NCBI GenBank assembly: GCA_027345185.1
Contig: DAHWIK010000007.1
Coordinates: forward strand, 1-34,563
Origin: Microcaldota archaeon
Lineage (GTDB): Archaea; Micrarchaeota; Micrarchaeia; Micrarchaeales; CABMGC01
Length of the DNA: 34,563 bases
Direction of reading: 5' to 3'
Both the position numbers and the translations under genes were made by a program. The notes below the pieces were generated by a model that was not told where the DNA came from, made no database searches, and saw only the letters and a list, made by a program, of their open reading frames with translations. Shown in pieces: positions 1 to 34,563 of this stretch (positions are counted from its first letter, which is position 1; every line of letters begins with the position of its first letter).

Positions 1-102
1 TTGAGTTACACTCACCATTGCATTACTTCGGCGCGACGAACATCACGTCGCGTCAAGTATTTTTCCTCCTCAAAACGTATATTTACTGCAGAATCAATTC
101 AA

Positions 103-121
103 CCCCCAACGAAGTTGGGGG
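103..121. repeat. Perfect 8-bp palindrome with GAA loop
   Basis: Positions 103-110 (CCCCCAAC) pair exactly with 114-121 (GTTGGGGG) around a GAA loop. Similar G/C-rich hairpins occur near 6687, 27025 and 27088. Such hairpins resemble subterminal hairpins of IS200/IS605-type elements or their non-autonomous derivatives; that origin is inference. It lies just upstream of a truncated transposase, so it may mark an insertion junction. Confidence 0.6.
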
Positions 122-142
122 AATGCTCTAGGTATTCAGAAT

Positions 143-535
143 ATGTATGGGGTCATCGTTGCGGTCAAAGATGCAGGTAAAGAAGGCACAAGAAGTGCAG
201 AATTGAGGATTTCGGGGATGGTCGGAAGACTGGAAAAACTTTTGGAGAGGAAATGGCGTAGGAAAAGAGTTGCAAAATTCGTGGAACGGTTAGTGGACTT
301 CCAGAATTGGTTATTTACGTGTATGAGGTACAAAGAGGCAGAGCCAACGAACAACAGCTCTGAAAGAGATGTGAGGAAGCTGGTACTTGCAAGGAAGATA
401 TCCGGATGCCACAGAAGTGGTATGGGCGTTCATGCAAGGGAGATAATGATGTCGGTAGTATTAACAGAGATGCACAGAGGGAATAATCCAGTCCAGTTTA
501 TCATGAATGGGATAATGCAGCATAATCTCAACTAA
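143..535 (+). pseudogene. IS66-family transposase, C-terminal remnant
   Basis: The 130-residue reading frame matches the C-terminal part of IS66-type DDE transposases. The telling stretch is PTNNSSERDVRKLVLARKIS, which holds the conserved NN-x-x-ER region with the last catalytic Glu, followed by the usual helical tail. IS66 transposases are normally about 400-500 residues, so the first two thirds with the other catalytic residues are missing. The frame is open back to position 5, but that upstream part runs through a palindrome and does not look like transposase. The first ATG at 143 is therefore only a nominal start. No second terminal repeat is visible. It is an inactive fragment, perhaps disrupted by another element whose end is the palindrome. 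Confidence 0.75.
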
Positions 536-597
536 ATTTCGAGGGCAGAACGTCAGCCACTATACAGTTACAAAATAGATTTAGATTGGTCCTTCTG

Positions 598-2376
598 TCA
601 TACATCCTTGAACTCGAGTCCATAGTCGTTCTTTAGCCTCTTCTGGTCTATTGGGGTTGGAGAGAGGTCAACAGAAGACTCAAACCTCTTGTTCTTTGGA
701 AAGAGTATGAAGTCCCTTATGTTCCCTGAGCCGGCGAGAAGCGCAGTAATCCTGTCAAGTCCAAGACCCATTCCTCCCTCGCCCGGAGCGCCGTATGAAA
801 GTGCTTCTATGAAGAATCCGAAATTCTTTTCTATTGTTTTATCGTCCATTCCGAATAGGCCCATGATCTTCCTCTGAAGCTTGGGATCATTTATCCTTAT
901 CGCTCCGCTTCCCAGCTCATTCCCATTTAGGACAAGGTCGTACTGCCTTCCCCTTACCTTTTCGGGACTGGAATCAAGGAAGTTGAGGGTAGATTCTGTT
1001 GGCGCAGTGAATGGATTATGCGCCGGAACAGCCTTGCCCGTGACCTCATTTATCTCGAAAAGAGGGAACTCGTCTATCCAAAGGAATGAATATTCTGTGT
1101 TATAAACTCCTATCTTGTCTCCAATTGTCTTCCTAAGCCTTCCAAGTGCGTCGAGAAGTATCCTTTCCGACAGGTCCGCTCCGATTATTATTATATCGCC
1201 GTTCTTCGCCTGAAGCGCATTTCGTATTGCCGCCTCTGAATCTTTCAACGATTCTGATATGCTTTCAGGATCGGAGTGGATCGCGTTGTCCTTGACATAT
1301 AGCCAGGTAAGACCGCGCAGGCCAAAAAGCTTTGCGAGCTCTATCATCTTCAGCATGTAGTTTTTGTCAAGCCTTCCCTTGCTTCCGTCAAACTTTGCAT
1401 CGAACGCAATCGCCTTTACATGTCCTTTCGTATCGACGACCCTCTTGAGTATGTTGTACTGCGTTCCCTCAAGCTCCTTGCTTATGTCGATTATCTTGTT
1501 GTCGAACCTCAGGTCTGGCTTGTCGCTTCCGTACGCCCTTACAGCATCCTCGTATTTCATGTGAGGGAATGGCGACTTAAGATCCTTTCCCATGACCTCC
1601 TTGAATATCATCGAAAACATCCTTTCCACAGTATCCTGTATGTAGTGCTCGTCTCTGAATGAAACTTCTAGGTCTATCTGCGTGTGCTCGAGCTGTCTGT
1701 CCTCCCTTGGATCCTCATCCCTGAAGCACCTCGCCATCTGGAAGTACTTCTCGATCCCTGAGATCATCAACATCTGCTTGTATATCTGCGGAGACTGCGC
1801 CAACGCATAGAACTTACCTTTGTCTATCCTTGATGGAACTATCAGTGTCCTCGAGCCTGTCTCATAGTTGTCCTTTACAAGGAATGGAGTCTCAAGCTCC
1901 AGAAAGTCATTATCCCAGAAGAACCTCCTAATAACCTTTGTCACCTTGTCCCTGAATAGTATGTTGCTGGTCATACTCTTCCTGCGAAGATCCAGGTACC
2001 TATATTTGAGCCTTAACTCCTCATTTGCAAGGAATTTCTCCTTCTCTTCAATCAGCTCGAATGGAGGGACTGCAGACTCACTTATGACATCAAGTGATTT
2101 TACATAAAGCTCCACGTTTCCAGTGGGATTTGTGCTGTCAACAGTGTCTGGTTCTCGCTTCTCCACTATGCCTGTGGCAGATATCACGAACTCCTTGCCA
2201 AGCCGTTCTGCCTTCTCCTTTGCCTCCTTTTCGAATACCAGCTGGGTTGATCCATGCATGTCTGCAATGTCTATGAACAGCTTCCCGCCATGATCCCGCA
2301 GGTATCTGCACCATCCTTTGAGGTTCACCTCCTTACCAATGTGGCTCTCATCAAGAGTACCGCAATTGAACTCCAT
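598..2376 (-). CDS. aspS: Aspartyl-tRNA synthetase, bacterial type
   Basis: A class II synthetase of 592 residues that charges tRNA with aspartate in the cytoplasm. In order: an N-terminal OB-fold anticodon-binding domain (about 1-110), class II motif 2 near residues 218-240 (FRDEDPREDRQ), the GSDKPDLRF signature near 283-291 that opens the inserted GAD domain, and motif 3 near 537-556 (GLGLDRITALLAGSGNIRDF). Length, GAD insertion and signature are those of bacterial AspRS. Archaeal AspRS is about 430-440 residues and lacks GAD. The gene is last in gatC-gatA-gatB-aspS, 33 nt after gatB. That context fits a non-discriminating enzyme making Asp-tRNA(Asn) for the amidotransferase. Specificity is inferred; the gene probably came from bacteria. 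Confidence 0.95.
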   Translation of the reverse strand: MEFNCGTLDESHIGKEVNLKGWCRYLRDHGGKLFIDIADMHGSTQLVFEKEAKEKAERLGKEFVISATGIVEKREPDTVDSTNPTGNVELYVKSLDVISESAVPPFELIEEKEKFLANEELRLKYRYLDLRRKSMTSNILFRDKVTKVIRRFFWDNDFLELETPFLVKDNYETGSRTLIVPSRIDKGKFYALAQSPQIYKQMLMISGIEKYFQMARCFRDEDPREDRQLEHTQIDLEVSFRDEHYIQDTVERMFSMIFKEVMGKDLKSPFPHMKYEDAVRAYGSDKPDLRFDNKIIDISKELEGTQYNILKRVVDTKGHVKAIAFDAKFDGSKGRLDKNYMLKMIELAKLFGLRGLTWLYVKDNAIHSDPESISESLKDSEAAIRNALQAKNGDIIIIGADLSERILLDALGRLRKTIGDKIGVYNTEYSFLWIDEFPLFEINEVTGKAVPAHNPFTAPTESTLNFLDSSPEKVRGRQYDLVLNGNELGSGAIRINDPKLQRKIMGLFGMDDKTIEKNFGFFIEALSYGAPGEGGMGLGLDRITALLAGSGNIRDFILFPKNKRFESSVDLSPTPIDQKRLKNDYGLEFKDV

Positions 2377-2409
2377 TAGAAATCAGATAAAAACTGTCTG
2401 GCCAGATAT

Positions 2410-3699
2410 TTAAGCCTTGTCTTTAAGTACTTCTGCCAGCCGCTCTGAGATGTATTTTGGATTTACTTTGTATTTTTTGAGTAGCATGCCGACTATGAAA
2501 TTGAACGCCTTGCTGTTTGTCTTGTATTCCCTAACAAGATCCTGCCTCTGCGCAACTATCCCGAGTATTGCCTTGTCTATTTCCTTTGTGCTTACGGTGT
2601 TCTTCTCAATCTCCACCTGCCTGTTCTCCTGCAGAGACTTTATCGCGTCTTCATTGAGAAGAAGCCCTTTGTCTAAGTAAGACAGCATCTTTCCAAAGCT
2701 CTCGTCAGAAATTGTTATGTTTCCATGGCGCTTGAGCAGCTCTATCGCATTTATTACTCTGTTTGCATTGCTGCGCTTCAATCCGTACTGAACCAGCCCA
2801 AGGGCATGCCTATCGAACATGACAAGCTCTTTGACGGTAGCTTCGTTTAAGCCATACTTTGATGAGAGCTGTCTTGCGACATCGCTTGCAATCACTACCT
2901 CTGGAATGACTATATCTCCAGTTGGATAAGATGCTAGATCCGGCTCGTATATGAATCCGTATTCCTCGTCGCTCTCCTTCTCCCTTGAGGATATCGTTGA
3001 AAGCGTCTCTGAGTTGTATGCGCGGGTCTCTTTTGGGATCTTCTGATTGCGAGATATCAATTCGCCCTGCCTCTTTACCTCGAATCTCTCTGCATCTACA
3101 AGGTTCTTTATTCCTGTCACGTTCTTTATCTCCACCCTCTCTTCGCCTAACGATATGTTCAAGTCCGTCTTCATCTCCTTGTTTATGTCCACTCCAGCAT
3201 AATACAGTATGCTCCTAAGCTCATTCACAAACTCTCTGAGCTCCTCTTCTGTCTCTATGTCTGGCTCAGTTACAATCTCGTTAAGCGGGATCCCAGATCT
3301 GTTGAAATCGAGGAGGGAGTATTCGTCTTCGCGTATTATCTTTGCAGGGTCCTCCTCAAGCTGCACTCTCCTTATTCGTATCCTCTTCTTGCTTATATCC
3401 ACATACCCACCGTGGCCAATCGCCCCATCAAGCTGCGTTATCTGGTATGACTTGGGAAGGTCAGGATAGAAATAGACCTTCCTGAGAAAATATGTATTAT
3501 CATTTATCTTGCAGTGGAGAGCCTTTGCAACAGTAAGCGCAGATTTTAATGCCGCATCGTTTAGCATCGGTTTTGACCCTGGAAACCCTAGGCAGACGGG
3601 GCAGATTGAGGTATTTGGTTCGTCAGCATTAGTACTGCAACTGCAGAATAGCTTTGTCTCTGTAGGCAATGCAACGTGAACTTCCAGTCCTATCTTCAT
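2410..3699 (-). CDS. gatB: Asp-tRNA(Asn)/Glu-tRNA(Gln) amidotransferase subunit B
   Basis: GatB binds misacylated tRNA and, with GatA and GatC, converts Asp-tRNA(Asn) and/or Glu-tRNA(Gln) to the amide. The protein opens directly with GLEVHVALPTETKLFCSCS, and CSCS plus CPVC supply the zinc-binding cysteines. The conserved phrase YQITQLDGAIGHGGYVDI is present, and the end has the YqeY-like tail domain (FIVGMLLKKYKVNPKYISER). At 429 residues it is shorter than the usual 470-480, mostly from a trimmed N-terminus and middle. Its ATG overlaps the gatA stop by 4 nt (ATGA), indicating translational coupling. It belongs to the gatCAB-aspS operon. Confidence 0.95.
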   Translation of the reverse strand: MKIGLEVHVALPTETKLFCSCSTNADEPNTSICPVCLGFPGSKPMLNDAALKSALTVAKALHCKINDNTYFLRKVYFYPDLPKSYQITQLDGAIGHGGYVDISKKRIRIRRVQLEEDPAKIIREDEYSLLDFNRSGIPLNEIVTEPDIETEEELREFVNELRSILYYAGVDINKEMKTDLNISLGEERVEIKNVTGIKNLVDAERFEVKRQGELISRNQKIPKETRAYNSETLSTISSREKESDEEYGFIYEPDLASYPTGDIVIPEVVIASDVARQLSSKYGLNEATVKELVMFDRHALGLVQYGLKRSNANRVINAIELLKRHGNITISDESFGKMLSYLDKGLLLNEDAIKSLQENRQVEIEKNTVSTKEIDKAILGIVAQRQDLVREYKTNSKAFNFIVGMLLKKYKVNPKYISERLAEVLKDKA

Positions 3700-5045
3700 A
3701 AGGCACCAACATTATACTTGAATCTGTATTCGAACTGGCTCTCCCATCTCTCAACAAAATCAAGGAGGGCATAATCATTGAAGTGGTTTGCTACTATCTG
3801 GGTTCCTACTGGCATCCCTTTTATGTAATCCGAGGGAAAGGAGATGTGAGGAAGTCCTGCAAAATTCGGTGGTACAGTTATCGAGTCTATGCTATATTCC
3901 TTTACCGGATCGAAGTCTTCTGCCTCTTTCACTGTAGGCGTCTTTATCGGCATCGTTGGAGATATGATAAATCCGTCCTTCAGAATTACGCCTAAAGCGT
4001 TGATCATCATGTGCCTAAGCCTGAGGGCCTTTTCATAATATTTGCTCTTGACGCTTGAGCTCCTTACAAACGTACCAAGAACTATCCTCCTCTTTGCCTC
4101 TAATCCGAAATTGTTCCTTGCTTCGGTGAAGAAATCGTTGTATCCTTTTGAAAAGTCATTTATCTTTAAGCCGTATTTGAAGCCGGTGAATTTTGCAAGG
4201 TTTGTAGATGCCTCTGCCATTGATGCTATGTAATATGCAGGTATAGTCTTCTCTATGAATGGGATGCTCTTGTGCTCTACATAATAGCCAATGTTCTGGA
4301 GTTTTCCAATAGTCCTGTCGAACGAGCTTGCTATCTCCTCATCTACACCAGCCATCAACTGGTCTATTATCACAAGTTTTTTTCTGCTCTCTTTTGATAT
4401 CGGATGGTCAACGCATGTGGTATCGTATCTATCACTTCCTTTTATCTTATCAAACACATATCTTATGTCCGCAGAGCTCCTTCCCATCACGCCTATCTTA
4501 TCGAGCGAGCTCGCATAGTCTATCAGTCCATATCTTGACACCAGGCCATAAGTAGGAGTGAACCCTATTATCCCGCAAAACGCAGCAGGGCAGGATATCG
4601 ACCCACCTGTTGACTCTGCTATGGATATGTGGTGCTTCAGCACTGCGGTTGCAACTGCAGATCCGGCACTTGACCCGCCGGTCACGTATCTATCGTCAAA
4701 AGGATTAAGAGGGTGATCCTTGCAGTTAATTCCGAAGGTCCCGAATCCGAATTCATCCATCTTCGTCTTGCCAATGAAGCCGAACTCTTCTTTGGGAAGC
4801 CTTTCTATGGCAGTAGCATTGAATGGCGGAGTGTATCCATTTAGCATTTGGGATGATGCAGTAGACACAACATCCTTGACGCATATGTTGTCCTTTACAC
4901 TGAACGGAAGGCCAGTACTCAGACCCTTGTTTATATTGCTGAATATATGCAGCTTTGAATTTAGCTTTTCTAGTTCGACGATAAGCTCTTCATAATAGCC
5001 TTCGAATTTCTCAGTCTTAAGAAACTCTTCGATGCCGCCTTTCAT
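3696..5045 (-). CDS. gatA: Glutamyl/aspartyl-tRNA amidotransferase subunit A
   Basis: GatA is the amidase-signature glutaminase that releases ammonia for GatB. The Ser-cisSer-Lys triad is visible: Lys51 in FSVKDN, the cis-serine in GGSSAGSA (123-130), and nucleophile Ser149 in STGGSI, followed by CPAAFCG. The length of 449 residues is slightly below the usual 470-490. The gene overlaps gatC upstream and gatB downstream by 4 nt each. The full triad in an intact frame indicates an active enzyme. Confidence 0.96.
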   Translation of the reverse strand: MKGGIEEFLKTEKFEGYYEELIVELEKLNSKLHIFSNINKGLSTGLPFSVKDNICVKDVVSTASSQMLNGYTPPFNATAIERLPKEEFGFIGKTKMDEFGFGTFGINCKDHPLNPFDDRYVTGGSSAGSAVATAVLKHHISIAESTGGSISCPAAFCGIIGFTPTYGLVSRYGLIDYASSLDKIGVMGRSSADIRYVFDKIKGSDRYDTTCVDHPISKESRKKLVIIDQLMAGVDEEIASSFDRTIGKLQNIGYYVEHKSIPFIEKTIPAYYIASMAEASTNLAKFTGFKYGLKINDFSKGYNDFFTEARNNFGLEAKRRIVLGTFVRSSSVKSKYYEKALRLRHMMINALGVILKDGFIISPTMPIKTPTVKEAEDFDPVKEYSIDSITVPPNFAGLPHISFPSDYIKGMPVGTQIVANHFNDYALLDFVERWESQFEYRFKYNVGAL

Positions 5046-5320
5046 ATCTTAGGACCCACTATAAAGAATCTGTATATCTTTGAATTCCTGAGCAGCTTTC
5101 CAACATCAGGGAATTGTTCCGGCTCGTCCTTCCTCCTTTTTGAAGGTATATCTATCGGATGGTATGACGGAGAGTACTTATCGCAGTCAACGCCATCTAT
5201 CGTATTGAAGTATTCTATTATCCCGTCTATCTCGTGCTTTATCTTTGCCTTTTCGCCCTTTTCGAGACTGAGCCTGCATATCCTCAATAGCCTGTCAAAA
5301 TCTTCATTTTCCATTGTCAT
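5042..5320 (-). CDS. gatC: Amidotransferase subunit C
   Basis: GatC is the small subunit that wraps and stabilises GatA. The sequence has the family's helical N-terminus (DFDRLLRICRLSLEKGEKAK) and the middle IIEYFNTIDGVD motif. The frame can be read from a TTG at 5359, but family alignment favours the ATG at 5320 or 5314 (MTMENEDF or MENEDF). A TATA element at 5365-5374 would start transcription near 5343-5345, giving a leader of about 20 nt before 5320. It is the first gene of gatC-gatA-gatB-aspS. Confidence 0.88.
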   Translation of the reverse strand: MTMENEDFDRLLRICRLSLEKGEKAKIKHEIDGIIEYFNTIDGVDCDKYSPSYHPIDIPSKRRKDEPEQFPDVGKLLRNSKIYRFFIVGPKI

Positions 5321-5364
5321 CGCATCGGACAACTGGCAATTTGCAGATAAAAGACGCAATGAAG

Positions 5365-5374
5365 CTTTATAAAG
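5365..5374. promoter_or_regulatory. Palindromic TATA box between gatC operon and tRNA-Ser
   Basis: CTTTATAAAG is a perfect 10-bp palindrome. It lies about 25 nt upstream of the tRNA-Ser 5' end (5398, plus) and about 45-50 nt upstream of the gatC ATG (minus), so one TATA element could serve both directions. Only position and sequence are seen; use in both directions is inferred. Confidence 0.6.
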
Positions 5375-5397
5375 TTAGTTTGCAAATAAGCTTCTGT

Positions 5398-5520
5398 GCC
5401 AAGGTTGCAGAATCCGGTTAATGCGCCGGTCTTGAGTTTACCTCAAGAGCTGATCTCGTGATGCAAAAAGCAAACCGGTTCCTCGCAAGGGGAGTTAGGG
5501 TTCAAATCCCTACCTTGGCG
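5398..5520 (+). tRNA. tRNA-Ser(TGA) with a 36-nt intron
   Basis: The acceptor stem GCCAAGG (5398-5404) pairs with CCTTGGC (5513-5519), and discriminator G is at 5520, as expected for serine. Anticodon stem CCGGT (5426-5430) pairs with ACCGG (5474-5478). The spliced loop is CTTGAGA with anticodon TGA (5433-5435). An intron lies after position 37 (about 5437-5472). The long variable arm (5479-5493) marks a class II tRNA, and the T-arm is TAGGG-TTCAAAT-CCCTA (5496-5512). The splice region forms only a relaxed bulge-helix-bulge: three of four central pairs between 5431-5434 and 5467-5470. Confidence 0.9.
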
Positions 5521-5623
5521 TTTACTTATAAGTTGCGAATCCCTATCTATATCTTTATATATAATAGCAGATTAGATTAATAATTGAACATTTATATACT
5601 TATTTACCTACATATCATATGGT

Positions 5624-6175
5624 GTGTATATGTGGGGTTTACCAACAGGCGAACGTTTTCTTCCGAAAATGGAACTGAGCAAATTAAAGAGCCTCTACTC
5701 TGCCGAACAGAAGGCAAAACCAAAGATAAGGTTGTTGTGTGCAATTCACCGCAAGAAGGGGGAAAGTATCGATGAAATTGCAGAAGAAACTAATCTGAAA
5801 AGAAGGACAGTGCATAGTATACTTCATCGTTTCTGTGAAAGAGGTATAGAAGCAAAAGACAGCATAAAACAGGACGGCAGACCATCGTTTCTTACGATTC
5901 GCCAACGCAAAAGTCTTGTACGTTATCTGGAGGAACGAGGACTACTAAGAAACGATGGCGGATTGTGGACTACAAAAGAGGTAAAGGAGTACATCCGAAA
6001 AAGGTATGATGTCAATTACACCTCAGTACATGTGTGGGAGTTATTGCAGGCCTTAGGATTGAGCATGCAAAAACCTAGACCGAAACATTATAAACATCCA
6101 AACAAGGAAAATATCGACAAATTTAAAAAAAAGCTTCCAGGCTGGTACGCCATTACCGAAAGAGGGGCTTCGTAA
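5624..6175 (+). CDS. IS630 transposase, N-terminal part (helix-turn-helix domains)
   Basis: This 183-residue product carries the paired helix-turn-helix DNA-binding region of IS630 transposases. The first unit is around IRLLCAIHRKKGESIDEIAE, and the second, winged part is around TTKEVKEYIRKRYDVNYTSV. It stops at TAA 6173-6175, before the catalytic core. The homology continues without a gap in the -1 frame. An A8 run (6125-6132) and a G4 run (6164-6167) lie in the overlap; slipping by -1 at either joins both parts. The start is GTG 5624 or ATG 5630. It may be a working orfA of a frameshifted transposase or one half of a broken gene. Confidence 0.85.
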   Translation: MYMWGLPTGERFLPKMELSKLKSLYSAEQKAKPKIRLLCAIHRKKGESIDEIAEETNLKRRTVHSILHRFCERGIEAKDSIKQDGRPSFLTIRQRKSLVRYLEERGLLRNDGGLWTTKEVKEYIRKRYDVNYTSVHVWELLQALGLSMQKPRPKHYKHPNKENIDKFKKKLPGWYAITERGAS

Positions 6176-6660
6176 TTGGATGCGAAGACGAAGCAACATT
6201 CGGTCTCCTTCCAATAATACAAAAAGGTTGGGCGAAGAGAGGTAGCCGACCTGTTGTGACGATAAACAGCAAGAATGTATGTACAAATGTCTTCGGAGCA
6301 AGGAGCCTCAGATCCTTTGTTTTTTCATTTTCGGAGAGGAAGAAACAGAGAGACTTTGTAAGGTTTGCAGCCAAACTCTCAAGACGCTGGGGTAAAGTAC
6401 TGCTATTCGTAGATAATGGGCCTTGCCATCATGGAAAAATGGTGGACAGATTTTTGAGATTGCACGCAAAGACGTTCAAGTTGGCATTCTTTCCCCCATA
6501 TTCTCCAGACCTGAATCCGCAAGAACAGTGTTGGAAACCTGCACGGAAGAAACTCTCCAACCGTTTCTTCCCTTCTTTGCAATCGGCAAAGTACCACATT
6601 TCTGCAGAATTCAATAAGCCAAATTTTATGCCTAAAATGTTCAAATATTTATCTAATTAG
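6130..6660 (+). CDS. IS630 transposase, catalytic DDE part (-1 frame)
   Basis: In the -1 frame relative to the upstream part, the sequence reads FVIGCEDEATFGLLP (first Asp), FVDNGPCHHG (second Asp) and FPPYSPDLNPQEQCW (final Glu). All three catalytic acidic residues of the IS630/Tc1 DDE fold are therefore present. No good independent start exists: the first GTG (6256) lies after the first catalytic Asp. Production probably needs fusion to the upstream frame by slippage. The stop is TAG at 6658-6660 inside the right terminal repeat. Catalytic residues and both ends are intact, so the element may still be mobile if slippage occurs. Confidence 0.85.
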   Translation, partial: KASRLVRHYRKRGFVIGCEDEATFGLLPIIQKGWAKRGSRPVVTINSKNVCTNVFGARSLRSFVFSFSERKKQRDFVRFAAKLSRRWGKVLLFVDNGPCHHGKMVDRFLRLHAKTFKLAFFPPYSPDLNPQEQCWKPARKKLSNRFFPSLQSAKYHISAEFNKPNFMPKMFKYLSN

Positions 6661-6686
6661 CTATTAGTAACTATTGCACAGCGCAT

Positions 6687-6706
6687 CCCCACCGCAAGCA
6701 GTGGGG
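6687..6706. repeat. G/C-rich palindrome, same family as at 27025
   Basis: CCCCAC (6687-6692) pairs with GTGGGG (6701-6706). The 13-base string GCAAGCAGTGGGG recurs exactly in the palindrome at 27025-27048. It lies about 20 nt outside the IS630 right end. It is possibly a relic end of an IS200/IS605-like or non-autonomous element. Confidence 0.55.
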
Positions 6707-6742
6707 AATTCAAGCATTAAAAATTAGTGACAGTTACGTACA

Positions 6743-6793
6743 GTGGAGTGAAATTTTCTGCAGGCTAAAGCCGCTAGGTTTCTTTCACCCCAC
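6743..6793. other. Stem-loop region of unknown role
   Basis: Positions 6743-6753 (GTGGAGTGAAA) pair with 6783-6793 (TTTCACCCCAC), 10 of 11 positions. An inner hairpin is GGCT-AA-AGCC (6763-6772). It could be a structured RNA or a mobile-element end. No family is recognised. Confidence 0.35.
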
Positions 6794-6872
6794 ACCCCAA
6801 TTGAATATACAAAACTTTAGTAATTTAAGGGATTTCCGGTCATGAATGCTCTTTTTGACCCACGAGGAATAA

Positions 6873-6882
6873 CATTATAAAC
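6873..6882 (+). promoter_or_regulatory. TATA box of the fused kinase-like gene
   Basis: CATTATAAAC is centred about 26 nt upstream of the ATG at 6904, the spacing of a leaderless archaeal transcript. Confidence 0.55.
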
Positions 6883-6903
6883 TTGAATATCCATACTTAA
6901 ATC

Positions 6904-7923
6904 ATGATAATATTCAGCACCGCTGTGGCAGGCTCAAACAGGATCGCAATAGAAAGCAAGGTAGTAAAGCTGGCAAAGTCACACGGGAAGGATCTCAAGA
7001 TAATAAACCTGGTAGACGAGATGCTTGAGGTAGCAAAGGGACTCAACGGTGAGCTTACACCTAAAACGCTGCTCAATCTTGACAAGAAGGTGCTTGATGT
7101 CATAACGCTAAATGCACTACATAAGATAAATGACAGGATAAAGAGCACCCCTGGCACAGACTACATAATCGATGGGCACACAACATTCTGGTGGAAGAGC
7201 GGTCCGATAAACCTCATGGACATAAGTGACTTCAAGGAACTCAAGCCGGATTTCTTCATAACAGTGATAGCTACTGAGCGCGAACATGACATGCTCTTTG
7301 AAGACAAGGAGAACCTTAAGGATTCGCACATAGACATGTACGAGCTCCTTATCTGGTCTGAGCTTGAGGTATACACTACAGACCTGATAAGCAGTGCACT
7401 GGGAAAGCAGAACTACCTGATAGGCCTGCAGGAGGATCCGTTGACACTGTACAACCTCATATACAACCCAGACATGATAAAGATTTACATAAGTTTCGCG
7501 ATGACCAGCGCAAACAAGAGCGTGTTTAGGAATCTGGAGAGATTTGTTAATAAGCTGAACAAGATTGCCATAGTTTTCAAGCCGGGGAAGGTTGACCTTG
7601 ATTCCTACAAGAAGTACAAGAACGACCCTAAGATAATGCAGACAGCATCAAATCAGACCGTAAGAAGAGACTACCACCAGATAGACCAATCAGACATGGT
7701 AGTGATACACCTTGCAAGTCTTGTCTATTCGAGCGGCGTGGACAGCGAGAGGATGCACGCGCACAGCACAGGAAAGAAGGTCTTCTTATACTTCCCTTTC
7801 AGCACATATAGTCCGTTCACCCCGTATTTTGTTGATAAGATGTACAACAAGGAGGATCAGCTTATCGATAAGGTAAAGCAGCTTGCAGCGGAGATGCCAA
7901 GGAAGAGAAGGGACAGGAACTGA
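6904..7923 (+). CDS. Fusion of P-loop nucleotide kinase-like and deoxyribosyltransferase-like domains
   Basis: The 339-residue protein seems to have two parts. Residues 1 to about 185 resemble archaeal adenylate kinase (AdkA-like): an N-terminal beta strand and glycine loop, a LKIINLVDEMLEVAK segment, then YIIDGHTTFWW where AdkA has its ID-x-H strand. The loop reads STAVAGSNRIA, however, without the Walker A GK-S/T, so ATP binding is doubtful. Residues about 190-339 resemble nucleoside 2-deoxyribosyltransferases: KIYISFAMT, then IDQSDMVVIHL, then SSGVDSERMHAHSTGKKVFL, where the family has an SD-x-V strand and a G-x-x-x-E helix leading to a GK-x-V strand. An N-glycosidase or nucleotide-sensing role is inference. 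It stands alone, with a leaderless promoter upstream and an IS5-like remnant right behind. Confidence 0.55.
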   Translation: MIIFSTAVAGSNRIAIESKVVKLAKSHGKDLKIINLVDEMLEVAKGLNGELTPKTLLNLDKKVLDVITLNALHKINDRIKSTPGTDYIIDGHTTFWWKSGPINLMDISDFKELKPDFFITVIATEREHDMLFEDKENLKDSHIDMYELLIWSELEVYTTDLISSALGKQNYLIGLQEDPLTLYNLIYNPDMIKIYISFAMTSANKSVFRNLERFVNKLNKIAIVFKPGKVDLDSYKKYKNDPKIMQTASNQTVRRDYHQIDQSDMVVIHLASLVYSSGVDSERMHAHSTGKKVFLYFPFSTYSPFTPYFVDKMYNKEDQLIDKVKQLAAEMPRKRRDRN

Positions 7924-7930
7924 GCTGCTG

Positions 7931-9041
7931 TGTTGAATGAATAGGCATCTGGCGTCTTCCACTATTCCAAAATATTGGTATAAAATATAAACCTTCCTCG
8001 TAAAATTCCTTCAGCGATCAGGTATGGAAGAAGAAAGATGGGATAGAGACTATGAGGACAAAAGGAATTGGCCTGAATACAATGAAAAACTTGTTGCAAG
8101 TGGAATGTTTTATCTAGACTTCAACCTATTCAAAGATTGGGATAAAGAATTGGAGCAGATGAATAAAAACAAAATAGGCAGACAGTATCTGTTCCCTAAG
8201 TCCTTCATAGAATGGGAGGCAGTATGGCATCAATTAGTCGATTACAGAGGTTTGGAAGGAATTACTAGGAAACTTGCAGAGTCAAATCTAATCCCCAGAT
8301 ACAATGATTATACCACTATATGGCACAGGGTACACAACTTCAAACCGAAGATAATTCTACCTACCGATACTAATTTACAAGTAAAGTCTGATGAAACTGG
8401 ATTGAAATTGAACAATAGGGGCGAATATAGAATGGACAAATACGGCGACAAAAACAAAAAGAAGAAACACGTAGTTGTAGTAATAACTGCTGATAAAAAG
8501 AAAAAGAAGCTGTTAGATGTAGACGTATTTATTGAAGGTGAAGGAGAATCCGAACCAAACATTGCAATAAAACAGATGAAGAAGTTGATAAAAAAGAAGA
8601 AGCATATAACGAACTACGGAGCAGACGGTACACATGATACTCACGTAATGTTCAATTTTCTTGGCAAACATCACATTCGTAGTTCTATAAAAATAAGAAA
8701 GAACTCCGTAGTGGTGCGGAAACAGAAGTGCGATGTCATAAGTAAACGCAGGCAACGCGAAGTAAATAAATATCAAGAGTTAGGCTACGAGAAATGGGCT
8801 GAAAAAGTAAGTTATGGCGACAGATGACCCGCAACTGAAGGAATCTTCTCAGGAGTCAAGAGAAAGTTTGGAGAAAATATAGTAAGTGTGAAAAAACCAA
8901 ATGTGCTTGCAGAAGCACTGCAAAGGTTTTGAGCCTACGATATTCTGCAACTTTACGGAAATGGTGCCTTAAAGAGGCTGTAACGGGAATTTGTCCATCC
9001 TGAAATAATACCTTCTCAGTAAAATTCTGGTTCATTCAACA
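7931..9041 (+). mobile_element. Decayed IS5-like insertion sequence (approximate ends)
   Basis: An exact 11-bp inverted repeat, TGTTGAATGAA at 7931-7941 and its complement at 9031-9041, encloses a transposase gene of the expected size (about 1.1 kb in all). No target duplication was found, so the ends are tentative. The transposase has two premature stops. Confidence 0.4.
8024..8983 (+). pseudogene. IS5-family-like transposase with two in-frame TGA codons
   Basis: The first 267 codons (8024-8827) match a DDE transposase family common in archaea, with the typical opening NWPEYNEKLVASGMFYLD and FPKSFIEWEAVWHQLVDYRG. Catalytic Asp candidates are in SDETGLKLN and YGADGTHD. The frame stops at TGA 8825-8827, yet family-like sequence goes straight on: PATEGIFSGVKRKFGEN (with the catalytic Glu in TEGIFS) up to a second TGA at 8930-8932, then AYDILQLYG up to TAA 8981-8983. 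Relatives, as I recall them, have Trp at both stops (RRWP-x-TEGIFS and RFWAYD). All tryptophans kept in the gene use TGG. The 267-residue product would lack the catalytic Glu, so the element is most likely dead. Confidence 0.8.
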
Positions 9042-9104
9042 GTGCACCGAAAGGCAGGTTACATATTAACAATTTTTACTGTGTTTTTGTCACTTTTAGA
9101 TATA

Positions 9105-9114
9105 CTTTTATAAC
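9105..9114 (+). promoter_or_regulatory. TATA box of the methyltransferase gene
   Basis: CTTTTATAAC lies about 25 nt before 9135, predicting a transcript start just ahead of GTG 9139 and ATG 9148. The rest of 8984-9130 holds only the tail of the decayed insertion sequence and A/T-rich sequence. Confidence 0.5.
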
Positions 9115-9147
9115 TGGTTTAGCATAAAGCAACTATGAGTGATATGC

Positions 9148-9894
9148 ATGCCTGGAGTTGTAACGGTTGAACAGCAGAATTACCAAAGGATTGCGAAGTA
9201 TTTTGACACACAGTATGCCAAGGAAGGTGTGGCGCGTAGTGATGTTGGATTTGGTTTCAGAGATGTATTCAGAAGGCTGGGCAACAGGAACTTCGGGAGA
9301 GGGTCAGCGCTTGATGTGGGATGCGGAACCGGGGACACGTCCCTATTTTTAGCTCAGACCGGAAAGTTTAGTTTTGTTAAAGGAATAGATCTGTCAGAAG
9401 TTGGAGTGCAGAAAGCCAGAGAGAAGGCTTCAAAATCTGGTATAGGTTCGCCGGTAAATTTTGAGGTCTGCAATGTACTCGCCCTGAATTCAGGCAACTA
9501 TTCACTCATCATAGTAAATGATGTGCTTGAATACGTAAGCGAGGCTGACAAGAAACAGTTCGTTCAGAAGCTAATGGAAGCTACAAAGCCTGGAGGTATA
9601 AATGCAATGAGATTCGCTTCATCTCTGCCTGAGAATTTCATTGAGGAGCGGCTTGAGCACGAGGTTAAGCTCATGGAGCAGCCTTTCAGGCTGCTTTTCG
9701 ATGGAAGCGACAATGCACTTGCAAAGACGCTGCAGTTCGAGTCCCAGCAATTATCCAAACTTTACCATGATGCAGGATGGACAGTAGTCTATGGGATGAA
9801 ATACGATGCTGAAAGGAACTTCGTGCCGGTGCAGGCAGTAACGCTTGTCGTGCAGAAACCTGCTGTAGATAGACTGCCAAATAAGAGAGATTAA
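9148..9894 (+). CDS. Class I SAM-dependent methyltransferase
   Basis: A Rossmann-fold methyltransferase of 248 residues. Motif I is LDVGCGTGDTSLFLAQ. The acidic end of beta strand 2 is KGIDLSEVGVQKAREKA. Motif IV is YSLIIVNDVLEYVS, and the post-motif region is EATKPGGINAMRF. The substrate is unknown: the pattern resembles UbiE/Coq5-like and generic methyltransferase domains, and nothing specific to rRNA, tRNA or protein substrates is seen. ATG 9148 (MPGVVTVEQ) is chosen; GTG 9139 would add three residues and lies closer to the predicted leaderless start. It stands alone between the decayed IS and the dCMP deaminase gene. Confidence 0.8.
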   Translation: MPGVVTVEQQNYQRIAKYFDTQYAKEGVARSDVGFGFRDVFRRLGNRNFGRGSALDVGCGTGDTSLFLAQTGKFSFVKGIDLSEVGVQKAREKASKSGIGSPVNFEVCNVLALNSGNYSLIIVNDVLEYVSEADKKQFVQKLMEATKPGGINAMRFASSLPENFIEERLEHEVKLMEQPFRLLFDGSDNALAKTLQFESQQLSKLYHDAGWTVVYGMKYDAERNFVPVQAVTLVVQKPAVDRLPNKRD

Positions 9895-9996
9895 GACAGT
9901 TGCTGGTCGCCAATGCGAAGGGAGAAAGAATCGAATTCCCTGAGATAAAACATAATAAGTTATCTAATAATAGATTTTAGTACATAGCTAGACAAT

Positions 9997-10482
9997 ATGG
10001 TTGAAATTATGAAAAAACAGTTAGCCAAGAGTCATGCACGCCCAAGCTTTGACGAATATTTCATGGACATTGCAAAGAGCGTGTCAGCTAGAGGAAGTTG
10101 CATAAGGAGGCAGGTAGGCGCGATAATAGTCAAGGATCGCAGGATAATATCGACAGGCTACAACGGCACACCGAGAGGGCTCAAGAATTGCGACGAAGGC
10201 GGATGCCAACGTTGCAGCAGCTCTGTAGGAAGAGGCACACATCTTGGCGAATGCCTTTGCTCACATGCAGAAGAAAACGCGATAGTCCAGGCAGCATATC
10301 ATGGTACAAGCGTAAAGGGAGGAGTCATATACACAACAAATTCGCCCTGCTTGTTCTGCACGAAAATGATACTAAACAGTGGGATAATCGAGGTTGTCTA
10401 TAATGCGGAATACCCTATGAACACAGTTACGGCAAAGATGTTCAAACAAGCGCAGATCCCATTGAGGAAGCTGCAATTATAA
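9997..10482 (+). CDS. Deoxycytidylate (dCMP) deaminase
   Basis: A zinc enzyme that deaminates dCMP to dUMP for thymidylate synthesis. Of 161 residues, the start has the family signature RPSFDEYFMDIAKSVSARGS followed by RRQVGAIIVKDRRI and TGYNGTPRGLKNC. The catalytic CSHAEENAI supplies the zinc-binding His and the proton-shuttling Glu, and NSPCLFCTKMI supplies the two zinc-binding cysteines. Extra cysteines (CDEGGCQRC) fit the second zinc site of ComEB-type deaminases. Length is typical. It is monocistronic; the next plus-strand gene is more than 600 nt away. Confidence 0.93.
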   Translation: MVEIMKKQLAKSHARPSFDEYFMDIAKSVSARGSCIRRQVGAIIVKDRRIISTGYNGTPRGLKNCDEGGCQRCSSSVGRGTHLGECLCSHAEENAIVQAAYHGTSVKGGVIYTTNSPCLFCTKMILNSGIIEVVYNAEYPMNTVTAKMFKQAQIPLRKLQL

Positions 10483-10697
10483 TGCCAAATAGATGTAGGT
10501 GCAGACATATTTTCGTTGATCTTGCGGCATCATCCAGCCGCTAGAATATATGGACTTCACGCAACATTCTGTTGCAGGCCATGTTCCTGATTCACTGAAG
10601 CGGCTTGCTATTTGCTTTTCATCGCAAAGGCCATTATCTCAGGGGTGCAATTTTTTCTGAATGCCCAGATCTGATTTGTGCAACTACAGAAGGAATA
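10483..10697. other. Intergenic stretch, no gene recognised
   Basis: No supported reading frame or RNA gene is seen here. A T6 run at 10651-10656 could terminate plus-strand transcripts from the dCMP deaminase gene, but it is about 170 nt past the stop codon. Confidence 0.4.
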
Positions 10698-10781
10698 CGC
10701 TGGGTATGGGAATCGAACCCATGAAAGGATTTCTCCTAAACAGGTTAGCAACCTGCCGCCCTACCTCTAGGCGAACCCAGC
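10698..10781 (-). tRNA. tRNA-Ser(GCT)
   Basis: On the minus strand the acceptor stem is GCTGGGT/ACCCAGC with discriminator G (complement of 10698), as for serine. The anticodon stem-loop is GCAGG-TTGCTAA-CCTGT with anticodon GCT. A long variable arm marks class II, and the T-loop is GTTCGATT. No intron is present. It starts 8 nt after the 3' end of the adjacent 7S RNA candidate on the same strand, so the two may be cotranscribed. Confidence 0.93.
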
Positions 10782-10789
10782 ATGTGAGT

Positions 10790-11080
10790 GCAGCAGAAGC
10801 TATTTGGCACAATACAGATATATAAGATTGCCAGACCTCCACTCAATCCTGTATCTTAAGAGCATAGCCCTTTGTACAGATACGTAACGCTTGCACATAT
10901 CTTTTATACTTAGGGTTGCTCCTTCCGGCCTAGCCCGGTTCATATAAAGGACTACCACTAAAGGCAGAATCTCAACGCTTTAGTCTGGGTCCAATATACC
11001 CGTATTATACTCAGCTAGCATTGGCCCGCCTGAAGGGGATTTGCGGATGGGAAACCCCTAGCTTCCCGCCTATCTGCTGC
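10790..11080 (-). ncRNA. Probable SRP (7S) RNA
   Basis: The minus strand contains the SRP RNA domain IV hairpin: GGG-CTAGG-CC-GGAA-GG-AGCAA-CCC, near 10916-10939, preceded by AACC as in canonical SRP RNAs (AACC-GGGTCAGG-GGAA-AGCAGCC). The proposed ends pair (GCAGCAG at 11074-11080 with CTGCTGC at 10790-10796). This gives 291 nt, the usual archaeal size, and further long-range pairs support a helix 5. The TATA palindrome at 11105-11112 lies about 25 nt upstream of the 5' end. A tRNA-Ser follows immediately, the 7S RNA-tRNA-Ser arrangement reported in Methanothermus fervidus. The asymmetric loop deviates from consensus (CTAGG for TCAGG, AGCAA for AGCAG). Confidence 0.72.
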
Positions 11081-11104
11081 ATATTATAGTTCACTTACAA
11101 ATGC

Positions 11105-11112
11105 TTATATAA
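11105..11112. promoter_or_regulatory. Palindromic TATA box between aIF2-beta and 7S RNA
   Basis: TTATATAA is self-complementary. It lies about 25 nt before the aIF2-beta ATG (11134, leaderless) on the plus strand and about 25-28 nt before the proposed 7S RNA 5' end (about 11080) on the minus strand. Shared use is inferred. Confidence 0.5.
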
Positions 11113-11133
11113 ATTGGCTTCGAATATGGGAGC

Positions 11134-11544
11134 ATGAGCAATTACGAACAGCTACTTGAGAAGGCCTTCGACCTGCTTCCTGGGCTTTCCGAGGAAAAGG
11201 TCGATTTCAAGATACCGGAGGCCGACTCTCTGATTCAGGGGAACAAGACCATAGTGAAGAATATGACCCAGATCGCAGATGTGGCAAGGAGGAACAAGGC
11301 AGAGATAGCCAAATACCTAACAAAGGAGCTTGCAGCACCTATAACGTATGATGACCAGAAGCTTACAGTGCTTGCAAAGATATCGCAGAATACACTTAAC
11401 GAGAAGATAAAAAGGTACTTCGAGCTCTACATAATATGCAAAGAGTGCCACAAGCCAGACACGCACGTGCAGCTGATAGACAGGGGATACACAACGATAG
11501 TGTGCGAGGCCTGCGGAGCTAAGTATACAGTAAAGAATTCTTGA
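11134..11544 (+). CDS. Translation initiation factor aIF2 subunit beta
   Basis: This subunit of the heterotrimeric aIF2 delivers initiator Met-tRNA to the small ribosomal subunit. The 136-residue length is standard. The central fold matches the family (KTIVKNMTQIADVARRNKAE, then KYLTKELAAPITYD). The C-terminal zinc ribbon has CKEC and CEAC pairs (YIICKECHKPDTHV, IVCEACGAKY). The ATG is about 25 nt from a TATA box, suggesting a leaderless transcript. aIF1A follows after 8 nt, so two initiation factors share one transcript. Confidence 0.95.
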   Translation: MSNYEQLLEKAFDLLPGLSEEKVDFKIPEADSLIQGNKTIVKNMTQIADVARRNKAEIAKYLTKELAAPITYDDQKLTVLAKISQNTLNEKIKRYFELYIICKECHKPDTHVQLIDRGYTTIVCEACGAKYTVKNS

Positions 11545-11552
11545 TGATTTGA

Positions 11553-11909
11553 ATGCCTGGACAATATAGAGGGAATAGGGGAAGAGGGGGAAGCGGAGGG
11601 GCACACCGCAGAGGACCGGCACAGACCGAGGAGAGGAAGATCCTGCTCCCAAGAGACAATGAAGTTGTAGGAGTAGTTACGAATGCGCTTGGTGCATCAA
11701 AGTTTAGGGTACTGTGCTCCGATCATAATGAAAGAATATGCGCAATACCTGGCAGGCTGAAGAGGCAATTCTGGATAAAGGAGGGCGACATGGTTCTGGT
11801 AAGGCCATGGGTGGTCCAAGGAAATGAGAAGGGAGATGTAGTATACAGATACAGCATAATGGACAAAGAAACCCTCAAGGCAAGGGGATTCGAAATACCA
11901 AAGGTCTAA
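11553..11909 (+). CDS. Translation initiation factor aIF1A
   Basis: An OB-fold factor that occupies the ribosomal A site during initiation. Of 118 residues, the basic Gly/Arg-rich N-terminal tail (YRGNRGRGGSGGAHRRG) is followed by the OB-fold with the family phrases GVVTNALGASKFRVLCSD, ICAIPGRLKRQFWIKEGD and VLVRPWV. Length and layout are typical. It lies 8 nt behind aIF2-beta. A decayed DUF84 gene begins 18 nt downstream. Confidence 0.95.
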   Translation: MPGQYRGNRGRGGSGGAHRRGPAQTEERKILLPRDNEVVGVVTNALGASKFRVLCSDHNERICAIPGRLKRQFWIKEGDMVLVRPWVVQGNEKGDVVYRYSIMDKETLKARGFEIPKV

Positions 11910-11927
11910 TCCTGTTTCTGTGGTTTT

Positions 11928-12442
11928 ATGCTGGTGGCCATAGGCTGAAAGAATCCAATCAAGGTGAAGGACGCATTCATAAAAGCCTTCCCAAGAGCCA
12001 GTATCTGTCTGTTTACGCTCCGTCTGAGGTATCTCAGATACCTATGAGCGCAGAGGAGACAAAGCTTGGAGCCATATCCAGCGCGAATTATGTGTTATCC
12101 AACTCAAAAGTTGCGGATTTTTGGGTCGGTGTGGAAGTGGACGTGAGAGGCAGGACTCTGGATGGGATGACGGTATGTGGCCATGTCTTTATAGTTAGCA
12201 GGAATGGAAAGGATGGAATCAGATAAGGAACATCAATGCTGCTTCCAAAGGCAATTGCACGCGAGGTCTATAAAGGACGAGAGCTTGGTGCAGTGGTAGA
12301 TGAGCTTACTGGAAGGGAGGGCATCAAGCAGAAAGAAGGCGCGTTGGGAGTGCTCACAAACAATATAACTAGCAGGGAGGAATATCTCAGGATTGCAACT
12401 GCGTGCGCACTGGCACCATTCATGCACAAAAAGCTTTACTGA
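11928..12442 (+). pseudogene. Broken DUF84 inosine/xanthosine triphosphatase (YjjX-like)
   Basis: Pieces of one DUF84 non-canonical NTPase are spread over two frames. ATG 11928 starts MLVAIG, then TGA 11946-11948 where the family has Ser (AIGSKNP), then KNPIKVKDAFIKAFPRAS. Near 12000-12012 the frame shifts to SVYAPSEVSQIPMSAEETKL and on through FWVGVEVDVRG to GKDGIR. There is a TAA at 12224-12226, then GTSMLLPKAIAREV and the conserved ending KGRELGAVVDELTGREGIKQ with EGALGVLTNN and APFMHKKLY. Intact members hydrolyse ITP/XTP to keep the nucleotide pool clean. With two nonsense codons and one frameshift it cannot make a working enzyme. Its 3' end overlaps the RIO1 gene on the other strand by 7 nt. 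Confidence 0.85.
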
Positions 12443-13200
12443 CTGGTTATTCTTGCAAGCTCCTTGTCAGGATCCCTGTTTATCCCGTACCTTTTCCTGA
12501 AGTAGGTGGTTATGTTGTATACGTCCCTTTGAAGGAATTTTTCTGCGCTTGGATGGTTTAATACAACTGCCTGGCCGAAATCTATTATGTAAGGCACGCC
12601 TTCCTTGATCAATATGTTATACTCGCTTATGTCTCCATGGACCAGCTCTGCGGTATGTAGCTTTTTTATGTCTGACAGGATTGTATTGAGTACCTTTTCA
12701 GGATCTTCAAGAGTCATCTCTTTGAGAACCTGCGATGGTGTGCTGTCCGAGCCAATGAATTCAATAGCGAGTATGTTGTCCTTGAAGTAGTAGGGTATTG
12801 GAGCATGGATCTCAGCTACCTGGGCTATCTTCAGATTGCCATACTCTTTCTTGCACCATGTAGTAACTAGCTCATATATATTGTTTTTCCTTATCTTGTC
12901 GAAACGCGGATCCCCGAACATGTAGTCGACTCGCTTGTCAAAGCTTGATGTCTCTACCCTGAATATCTTCAGAACTACAAGCTCTCCTGCTATTGAGCTT
13001 CCCGCATCTGCAAGATAGACATCAGCCTCCTTTCCCTTCGCTATGATGAATTCCAGCCTTGATATTATGTTGTGGTTGAACATACGCCAGAGCGACATCA
13101 TTGTCCTGTTGTCAAAGACACCCTCCTCGATCTTCAGCTGCTCCTTGAGCATATGCACGCTCCTGTCTGGCCTCTTCCTTGTACTAACTTTTGTGGACAT
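12436..13200 (-). CDS. RIO1-type serine protein kinase
   Basis: An atypical protein kinase linked to small-subunit maturation. Family marks: the flexible nucleotide loop AKGKEADVYLA in place of a Gly-rich loop, the catalytic Lys in LVVLKIFRVETSSF, the catalytic loop LVHGDISEYNILI with Asp and Asn, and the metal-binding IDFGQAVVLNHPSAEKFLQR. The N-terminal winged-helix-like region is short, so this is RIO1 rather than RIO2. The frame is open to ATG 13215; ATG 13200 (MSTKVSTRK) is preferred because a TATA-like stretch at about 13225-13240 leaves a very short leader. It is divergent from the ERCC4 nuclease gene. Confidence 0.93.
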   Translation of the reverse strand: MSTKVSTRKRPDRSVHMLKEQLKIEEGVFDNRTMMSLWRMFNHNIISRLEFIIAKGKEADVYLADAGSSIAGELVVLKIFRVETSSFDKRVDYMFGDPRFDKIRKNNIYELVTTWCKKEYGNLKIAQVAEIHAPIPYYFKDNILAIEFIGSDSTPSQVLKEMTLEDPEKVLNTILSDIKKLHTAELVHGDISEYNILIKEGVPYIIDFGQAVVLNHPSAEKFLQRDVYNITTYFRKRYGINRDPDKELARITSQ

Positions 13201-13256
13201 TAAATCATCAGGCATATATGCAATATACTTAAATATGTGGAGAGTATTTAACTATT

Positions 13257-13910
13257 ATGCAACCCTTGAAGATCATTGTTGACAACAGGGAAAGGAATTT
13301 GGATATAATAGATGGGCTTTCTGATTCTGGAATCGATCTTAATTTCGCCCAGCTTCCTGTCGGCGACTATATAGTATCCGAGAGAATATGCGTTGAAAGG
13401 AAGACTATATCTGATCTTGAGAGTTCGATAATGGACAATAGGCTGTTTGAGCAGCTTGATAGGCTGCATTCAAGCTTTGAAAAACCCATTCTTATAATAG
13501 AAGGAAATGAGGCGAACCATAGACTTAGTAAAAACGTGATAATGGGCACTATACTGAAACTTTATACAGATTATAATGTGCAGGTGATAAAGTCTTCTAA
13601 TCCGTGCGAAACGGTGGTCATATTGTCGAAATTTGCTGAACGGGAGCAGAACATTGAGAGCAACAGACCCAGACTTACAGGACTGAAAAAGGCGTATACC
13701 ACCTACCAATGGCAGACGCTCATATTGGGATCGATGCCAGACATAGGACCAAATATAGCGCATAAGCTCATAACCCATTTCAAGACCCTGAAAAATATAG
13801 CAAATGCAGATACAAAACAGCTTATGAAAGTGGATAAGATAGGAAAGAAGAAGGCTGAATCTATATACAACATAATAAACGCGGAATTCGAGGGTGGTGA
13901 GGAAGCATGA
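13257..13910 (+). CDS. ERCC4 (XPF/Mus81)-type structure-specific nuclease
   Basis: The 217-residue protein has an ERCC4 nuclease domain (about 1-130) and a C-terminal helix-hairpin-helix DNA-binding domain (about 155-212, with MPDIGPNIAHKLI and VDKIGKKKAESIYNI). The metal-binding motifs are VDNRERN, VGDYIVS and VERKTISDL, the last matching the active-site ERK-x-x-x-D. It has no helicase domain, so it matches short archaeal XPF rather than Hef. Short XPFs cut 3'-flap and fork structures, often with PCNA; no obvious C-terminal PIP box is seen. Its stop overlaps the next ATG (ATGA), coupling it to a DUF47 protein and a phosphate transporter. Confidence 0.93.
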   Translation: MQPLKIIVDNRERNLDIIDGLSDSGIDLNFAQLPVGDYIVSERICVERKTISDLESSIMDNRLFEQLDRLHSSFEKPILIIEGNEANHRLSKNVIMGTILKLYTDYNVQVIKSSNPCETVVILSKFAEREQNIESNRPRLTGLKKAYTTYQWQTLILGSMPDIGPNIAHKLITHFKTLKNIANADTKQLMKVDKIGKKKAESIYNIINAEFEGGEEA

Positions 13911-14542
13911 GAATACTTGGCAGGATATTTAAAGGCAGTTTAGAACACGATGTGTTTGCCAGGACAAAGATAATAATAGACCATGCAGCCTCGGCCAACA
14001 AGCTGCTTGTGGAGACAATAAATGGAGAGAACAACATAGACACAATACATGAAATAGAGCGGCTGGCAGACAAGGAAGTCTTCGAAATAACCAGCTCAAT
14101 AACCTCCGGAGCAATAGCCCCTAACCTGATAGACGACATGATGCAGTTCGTGAATATGCAGGATGACATAGTGGATACGATATTTAACCTGTCAAGAACT
14201 ATAGTCAGATTCAGGAAGACAAAGAAGGAAATGGACAGTTTTACAAAGTCAAAGCTTCTCGATCTATCGGAACTAACAAATTCTGCGCTTGTGCTGCTTT
14301 ACGAGATGCACAAGGTCAATACTCTTGCAGAGGCACAGAGGTTAAGGTCAAAGATAAAGCTTGTAGAGCAGAAGGGCGACGAGCTCAAGGATGCGCTGCT
14401 TGAATATGCATACTCAGCCAAACTTGATTTCAAATCATTCTATTATGTGCAGGATGTGGCCTACCTTTCTGATGACGTACTCGACAGATGTGAAGACACA
14501 TCTGATATGATAGCAAGTATAATGCGTTCCATAATAACTTAG
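13907..14542 (+). CDS. DUF47 (PhoU-like) phosphate transport regulator
   Basis: The 211-residue, almost wholly helical protein matches DUF47. It has an N-terminal region with FARTKIIIDHAASANKL, acidic metal-binding helices such as IHEIERLADKEVFEI, and a second repeat with KIKLVEQKGDELKDAL. DUF47 proteins are PhoU-like and commonly sit beside PiT phosphate permeases, as here, and are thought to modulate uptake. It overlaps the upstream nuclease gene by 4 nt and the downstream transporter by 1 nt (TAGTG). Confidence 0.88.
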   Translation: MRILGRIFKGSLEHDVFARTKIIIDHAASANKLLVETINGENNIDTIHEIERLADKEVFEITSSITSGAIAPNLIDDMMQFVNMQDDIVDTIFNLSRTIVRFRKTKKEMDSFTKSKLLDLSELTNSALVLLYEMHKVNTLAEAQRLRSKIKLVEQKGDELKDALLEYAYSAKLDFKSFYYVQDVAYLSDDVLDRCEDTSDMIASIMRSIIT

Positions 14543-15483
14543 TGGTCTATTTGCTCGAGCTTCTGATCTATCCGTTATTGTTCGTCCTTGTAGCGCTCGT
14601 TTCCGGAAACAATCTTTCTGCATGCTCAGGCGCCATAATATCCGGGCGCATAGTAGATAGAAAGACAGGCATATCAATAACAATATTGGGGTATCTTGCA
14701 GGATTCCTGCTTCAGGGAGGATTGCTTACGGCAGGATTGAATGCACTTATGCCAACGCATTCAGAAGCTCTGATAGTCGTTGCCCTTTTAATTGCGCTGG
14801 TAATATTCATAATATCGCACCTGATGCGCATTCCCCAATCACTGTCAATAACATTTGCAATGTCTCTTGTTGGCATAGGATTGGCCTATGGAAAGCCTCC
14901 AAATCTGAATTTCGTATCAAATATGATAGGTTTTTGGATACTGTCCTCTCTGCTTGTTGTAATTCTTGTATTGATTGCAATGAGATTGCTGCATGACTCG
15001 CTATCCAAGTCCAACATATGGAATTCTGTGAGGAACATGAAGCTGATACTGATAGTACTTTCCTTCCTTACCGCATTTGTACTTGGAGCAAACACCATAG
15101 GTTTCCTATTCGCATCTGTATCTGGACTGATTAACGCTACATATGCGATGGCAATCACATTGACAGCCATATTCATAGGCAGCATACTTCTGAGCAAAGG
15201 TGAATTGAATATGATAGGCTCGGAAATATTGCCGCTGAGGTACCTTAATGCACTTGTAGCCCAAGCCACCTCTGCGATAGTTGTAGAAATAGCAACATTG
15301 TTCAGCATGCCTGCATCAAATACGCAGGCATTCACAGCTAGCCTTTATGGGGCTGGATTAAGCTATAGAACTAGACTGATAAGGAAGAGACCAATGTTCA
15401 TTATAATACTGGTCTGGGTTTCAACTGCTACAGCAAGCCTCATTCTGGGCTACCTTGCAACACTTGCTATTTATCATCTTTGA
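14542..15483 (+). CDS. PiT-family inorganic phosphate transporter
   Basis: A polytopic membrane protein of 313 residues with about nine to ten hydrophobic helices. The PiT signature appears twice in relaxed form: VSGNNLSACSGAIISGRIV near the N-terminus, and SMPASNTQAFTASLYGAGLS in the C-terminal half. PiT carriers import phosphate or metal-phosphate with H+ or Na+. The start is GTG 14542, overlapping the DUF47 stop by 1 nt, so the two are translationally coupled. Its 3' end overlaps the convergent Cgi121-like gene by 17 nt. Confidence 0.9.
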   Translation: MVYLLELLIYPLLFVLVALVSGNNLSACSGAIISGRIVDRKTGISITILGYLAGFLLQGGLLTAGLNALMPTHSEALIVVALLIALVIFIISHLMRIPQSLSITFAMSLVGIGLAYGKPPNLNFVSNMIGFWILSSLLVVILVLIAMRLLHDSLSKSNIWNSVRNMKLILIVLSFLTAFVLGANTIGFLFASVSGLINATYAMAITLTAIFIGSILLSKGELNMIGSEILPLRYLNALVAQATSAIVVEIATLFSMPASNTQAFTASLYGAGLSYRTRLIRKRPMFIIILVWVSTATASLILGYLATLAIYHL

Positions 15484-15946
15484 TCGCTGTAATTGCGATT
15501 CTTCCGCTAGCCTTCGGATCAAGCTCAAGCAAATATGCTTTAAGCTTCTTCATTTTGAATTTGGATATGATTCCTTCAATGAGCTTTTTCCTGTTTGAGA
15601 ATATAACGAACTCCTTGCCGTTCGCACCGGCACGCTTTATTGCATTGCCTATATTCATCGTGCCCGAAATAAATAGCAATATCTCTATGGCAAGAGAATT
15701 GGAGCGCATTGTGCCACTATTTTGCCTTATCATTGCGCCTATATATGCTGGTATGAGCTTGTGCTCTGTGCCTTTTGAGGGCCTGAGCATAAGTACAAAG
15801 TCGCTTCCCTTGGACAGCCTCTTCGACTCTTCCAGTATTATTGCAATATCGGAACTTGAGCTCAGCAGCGCTGCACAAAGCCCATTGCTGAATTTTGGTA
15901 GATTATACATGGAATGCCTCAGAATAGTCTCTTTTATCTCTACCAC
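15467..15946 (-). CDS. KEOPS complex subunit Cgi121-like
   Basis: The most similar part is SLAIEILLFISGTMNIGNAI, which matches Cgi121's conserved SLElLLyaSG-x-RQI-x-xAI segment. It is followed by a G-x-x-x-x-EFVIFSN strand, as in the C-terminal half of the family. Cgi121 binds the tRNA 3' end and Bud32 in the complex that makes t6A37. The N-terminal half is divergent. The frame is open to 16012, but that start would overlap eS8; GTG 15946 (VVEIKETIL) fits a TATA-like ACTTATAAT near 15973-15981. The start is uncertain. It is divergent from eS8. Confidence 0.65.
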   Translation of the reverse strand: MVEIKETILRHSMYNLPKFSNGLCAALLSSSSDIAIILEESKRLSKGSDFVLMLRPSKGTEHKLIPAYIGAMIRQNSGTMRSNSLAIEILLFISGTMNIGNAIKRAGANGKEFVIFSNRKKLIEGIISKFKMKKLKAYLLELDPKASGRIAITAIKDDK

Positions 15947-16010
15947 ATCCTTTAAAATCTTTATCCTTGCAATTATAAGTAGTTGATTATAGCAATACTT
16001 AGTGGTAAAC

Positions 16011-16403
16011 ATGAGTCAATTTGGATCGCAATTCCATGGAAAATCACACAGGAAGCTAAAGGGCAATGGAAAGATAAGGCTGAAGAATAGGGACAAGAAG
16101 AGACATGAGATGGGAGGATACTTCACGTCAACAAGGCTTGGAGATAAGAATGTGATAAAGGGAGTGCGCTCGCGCGGAGGCAACAACAAGGATAAGATGC
16201 AGTATGCCGCATTCGCAAACCTTCTTTCAGGAAAGAGCTACAAAAAGGTAAAGATAAGGACAATAGTCGAATCTAAGGACAACAGGAACTTTGCAAGACT
16301 CAATATAATAACTAAGGGCACTATAATAGACACAGAGGACGGAAAAGCGATGGTTACAAACAGGCCTGGAAAGGAAGGCTTCATAAACGCAGTGAAGATA
16401 TAA
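16011..16403 (+). CDS. rps8e: Ribosomal protein eS8
   Basis: A small-subunit protein of 130 residues, basic throughout. Family features: KSHRKLKGNGKIRLKNRDKK near the N-terminus, MGGYFTSTRLGDKNVIKGVR, the glycine turn SRGGNNKDKM, and the C-terminal TIVESKDNRNFARLNIITKG with GTIIDTEDG and GKEGFINAV. GTG 16002 would add MVN; ATG 16011 (MSQFGSQFHG) is preferred. It is divergent from the Cgi121-like gene and followed closely by an unknown gene, with which it probably shares a transcript. Confidence 0.94.
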   Translation: MSQFGSQFHGKSHRKLKGNGKIRLKNRDKKRHEMGGYFTSTRLGDKNVIKGVRSRGGNNKDKMQYAAFANLLSGKSYKKVKIRTIVESKDNRNFARLNIITKGTIIDTEDGKAMVTNRPGKEGFINAVKI

Positions 16404-16413
16404 AGGTGTCTTT

Positions 16414-16788
16414 ATCCCAACAAGAACCTATATCTGCGACCAGAAGGACATCGAATCATTGAAGAAGCTGATGTCATACGATCCATATCTTGACAAGAGC
16501 AAGACTCCTGAGCAACTTGCCGAGATGAAGAAGGATGAGAATGCAAATGTCATATTCGCAAGACAGGACTACTGGATAAAGGACGGGATAACACTTGGAC
16601 TTGACAAGGACAAATATTATCTGGTCCTAAGCGCCGTAGATTCATTTCTGGATAAGGCTGAGCCAAAGCTCAAGGAGAGCATACCTAGCATAGAGCGGGC
16701 AGACCCTGAAATTGAGGCAAAAGTTGTAGGAGAGATGGACAAAGAAAGGAACGAGAGCGAAAGCGGATTGGGAATGATTTTTGGGTAG
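16414..16788 (+). CDS. Unknown conserved-looking protein, possible ATC start
   Basis: Not recognised. The usual starts allow only TTG 16459 (109 residues). The open frame, however, reads IPTRTYICDQKDIESLKK from ATC 16414 into SYDPYLDKSKTPEQLAEMKK, all of it protein-like, with a GGTG ribosome-binding motif at 16405-16408 just 5 nt before the ATC. The middle, NVIFARQDYWIKDGITLGLD and KYYLVLSAVDSFLDKA, looks like a compact alpha/beta domain; the last 35 residues are acidic and probably disordered. It lies between eS8 and ornithine carbamoyltransferase in the same direction. If ATC is not used, start at 16459. Confidence 0.6.
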   Translation: MPTRTYICDQKDIESLKKLMSYDPYLDKSKTPEQLAEMKKDENANVIFARQDYWIKDGITLGLDKDKYYLVLSAVDSFLDKAEPKLKESIPSIERADPEIEAKVVGEMDKERNESESGLGMIFG

Positions 16789-16793
16789 ATTGC

Positions 16794-17696
16794 TTGAACT
16801 TGCTGAGCTCAAACGATCTGTCTGCCACTCAGATAGAAAAGATATTTGGTTTGGCAGATTCACTTAAGGATAGGTCAAAGAAGCCATTGTCCAAGAGCTC
16901 GCCTATTCTTGCGCTTCTGTTTGAGAAATCTTCAACAAGGACAAGGATATCATTTGAATCGGCAATGCTGCAGCTTGGCGGTCACTCACTTTACATAGAC
17001 GCAAAGACGTCGCAGATGTCAAGAGGGGAGAGCCTTGCTGACACCGCTAGAGTGCTGAGTTCTTATGTTGATATAATATCCGCAAGGATGTACAAGGATT
17101 CGGACCTCAGGGAGCTGGCCGGATATTCCTCCGTTCCTGTGATAAACGCTCTTACTGACCTTGAGCACCCGTGCCAGGCGCTTAGCGATGTATACACTAT
17201 AAGGAAAGTCTTTGGGAAGGTAAAGGGGTTGAAGATTGCATTTGTAGGAGACATAGCAGCAAACACCGCAAATTCGCTGATGATTACAGCGACCAAGATG
17301 GGCGCGCAGATATCGCTGGTAGGCCCAAGAGGATATCATGCCAATTTTGAATATATACTCCAGGCAAGCAAATATGAGACCGTTGTGACATCTGACGACA
17401 TACAGGACGGGCTTAGTGGGTGCGACGTGGTGTACACTGATACATTCATAAGCATGGGTCAGGAGTCAGAAGCGGAGAAGAGGAGGAAGCTATTCGCAAA
17501 GTATCAGGTGAATGCTGAGGCAATGAAATTCGCAAAAAAGGGAGCCAAGGTCATGCACTGCCTTCCGGCGCATCGCGGGGAGGAGATAACCTCGGACGTG
17601 CTTGATGGGAAGAACAGCATCGCCTGGGAGCAGGCGAAGAACAAGATGGTAGTTGAAAAAGCGATAATCTTATATTTGTTGAACGCAGGAAGATAA
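16794..17696 (+). CDS. argF: Ornithine carbamoyltransferase
   Basis: Transfers carbamoyl from carbamoyl phosphate to ornithine, giving citrulline. Of 300 residues, the carbamoyl-phosphate site STRTR is at about 47-51, with LEHPCQALSD near 123. The ornithine loop DTFISMGQE carries the D-x-x-x-SMG motif specific to ornithine over aspartate carbamoyltransferases. HCLPAHRGEE near 259 has the catalytic Cys. No other arginine gene is nearby, so it may work in arginine synthesis or run backwards in catabolism. A UMP kinase gene follows after 10 nt. Confidence 0.94.
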   Translation: MNLLSSNDLSATQIEKIFGLADSLKDRSKKPLSKSSPILALLFEKSSTRTRISFESAMLQLGGHSLYIDAKTSQMSRGESLADTARVLSSYVDIISARMYKDSDLRELAGYSSVPVINALTDLEHPCQALSDVYTIRKVFGKVKGLKIAFVGDIAANTANSLMITATKMGAQISLVGPRGYHANFEYILQASKYETVVTSDDIQDGLSGCDVVYTDTFISMGQESEAEKRRKLFAKYQVNAEAMKFAKKGAKVMHCLPAHRGEEITSDVLDGKNSIAWEQAKNKMVVEKAIILYLLNAGR

Positions 17697-17706
17697 TGGT
17701 GTACTG

Positions 17707-18390
17707 ATGGATACAATCTGCATGTCTCTCGGAGGAAGTATGGTCTCAAGGAAGAATGGCGTGAACGTTTCCTATATAAGAAGGCTTGCAAAGCTCCTGA
17801 AAAAGTATGCGGGAAGGTACAAATTTATAATAACTGTTGGAGGAGGTTACGCGTCAAGGCTTTACATAAGCTCATCCAGGCAGATAATAACCAATGAAGC
17901 TGTGCTGGACGAGATCGCAATAGCTATAACCAGAATAAACGCCCTGATCGTAAAGGACCTCTTCTCTGACATGGACGTCTATCCAAATGTTGTCACAGAT
18001 CTGGGAGAGCTGAGGGCTGCAAACAAAGCAAACAGCGTGGTATTCATGGGTGGTCTTCTTCCGGGGATATCTACAGATGCAGTATCCACTCTGTCATGTG
18101 AAGTAACTGGAAGCAAGGTTCTGATAAACATAAGCGAGGACGCCTACATATACGACAGACCACCGTCAGACAAGAGCGCAAAGAAGCTTGACATGGTGAG
18201 CCACAATAGGATGATAGAGGTAGCTGCGATAAGAGACTCGAGGAGTGCAGGATCAAATTTTGTATTCGACCTTGTGGCTGCAAAGCTGGCAAAGAGAGGA
18301 GGCATCGAAGTACGATTCGTAAACGATGACATGGATCAGCTTGCTCTGGCAATAACTGGCAAGAAGCACAAGGGAACCACTGTCAAATAG
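17707..18390 (+). CDS. pyrH: UMP kinase, archaeal type
   Basis: An amino acid kinase-fold enzyme that phosphorylates UMP (227 residues). Marks: N-terminal MSLGGSMV phosphate loop, FIITVGGGYASR, the LPGISTDAVSTL nucleotide-site region, KVLINISEDAYIYDRPPSDK, and the ending AGSNFVFDLVAAKLAKRGGI. The length and GSNFVFD phrase separate it from carbamate kinase (about 310 residues). It follows argF by 10 nt. Both genes touch carbamoyl-phosphate-linked metabolism (arginine and pyrimidine), though shared regulation is only inferred. Confidence 0.92.
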   Translation: MDTICMSLGGSMVSRKNGVNVSYIRRLAKLLKKYAGRYKFIITVGGGYASRLYISSSRQIITNEAVLDEIAIAITRINALIVKDLFSDMDVYPNVVTDLGELRAANKANSVVFMGGLLPGISTDAVSTLSCEVTGSKVLINISEDAYIYDRPPSDKSAKKLDMVSHNRMIEVAAIRDSRSAGSNFVFDLVAAKLAKRGGIEVRFVNDDMDQLALAITGKKHKGTTVK

Positions 18391-18412
18391 CGATATAAGG
18401 TCTCTTTTGGGA

Positions 18413-18418
18413 TTTTTT
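18413..18418 (+). terminator. Poly-T terminator after pyrH
   Basis: A T6 run 23 nt after the pyrH stop, in the space before the sdh promoter. Archaeal RNA polymerase terminates at such runs. It would separate argF-pyrH from the sdh operon. Confidence 0.5.
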
Positions 18419-18453
18419 ACTGCAATAAAGTCAGGGCGACCATTATAGGGATA

Positions 18454-18463
18454 TTTTATTAAG
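18454..18463 (+). promoter_or_regulatory. TATA box of the sdh operon
   Basis: TTTTATTAAG is centred about 27 nt upstream of ATG 18485, consistent with a leaderless transcript for the four-gene operon. Confidence 0.5.
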
Positions 18464-18484
18464 TTTAAAGTCTAATTTCTATTG

Positions 18485-20221
18485 ATGGAACTGCTTGATT
18501 ATGACGTAGTGGTCTTGGGAAGCGGGATAGCTGGCCTTACTGCGGCAATACACGCCAGCAGAAGATCCAAGGGTGCATTAAGCATAGCAGTAGTATCCAA
18601 GCTCCATGTCATGAGAAGCCACTCCGTAGCCGCAGAAGGAGGGATATCGGGCGTGCTCTATCCTGAAGTCAATAAGGACAGCCAAAAGCTTCATGCCTAT
18701 GATACTATTAAAGGATCGGATTACCTTGCGGACCAGGATGCGGTAGAGGTGCTGGTGAAGAAGGCGCCTGACGAGATAAGGTTCCTGGACCATATAGGCG
18801 TTCCGTGGAACAGACGTGAGGAGGGAATGATAGAACAGAGAGCCTTCGGCGGGATGAGCGTGCCGAGAACTGCGTTCGCAGCTGACAAGACTGGATTCTT
18901 CATGATGCGATCGCTATACGATGAGCTACTCAGCTACAAGAATATAGACATATTCAACGAGCATTTTGCTACATCATTAATAAGAGACGGCAACGGGATA
19001 CACGGCTTCGTAGCGTTCGACCTTGCAGACAGGGAGATCAAGGCATTCAGATCAAAATCCTTGATATTGGCCACAGGAGGCGCCTCTAGAGTTTATAGTC
19101 TCACTACAAACTCATATTCTAATACAGGAGACGGAACGGCAATGGCATTCAGAACGGGTCTTCCGCTCAAGGACATGGAGTTCGTGCAGTTCCATCCCAC
19201 AGCACTCGTCCCTAGCGGCATACTCATAACAGAAGCGGCAAGGGGGGAGGGAGGATACCTGAGAAACGCCAACGGGGAGAGGTTCATGGAGAAGTACGCA
19301 AAGAGCAAGATGGAACTCGCTCCAAGGGACATAGTCTCAAGAGCCATAATAACAGAGATAAGGGAGGGACGCGGATTAAGGGATCACGAATCTGGACTTG
19401 AATATGTTCATCTTGATCTAAGGCATCTAGACAGCAAGAAAATAGACGAGAAGCTGCCGATGATAAAGGAGATAACAATGAAGATGCTCAACATTGACCC
19501 AAGCAAGTCGCCAATACCAATAAGGCCGGCAACGCACTTCACCATGGGAGGAGTACATACAGACATAGATGGACGGGTGATGAGAAATGGGTCAAAGCAT
19601 ATCGATGGATTGTGGGCGGCTGGGGAATGCGCATGCGTAAGCGTACACGGCGCTAACAGGTTGGGCAGCAACTCACTAAGCCAGTGTTCTGTGTGGGGAA
19701 GAATAACAGGGATAGGAGCTGCTGAAAATGCATCTAGGAGAAAGCCTTCAACAAGCAGATTCAGGAAGATTGCGGAGCATGAAGAAAAGATGATACTCGA
19801 TATTGCAGATAGAGAAGGCAGTCTCAGCCCATACAAAATCAGGGACTCGCTTCACAAGGTCATGGATGAGCATCTTTACGTTTATAGGAACATGAAGGGA
19901 ATGAAGCTGGCACAGAAGAGGATAGGGGAGCTTAGGAAGAGGATGGATGACATATACGTTGCAGACAAGGGCAAGGTCTACAACACTAACCTCAGGGACA
20001 CATTTGAGATCATGAATCTTCTGGACCTTTCGTGGATAATCACTGAAAGCGCAATCAGGAGGCATGAGAGCAGAGGTGCGCACGTCGTTGCAGAGTATCC
20101 AAAGAGGGACGACAAACGATGGATGAAGCATACGATTGCGACTAAGTCAATTGGAGGGATTCATTTCAGCTACATTCCAGTAAAGATAATGGGATGGCAG
20201 CCCACGGAGAGGAAATATTAG
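18485..20221 (+). CDS. sdhA: Succinate dehydrogenase/fumarate reductase flavoprotein subunit
   Basis: The catalytic FAD subunit (578 residues) that interconverts succinate and fumarate. The FAD Rossmann motif is VVVLGSGIAGLTAAI at the N-terminus. MRSHSVAAEGGISG holds the His for covalent flavin. ARGEGGYLRNANGERF and THFTMGGVHTDIDG line the active site, and GLWAAGECACVSVHGANRLG with SNSLSQC is the C-terminal flavin signature. The C-terminal helical and capping regions are complete. ATG 18485 is preferred over TTG 18482. It is first in a four-gene operon with a membrane protein, the Fe-S subunit and an aspartase/fumarase. Sequence alone does not give the direction of catalysis. Confidence 0.95.
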   Translation: MELLDYDVVVLGSGIAGLTAAIHASRRSKGALSIAVVSKLHVMRSHSVAAEGGISGVLYPEVNKDSQKLHAYDTIKGSDYLADQDAVEVLVKKAPDEIRFLDHIGVPWNRREEGMIEQRAFGGMSVPRTAFAADKTGFFMMRSLYDELLSYKNIDIFNEHFATSLIRDGNGIHGFVAFDLADREIKAFRSKSLILATGGASRVYSLTTNSYSNTGDGTAMAFRTGLPLKDMEFVQFHPTALVPSGILITEAARGEGGYLRNANGERFMEKYAKSKMELAPRDIVSRAIITEIREGRGLRDHESGLEYVHLDLRHLDSKKIDEKLPMIKEITMKMLNIDPSKSPIPIRPATHFTMGGVHTDIDGRVMRNGSKHIDGLWAAGECACVSVHGANRLGSNSLSQCSVWGRITGIGAAENASRRKPSTSRFRKIAEHEEKMILDIADREGSLSPYKIRDSLHKVMDEHLYVYRNMKGMKLAQKRIGELRKRMDDIYVADKGKVYNTNLRDTFEIMNLLDLSWIITESAIRRHESRGAHVVAEYPKRDDKRWMKHTIATKSIGGIHFSYIPVKIMGWQPTERKY

Positions 20222-20228
20222 TGGTTTT

Positions 20229-20648
20229 ATGGAAAACAATAATTCGTACGATGTGCGCGGAAGCCAGTCAAGGATATTCAGGCTCTTCTGCTTTGACAAG
20301 GAGGGACTGGTACACATGACCTTCTATAGAATTGCGATATTCGTTGCCCTTCTTTTGGTGGTCAGCATGTCAGTAGGAGTTGTTTACGCCAAGACGCCGT
20401 TCATAAACAGCACACGGGTGCTGGTCTTGCTTCTATGGATACTATTCACTCCGCAGCTGTTTGAGACCGCGAAGGCAATGTCAGTGATAGCAAGCAGAGG
20501 AATAGTTTTTGGCAGATTAAATGAATCATTCATGAAGTATGGGGTGAAGAAAAACAGCTCGTACGCGATGCTTGGTGCCCTGCCTTATCTGGTATTGCTG
20601 GTTTGGACGATTGGATTCCTAGGCGTTATTAAATTGTGGTTTATATGA
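20229..20648 (+). CDS. Putative membrane anchor of the Sdh/Frd complex
   Basis: A 139-residue protein with a polar N-terminus and three hydrophobic helices (about 33-55, 62-88 and 113-137). I recognise no family at sequence level. Its position between sdhA and sdhB, 7 nt after sdhA and overlapping sdhB, points to an SdhC/D-type anchor that carries quinone chemistry. No pair of histidines suitable for a haem b is seen; there is one His, at the membrane edge (GLVHMTF). A haem-free anchor is therefore likely if the role is right. Confidence 0.6.
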   Translation: MENNNSYDVRGSQSRIFRLFCFDKEGLVHMTFYRIAIFVALLLVVSMSVGVVYAKTPFINSTRVLVLLLWILFTPQLFETAKAMSVIASRGIVFGRLNESFMKYGVKKNSSYAMLGALPYLVLLVWTIGFLGVIKLWFI

Positions 20649-21628
20649 GGGCTTCAAGATTGACTATATTCATATATGCAAGCATAATAGGAGTGCCGTT
20701 ACTGCTTATATTGATGGTCGCTGGACTGCTTGCGAACAATGCGTATGCTTATACCGTTCTACCGATACTTCTTTCTTTGGCATTGATACTGTTTGGGGTA
20801 ACGGGAATATTTGATGTTTTCGTACATCCTAAATATCCTGGAAGCAAGAACAGAATATCCGAAGGAACACATGGAGAGAACAAAGAGGCTCCAAAGGCAA
20901 GAAGCGGAAAGGAGATAAATTTCGTGCTTAGAAGATTCAACAGCGAGACAAGGAAGTTTGACAGAACAACATATAAAACAAGGGCAACGGACAGGACAAC
21001 TATCCTTGGTGCACTTCTAGACATAAAGGATTATCAGGACAACACCGTATCAGTTAGGTGCAATTGCAGGATGGGCATATGCGGATCCTGTGGCATGGTA
21101 GTCAATGGCAAACCTGTCCTTGCATGCGAGACCAGCGTACTGAATGTTGCAGAGAATGGGGCCGTAGAAGTCGCCCCGATGCTAGGACATCCTCTTCTCA
21201 AGGACATGGTGGACGACTTCGATGACTTCTTTGAAAGGCACAAGTCTGTTGAGCCCCATCTTTACAGAAAAGACGTAAAGGAGAAGTACGCTGCAAAAAG
21301 CGAGTACAAGCAGAGCAAGGATGAGCTCGACAAATTCCTTCCTTACTCATATTGCATAATGTGCGGCTTGTGCCTGGATGCCTGCCCTGTTGTGAACTCA
21401 AACCCAAACTTTATAGGACCACAGGCCTTATCGCAGACATACAGATATTATGCGGATTCTAGGGACCAGAGGGGGAAGAAGAGGCTATTCGATGCAGACA
21501 CCATGGATGGAGCATGGGGATGCGAATTCTCAGGATCATGTTCTAAGGCTTGCCCTAAAGGAGTTGACCCGGCTTCAGCTATACAGCTGCTTAAGGGAGA
21601 CCTCATGAAGAGCCTGCCAGAAAAATAG
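20645..21628 (+). CDS. sdhB: Sdh/Frd iron-sulfur subunit with N-terminal transmembrane hairpin
   Basis: The C-terminal 240 residues are a normal SdhB. The [2Fe-2S] ferredoxin domain has CNCRMGICGSCGMVVNG and VLACETSV; the second domain has CIMCGLCLDACPVV for [4Fe-4S] and GCEFSGSCSKACPKGVDP for [3Fe-4S]. Uniquely, about 60 residues ahead of it form two hydrophobic helices (about 5-30 and 36-60), followed by a charged linker. Usual SdhB proteins are soluble and about 230-330 residues long without such helices. ATG 20645 overlaps the previous stop (ATGA), and this choice keeps both helices. The fusion may supply the missing second anchor. Confidence 0.93.
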   Translation: MRASRLTIFIYASIIGVPLLLILMVAGLLANNAYAYTVLPILLSLALILFGVTGIFDVFVHPKYPGSKNRISEGTHGENKEAPKARSGKEINFVLRRFNSETRKFDRTTYKTRATDRTTILGALLDIKDYQDNTVSVRCNCRMGICGSCGMVVNGKPVLACETSVLNVAENGAVEVAPMLGHPLLKDMVDDFDDFFERHKSVEPHLYRKDVKEKYAAKSEYKQSKDELDKFLPYSYCIMCGLCLDACPVVNSNPNFIGPQALSQTYRYYADSRDQRGKKRLFDADTMDGAWGCEFSGSCSKACPKGVDPASAIQLLKGDLMKSLPEK

Positions 21629-21638
21629 GAGTGAGCGT

Positions 21639-23027
21639 ATGTCTTATAGATTGGAACACGATGTGCTTGGAAGTGTAAAAGTACCTAAAAACGCATATTA
21701 CGGTTCTGAAACCCAGAGGACTCTGAATAATTTTGACGTCTCCGGAGCTAAGGTGCCTATCGAGATCTTTCATGCTTATGCAATGCTAAAGAAGGCAGCT
21801 GCAGTAGCTAACATGAAGGATGGCAAGCTGGATAAGAGAAGAGCAAATGCGATAGCCAAGGCATGCGACTATGTTCTGTCGCACAAACTTGATGACCAGT
21901 TTCCTATAGATGTATTCCAAGCTGGAGCAGGAACATGCATAAACATGAATGTCAATGAAGTGGTAGCAAACAAGGCTATAGAGATACTTGGCGGAAAGAA
22001 GGGCCAATACGGGATAGTGAATCCAAATGACCATGTAAACATGTCCCAATCTACGAATGACACAATGCCATCAACAGTTCACATAGCGACATATCTTGCA
22101 ATAAGAGACGAACTTCTTCCTTCACTGAAGAGCCTTGAAGATGCGCTTGAAAAGAAGTCGAGGGAATTCAGGGATATAGTGAAGATAGGCAGAACGCACA
22201 TACAGGACGCCGTTCCAATGACTCTTGGCCAGGAATTTTCTGGATATAGATGGGCTGTGACAAACACGACTAGGATGCTGCTTGACGCACAGAAAAGGCT
22301 TCTTGCAATTCCTCTTGGTGGGACTGCAGTTGGCACTGAGATAAATGCGGATAGCAGGTACGAGCATTTTGGAATAACAGAATTGAACAGGATCACAAAA
22401 GCAAAGTTCACGCTTAGCAGGAACAAGTTCGCTGTGATGCAGCAGAGGCTTGAGGAGCTTGCAGTTGCCGACGCACTTAAGGAGGTCGCAATAGCAATAA
22501 GCAAGATTGCCAGCGACTTCAGGCTTCTTACTTCGGGACCAAGAAGCGCGCTAGGAGAGATAACCCTTCCTGATATAATCCCTGGATCGTCGATAATGCC
22601 AGGAAAGATAAATCCGAGCATGCCTGAGATGATGAACATGGTATGCCAGAAGATAATAGGGAACTGCACAACGGTGACAGAAGCTGCAAATGGAGGTCAG
22701 CTTGAGATAAATGTCTACACACCTGTGATAATATACGATATCATGTTCTCAATAAGGATACTGTCAAGAGGCACAAGGTTATTCGCTGGGAGATGTGTAG
22801 AGGGAATAAAGGCTAACAGGGAAAACATATCAAGGGAGCTCGATATGGATCTCTCACTTTCAACTGCGCTCAACCAGTACATAGGTTATGAAAAGGCTTC
22901 TTATATTGCAAGAAAGGCCTTCAAGGAGAACAAGAGCATCAAGCAGGTGTGCCTTGAAATGGGCATAATGGACAAGAAAAGGCTTGACAAGATACTTGAT
23001 CCAAAGCGCGAGGTAGGCAAAATCTAA
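21639..23027 (+). CDS. aspA: Aspartase/class II fumarase family lyase, probably aspartate ammonia-lyase
   Basis: This 462-residue enzyme of the fumarase/aspartase superfamily has the signature GSSIMPGKINPSMPEM with the catalytic loop Ser. Several segments read like aspartase: DQFPIDVFQAGAGTCINMN, DAVPMTLGQEF, and TTVTEAANGGQLEINVYTPV (fumarases have TGSGTQ-x-NMN, DATPLTLGQE and GNFELNVF). Other parts (LGGTAVGT, the C-terminal ALNQYIGYEKASYIARKAF) look like fumarase. Either way the product is fumarate, the substrate of the neighbouring Sdh/Frd complex. The start follows sdhB by 10 nt with a GGAGTGA ribosome-binding site. Which activity it has needs an assay or close phylogeny. Confidence 0.88.
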   Translation: MSYRLEHDVLGSVKVPKNAYYGSETQRTLNNFDVSGAKVPIEIFHAYAMLKKAAAVANMKDGKLDKRRANAIAKACDYVLSHKLDDQFPIDVFQAGAGTCINMNVNEVVANKAIEILGGKKGQYGIVNPNDHVNMSQSTNDTMPSTVHIATYLAIRDELLPSLKSLEDALEKKSREFRDIVKIGRTHIQDAVPMTLGQEFSGYRWAVTNTTRMLLDAQKRLLAIPLGGTAVGTEINADSRYEHFGITELNRITKAKFTLSRNKFAVMQQRLEELAVADALKEVAIAISKIASDFRLLTSGPRSALGEITLPDIIPGSSIMPGKINPSMPEMMNMVCQKIIGNCTTVTEAANGGQLEINVYTPVIIYDIMFSIRILSRGTRLFAGRCVEGIKANRENISRELDMDLSLSTALNQYIGYEKASYIARKAFKENKSIKQVCLEMGIMDKKRLDKILDPKREVGKI

Positions 23028-23093
23028 TGTCTCTTCATGCAACAGACCAATTTGGATTTGGCATACCCTTTCCGGATGGAAGCAAACTGGTAT

Positions 23094-24356
23094 TCAGTTA
23101 TTAGGAAGTATGTTGTCTACTATGAACTTGGGATCGTATGGAATTATGTCCGAATACTTCTCTCCTGTTCCGAAATAGAGTATTGGTATGGTCGTGTCGC
23201 TGAGTATGGAAAGGGTGTTTCCTCCTTTAGCATCAACGTCCAGTTTTGTCAGTATTATGCCGTCGAGCTTAACGGCCTCATTTATTGCCTTTACCTGCTC
23301 CAATAGTGCATTACCTGATATGCTCTCACCTATGAATATCTTCAGATCAGGATTCGCCACCCTTGATATCTTCTTTAGCTCCTCTATCAGGCTCTTGTTT
23401 GTCTCCTGTCTGCCTGCGCTGTCTATCAGGACCACCATTATGCCATGTGCCTTTGCATGCGCTATGGCATCGAATGCGACGCTTGCTGGATCCGCTCCGT
23501 ATGTGCCCTTTATCACGTTTATGCCCAGCTTGCTTGCGTGATACGCAGTCTGCTCTATTGCTGCTGCCCTGAAAGTGTCGCTGGCAGACAGCACACAGGT
23601 TATGTTGTTTGATATGAGCATGCTTGCTATCTTGGCCATTGTTGTAGTCTTCCCTGCGCCGTTTGGCCCTACAAAAAGTATCTTGTATGGAAGCTGGTTT
23701 ACAGCCCTCTTCTCTCCTATCCTCAGTATTATGTCAATCTCTGAACCCTTCGTAAGCACGCCCATTATGGAATCGCGGATTCCCTGACTTATGTCATCTT
23801 CTATGCTCCTTGAGCTTACCTCCCTTCCGACAAGGTTCCTCCTTATGCTGTCCGCAACCTTTTCTGCAACATCATAATTAACGTCAGATTGGAGTAGCCC
23901 AAGCTTTAGGCTCTCTATAAACGGGTCTGCATCCTTCTCGCTTATCTTCACGTGCCCAAGGAAGAATCCCTTTATCTTTGTTGTGGCTGAAACCTTCGGT
24001 TCTTTCTTGGAAGTGGCTTCTGCGGGTTTTTGATGGAGTCTTTCCGGCTGAACTTCTTGAACAACGAGTTTGCTGATCTGAATATTTGGTTTAGGTTCCG
24101 CTATGATTTCTGGCTCTGGTGTTTTGGCATCTTCCTGGAATTTGCGTTCAGTTTCAATTTTATGTTCCTGCTGTATCACTTGTTTTGGTGCCTCGGCCTT
24201 TGCAGGCTCTTCATTGGAAACTTCTTCTTGCTTGATTTCTGGCTGCCGTGTGATCTCTGCCTGATTCTCATTTTCATAGACAGCCTCTTTTTCAGCCTCC
24301 TTCTTTGAAAGGGAATCTATAAAACTAGAAAACTTCTTCTTTAATCCGTCAAACAT
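23094..24356 (-). CDS. ftsY: Signal recognition particle receptor FtsY
   Basis: The SRP receptor GTPase (420 residues) that docks ribosome-SRP complexes at the membrane. Residues 1-16 form a short amphipathic helix (MFDGLKKKFSSFIDSL). A long charged, Glu/Lys/Pro-rich linker spans about 17-125, and the NG domain follows. GTPase motifs: P-loop GPNGAGKTTT (230-239), SDTFRAAAIEQ, DSAGRQETN (the family usually has DTAGR) and TKLDVDAKGG. It is last in the seven-gene eS19 cluster, 13 nt behind prefoldin alpha. The probable SRP RNA gene lies elsewhere in the window. Confidence 0.95.
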   Translation of the reverse strand: MFDGLKKKFSSFIDSLSKKEAEKEAVYENENQAEITRQPEIKQEEVSNEEPAKAEAPKQVIQQEHKIETERKFQEDAKTPEPEIIAEPKPNIQISKLVVQEVQPERLHQKPAEATSKKEPKVSATTKIKGFFLGHVKISEKDADPFIESLKLGLLQSDVNYDVAEKVADSIRRNLVGREVSSRSIEDDISQGIRDSIMGVLTKGSEIDIILRIGEKRAVNQLPYKILFVGPNGAGKTTTMAKIASMLISNNITCVLSASDTFRAAAIEQTAYHASKLGINVIKGTYGADPASVAFDAIAHAKAHGIMVVLIDSAGRQETNKSLIEELKKISRVANPDLKIFIGESISGNALLEQVKAINEAVKLDGIILTKLDVDAKGGNTLSILSDTTIPILYFGTGEKYSDIIPYDPKFIVDNILPNN

Positions 24357-24369
24357 CAGGACTACCCAC

Positions 24370-24825
24370 CTATTGCTGCCCTGAAACCTGCTGTTGATAC
24401 TGCAGCGTGCTCATCTTATACTGTAGGTCTATAAGATCCCCCTCAACTTTCTGTTTCTCTGATATGAGCCTATTGAGCATATCCTCTCCGCGCTTCTGGT
24501 TCTCCTTGAGGAATGAAAGTGCCTTGTCAAGGGAATTATCTATAAGGTATCCCCCTCCAACATATGTGAGGACCTTGTCCACCTTGTGTACCTCTGCAGA
24601 TATGTACGCACCGCCCTCTCCGCTTATCATTACATTTGATCCCTCTATCGAACTCGATTTCTCAAGCAGATCTATGTTTCTCTGGACTGAGGTATTGGCC
24701 AGCGTGTATGTTGCTATGTTGTTTTCAAGGTTCTCGTACTGCTGACTGTAGAGGTTCTGGAGGTATCTAAGCTGCATTAATATCTCATTTACATCTTGGC
24801 CTTGATTTGGTTGTGCACCAGGCAT
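24370..24825 (-). CDS. pfdA: Prefoldin subunit alpha
   Basis: The alpha subunit of the hexameric jellyfish-like chaperone that hands unfolded proteins to the thermosome. Of 151 residues, an N-terminal coiled coil (about 10-60) and a C-terminal coiled coil (about 100-145) flank the beta-hairpin region with MISGEGGAYISAEVHKVDK and VLTYVGGGYLIDNS, typical of the alpha class. Its place between aIF6 and FtsY is conserved in archaea; here the eL20 (LX) gene often found between aIF6 and prefoldin is missing, and the gap is only 45 nt. Confidence 0.93.
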   Translation of the reverse strand: MPGAQPNQGQDVNEILMQLRYLQNLYSQQYENLENNIATYTLANTSVQRNIDLLEKSSSIEGSNVMISGEGGAYISAEVHKVDKVLTYVGGGYLIDNSLDKALSFLKENQKRGEDMLNRLISEKQKVEGDLIDLQYKMSTLQYQQQVSGQQ

Positions 24826-24870
24826 TTTTCCACCAATATATCTATTTCATATAATTTAATAAGCCTTGAA

Positions 24871-25536
24871 TCATAGACCTAGTCCATCGGTAATCCTTAC
24901 AAGCTCAAATCCCGTAGTCTGGCTACCCACAACCAAGCCCTTTGAGTTGGATATGGCGCATAAACCTATGCTTAATGACCCTGTATTTGCGGTTGATTGG
25001 GAGACGCTATTGATCTTTGTCTTTATGAATTCGAGATCTTCGTCAGTAGCCGTGTTGTTGAGCACTATGCCCTTGTTCGTGAGTATGTTGTTTGCGCCGA
25101 CGGTGTCGAAATTTCCTATCTGCCTCTTTATAATCTCCACTCCGAGGACGTCCGCTATCCTCTTTATCTCGATTGGATTGTACTCATGGTTTACGAATGC
25201 CATCTTGTCGTTTGTTAGTATGTTGTTCCTAAGGGCATTGAGGCTGGTGTGGATCGTGTCCACTTGCACGTCTGGAAATGTATTCCTGAGATTCAGTATC
25301 TCCCTGCTGTCTGTCATCTCCGGAACAAGTATTCCGTTTGAATTTGCAACAGCATACACGCCTATTAGACCTGAGCCATCGATTGATATCGTGTGCGCTT
25401 TTACCTCAAGAGCATTTTCAAGTATCGACCTTTCTGTAGTGGTCGAATTGCTTGTTACCAGGATGAAGGAATCTGTTGCCAATCCAAATGCGCCGATATA
25501 GCTATTATTGTTTATAGTTGCTTTTACTGTTCCCAT
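24871..25536 (-). CDS. Translation initiation factor aIF6
   Basis: A ribosome anti-association factor that binds the large subunit. The 221 residues show the five-fold pseudo-symmetric pattern of the family, with repeats containing YIGAFGLATDSFILV, GLIGVYAVANSNGILVP, AFVNHEYNPIEIKRIADVLG, TVGANNILTNKGIVLNN and SIGLCAISNSKGLVVGS. Length is typical. The gene lies 23 nt behind eL31 in the conserved cluster. Confidence 0.95.
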   Translation of the reverse strand: MGTVKATINNNSYIGAFGLATDSFILVTSNSTTTERSILENALEVKAHTISIDGSGLIGVYAVANSNGILVPEMTDSREILNLRNTFPDVQVDTIHTSLNALRNNILTNDKMAFVNHEYNPIEIKRIADVLGVEIIKRQIGNFDTVGANNILTNKGIVLNNTATDEDLEFIKTKINSVSQSTANTGSLSIGLCAISNSKGLVVGSQTTGFELVRITDGLGL

Positions 25537-25559
25537 TTACTGAACCTTGATGCTCTTTA

Positions 25560-26030
25560 TTACTGACCTGCCTTGACAGAAGCCTCGGGTTTTGGCTTTG
25601 GGGGCTGCTTCTCCTCGGCCTTTGCATTTTTTGGCTTCTGGTTGCTCTTTTGCTCTGCGGATTTTGGCTGCTGCTTTGCTACCTGGACCTTCTCTGCAAT
25701 CTTGGTGACTGGCTGTATGGGCTTTGCATCAGTAGATTTAGCTGTAGTTTGAGCTGGTACTGCAGGAGCTGCTGCAACCTGCCCTGGAGCCAGTTTCACG
25801 TTCACTATCTCTCCTGTCTTCGTTATCTCCACCTTCACCTTGTCTCCTCCCTTGACAACCCTGCTCATCATGAAGTCATTTAGTCTCTGGTCTATCTTCA
25901 CGAGCTCCGTATTGGACTTGTTGAAGCGCGCTATGTGCTCCCTAAGATGGTCTGATGCCTTGTACCTCTTCCTTGTCTGTCTGAGGCCTGCCATTACCTT
26001 CTTGAATCTTATCGTAAATGTTGTTGCCAC
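25560..26030 (-). CDS. rpl31e: Ribosomal protein eL31 with long low-complexity tail
   Basis: Residues 1 to about 85 are eL31, a large-subunit protein near the exit tunnel: TFTIRFKKVMAGLRQTRKRY, then DHLREHIARFNKS and IDQRLNDFMMSRVVKGGDKV. About 70 residues follow that are almost only Ala, Lys, Pro, Gln and Glu (such as AEEKQPPKPKPEASVKAGQ), probably disordered. Normal archaeal eL31 is about 80-100 residues. It lies 4 nt from eL39 and ahead of aIF6, the conserved order. Confidence 0.92.
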   Translation of the reverse strand: MATTFTIRFKKVMAGLRQTRKRYKASDHLREHIARFNKSNTELVKIDQRLNDFMMSRVVKGGDKVKVEITKTGEIVNVKLAPGQVAAAPAVPAQTTAKSTDAKPIQPVTKIAEKVQVAKQQPKSAEQKSNQKPKNAKAEEKQPPKPKPEASVKAGQ

Positions 26031-26034
26031 TAAA

Positions 26035-26196
26035 TCACGCTTCCTTTATCCTCATCTTCCTTCTCCGCCAGTCCCTCTGGAACTTATTGTACTGTACCCT
26101 CCTGTGAGTCTTCACCACTGCAAGCACAGGCATCCTCCTGTTCTGCTTGTGCTTCTTTGCAAGCCTCATTTTTATGTAAAGCGTCTTTTTGCTCAT
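26035..26196 (-). CDS. rpl39e: Ribosomal protein eL39
   Basis: A 53-residue, very basic protein lining the exit tunnel. It starts MSKKTLYIKMRLAKKHKQNR and continues through VKTHRRVQYN to RDWRRRKMRIKEA, matching the family pattern (KQNRR, then VKT-x-RR, then WRR). Start ATG is at 26196 and stop TGA at 26035-26037. It lies 9 nt after the PDCD5-like gene and 4 nt before eL31. Confidence 0.93.
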   Translation of the reverse strand: MSKKTLYIKMRLAKKHKQNRRMPVLAVVKTHRRVQYNKFQRDWRRRKMRIKEA

Positions 26197-26205
26197 ATAT
26201 ATCCC

Positions 26206-26517
26206 TTATTTGTGTTTGAACTCTATGGTTGACTCCTTTCTGTATGTCAACCGCACAAGTATCTGCTTGAGCTGATCCTCTGTTATCTGTCCGGTCACCC
26301 TCTGGCTCTGCGCCATCGCAATTATGAGATCAACGAGTTGCGAATACAGCTCAAAATTCGCCACTCTTACGTTCATCAGCCTCTCATAGGCGCCGGTTGT
26401 CAGGTACTTCTTTGCTGCCATCCTCTTCTGCTGCTCTGCCTGAAGGGCCTGCATCCTTTGCTGCATCATCTTCGCTCTTTCCCCTTCGGCATCCTGCTGC
26501 TGTGCCAATTCAAGCAC
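26206..26517 (-). CDS. PDCD5-like DNA-binding protein
   Basis: The 103-residue protein matches archaeal PDCD5/MTH1615-type proteins. A Gln/Glu/Arg-rich N-terminal helix (MMQQRMQALQAEQQKRMAAK) is followed by the conserved KYLTTGAYERLMNVRVA and a three-helix core (ELYSQLVDLIIAMAQSQRV), with GQITEDQLKQIL and a basic C-terminus. The exact function in archaea is unsettled; homologues bind DNA weakly. It overlaps the 3' end of eS19 by 8 nt, an arrangement conserved in archaea. Confidence 0.9.
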   Translation of the reverse strand: MLELAQQQDAEGERAKMMQQRMQALQAEQQKRMAAKKYLTTGAYERLMNVRVANFELYSQLVDLIIAMAQSQRVTGQITEDQLKQILVRLTYRKESTIEFKHK

Positions 26518-26926
26518 CCTTTAATGTCTCGTTTGAAAGCTTGTCCAAGAAGGATTTACCCGACGCCGTTATTACTCTGCCCTGTTTTGTCGTCTTTATG
26601 TATCCCTTCTTTTCAAGCGCATCGAAAGCATCCTTTATTATGCTTCCTCCTGCCCTTGCGTGGTGATGCCTGTGGACTACGTGCCCTTTCTTTGAACCGT
26701 ACTTTGTCCTCAGCTTTGATATGCCTATCGGCCCGTTCATGTATACTTGCCTGAGCACAGAAGCGCATCTTGCATAGAAGAAGTCCTCACTTGCTGGAAC
26801 CCTCTCCTTTCCGGCTCCGGACTTCACGTATGGTATGTAAGCCGGCTTGGCTATTCCTGACTCCTTGAGCCTTGAGGCAGCAAGATCTATAAGCTTCTGG
26901 GAATCTGCCTCATATACATTTGCCAT
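26510..26926 (-). CDS. rps19e: Ribosomal protein eS19
   Basis: A small-subunit protein of 138 residues. Family features: the helical start VYEADSQKLIDLAASRLKE, PAYIPYVKSGAGKERVP, FFYARCASVLRQVYMNGPIG, the loop KYGSKKGHVVHRHHHARAGG, and the winged-helix end DAFDALEKKGYIKTTKQGRV. It is the first gene of the seven-gene minus-strand cluster ending in ftsY. A/T-rich sequence at 26945-26990 should hold the promoter. Confidence 0.95.
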   Translation of the reverse strand: MANVYEADSQKLIDLAASRLKESGIAKPAYIPYVKSGAGKERVPASEDFFYARCASVLRQVYMNGPIGISKLRTKYGSKKGHVVHRHHHARAGGSIIKDAFDALEKKGYIKTTKQGRVITASGKSFLDKLSNETLKGA

Positions 26927-27024
26927 ACATTAACGCCTCTAGAATGTTGATAATTTATGGTATTATATCATTAGTTAGGTATTTAATAATTGCTGTGTGT
27001 CAAAAGCGTGGAAATACTATCAAC

Positions 27025-27048
27025 CACCCCACTGCAAGCAGTGGGGTG
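27025..27048. repeat. Perfect 11-bp palindrome
   Basis: CACCCCACTGC (27025-27035) pairs exactly with GCAGTGGGGTG (27038-27048) around AA. It shares GCAAGCAGTGGGG with the palindrome at 6687-6706. It is a likely dispersed, mobile-element-related hairpin. Confidence 0.6.
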
Positions 27049-27087
27049 TGATGTACTGCAAGACTGTTGCAGTTTCGATCTTAGTAT

Positions 27088-27108
27088 CCCCACCCAAAGG
27101 GGTTGGGG
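27088..27108. repeat. G/C-rich imperfect palindrome
   Basis: CCCCA (27088-27092) pairs with TGGGG (27104-27108), and CCC (27093-27095) with GGG (27100-27102), with one bulged T. It lies 40 nt from the perfect palindrome and resembles the one at 103-121. Confidence 0.45.
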
Positions 27109-27137
27109 TATATCTTGCCTGTAATTAAATATCAATA

Positions 27138-27291
27138 ATGATGCAGGCAGCAAATAGCGGAAACGTTGCGAAAGTAACAGATTTGCTTAGAGATAGCAAC
27201 ATGGTCATAAACTTCAAGATCAGGTACGGAAACACTGCGTTTATGAGCACTACAAGGAACGGTCATGACCTGTGATAAAAGAGCTGCTGAA
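27138..27291 (+). pseudogene. Ankyrin-repeat gene remnant
   Basis: Starting at ATG 27138 the sequence reads QAANSGNVAKVTDLLRDSN, then FKIRYGNTAF, which is ankyrin-repeat pattern. At the T4 run 27240-27243 the frame shifts to MSTTRNGHDL, and again near 27270-27276 to VIKELLN followed by TGA. Joined, the pieces fit about one and a half ankyrin repeats (AA-x-SG-x-x-x-x-V-x-x-LL, then G-x-TA-x-M-x-x-x-RNGH). Two frameshifts and no further repeats mean it is a decayed fragment. Confidence 0.6.
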
Positions 27292-27413
27292 CTGAGAATG
27301 GAGAGAGGAGGAGAAAGGAGAAGCTTGCATATCAGAACTACATGTCCTTACACAATTTGGTCCGATGGTCGATCGGTCCGGCACAGGACGGGCCAATGGC
27401 AAAGTATATGAGC

Positions 27414-27423
27414 CTTTTTATCC
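27414..27423 (+). promoter_or_regulatory. Candidate TATA box for rpoL
   Basis: CTTTTTATCC lies about 55 nt before ATG 27475, predicting a leader of about 30 nt. A GGTG ribosome-binding motif at 27465-27468, 6 nt before the ATG, fits a leadered transcript and helps decide the start. Confidence 0.45.
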
Positions 27424-27474
27424 TATGATATTGTGTCAATCTAAGCCTTATTAGAGATAAGGTTGGTGGATACC

Positions 27475-27741
27475 ATGAAACTGAATTTTCTTGAAGACGA
27501 CCCAAAGAGCCTTGTAGTCGAATTTGAAGACGCGGACAGGAGCGTTCCTGAGATGATAAAAAGCAAGCTCATAGAGAACAAGGATGTAGAATTCGCCGGA
27601 GTGGTAAAGGAGCATCCGGACATAGCAACAACAAAGCTAATAGTCAAATCTACCAAGAACGCTAGATCGCTAGTTTTAAATGCAGTCGAGGAGCTTCAGG
27701 ATGACATAAAAAGCCTCTCAGCAAGTCTTCCAAAGAAGTAA
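27475..27741 (+). CDS. rpoL: DNA-directed RNA polymerase subunit L (Rpo11)
   Basis: Part of the D-L assembly platform of archaeal RNA polymerase. The 88 residues match the family: MKLNFLEDDPKSLVVEFEDA (usual start MKI-x-V), then VPEMIKSKLIENKDVEFAGV, where relatives have HTLGNLLR and the conserved V-x-FAG, then EHP and a C-terminal helix. The usual HT-x-GN motif is replaced by RSVPEM. ATG 27475 is preferred over TTG 27463 because of family length and the GGTG motif. DUF99 follows after 2 nt. Confidence 0.88.
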   Translation: MKLNFLEDDPKSLVVEFEDADRSVPEMIKSKLIENKDVEFAGVVKEHPDIATTKLIVKSTKNARSLVLNAVEELQDDIKSLSASLPKK

Positions 27742-27743
27742 AC

Positions 27744-28298
27744 ATGAAGAGTGGAATACGGATTCTTGCGATAGACGACTCCAAGTTCAAACATGGGGAG
27801 AGGAACGTGCTGGTAATTGGAGTAGTGAGGCGGCTTGGCGTAATAGAGGGAGTGCTTTCATGTAGGGTAGAAGCAGACGGTAAAGATGCAACAGAAAAGA
27901 TAATCAGGATGGTCTCCAGCACCAGATTTCTTGAGCAGGTAAAGCTAATAACCATAAATGGCACAACTGTCGCGGGAATGAACTTGGTTGATATAACAAA
28001 GATACATTCAAGATTCAAATTGCCGGTGATGGCTGTTACCAGAAACAAGCCCCACCCTGAAATGCTCAAGAAGAGCATAATATCATTGAAGAAGAAGGGA
28101 TACGCTGAGAAGGCAGCCACAATAGACAGAATATCTAAGATCGCCAAGCTAGACAGATTAGGAGGATTCTATGCACAGTGCATAGGTATAGAAAAGGAGA
28201 CTGCATCTAAATACATTGAAAATGTCTCAGAAGCACTCAGGCTCGCACACATGATTGCAAGCGGAGTGGTCAGAGGCGAATCGAAGGGAAGATTATGA
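27744..28298 (+). CDS. DUF99 (UPF0215) endonuclease V-like protein
   Basis: The 184-residue protein matches DUF99: LAIDDSKFKHGERNVLVIGV near the start, then GVLSCRVEADGKDATEKII, INGTTVAGMNLVDI, PVMAVTRNKPHPEM, and the ending RLAHMIASGVVRGESKGR. DUF99 shares the RNase H-like fold of endonuclease V, and the DD and late acidic residues could bind metal, but its activity is not established. It overlaps the following peptidase gene by 4 nt (ATGA) and lies 2 nt after rpoL. Confidence 0.9.
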   Translation: MKSGIRILAIDDSKFKHGERNVLVIGVVRRLGVIEGVLSCRVEADGKDATEKIIRMVSSTRFLEQVKLITINGTTVAGMNLVDITKIHSRFKLPVMAVTRNKPHPEMLKKSIISLKKKGYAEKAATIDRISKIAKLDRLGGFYAQCIGIEKETASKYIENVSEALRLAHMIASGVVRGESKGRL

Positions 28299-29518
28299 AC
28301 CAAGAATTTTCAAAAGTAAGCGATCTCATAGATGCGTCAAAGCCGGACCTGATTGACAAGCTATGCAGCATGATAGGGATAAAGGCAATATCTCCCAAGA
28401 GCGGCGGAGCGGGAGAGATGCACAGGGCAGAGTACCTTCAAAGGATTCTGAGATCTTGGGGACTGGAGATAAAAAGATACGATTACACGGACGATACTGG
28501 AACAATACGACCTAATATTGTGACAAGAATAGGGAATGCTGAAAAGACCATCTGGTTCGTTGGCCATATGGATACAGTGTCAGAAGGAGATGCAAGGCTC
28601 TGGAATAACGATCCTTTTACTGCAAAGATAGATGGCGATAAGATATACGGACGCGGAACCACGGATGACGGGTCAGGAGTGTTTGCCTCAATGTTCGCAT
28701 TGAAGGCAATAAAGGACTCTGGCGCGAAACTGAAGTATAACTTCGGCCTTGCGCTTGTCTCAGATGAAGAGATGAGCAGCGTCTTCGGAATGGACAAGCT
28801 CGTAAAGGAGTCTGGCGTGTTCAATAAGGATGATATGTTCTGCGTACCTGATTTCTGGACAGATGACGGAGCCATGGTGGAGATAGGAGAGAAGGGATTC
28901 CTATGGCTCAAGATAACCGTGAATGGAAAGCAGGTTCACGCAAGTACGCCTGACCAGGGAAAGAATGCATACCGGTATGCGGTGAAGTTTATTGGCGAAG
29001 CAGACGAGTTACTGCATAAGAAATACAACAAAACCAATCCTCTTTTTGAGCCGGACTATTCCACTTTTGAGATGACGAAGCATGAGAAGAACGTTGACAG
29101 CATAAACATAGTACCCGGAACAGATGTTTCATACATAGACTGCAGGGTGCTTCCTGAATACAACCTTGATGAGATAATAAATGACCTTAGGAAGATTGCA
29201 AAATCAGATATGTATAGAGACGTACAAATTGCGGTAGAGGAGTTCAAACGGGAGGATGCCGGGCCAATAACCTCCCCAGATTCAGAGATAGTCAATCTCA
29301 TAGCCAAGGCATTGAAGGAGTTAAGGCAGATCGAACCTAGAAGGGCTGGAATCGGAGGCGGCACGTGTGCAGCGTTTGCAAGGAGGGCTGGAATGGATGC
29401 AGTTGCATGGGGCACCTCAACTGAGATAGCACACCAGCCAAATGAATATGTAAAGATAAGCGATATAATAAACGACGCAAAGGTACTTGCATACATCTGC
29501 CTTGACCATTCCGCATGA
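28295..29518 (+). CDS. M20-family metallopeptidase/deacylase (ArgE/DapE type)
   Basis: A 407-residue two-zinc hydrolase. Metal-site segments: VGHMDTVSEGD (first His and Asp), YGRGTTDDGSGVFASMFAL (bridging Asp), ALVSDEEMSSVFG (catalytic Glu and metal Glu), and a C-terminal HQPNEYV His. The dimerisation lid domain begins around WLKITVNGKQVHASTPDQGK. The substrate is unknown: members include acetylornithine deacetylase, succinyl-diaminopimelate desuccinylase and dipeptidases. It is coupled to DUF99 by an ATGA overlap and abuts the convergent glycosyltransferase. Confidence 0.9.
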   Translation: MNQEFSKVSDLIDASKPDLIDKLCSMIGIKAISPKSGGAGEMHRAEYLQRILRSWGLEIKRYDYTDDTGTIRPNIVTRIGNAEKTIWFVGHMDTVSEGDARLWNNDPFTAKIDGDKIYGRGTTDDGSGVFASMFALKAIKDSGAKLKYNFGLALVSDEEMSSVFGMDKLVKESGVFNKDDMFCVPDFWTDDGAMVEIGEKGFLWLKITVNGKQVHASTPDQGKNAYRYAVKFIGEADELLHKKYNKTNPLFEPDYSTFEMTKHEKNVDSINIVPGTDVSYIDCRVLPEYNLDEIINDLRKIAKSDMYRDVQIAVEEFKREDAGPITSPDSEIVNLIAKALKELRQIEPRRAGIGGGTCAAFARRAGMDAVAWGTSTEIAHQPNEYVKISDIINDAKVLAYICLDHSA

Positions 29519-30220
29519 TTATACTTTCCTTCCCAGATTCTTGACTATAGTGCGGAATATCACGTATCCGTCCCTGAATGTGTGGAGCTTTGTCTCTCCT
29601 GCTAACCTCTCCTTCTCTATGCTTGGGACTTCGAGCACCTTTAGATTATGTTTTACGGCCTTTATGCTTATCTCTGTCTCTATTCCGAATCCAGTTTCCT
29701 TCAGGTCGAGCTTCTTCAGCACGCTTTTCCTGAATGACCTGTATCCATAACACATGTCACTGTAATTTGATCCGAAAAGATAGTTAACGAGAAGAACGAA
29801 GAACATGTTCCCTAGCTTCCTGACTGGGGATATGTCCTCGGAGCTCCCTCCGGCCATGAATCGCGAGCCCATGCAGACATCATAGCCAATCTTTATGCCG
29901 TCTATGAGCAGTCCCATCTCCTTGGGGTCGGTTGACAGGTCAGCATCCATTGAAACTAGTATGTTGCCCTTTGCCGCATTCAGCCCTGCTATCAACGCTG
30001 AACCCTTGCCGACATCGTCATACATAACCTTCGCCCCGCAGCTTCTTGCTATCCTGGCAGTGCCATCTATTGAATGTCCGTCTACGACTATTATCTCGTA
30101 ATCGGTATTGTCGAGTATCTTCTTTACCTCCTTGATCACCCTTCCTATGTTCTTGCCCTCGTTTAGGGCAGGTATTACTACGGAGATGTAGTCTCCCTTA
30201 ATCTGTTTCAATCGGATCAC
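29519..30220 (-). CDS. Family 2 glycosyltransferase (dolichol-phosphate glycosyltransferase-like)
   Basis: A GT-A fold enzyme of 233 residues. It starts with ISVVIPALNEGKNIGRVIKE, then IIVVDGHSIDGTARIA, the metal-binding VSMDADLSTDP (DXD-like), GSRFMAGGSSEDISP, and MCYGYRSFRKSVLKKLDLKE, with the late GFGIETEISIKA. This layout is that of polyprenol-phosphate mannosyl- or glucosyltransferases without a C-terminal membrane domain. Its ATG overlaps the NMD3 stop by 4 nt. The Sec genes upstream carry many N-glycosylation sequons, so a glycan-assembly role is attractive but unproven. Confidence 0.9.
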   Translation of the reverse strand: MIRLKQIKGDYISVVIPALNEGKNIGRVIKEVKKILDNTDYEIIVVDGHSIDGTARIARSCGAKVMYDDVGKGSALIAGLNAAKGNILVSMDADLSTDPKEMGLLIDGIKIGYDVCMGSRFMAGGSSEDISPVRKLGNMFFVLLVNYLFGSNYSDMCYGYRSFRKSVLKKLDLKETGFGIETEISIKAVKHNLKVLEVPSIEKERLAGETKLHTFRDGYVIFRTIVKNLGRKV

Positions 30221-30855
30221 TCGTATCTTATAGCATATGTGTTCTTGTATATCCTCTTCCCGTTCTTGACCCCTGCAAGAGTGAACGAATTTGTTGAATG
30301 CAGCCTGTTCTTTGATATGTATGCCTGTGCCAGTCGCTTGTTGCTAAGATATACATTGGATCCGTCGTCTGCCCTCTCTATCTTTCCTACGAACTCATTG
30401 TTCATATCGAAAAATCTGGTAATACGCTCTATGAATCTCGCTATCTTGTAGTTGTTTCCCCTCAGCTGTATCACAGCTTCATAGTAGTTGCATGCCTTTT
30501 TGTAGCACATGTCGCATAGTGCCTTCTTCTGACGGATCTCTATCGTTAGCTCTACTGCAAGCCTGCCGTGCGGTGTCTCTTCAGAGACGTCGATCTTTGC
30601 TGAATTAGCATCGTAGTCTATCAGGTGCACAGCGTACTTCCCTATTTGCGGCTTTATTGCCAGTTCTGTGTTATTTCCATTGGGAGGAACGAATGAGCCT
30701 CCAGCCTTTATCTTTCCGCATCTCTTGCATGTAACTATCTCTACGATTTTAGGCAACTTTTCAAGGAATTTCGCCCTTGCGCAGTCTTCGCAAAAGTTTC
30801 CGAAGAACTTGACTCTATCGCTAGAGTTCCCGCAGGTGGGGCAGTATTTAGGCAT
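30217..30855 (-). CDS. NMD3-like ribosome-associated protein
   Basis: The zinc-rich protein matches the archaeal NMD3 family (COG1499): MPKYCPTCG, then CEDC, CKRCGKI and CDMCYK, four cysteine pairs forming two zinc sites, followed by an eIF5A/OB-like beta region. Eukaryotic NMD3 escorts the large subunit; archaeal versions presumably act in large-subunit maturation. At 212 residues from ATG 30855 it is shorter than the usual 330-380. The frame extends to 30903, but the zinc-finger start MPKYCPTC is preferred. It overlaps the secD stop and the glycosyltransferase start. Confidence 0.85.
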   Translation of the reverse strand: MPKYCPTCGNSSDRVKFFGNFCEDCARAKFLEKLPKIVEIVTCKRCGKIKAGGSFVPPNGNNTELAIKPQIGKYAVHLIDYDANSAKIDVSEETPHGRLAVELTIEIRQKKALCDMCYKKACNYYEAVIQLRGNNYKIARFIERITRFFDMNNEFVGKIERADDGSNVYLSNKRLAQAYISKNRLHSTNSFTLAGVKNGKRIYKNTYAIRYE

Positions 30856-32461
30856 GGTTGATACCACCTGCTTGCGAATAGTGCTTGCTGAGTATTGCTG
30901 CATATGAAGGCCTTGTCACGAACACTCCAAGGAGAGCGCCTATTATGGTAGATTCAGAGAATCCTATGACTGTGACAAGGGAGGTTGAAAAGAAGAGAGG
31001 GAGCATGGCGACTATCAAAAGGAATGCGTCCGCATAGACAACGTAGAATGCGTTGCTGAGCCTTATCTTCATGGTGGAATCTGTTCCCTTGTTGAGTATT
31101 TCATCGGATATTATTATCTGCGCGTCAACTCCGGTTCCGATTACGGCTATCATCCCCGCAACTGCTGCTAAATCTATGGTTCCTATAAGCCCTATCACAG
31201 AGAGTATTATGAACAGCTCTGCAAGAGTCGTGAACAGTATTGGTGCTATTAGGAACATCTTCCTGTATCTTACGGCTATAACTATTGAGACCGCTATAAC
31301 AGCAAGCACAAGCGCTATTATGCTTATGTTCTCGAACTGGGCACCCAAAGTAGGCTGCGTAACTGTCGGAGTTCCAACTATCACCTGTACAGGAAGCGCG
31401 CCTCCGGTAAGTATGCTCTGGACGAGCTTTGCCTGATCTGTAGCATATGTTACCTGCTCCGCTAATGAAAGCGTCGAAGGCGCCGCTCCGGATATCGTGT
31501 AGCTCTCGCTTATGTTTCCGTTTGTTATTCCTGGATTGAGTATCGGCGACGTGAGCAGCCCGACCGCGGGCCACGAATTGAGAAGTGTTGAAACGCCAGA
31601 TACGTTGGTACTTACCCCAAATGATGGAGTCATGTTTGCTCCGGTTACATTAATCAGCGTGTATTTAAGGGCAGTGAGATTCCTCCTTATGAATGATGGA
31701 GTATTGTTCTGTACTATTACTGTCTTGTACTTTCCTGCATTGAGCTGGAAGAACTTGTATACTGTGTTCCAGTTGCCTGCGCCTGGATTGAGAAGTTCCA
31801 GTGGTATTGTCTTGTTTCCAAGCGCAAGGACATCCTGCAATGCCCCTATCTCTGACTGCTGAGTCGATCCGATGCTTGTGCCCAGAAGCGACGTATTAAA
31901 CAGTACCACTGCGCTGCTTGGCCTATCAAGGAACATGTATATAGGCTTGTTCGCCTGCCCGAACACTATCTTAGAGAACTGCACTGCTGCCTGCTGAGTT
32001 ATATAGAAGTTGACTGACCATGAGACGTTTGATCCCACAACAGTTGGCTGGCTTGCACCCACACTGCCGCTTAGTATTCCGCTTCCGTCAAGCGCTACCT
32101 TTCCATTGACTATTCCCTGAAACTGCCCCTGACTCTGTATTAGAGATATTGTACTCTGTATGTCGCTCTGGTTGACGCTCGGTATATCTATAAGCACCTG
32201 CGTGCTTCCGACCCCCTCAACCGTTACCTGCTTGAGTCCGAATGTGGAAAGTCTTTGCTGGAGTATTGAGATTATCTGGTTGGTCTGGTTTGGGCTTACA
32301 CTATGTTCAAGGGTGACAGGTATCTGCGTGCCTCCTGCAAACTCTATTCCAAGATGGAGAGGCCCAAAGTGGTAGTCGAGGACTGCCAATGCTATCAGCA
32401 CGAGCACTAGCCCAAGCACCTTCTTGTCCTTTAGATAATCGAAAAAAGACATTATGATCAC
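30848..32461 (-). CDS. secD: Protein-export membrane protein SecD
   Basis: A 537-residue partner of SecF that uses the proton gradient to help pull proteins out of the Sec channel. TM1 is at about 13-30, followed by the conserved EFAGGTQIPVTL, a large extracellular domain (about 40-375) including STFGLKQVTVEGVGSTQVLI, and five C-terminal helices with LAAVAGMIAVIGTGVDAQII. The exported domain holds roughly a dozen N-x-S/T sequons. The start is GTG 32461, overlapping the secF stop (GTGA), or ATG 32452 (MSFFDYLKD). Order secF-secD-nmd3-GT2, all overlapping. Confidence 0.93.
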   Translation of the reverse strand: MIIMSFFDYLKDKKVLGLVLVLIALAVLDYHFGPLHLGIEFAGGTQIPVTLEHSVSPNQTNQIISILQQRLSTFGLKQVTVEGVGSTQVLIDIPSVNQSDIQSTISLIQSQGQFQGIVNGKVALDGSGILSGSVGASQPTVVGSNVSWSVNFYITQQAAVQFSKIVFGQANKPIYMFLDRPSSAVVLFNTSLLGTSIGSTQQSEIGALQDVLALGNKTIPLELLNPGAGNWNTVYKFFQLNAGKYKTVIVQNNTPSFIRRNLTALKYTLINVTGANMTPSFGVSTNVSGVSTLLNSWPAVGLLTSPILNPGITNGNISESYTISGAAPSTLSLAEQVTYATDQAKLVQSILTGGALPVQVIVGTPTVTQPTLGAQFENISIIALVLAVIAVSIVIAVRYRKMFLIAPILFTTLAELFIILSVIGLIGTIDLAAVAGMIAVIGTGVDAQIIISDEILNKGTDSTMKIRLSNAFYVVYADAFLLIVAMLPLFFSTSLVTVIGFSESTIIGALLGVFVTRPSYAAILSKHYSQAGGINHA

Positions 32462-33609
32462 TTATTCTTTCTATTCGCGTACATTAGTATTATCGAGGCA
32501 TTTCCAAGCCATGTGGTGGCCAGGTCAGCTATCAAGCCAAAGAGTACCACGCCTGCTATCTCGTAGTAGGTCGGTACATACTCAATGTAAGATATTGAGA
32601 ATAGTACGGCGAACGATACTATTGCAGTGAGGGTCATGGTAAGGCCTGTCTTCATTGAGCCGTACGCCCTCTGCTCTGGAGTGCCTTCATGCCTCTTGAG
32701 TATCCTTATGGCAGTAAGCACGTCAGTATCTATGGAGTATCCGAGAAGCATTAGCAGCCCACCTATGCTTGCGACTCCAAGAGGTATCTTGAAGAGGGCC
32801 ATTGCACCTATTGCCACTATCATGTCATTTGCAGCGCCAAATACAACTGCAAACGAAGGCACCACTGACCTGAATATTATGAATACTATTATGGAGATCA
32901 GTATGAATGCAACAATTATTATTGTCTCAAGCTGCTGGAGGAAGTACGAGCTCTGGAGCACTGTTATGTCCTGATATGAATATGACTTGAACGGAACTAC
33001 GTTGGATATCGCAGATACTAAGTTGCTCTGGTACTTTGCGCTTGCATTGTTGTAGAAGGTCTGTGCAGATGAAAGGATTGAATCTGCGCTGGTCCTGTTT
33101 GCGCTCACGTTTCCTATGAACGGCCTAAGCGCCGCAGTCTCCAACCCAAGGTAGTTGTTTATCTGAGCATAAGAGCTGTTTGCCCCTTGCTGGGCATGCG
33201 CGTAAAGGACCTGAAGCGTCTGGTTTGACTGGTCTTTTGAGAGAGCGAACTTGTAATTAGTTGCGTTAAGCACGTATTGTGTGTAGTTCGCATGATATTG
33301 GTACAGGAGGAGAAGGTCGCTCTCTGCTTCAGAAAGGCTCTTGTTCGATGCGACAGTTATCAGCACCTGTCCGGTGCTTATCTGTACTTCCGGCGCAGGT
33401 ATGTTATATCTGCTTGACAGCTGCGATGCTATCTGGGATGCACTAAGGGTTGTATTTGCCTGCAGCGTTAGGCTCACTCCTCCACTCAGCGACGAATCCA
33501 GCACTAAGTATTGTGACATGTATATTCCAAGCAACATCAGCACTAGAGGCACTGCTATCATGAACTTGAGGTTCTTGTGCGTGTATATATTAGGTAGGGA
33601 AAATGCCAT
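32458..33609 (-). CDS. secF: Protein-export membrane protein SecF
   Basis: The partner of SecD (383 residues). TM1 is at about 17-36, the P1 motif region follows (SSLSGGVSLTLQ), and five C-terminal helices carry VVFGAANDMIVAIGAMAL and LMLLGYSIDTDVLTAIRI, the Asp-containing family motif. Most archaeal SecF proteins are about 280-300 residues; the extra length is an insertion of about 90 residues in the first exported domain (about 70-200), helical and Asn/Gln/Ser-rich with about nine N-glycosylation sequons. ATG 33609 (MAFSLPN) is preferred over TTG 33618. It is coupled to secD. Confidence 0.92.
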   Translation of the reverse strand: MAFSLPNIYTHKNLKFMIAVPLVLMLLGIYMSQYLVLDSSLSGGVSLTLQANTTLSASQIASQLSSRYNIPAPEVQISTGQVLITVASNKSLSEAESDLLLLYQYHANYTQYVLNATNYKFALSKDQSNQTLQVLYAHAQQGANSSYAQINNYLGLETAALRPFIGNVSANRTSADSILSSAQTFYNNASAKYQSNLVSAISNVVPFKSYSYQDITVLQSSYFLQQLETIIIVAFILISIIVFIIFRSVVPSFAVVFGAANDMIVAIGAMALFKIPLGVASIGGLLMLLGYSIDTDVLTAIRILKRHEGTPEQRAYGSMKTGLTMTLTAIVSFAVLFSISYIEYVPTYYEIAGVVLFGLIADLATTWLGNASIILMYANRKNK

Positions 33610-33633
33610 TAGAATCAATTTACCTGTGTTTCT

Positions 33634-33930
33634 TCAGTTGTACTTTCTCATCAGCTGATGATGAAGCGCCTCTGTAAGTCCGTACAGTATAAGCATGACA
33701 GCAAATACTAAAAAGGCCGTGCCAAAGAAGAGCGTGGTGCTTGTGAATATGTTATTGTAGTAGATCAGCATTAATCCGATAACTATGAAATATATGCTCC
33801 AGAAGAGCGCACGGAATATGTGCCATCCCTTGTGGCTCTCCTTGTATTGCAGCAGTCGCTCCATTACGAGCTTTGGGTCTACAATGACAACCCTGTTGTC
33901 CTTCTGTTGATTAGGCATCTGTACCACCAT
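33634..33930 (-). CDS. Small two-helix membrane protein
   Basis: Not recognised. Of 98 residues, a polar N-terminus (about 1-38, with VVIVDPKLVMERLLQYKESH) precedes two hydrophobic helices (about 41-60 and 66-87) and a short basic end. It reads into secF with a gap of 24 nt, so it probably belongs to the same transcript and may be an accessory of the export machinery or simply a neighbour. The start ATG 33930 (MVVQMPNQQ) is likely; ATG 33918 is possible. Confidence 0.7.
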   Translation of the reverse strand: MVVQMPNQQKDNRVVIVDPKLVMERLLQYKESHKGWHIFRALFWSIYFIVIGLMLIYYNNIFTSTTLFFGTAFLVFAVMLILYGLTEALHHQLMRKYN

Positions 33931-33987
33931 AGCTTATCATTATCAAATATTTTAACTCTTTCGGAGAGTATCTCTCCAGAAGAAGTA

Positions 33988-34073
33988 TGCGGGGGGAGAG
34001 ATTTGAACTCTCGTATCCACAAAGGAAACAGGCCCTGAACCTGTCGCATTTGGCCAAGCTCTGCCACCCCCGC
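33988..34073 (-). tRNA. tRNA-Leu(CAG)
   Basis: On the minus strand the acceptor stem is GCGGGGG/CCCCCGC with discriminator A (complement of 33988), as for leucine. The anticodon stem-loop is ACAGG-TTCAGGG-CCTGT with anticodon CAG. A long variable arm marks class II, and the T-arm is GAGAG-TTCAAAT-CTCTC. No intron is seen. Confidence 0.94.
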
Positions 34074-34137
34074 GCAGTAAATTCTATTTATTTAGAAATA
34101 CTATTAAAGCTCACTTCCTATTAAAAATAGTGATTAT

Positions 34138-34563
34138 TTGCTTATAGGGATAGTCGGCGCACCAAACAAGGGCAAGAGCACCCTCTTTTCAGCACTTACT
34201 TCAATAGAAGTTGACATAGCCGATTACGCTTTCACAACGATAAAGCCCAATCTCGGGGTCGCATATGCAAACCACGAGTGCGCGGAAGTGGGGTTGAACG
34301 TGAAGTGCAATCCTAGGAACTCGACATGCACTGATGGGGTAAGGCATATACCCATAAACATTATAGACGTTGCCGGGCTTGTTCCGGATGCACATCTTGG
34401 AAAGGGCAGGGGAAACCAGTTCCTCAACGACCTTGTCAATGCAGATGTGCTCATACTGGTTGTGGATGCCAGCGGAAGGACTGACGCGGAAGGAGCGCCG
34501 TGCAACGGATGTGACCCGTCAACTGATGTCAAAATGATACAACGTGAGATGACAGAGTGGCTC
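34138..34563 (+). CDS. YchF/OLA1-like GTPase (start only)
   Basis: The first 142 codons of an Obg-family P-loop protein, cut by the window end. G1 is GIVGAPNKGKSTLFSAL, the switch region is DIADYAFTTIKPNLGVAY, G3 is NIIDVAGLVPDAHLGKGRGN, and LILVVDASGRTDAEG follows. The insert KCNPRNSTCTDGVRHIP matches the archaeal type of YchF-like GTPases with a TGS domain. No ATG or GTG lies in frame between the upstream TAA (34105) and this region; TTG 34138 gives the family start MLIGIVGAP. A TATA-like CTATTAAAG at 34101-34109 leaves a very short leader. It is divergent from tRNA-Leu. Confidence 0.88.
   Translation, partial: MLIGIVGAPNKGKSTLFSALTSIEVDIADYAFTTIKPNLGVAYANHECAEVGLNVKCNPRNSTCTDGVRHIPINIIDVAGLVPDAHLGKGRGNQFLNDLVNADVLILVVDASGRTDAEGAPCNGCDPSTDVKMIQREMTEWL

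Follow-up and report, generated by a model that had tools for sequence, protein, structure and literature searches.

A probable DNPH1-like nucleotide N-glycosidase with a predicted pseudo-adenylate-kinase domain in DPANN archaea

Introduction

What could be the function of a protein in which the fold of a nucleotide kinase, with its phosphate-binding loop gone, is joined to the fold of a nucleoside deoxyribosyltransferase (NDT)? The question is raised by a gene in the window, that is, the whole stretch of 34,563 nucleotides analysed here. A preliminary description, made from the letters of the DNA, had read the gene as a degenerate nucleotide kinase fused to a deoxyribosyltransferase-like domain, and had suggested nucleotide sensing linked to glycosidic-bond cleavage, with a view to stress and immune enzymes. 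The open reading frame, on a contig of a Micrarchaeota MAG, was confirmed at exactly positions 6904-7923 of the plus strand (339 aa), and in a search of the window's genome the only match of the gene was the gene itself.

On balance, we think it reasonably probable that the protein is a DNPH1-like 2'-deoxynucleoside 5'-monophosphate N-glycosidase with an N-terminal adenylate-kinase domain that is incapable of phosphate transfer. Its activity, its preference for deoxy substrates and its pathway are what we infer, as is the role of the kinase half in substrate binding, oligomerisation or regulation.

Domain architecture and predicted structure

The gene and its two halves are placed as follows.

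6904..7923, plus strand: whole gene, predicted to encode a two-domain protein with a pseudo-adenylate-kinase and a DNPH1-like N-glycosidase domain (open reading frame, Pfam, AlphaFold model, orthologues)
6904..7464, plus strand: residues 1-187, fold of archaeal adenylate kinase, with a residue content that marks it as catalytically dead (profile, structural alignment, residue columns)
7468..7893, plus strand: residues 189-330, nucleoside-deoxyribosyltransferase/DNPH1 fold (Pfam, structural alignment)

In the window protein, Pfam AAA_17 matches residues 22-126 with an E value of 9.2e-8, above its cut-off, and the NDT family PF05014 matches residues 244-297 with an E value of 2.9e-4 and a score of 21.4, below the cut-off of 28.8. 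At E 0.01, PF05014 matches 19 of the 32 members of the fusion family. A profile of these 32 relatives, compared with the PDB, retrieved archaeal adenylate kinases at E 1.4e-12; no deoxyribosyltransferase (DRT) structure was among its matches, and the assignment of the C-terminal fold therefore rests on the AlphaFold model and structural alignment. The model, computed from an alignment of 20 sequences, has a pLDDT of 80.8 and a pTM of 0.84, with low values for residues 94-103. Of the 21 close sequences (window protein and relatives), the close-family alignment A2 holds 20, with L031 omitted.

In the structural alignment of the model, residues 1-187 superpose on 13 archaeal adenylate kinase entries with Z scores from 17.7 to 15.5, the best match being 1nks (Z 17.7, rmsd 2.5, 183 residues aligned). 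Residues 189-330 align with DRT/DNPH1-type enzymes at Z scores of about 12-15 (7m5h 14.8, 7o62 14.7, DNPH1 13.4, MilB 12.0). Structure prediction and fold comparison thus recovered both of the folds that the preliminary description had proposed, the archaeal adenylate-kinase-like one for the N-terminal and the deoxyribosyltransferase-like one for the C-terminal half. The choice between DNPH1 and NDT was also attempted by fold comparison, which is not decisive, as 7m5h and 7o62 score above DNPH1. A similarity to a SAVED domain (9om7) was dropped because it was not significant (E 0.3).

The kinase-like half

Conservation was counted in a 32-sequence alignment, A3, from which L015, L025, L031, L067 and L068 were omitted. 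L076 entered it without its N-terminus and L077 as a contig-edge fragment, so that both were counted only where residues are present; L077 was left out of the kinase-column comparison and of the tree. For that comparison, 31 fusions were set against 16 canonical adenylate kinases from the window's phylum. The latter include the enzyme encoded on G000:C20, a separate canonical adenylate kinase of the window's own genome. Two stretches of the window protein are central.

6922..6948, plus strand: residues 7-15, P-loop remnant A-V-A-G-S-N-R-I-A in place of G-x-x-G-A-G-K-S/T-T, with R13 at the position of the Walker Lys (alignment)
7171..7194, plus strand: residues 90-97, D-G-H-x-x-F-W-W (alignment columns)

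The loss of the Walker A GK[S/T] motif, already pointed out for the window protein, extends to the entire family. The motif is present in 16/16 canonical enzymes and absent from all 30 fusions that have residues there, among the 32 sequences in total. The column of the Walker Lys is occupied by Arg in 24 of the 31 fusions, by Lys in four and by Ala in two, with one gap. The NMP Arg column contains Arg in 0/31 fusions, the three LID Arg columns in 5/31, 0/31 and 0/31, and an Asn that is invariant in canonical enzymes is replaced by Glu in 31/31. These replaced columns are invariant in 15-16 of the 16 canonical adenylate kinases; NMP binding and LID function are the roles that we take the Arg columns to have. 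The Walker Lys is missing from Methanococcal enzymes too, which read G-G-T-T in the profile alignments, so that its loss would not by itself prove inactivity; it is the combined loss that makes the argument.

Other positions have become fixed in the fusions. F95 and W97 are conserved in all 31 that have residues there, W138 in 29/31 and E155 in 31/31, and W96 falls on a column that is Lys in 16/16 canonical kinases. The window protein departs from its relatives in having Leu at W138 and Lys at D/N226. Both halves of the fusion are under purifying selection: dN/dS lies between 0.014 and 0.10 in both, wherever dS could be estimated among the 10 pairs tried, several of which were saturated. The least saturated pair, L014/L015 (dS 0.18 and 0.11), yields ratios of 0.039 and 0.026. 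With respect to the kinase half, the term "degenerate" is therefore apt for the phosphoryl transfer function, dead by residue content, and not for the domain, which is conserved and selectively maintained. Purifying selection and conserved residues together suggest that it is probably kept for something other than phosphoryl transfer.

The idea that the fusion serves as the adenylate kinase of the cell was considered, and rejected on residue content. With the NCBIfam model PRK04040, the window protein scores 19.7 bits against a curated 155; only 1/20 genomes has a match above this cut-off, the local canonical enzymes also falling below it. In each of the five Parvarchaeota/Nanoarchaeota MAGs G301-G305, the fusion (L059, L060, L061, L063 and L064) is the sole match of PRK04040. 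PF00406 gives weak matches in G301-G304, two of them above the cut-off, and none in G305.

The glycosidase-like half

The predicted active site residues of the C-terminal domain are listed below, with equivalences drawn from sequence alignment.

7486..7488, plus strand: Y195, probable equivalent of DNPH1 Y24 (alignment, literature)
7669..7671, plus strand: D256, predicted catalytic acid, corresponding to DNPH1 D80 and MilB D78 (alignment, literature)
7729..7749, plus strand: S276-x-G278-x-x-x-E282, containing the Ser predicted to bind phosphate and the predicted catalytic Glu, corresponding to DNPH1 S98/E104 and MilB S97/G99/E103 (alignment)

In the fusion alignment, D256, G278 and E282 are each conserved in 32/32 sequences and Y195 in 31/31; S276 is found in 31/32, with Thr in L074, and V279 in 29/32. 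The S-G-V-x-x-E-x-x-x-A feature that had first drawn attention to this half is thus real, and its Glu is kept in every relative, as are the other predicted catalytic positions. The S-D-x-V element, singled out at the same time, does not hold up as a catalytic motif: its Asp, D264, occurs in only 23/32 sequences, and the predicted catalytic Asp is D256. Glycosidic-bond cleavage remains the likely chemistry of the domain, judging from invariant D256 and E282 and a signature typical of (d)NMP N-glycosidases.

It could be asked whether both halves are inactive, the protein being retained for structure or binding. The kinase half, dead by its residues, would fit such a pseudoenzyme. The predicted catalytic D256 and E282, in contrast, are invariant down to about 20% identity, and we regard this as the least probable of the readings discussed here.

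The substrate class is suggested by published comparisons, cited here from excerpts of the papers. Two groups, nucleoside transferases and (d)NMP glycosidases, are distinguished in the family, in which a Tyr near the Glu goes with deoxyribose and a Phe with ribose substrates (PMC7308715). The catalytic set of human DNPH1 is Y24, D80 and E104, with the phosphate on S98, six residues before the Glu (PMC10603095). In MilB, substrate contacts are made by D78, S97 and G99, and the complex carries a mutation of E103 (PMC4081090). The nucleoside enzyme AvNRT has an Asp, D79, six residues before Glu85 (PMC7308715).

A set of 13 standalone proteins retrieved with PF05014 was aligned to the fusions to serve as a local control. 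Three of them (L086, L087 and L100) have, like the fusion, Asp at position 256 and S-x-G-x-x-x-E; six (L080-L085) have N at 256 and D-S-G-T-x-x-E, with Asp six before the Glu; the remaining 4/13 fit neither class. The S-x-G-x-x-x-E signature and this control place the fusion with the nucleotide glycosidases; judging by the motif, its substrates are nucleotide 5'-monophosphates and not nucleosides. Since the six Asp-type relatives have Tyr at 195 as well, this residue cannot tell the classes apart and is informative only for the preference for deoxy substrates. Position 303 (S in 27/32, G in 4/32, D in 1/32) is a candidate for a second phosphate contact of the kind made by DNPH1 S128' or MilB R23.

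These residues also bear on the possibility that the protein is a classical nucleoside 2'-deoxyribosyltransferase with unphosphorylated deoxynucleosides as its substrates. The PF05014 match, the DRT fold and the top Z scores on the C-terminal side (7m5h and 7o62) would be expected of such an enzyme. The Asp six before the Glu is, however, replaced by Ser (31/32) or Thr (1/32), whereas all six Asp-type standalone relatives and AvNRT (D79/Glu85; PMC7308715) keep it. We therefore consider this possibility very unlikely, and a DNPH1-like activity on deoxynucleoside monophosphates remains the favoured assignment.

Standalone proteins with the DNPH1-type pattern are present in the window's phylum, namely L087 (G009:C25) and L086 (G035:C31). 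G009 belongs to the same genus as the window and has L087 and no fusion, which may hint at replacement of one by the other.

Distribution and phylogeny

The fusion was searched for in the genomes of two phyla and in one contig scan with close-family patterns. The contig scan gave twenty relatives, from Micrarchaeota, Parvarchaeota and Nanoarchaeota MAGs. The L014 protein shares 76% identity with the window protein. Full-length fusions are present in 14 of the 301 genomes of the window's phylum, together with one broken copy in the same-genus genome G003 (L112 1737-2000), where the match, in an 87-aa ORF, is confined to roughly the first 79 residues. A short match to the C-terminal end of the fusion with an internal stop (G020:C38:3139-3234) is possibly a decayed remnant. 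The remaining matches in this phylum are open frames of 112-231 aa, of which 16 were translated and are canonical adenylate kinases.

In a second DPANN phylum, that of G301, 18 of 279 genomes have a match, nine close and nine distant. Identity to the window protein, where aligned, is about 47-55% for the close members and 20-29% for the distant ones, apart from a contig-edge fragment among the latter with 33%. For genome counts, the broken copy of G003 was scored as fusion-less and the fragment of G576 as fusion-bearing. In the tree, a branch with a length of 2.04 changes per column lies between 22 close sequences and the nine others; several distant rows are long-branched, which makes the order among them unsure.

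Genomic context

In the window, the gene has transposase genes on both flanks, upstream at 5624-6660 (an HTH and a DDE_3 ORF by Pfam) and downstream at 8024-8827 (a DDE_Tnp_1_5 match). A threonine-synthase-like gene, named by eye, lies upstream of the fusion in six genus relatives and is absent upstream in the window. Neighbourhoods recur within clades and differ across them: recurrent contexts are seen in the window's genus, in L019/L022/L029/L031 and at most Parvarchaeota/Nanoarchaeota loci, beside singletons such as L020 and L021. Deducing the function from conserved neighbours was therefore given up, as no one partner is common to the contexts.

HIT proteins are found near the fusion in L020, L110 and L111 (in L110 by cluster only). 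A distance of two genes separates the fusion from a Nudix protein in L019, L022, L029 and L031, of which only L019 was scanned. In G373 (L107 4559-5934), a thymidine kinase gene and a Nuc_deoxyri_tr2-like gene, the latter below the cut-off, adjoin a distant fusion and form a possible deoxynucleoside salvage cluster. The HIT, Nudix and thymidine kinase/DRT-like neighbours are too scattered to be given weight. In the window itself, the third ORF downstream (9997-10482) is a dCMP-deaminase-type gene, with ComEB, under its cut-off, as the best NCBIfam match.

A stress or immune role, raised in the preliminary description, finds little support. In such a scheme, the kinase half would sense a nucleotide and switch on the glycosidase, which would then deplete dNMPs or a related nucleotide. 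The two-domain layout and the replaced but conserved former kinase columns (R13, W138, E155) would suit a nucleotide-gated effector, and two window neighbours have PADLOC matches over part of the model only, the methyltransferase to mad2 (E 5.9e-15) and the deaminase to dCTPase (E 5e-37). However, these matches cover single domains and are read as shared domains; the deaminase scores 104 against an NCBIfam antiphage cut-off of 400, and its gene (cluster 67) was found only in the window, not beside the fusion in the relatives compared. The protein itself has no match in PADLOC 2.0.0 (0 families at E up to 1), in PHROG or in phage or plasmid records; viral contigs gave a single pattern match, with none confirmed as a relative. 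The recurrence of neighbourhoods within clades also speaks against an effector. A link to defence or mobile elements is thus held to be unlikely, and the specific effector scheme quite improbable.

Association with deoxyribose-phosphate aldolase

If the fusion is a DNPH1-like N-glycosidase, its sugar product would be a substrate of deoxyribose-phosphate aldolase. The aldolase gene adjoins the fusion in L021 (Micrarchaeota) and in L109 (G452, phylum of G301), with TIGR00126 scores of 148 and 182 bits, respectively, at a cut-off of 117. The ends of the two genes overlap by 1 base in L021 and by 4 bases in L109. The gene order is reversed between the two loci, suggesting that the genes became associated on two separate occasions. 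This adjacency was spotted by eye and is post hoc; co-occurrence across whole genomes was assessed in a test of its own, with a single control family.

In the phylum of G301, the aldolase is present in 10/18 fusion genomes and 10/261 others (Fisher p 9e-9), at the curated cut-off in 8/18 and 8/261 (p 5e-7), and with the close clade removed in 4/9 and 10/261 (p 5e-4). The window's phylum gives 6/14 against 4/287 (p 6e-7), 5/14 against 4/287 at the curated cut-off (p 1e-5), and 2/4 against 2/122 when collapsed by genus (p 0.0045). As the genomes are related, these Fisher values overstate independence, and the collapse by genus was applied in the window's phylum only. For threonine synthase, the control family, which was counted in the phylum of G301 only, the numbers are 5/18 and 39/261 (p 0.13), with 19 of the 44 matches under the cut-off.

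The pathway link is not universal, since the aldolase is missing from many fusion genomes. It was not found in 8/18 in the phylum of G301, nor in 8/14 with full-length fusions in the window's phylum; genomes in which it was not found include that of the window (83% complete), the nearest relative of this genome, G005, which belongs to the same genus, and the f2 members G060, G074, G088, G253 and G254.

Discussion

DNPH1 is a single-domain protein. The fusion family shares with DNPH1 (RCL) the fold over residues 189-328 (8rps Z 13.4, 119 residues aligned, rmsd 2.3), the Tyr/Asp/Glu catalytic set and a phosphate Ser six before the Glu, and differs in having an adenylate-kinase-like domain ahead of it, where DNPH1 is described as a homodimer (PMC10603095). 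No counterpart of the water-activating E55/H56 of DNPH1 was identified in the fusion. The stretch after the first strand also differs, by eye, from that of the local DNPH1-like proteins. The CMP N-glycosidase MilB is similar in fold (4jel Z 12.0) and has the S-x-G-x-x-x-E motif; we know of no kinase-like domain in it. Where the fusion family has Tyr, MilB has a Phe, F17 (PMC10603095). NDT enzymes (PF05014) have the superfamily fold and the catalytic Glu in common with the fusion, which has Ser instead of Asp six before it and scores below the Pfam cut-off. The N-terminal half resembles archaeal adenylate kinase (AdkA; 1nks, 6pjw) in the fold of residues 1-187, in the profile match (E 1.4e-12) and in a D-x-H retained in most fusions, and is unlike it in lacking the P-loop GK[S/T], the NMP-binding Arg and most of the LID Arg residues.

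By homology, E282 would attack C1' of a bound dNMP, with D256 protonating the leaving base and S276 and G278 holding the 5'-phosphate, and water would then release 2-deoxyribose 5-phosphate next to the free base. Deoxyribose-phosphate aldolase would split the sugar phosphate into glyceraldehyde 3-phosphate and acetaldehyde. DNPH1-type cleavage of dNMPs yields the substrate of the aldolase, and in genomes with both genes the fusion could be the source of this substrate. The likely role would be the conversion of DNA-derived or unwanted dNMPs to bases and usable carbon in small, nucleotide-scavenging archaea. Nucleotide biosynthesis is reportedly missing in acidophilic Micrarchaeota and Parvarchaeota, which are described as scavengers of nucleotides; for Parvarchaeota, a use of the acetaldehyde formed by deoxyribose-phosphate aldolase has been suggested (PMC5864196).

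The kinase half may sense a nucleotide, influence the active site or determine the oligomeric state; a more specific scheme would assign it a definite task. A kinase fold that has lost phosphoryl transfer could use a re-specialised pocket (R13, H92, F95, W97, W138, E155) to gate or feed the DNPH1-type site. The result would be a DPANN route from dNMPs to free base and deoxyribose 5-phosphate and, through DeoC where it is present, to central carbon metabolism. We put this forward tentatively, as a possibility that is somewhat doubtful in its full extent.

Alternatively, the protein could do more than hydrolyse dNMPs and exchange bases between nucleotides, by transferring deoxyribose 5-phosphate from one base to another, with the kinase-like half helping to bind the second substrate. 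Phage DmtZ, which belongs to the NDT family and was identified through its structural analogy with DNPH1, performs both hydrolysis and transfer (PMC12884076), and base exchange would aid salvage in organisms reported to be without de novo nucleotide synthesis (PMC5864196). The association with the aldolase, in contrast, favours release of deoxyribose 5-phosphate, and base exchange appears unlikely. Hydrolysis of dNMPs by a DNPH1-like site is thus retained as our assignment.

An adenylate-kinase/deoxyribosyltransferase architecture was not found among the matches listed in the open-licence literature. Two fusions are the nearest precedents found. In some phages, the DNPH1-like NDT-family domain of DmtZ is fused to a second nucleotide-metabolism fold, as here, except that the partner is dUTPase-like and not a kinase (PMC12884076); the window protein is unmatched in the phage collection. 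The HGPRT/adenylate kinase of Zobellia galactanivorans, compared by description only, also joins an adenylate-kinase domain to a nucleotide-handling transferase, and differs in that the partner is a phosphoribosyltransferase and the enzyme is described as bifunctional (PMC7326950). The C-terminal chemistry is of a known kind; what is new is its pairing with a dead kinase domain.

The excerpts of the work on acidophilic Micrarchaeota and Parvarchaeota do not name the source of the aldolase substrate (PMC5864196). If our prediction is true, an enzyme could now be named for the step that produces this substrate in these archaea. The family would also provide a case of a pseudoenzyme with a nucleotide-kinase fold that is joined to a nucleotide N-glycosidase.
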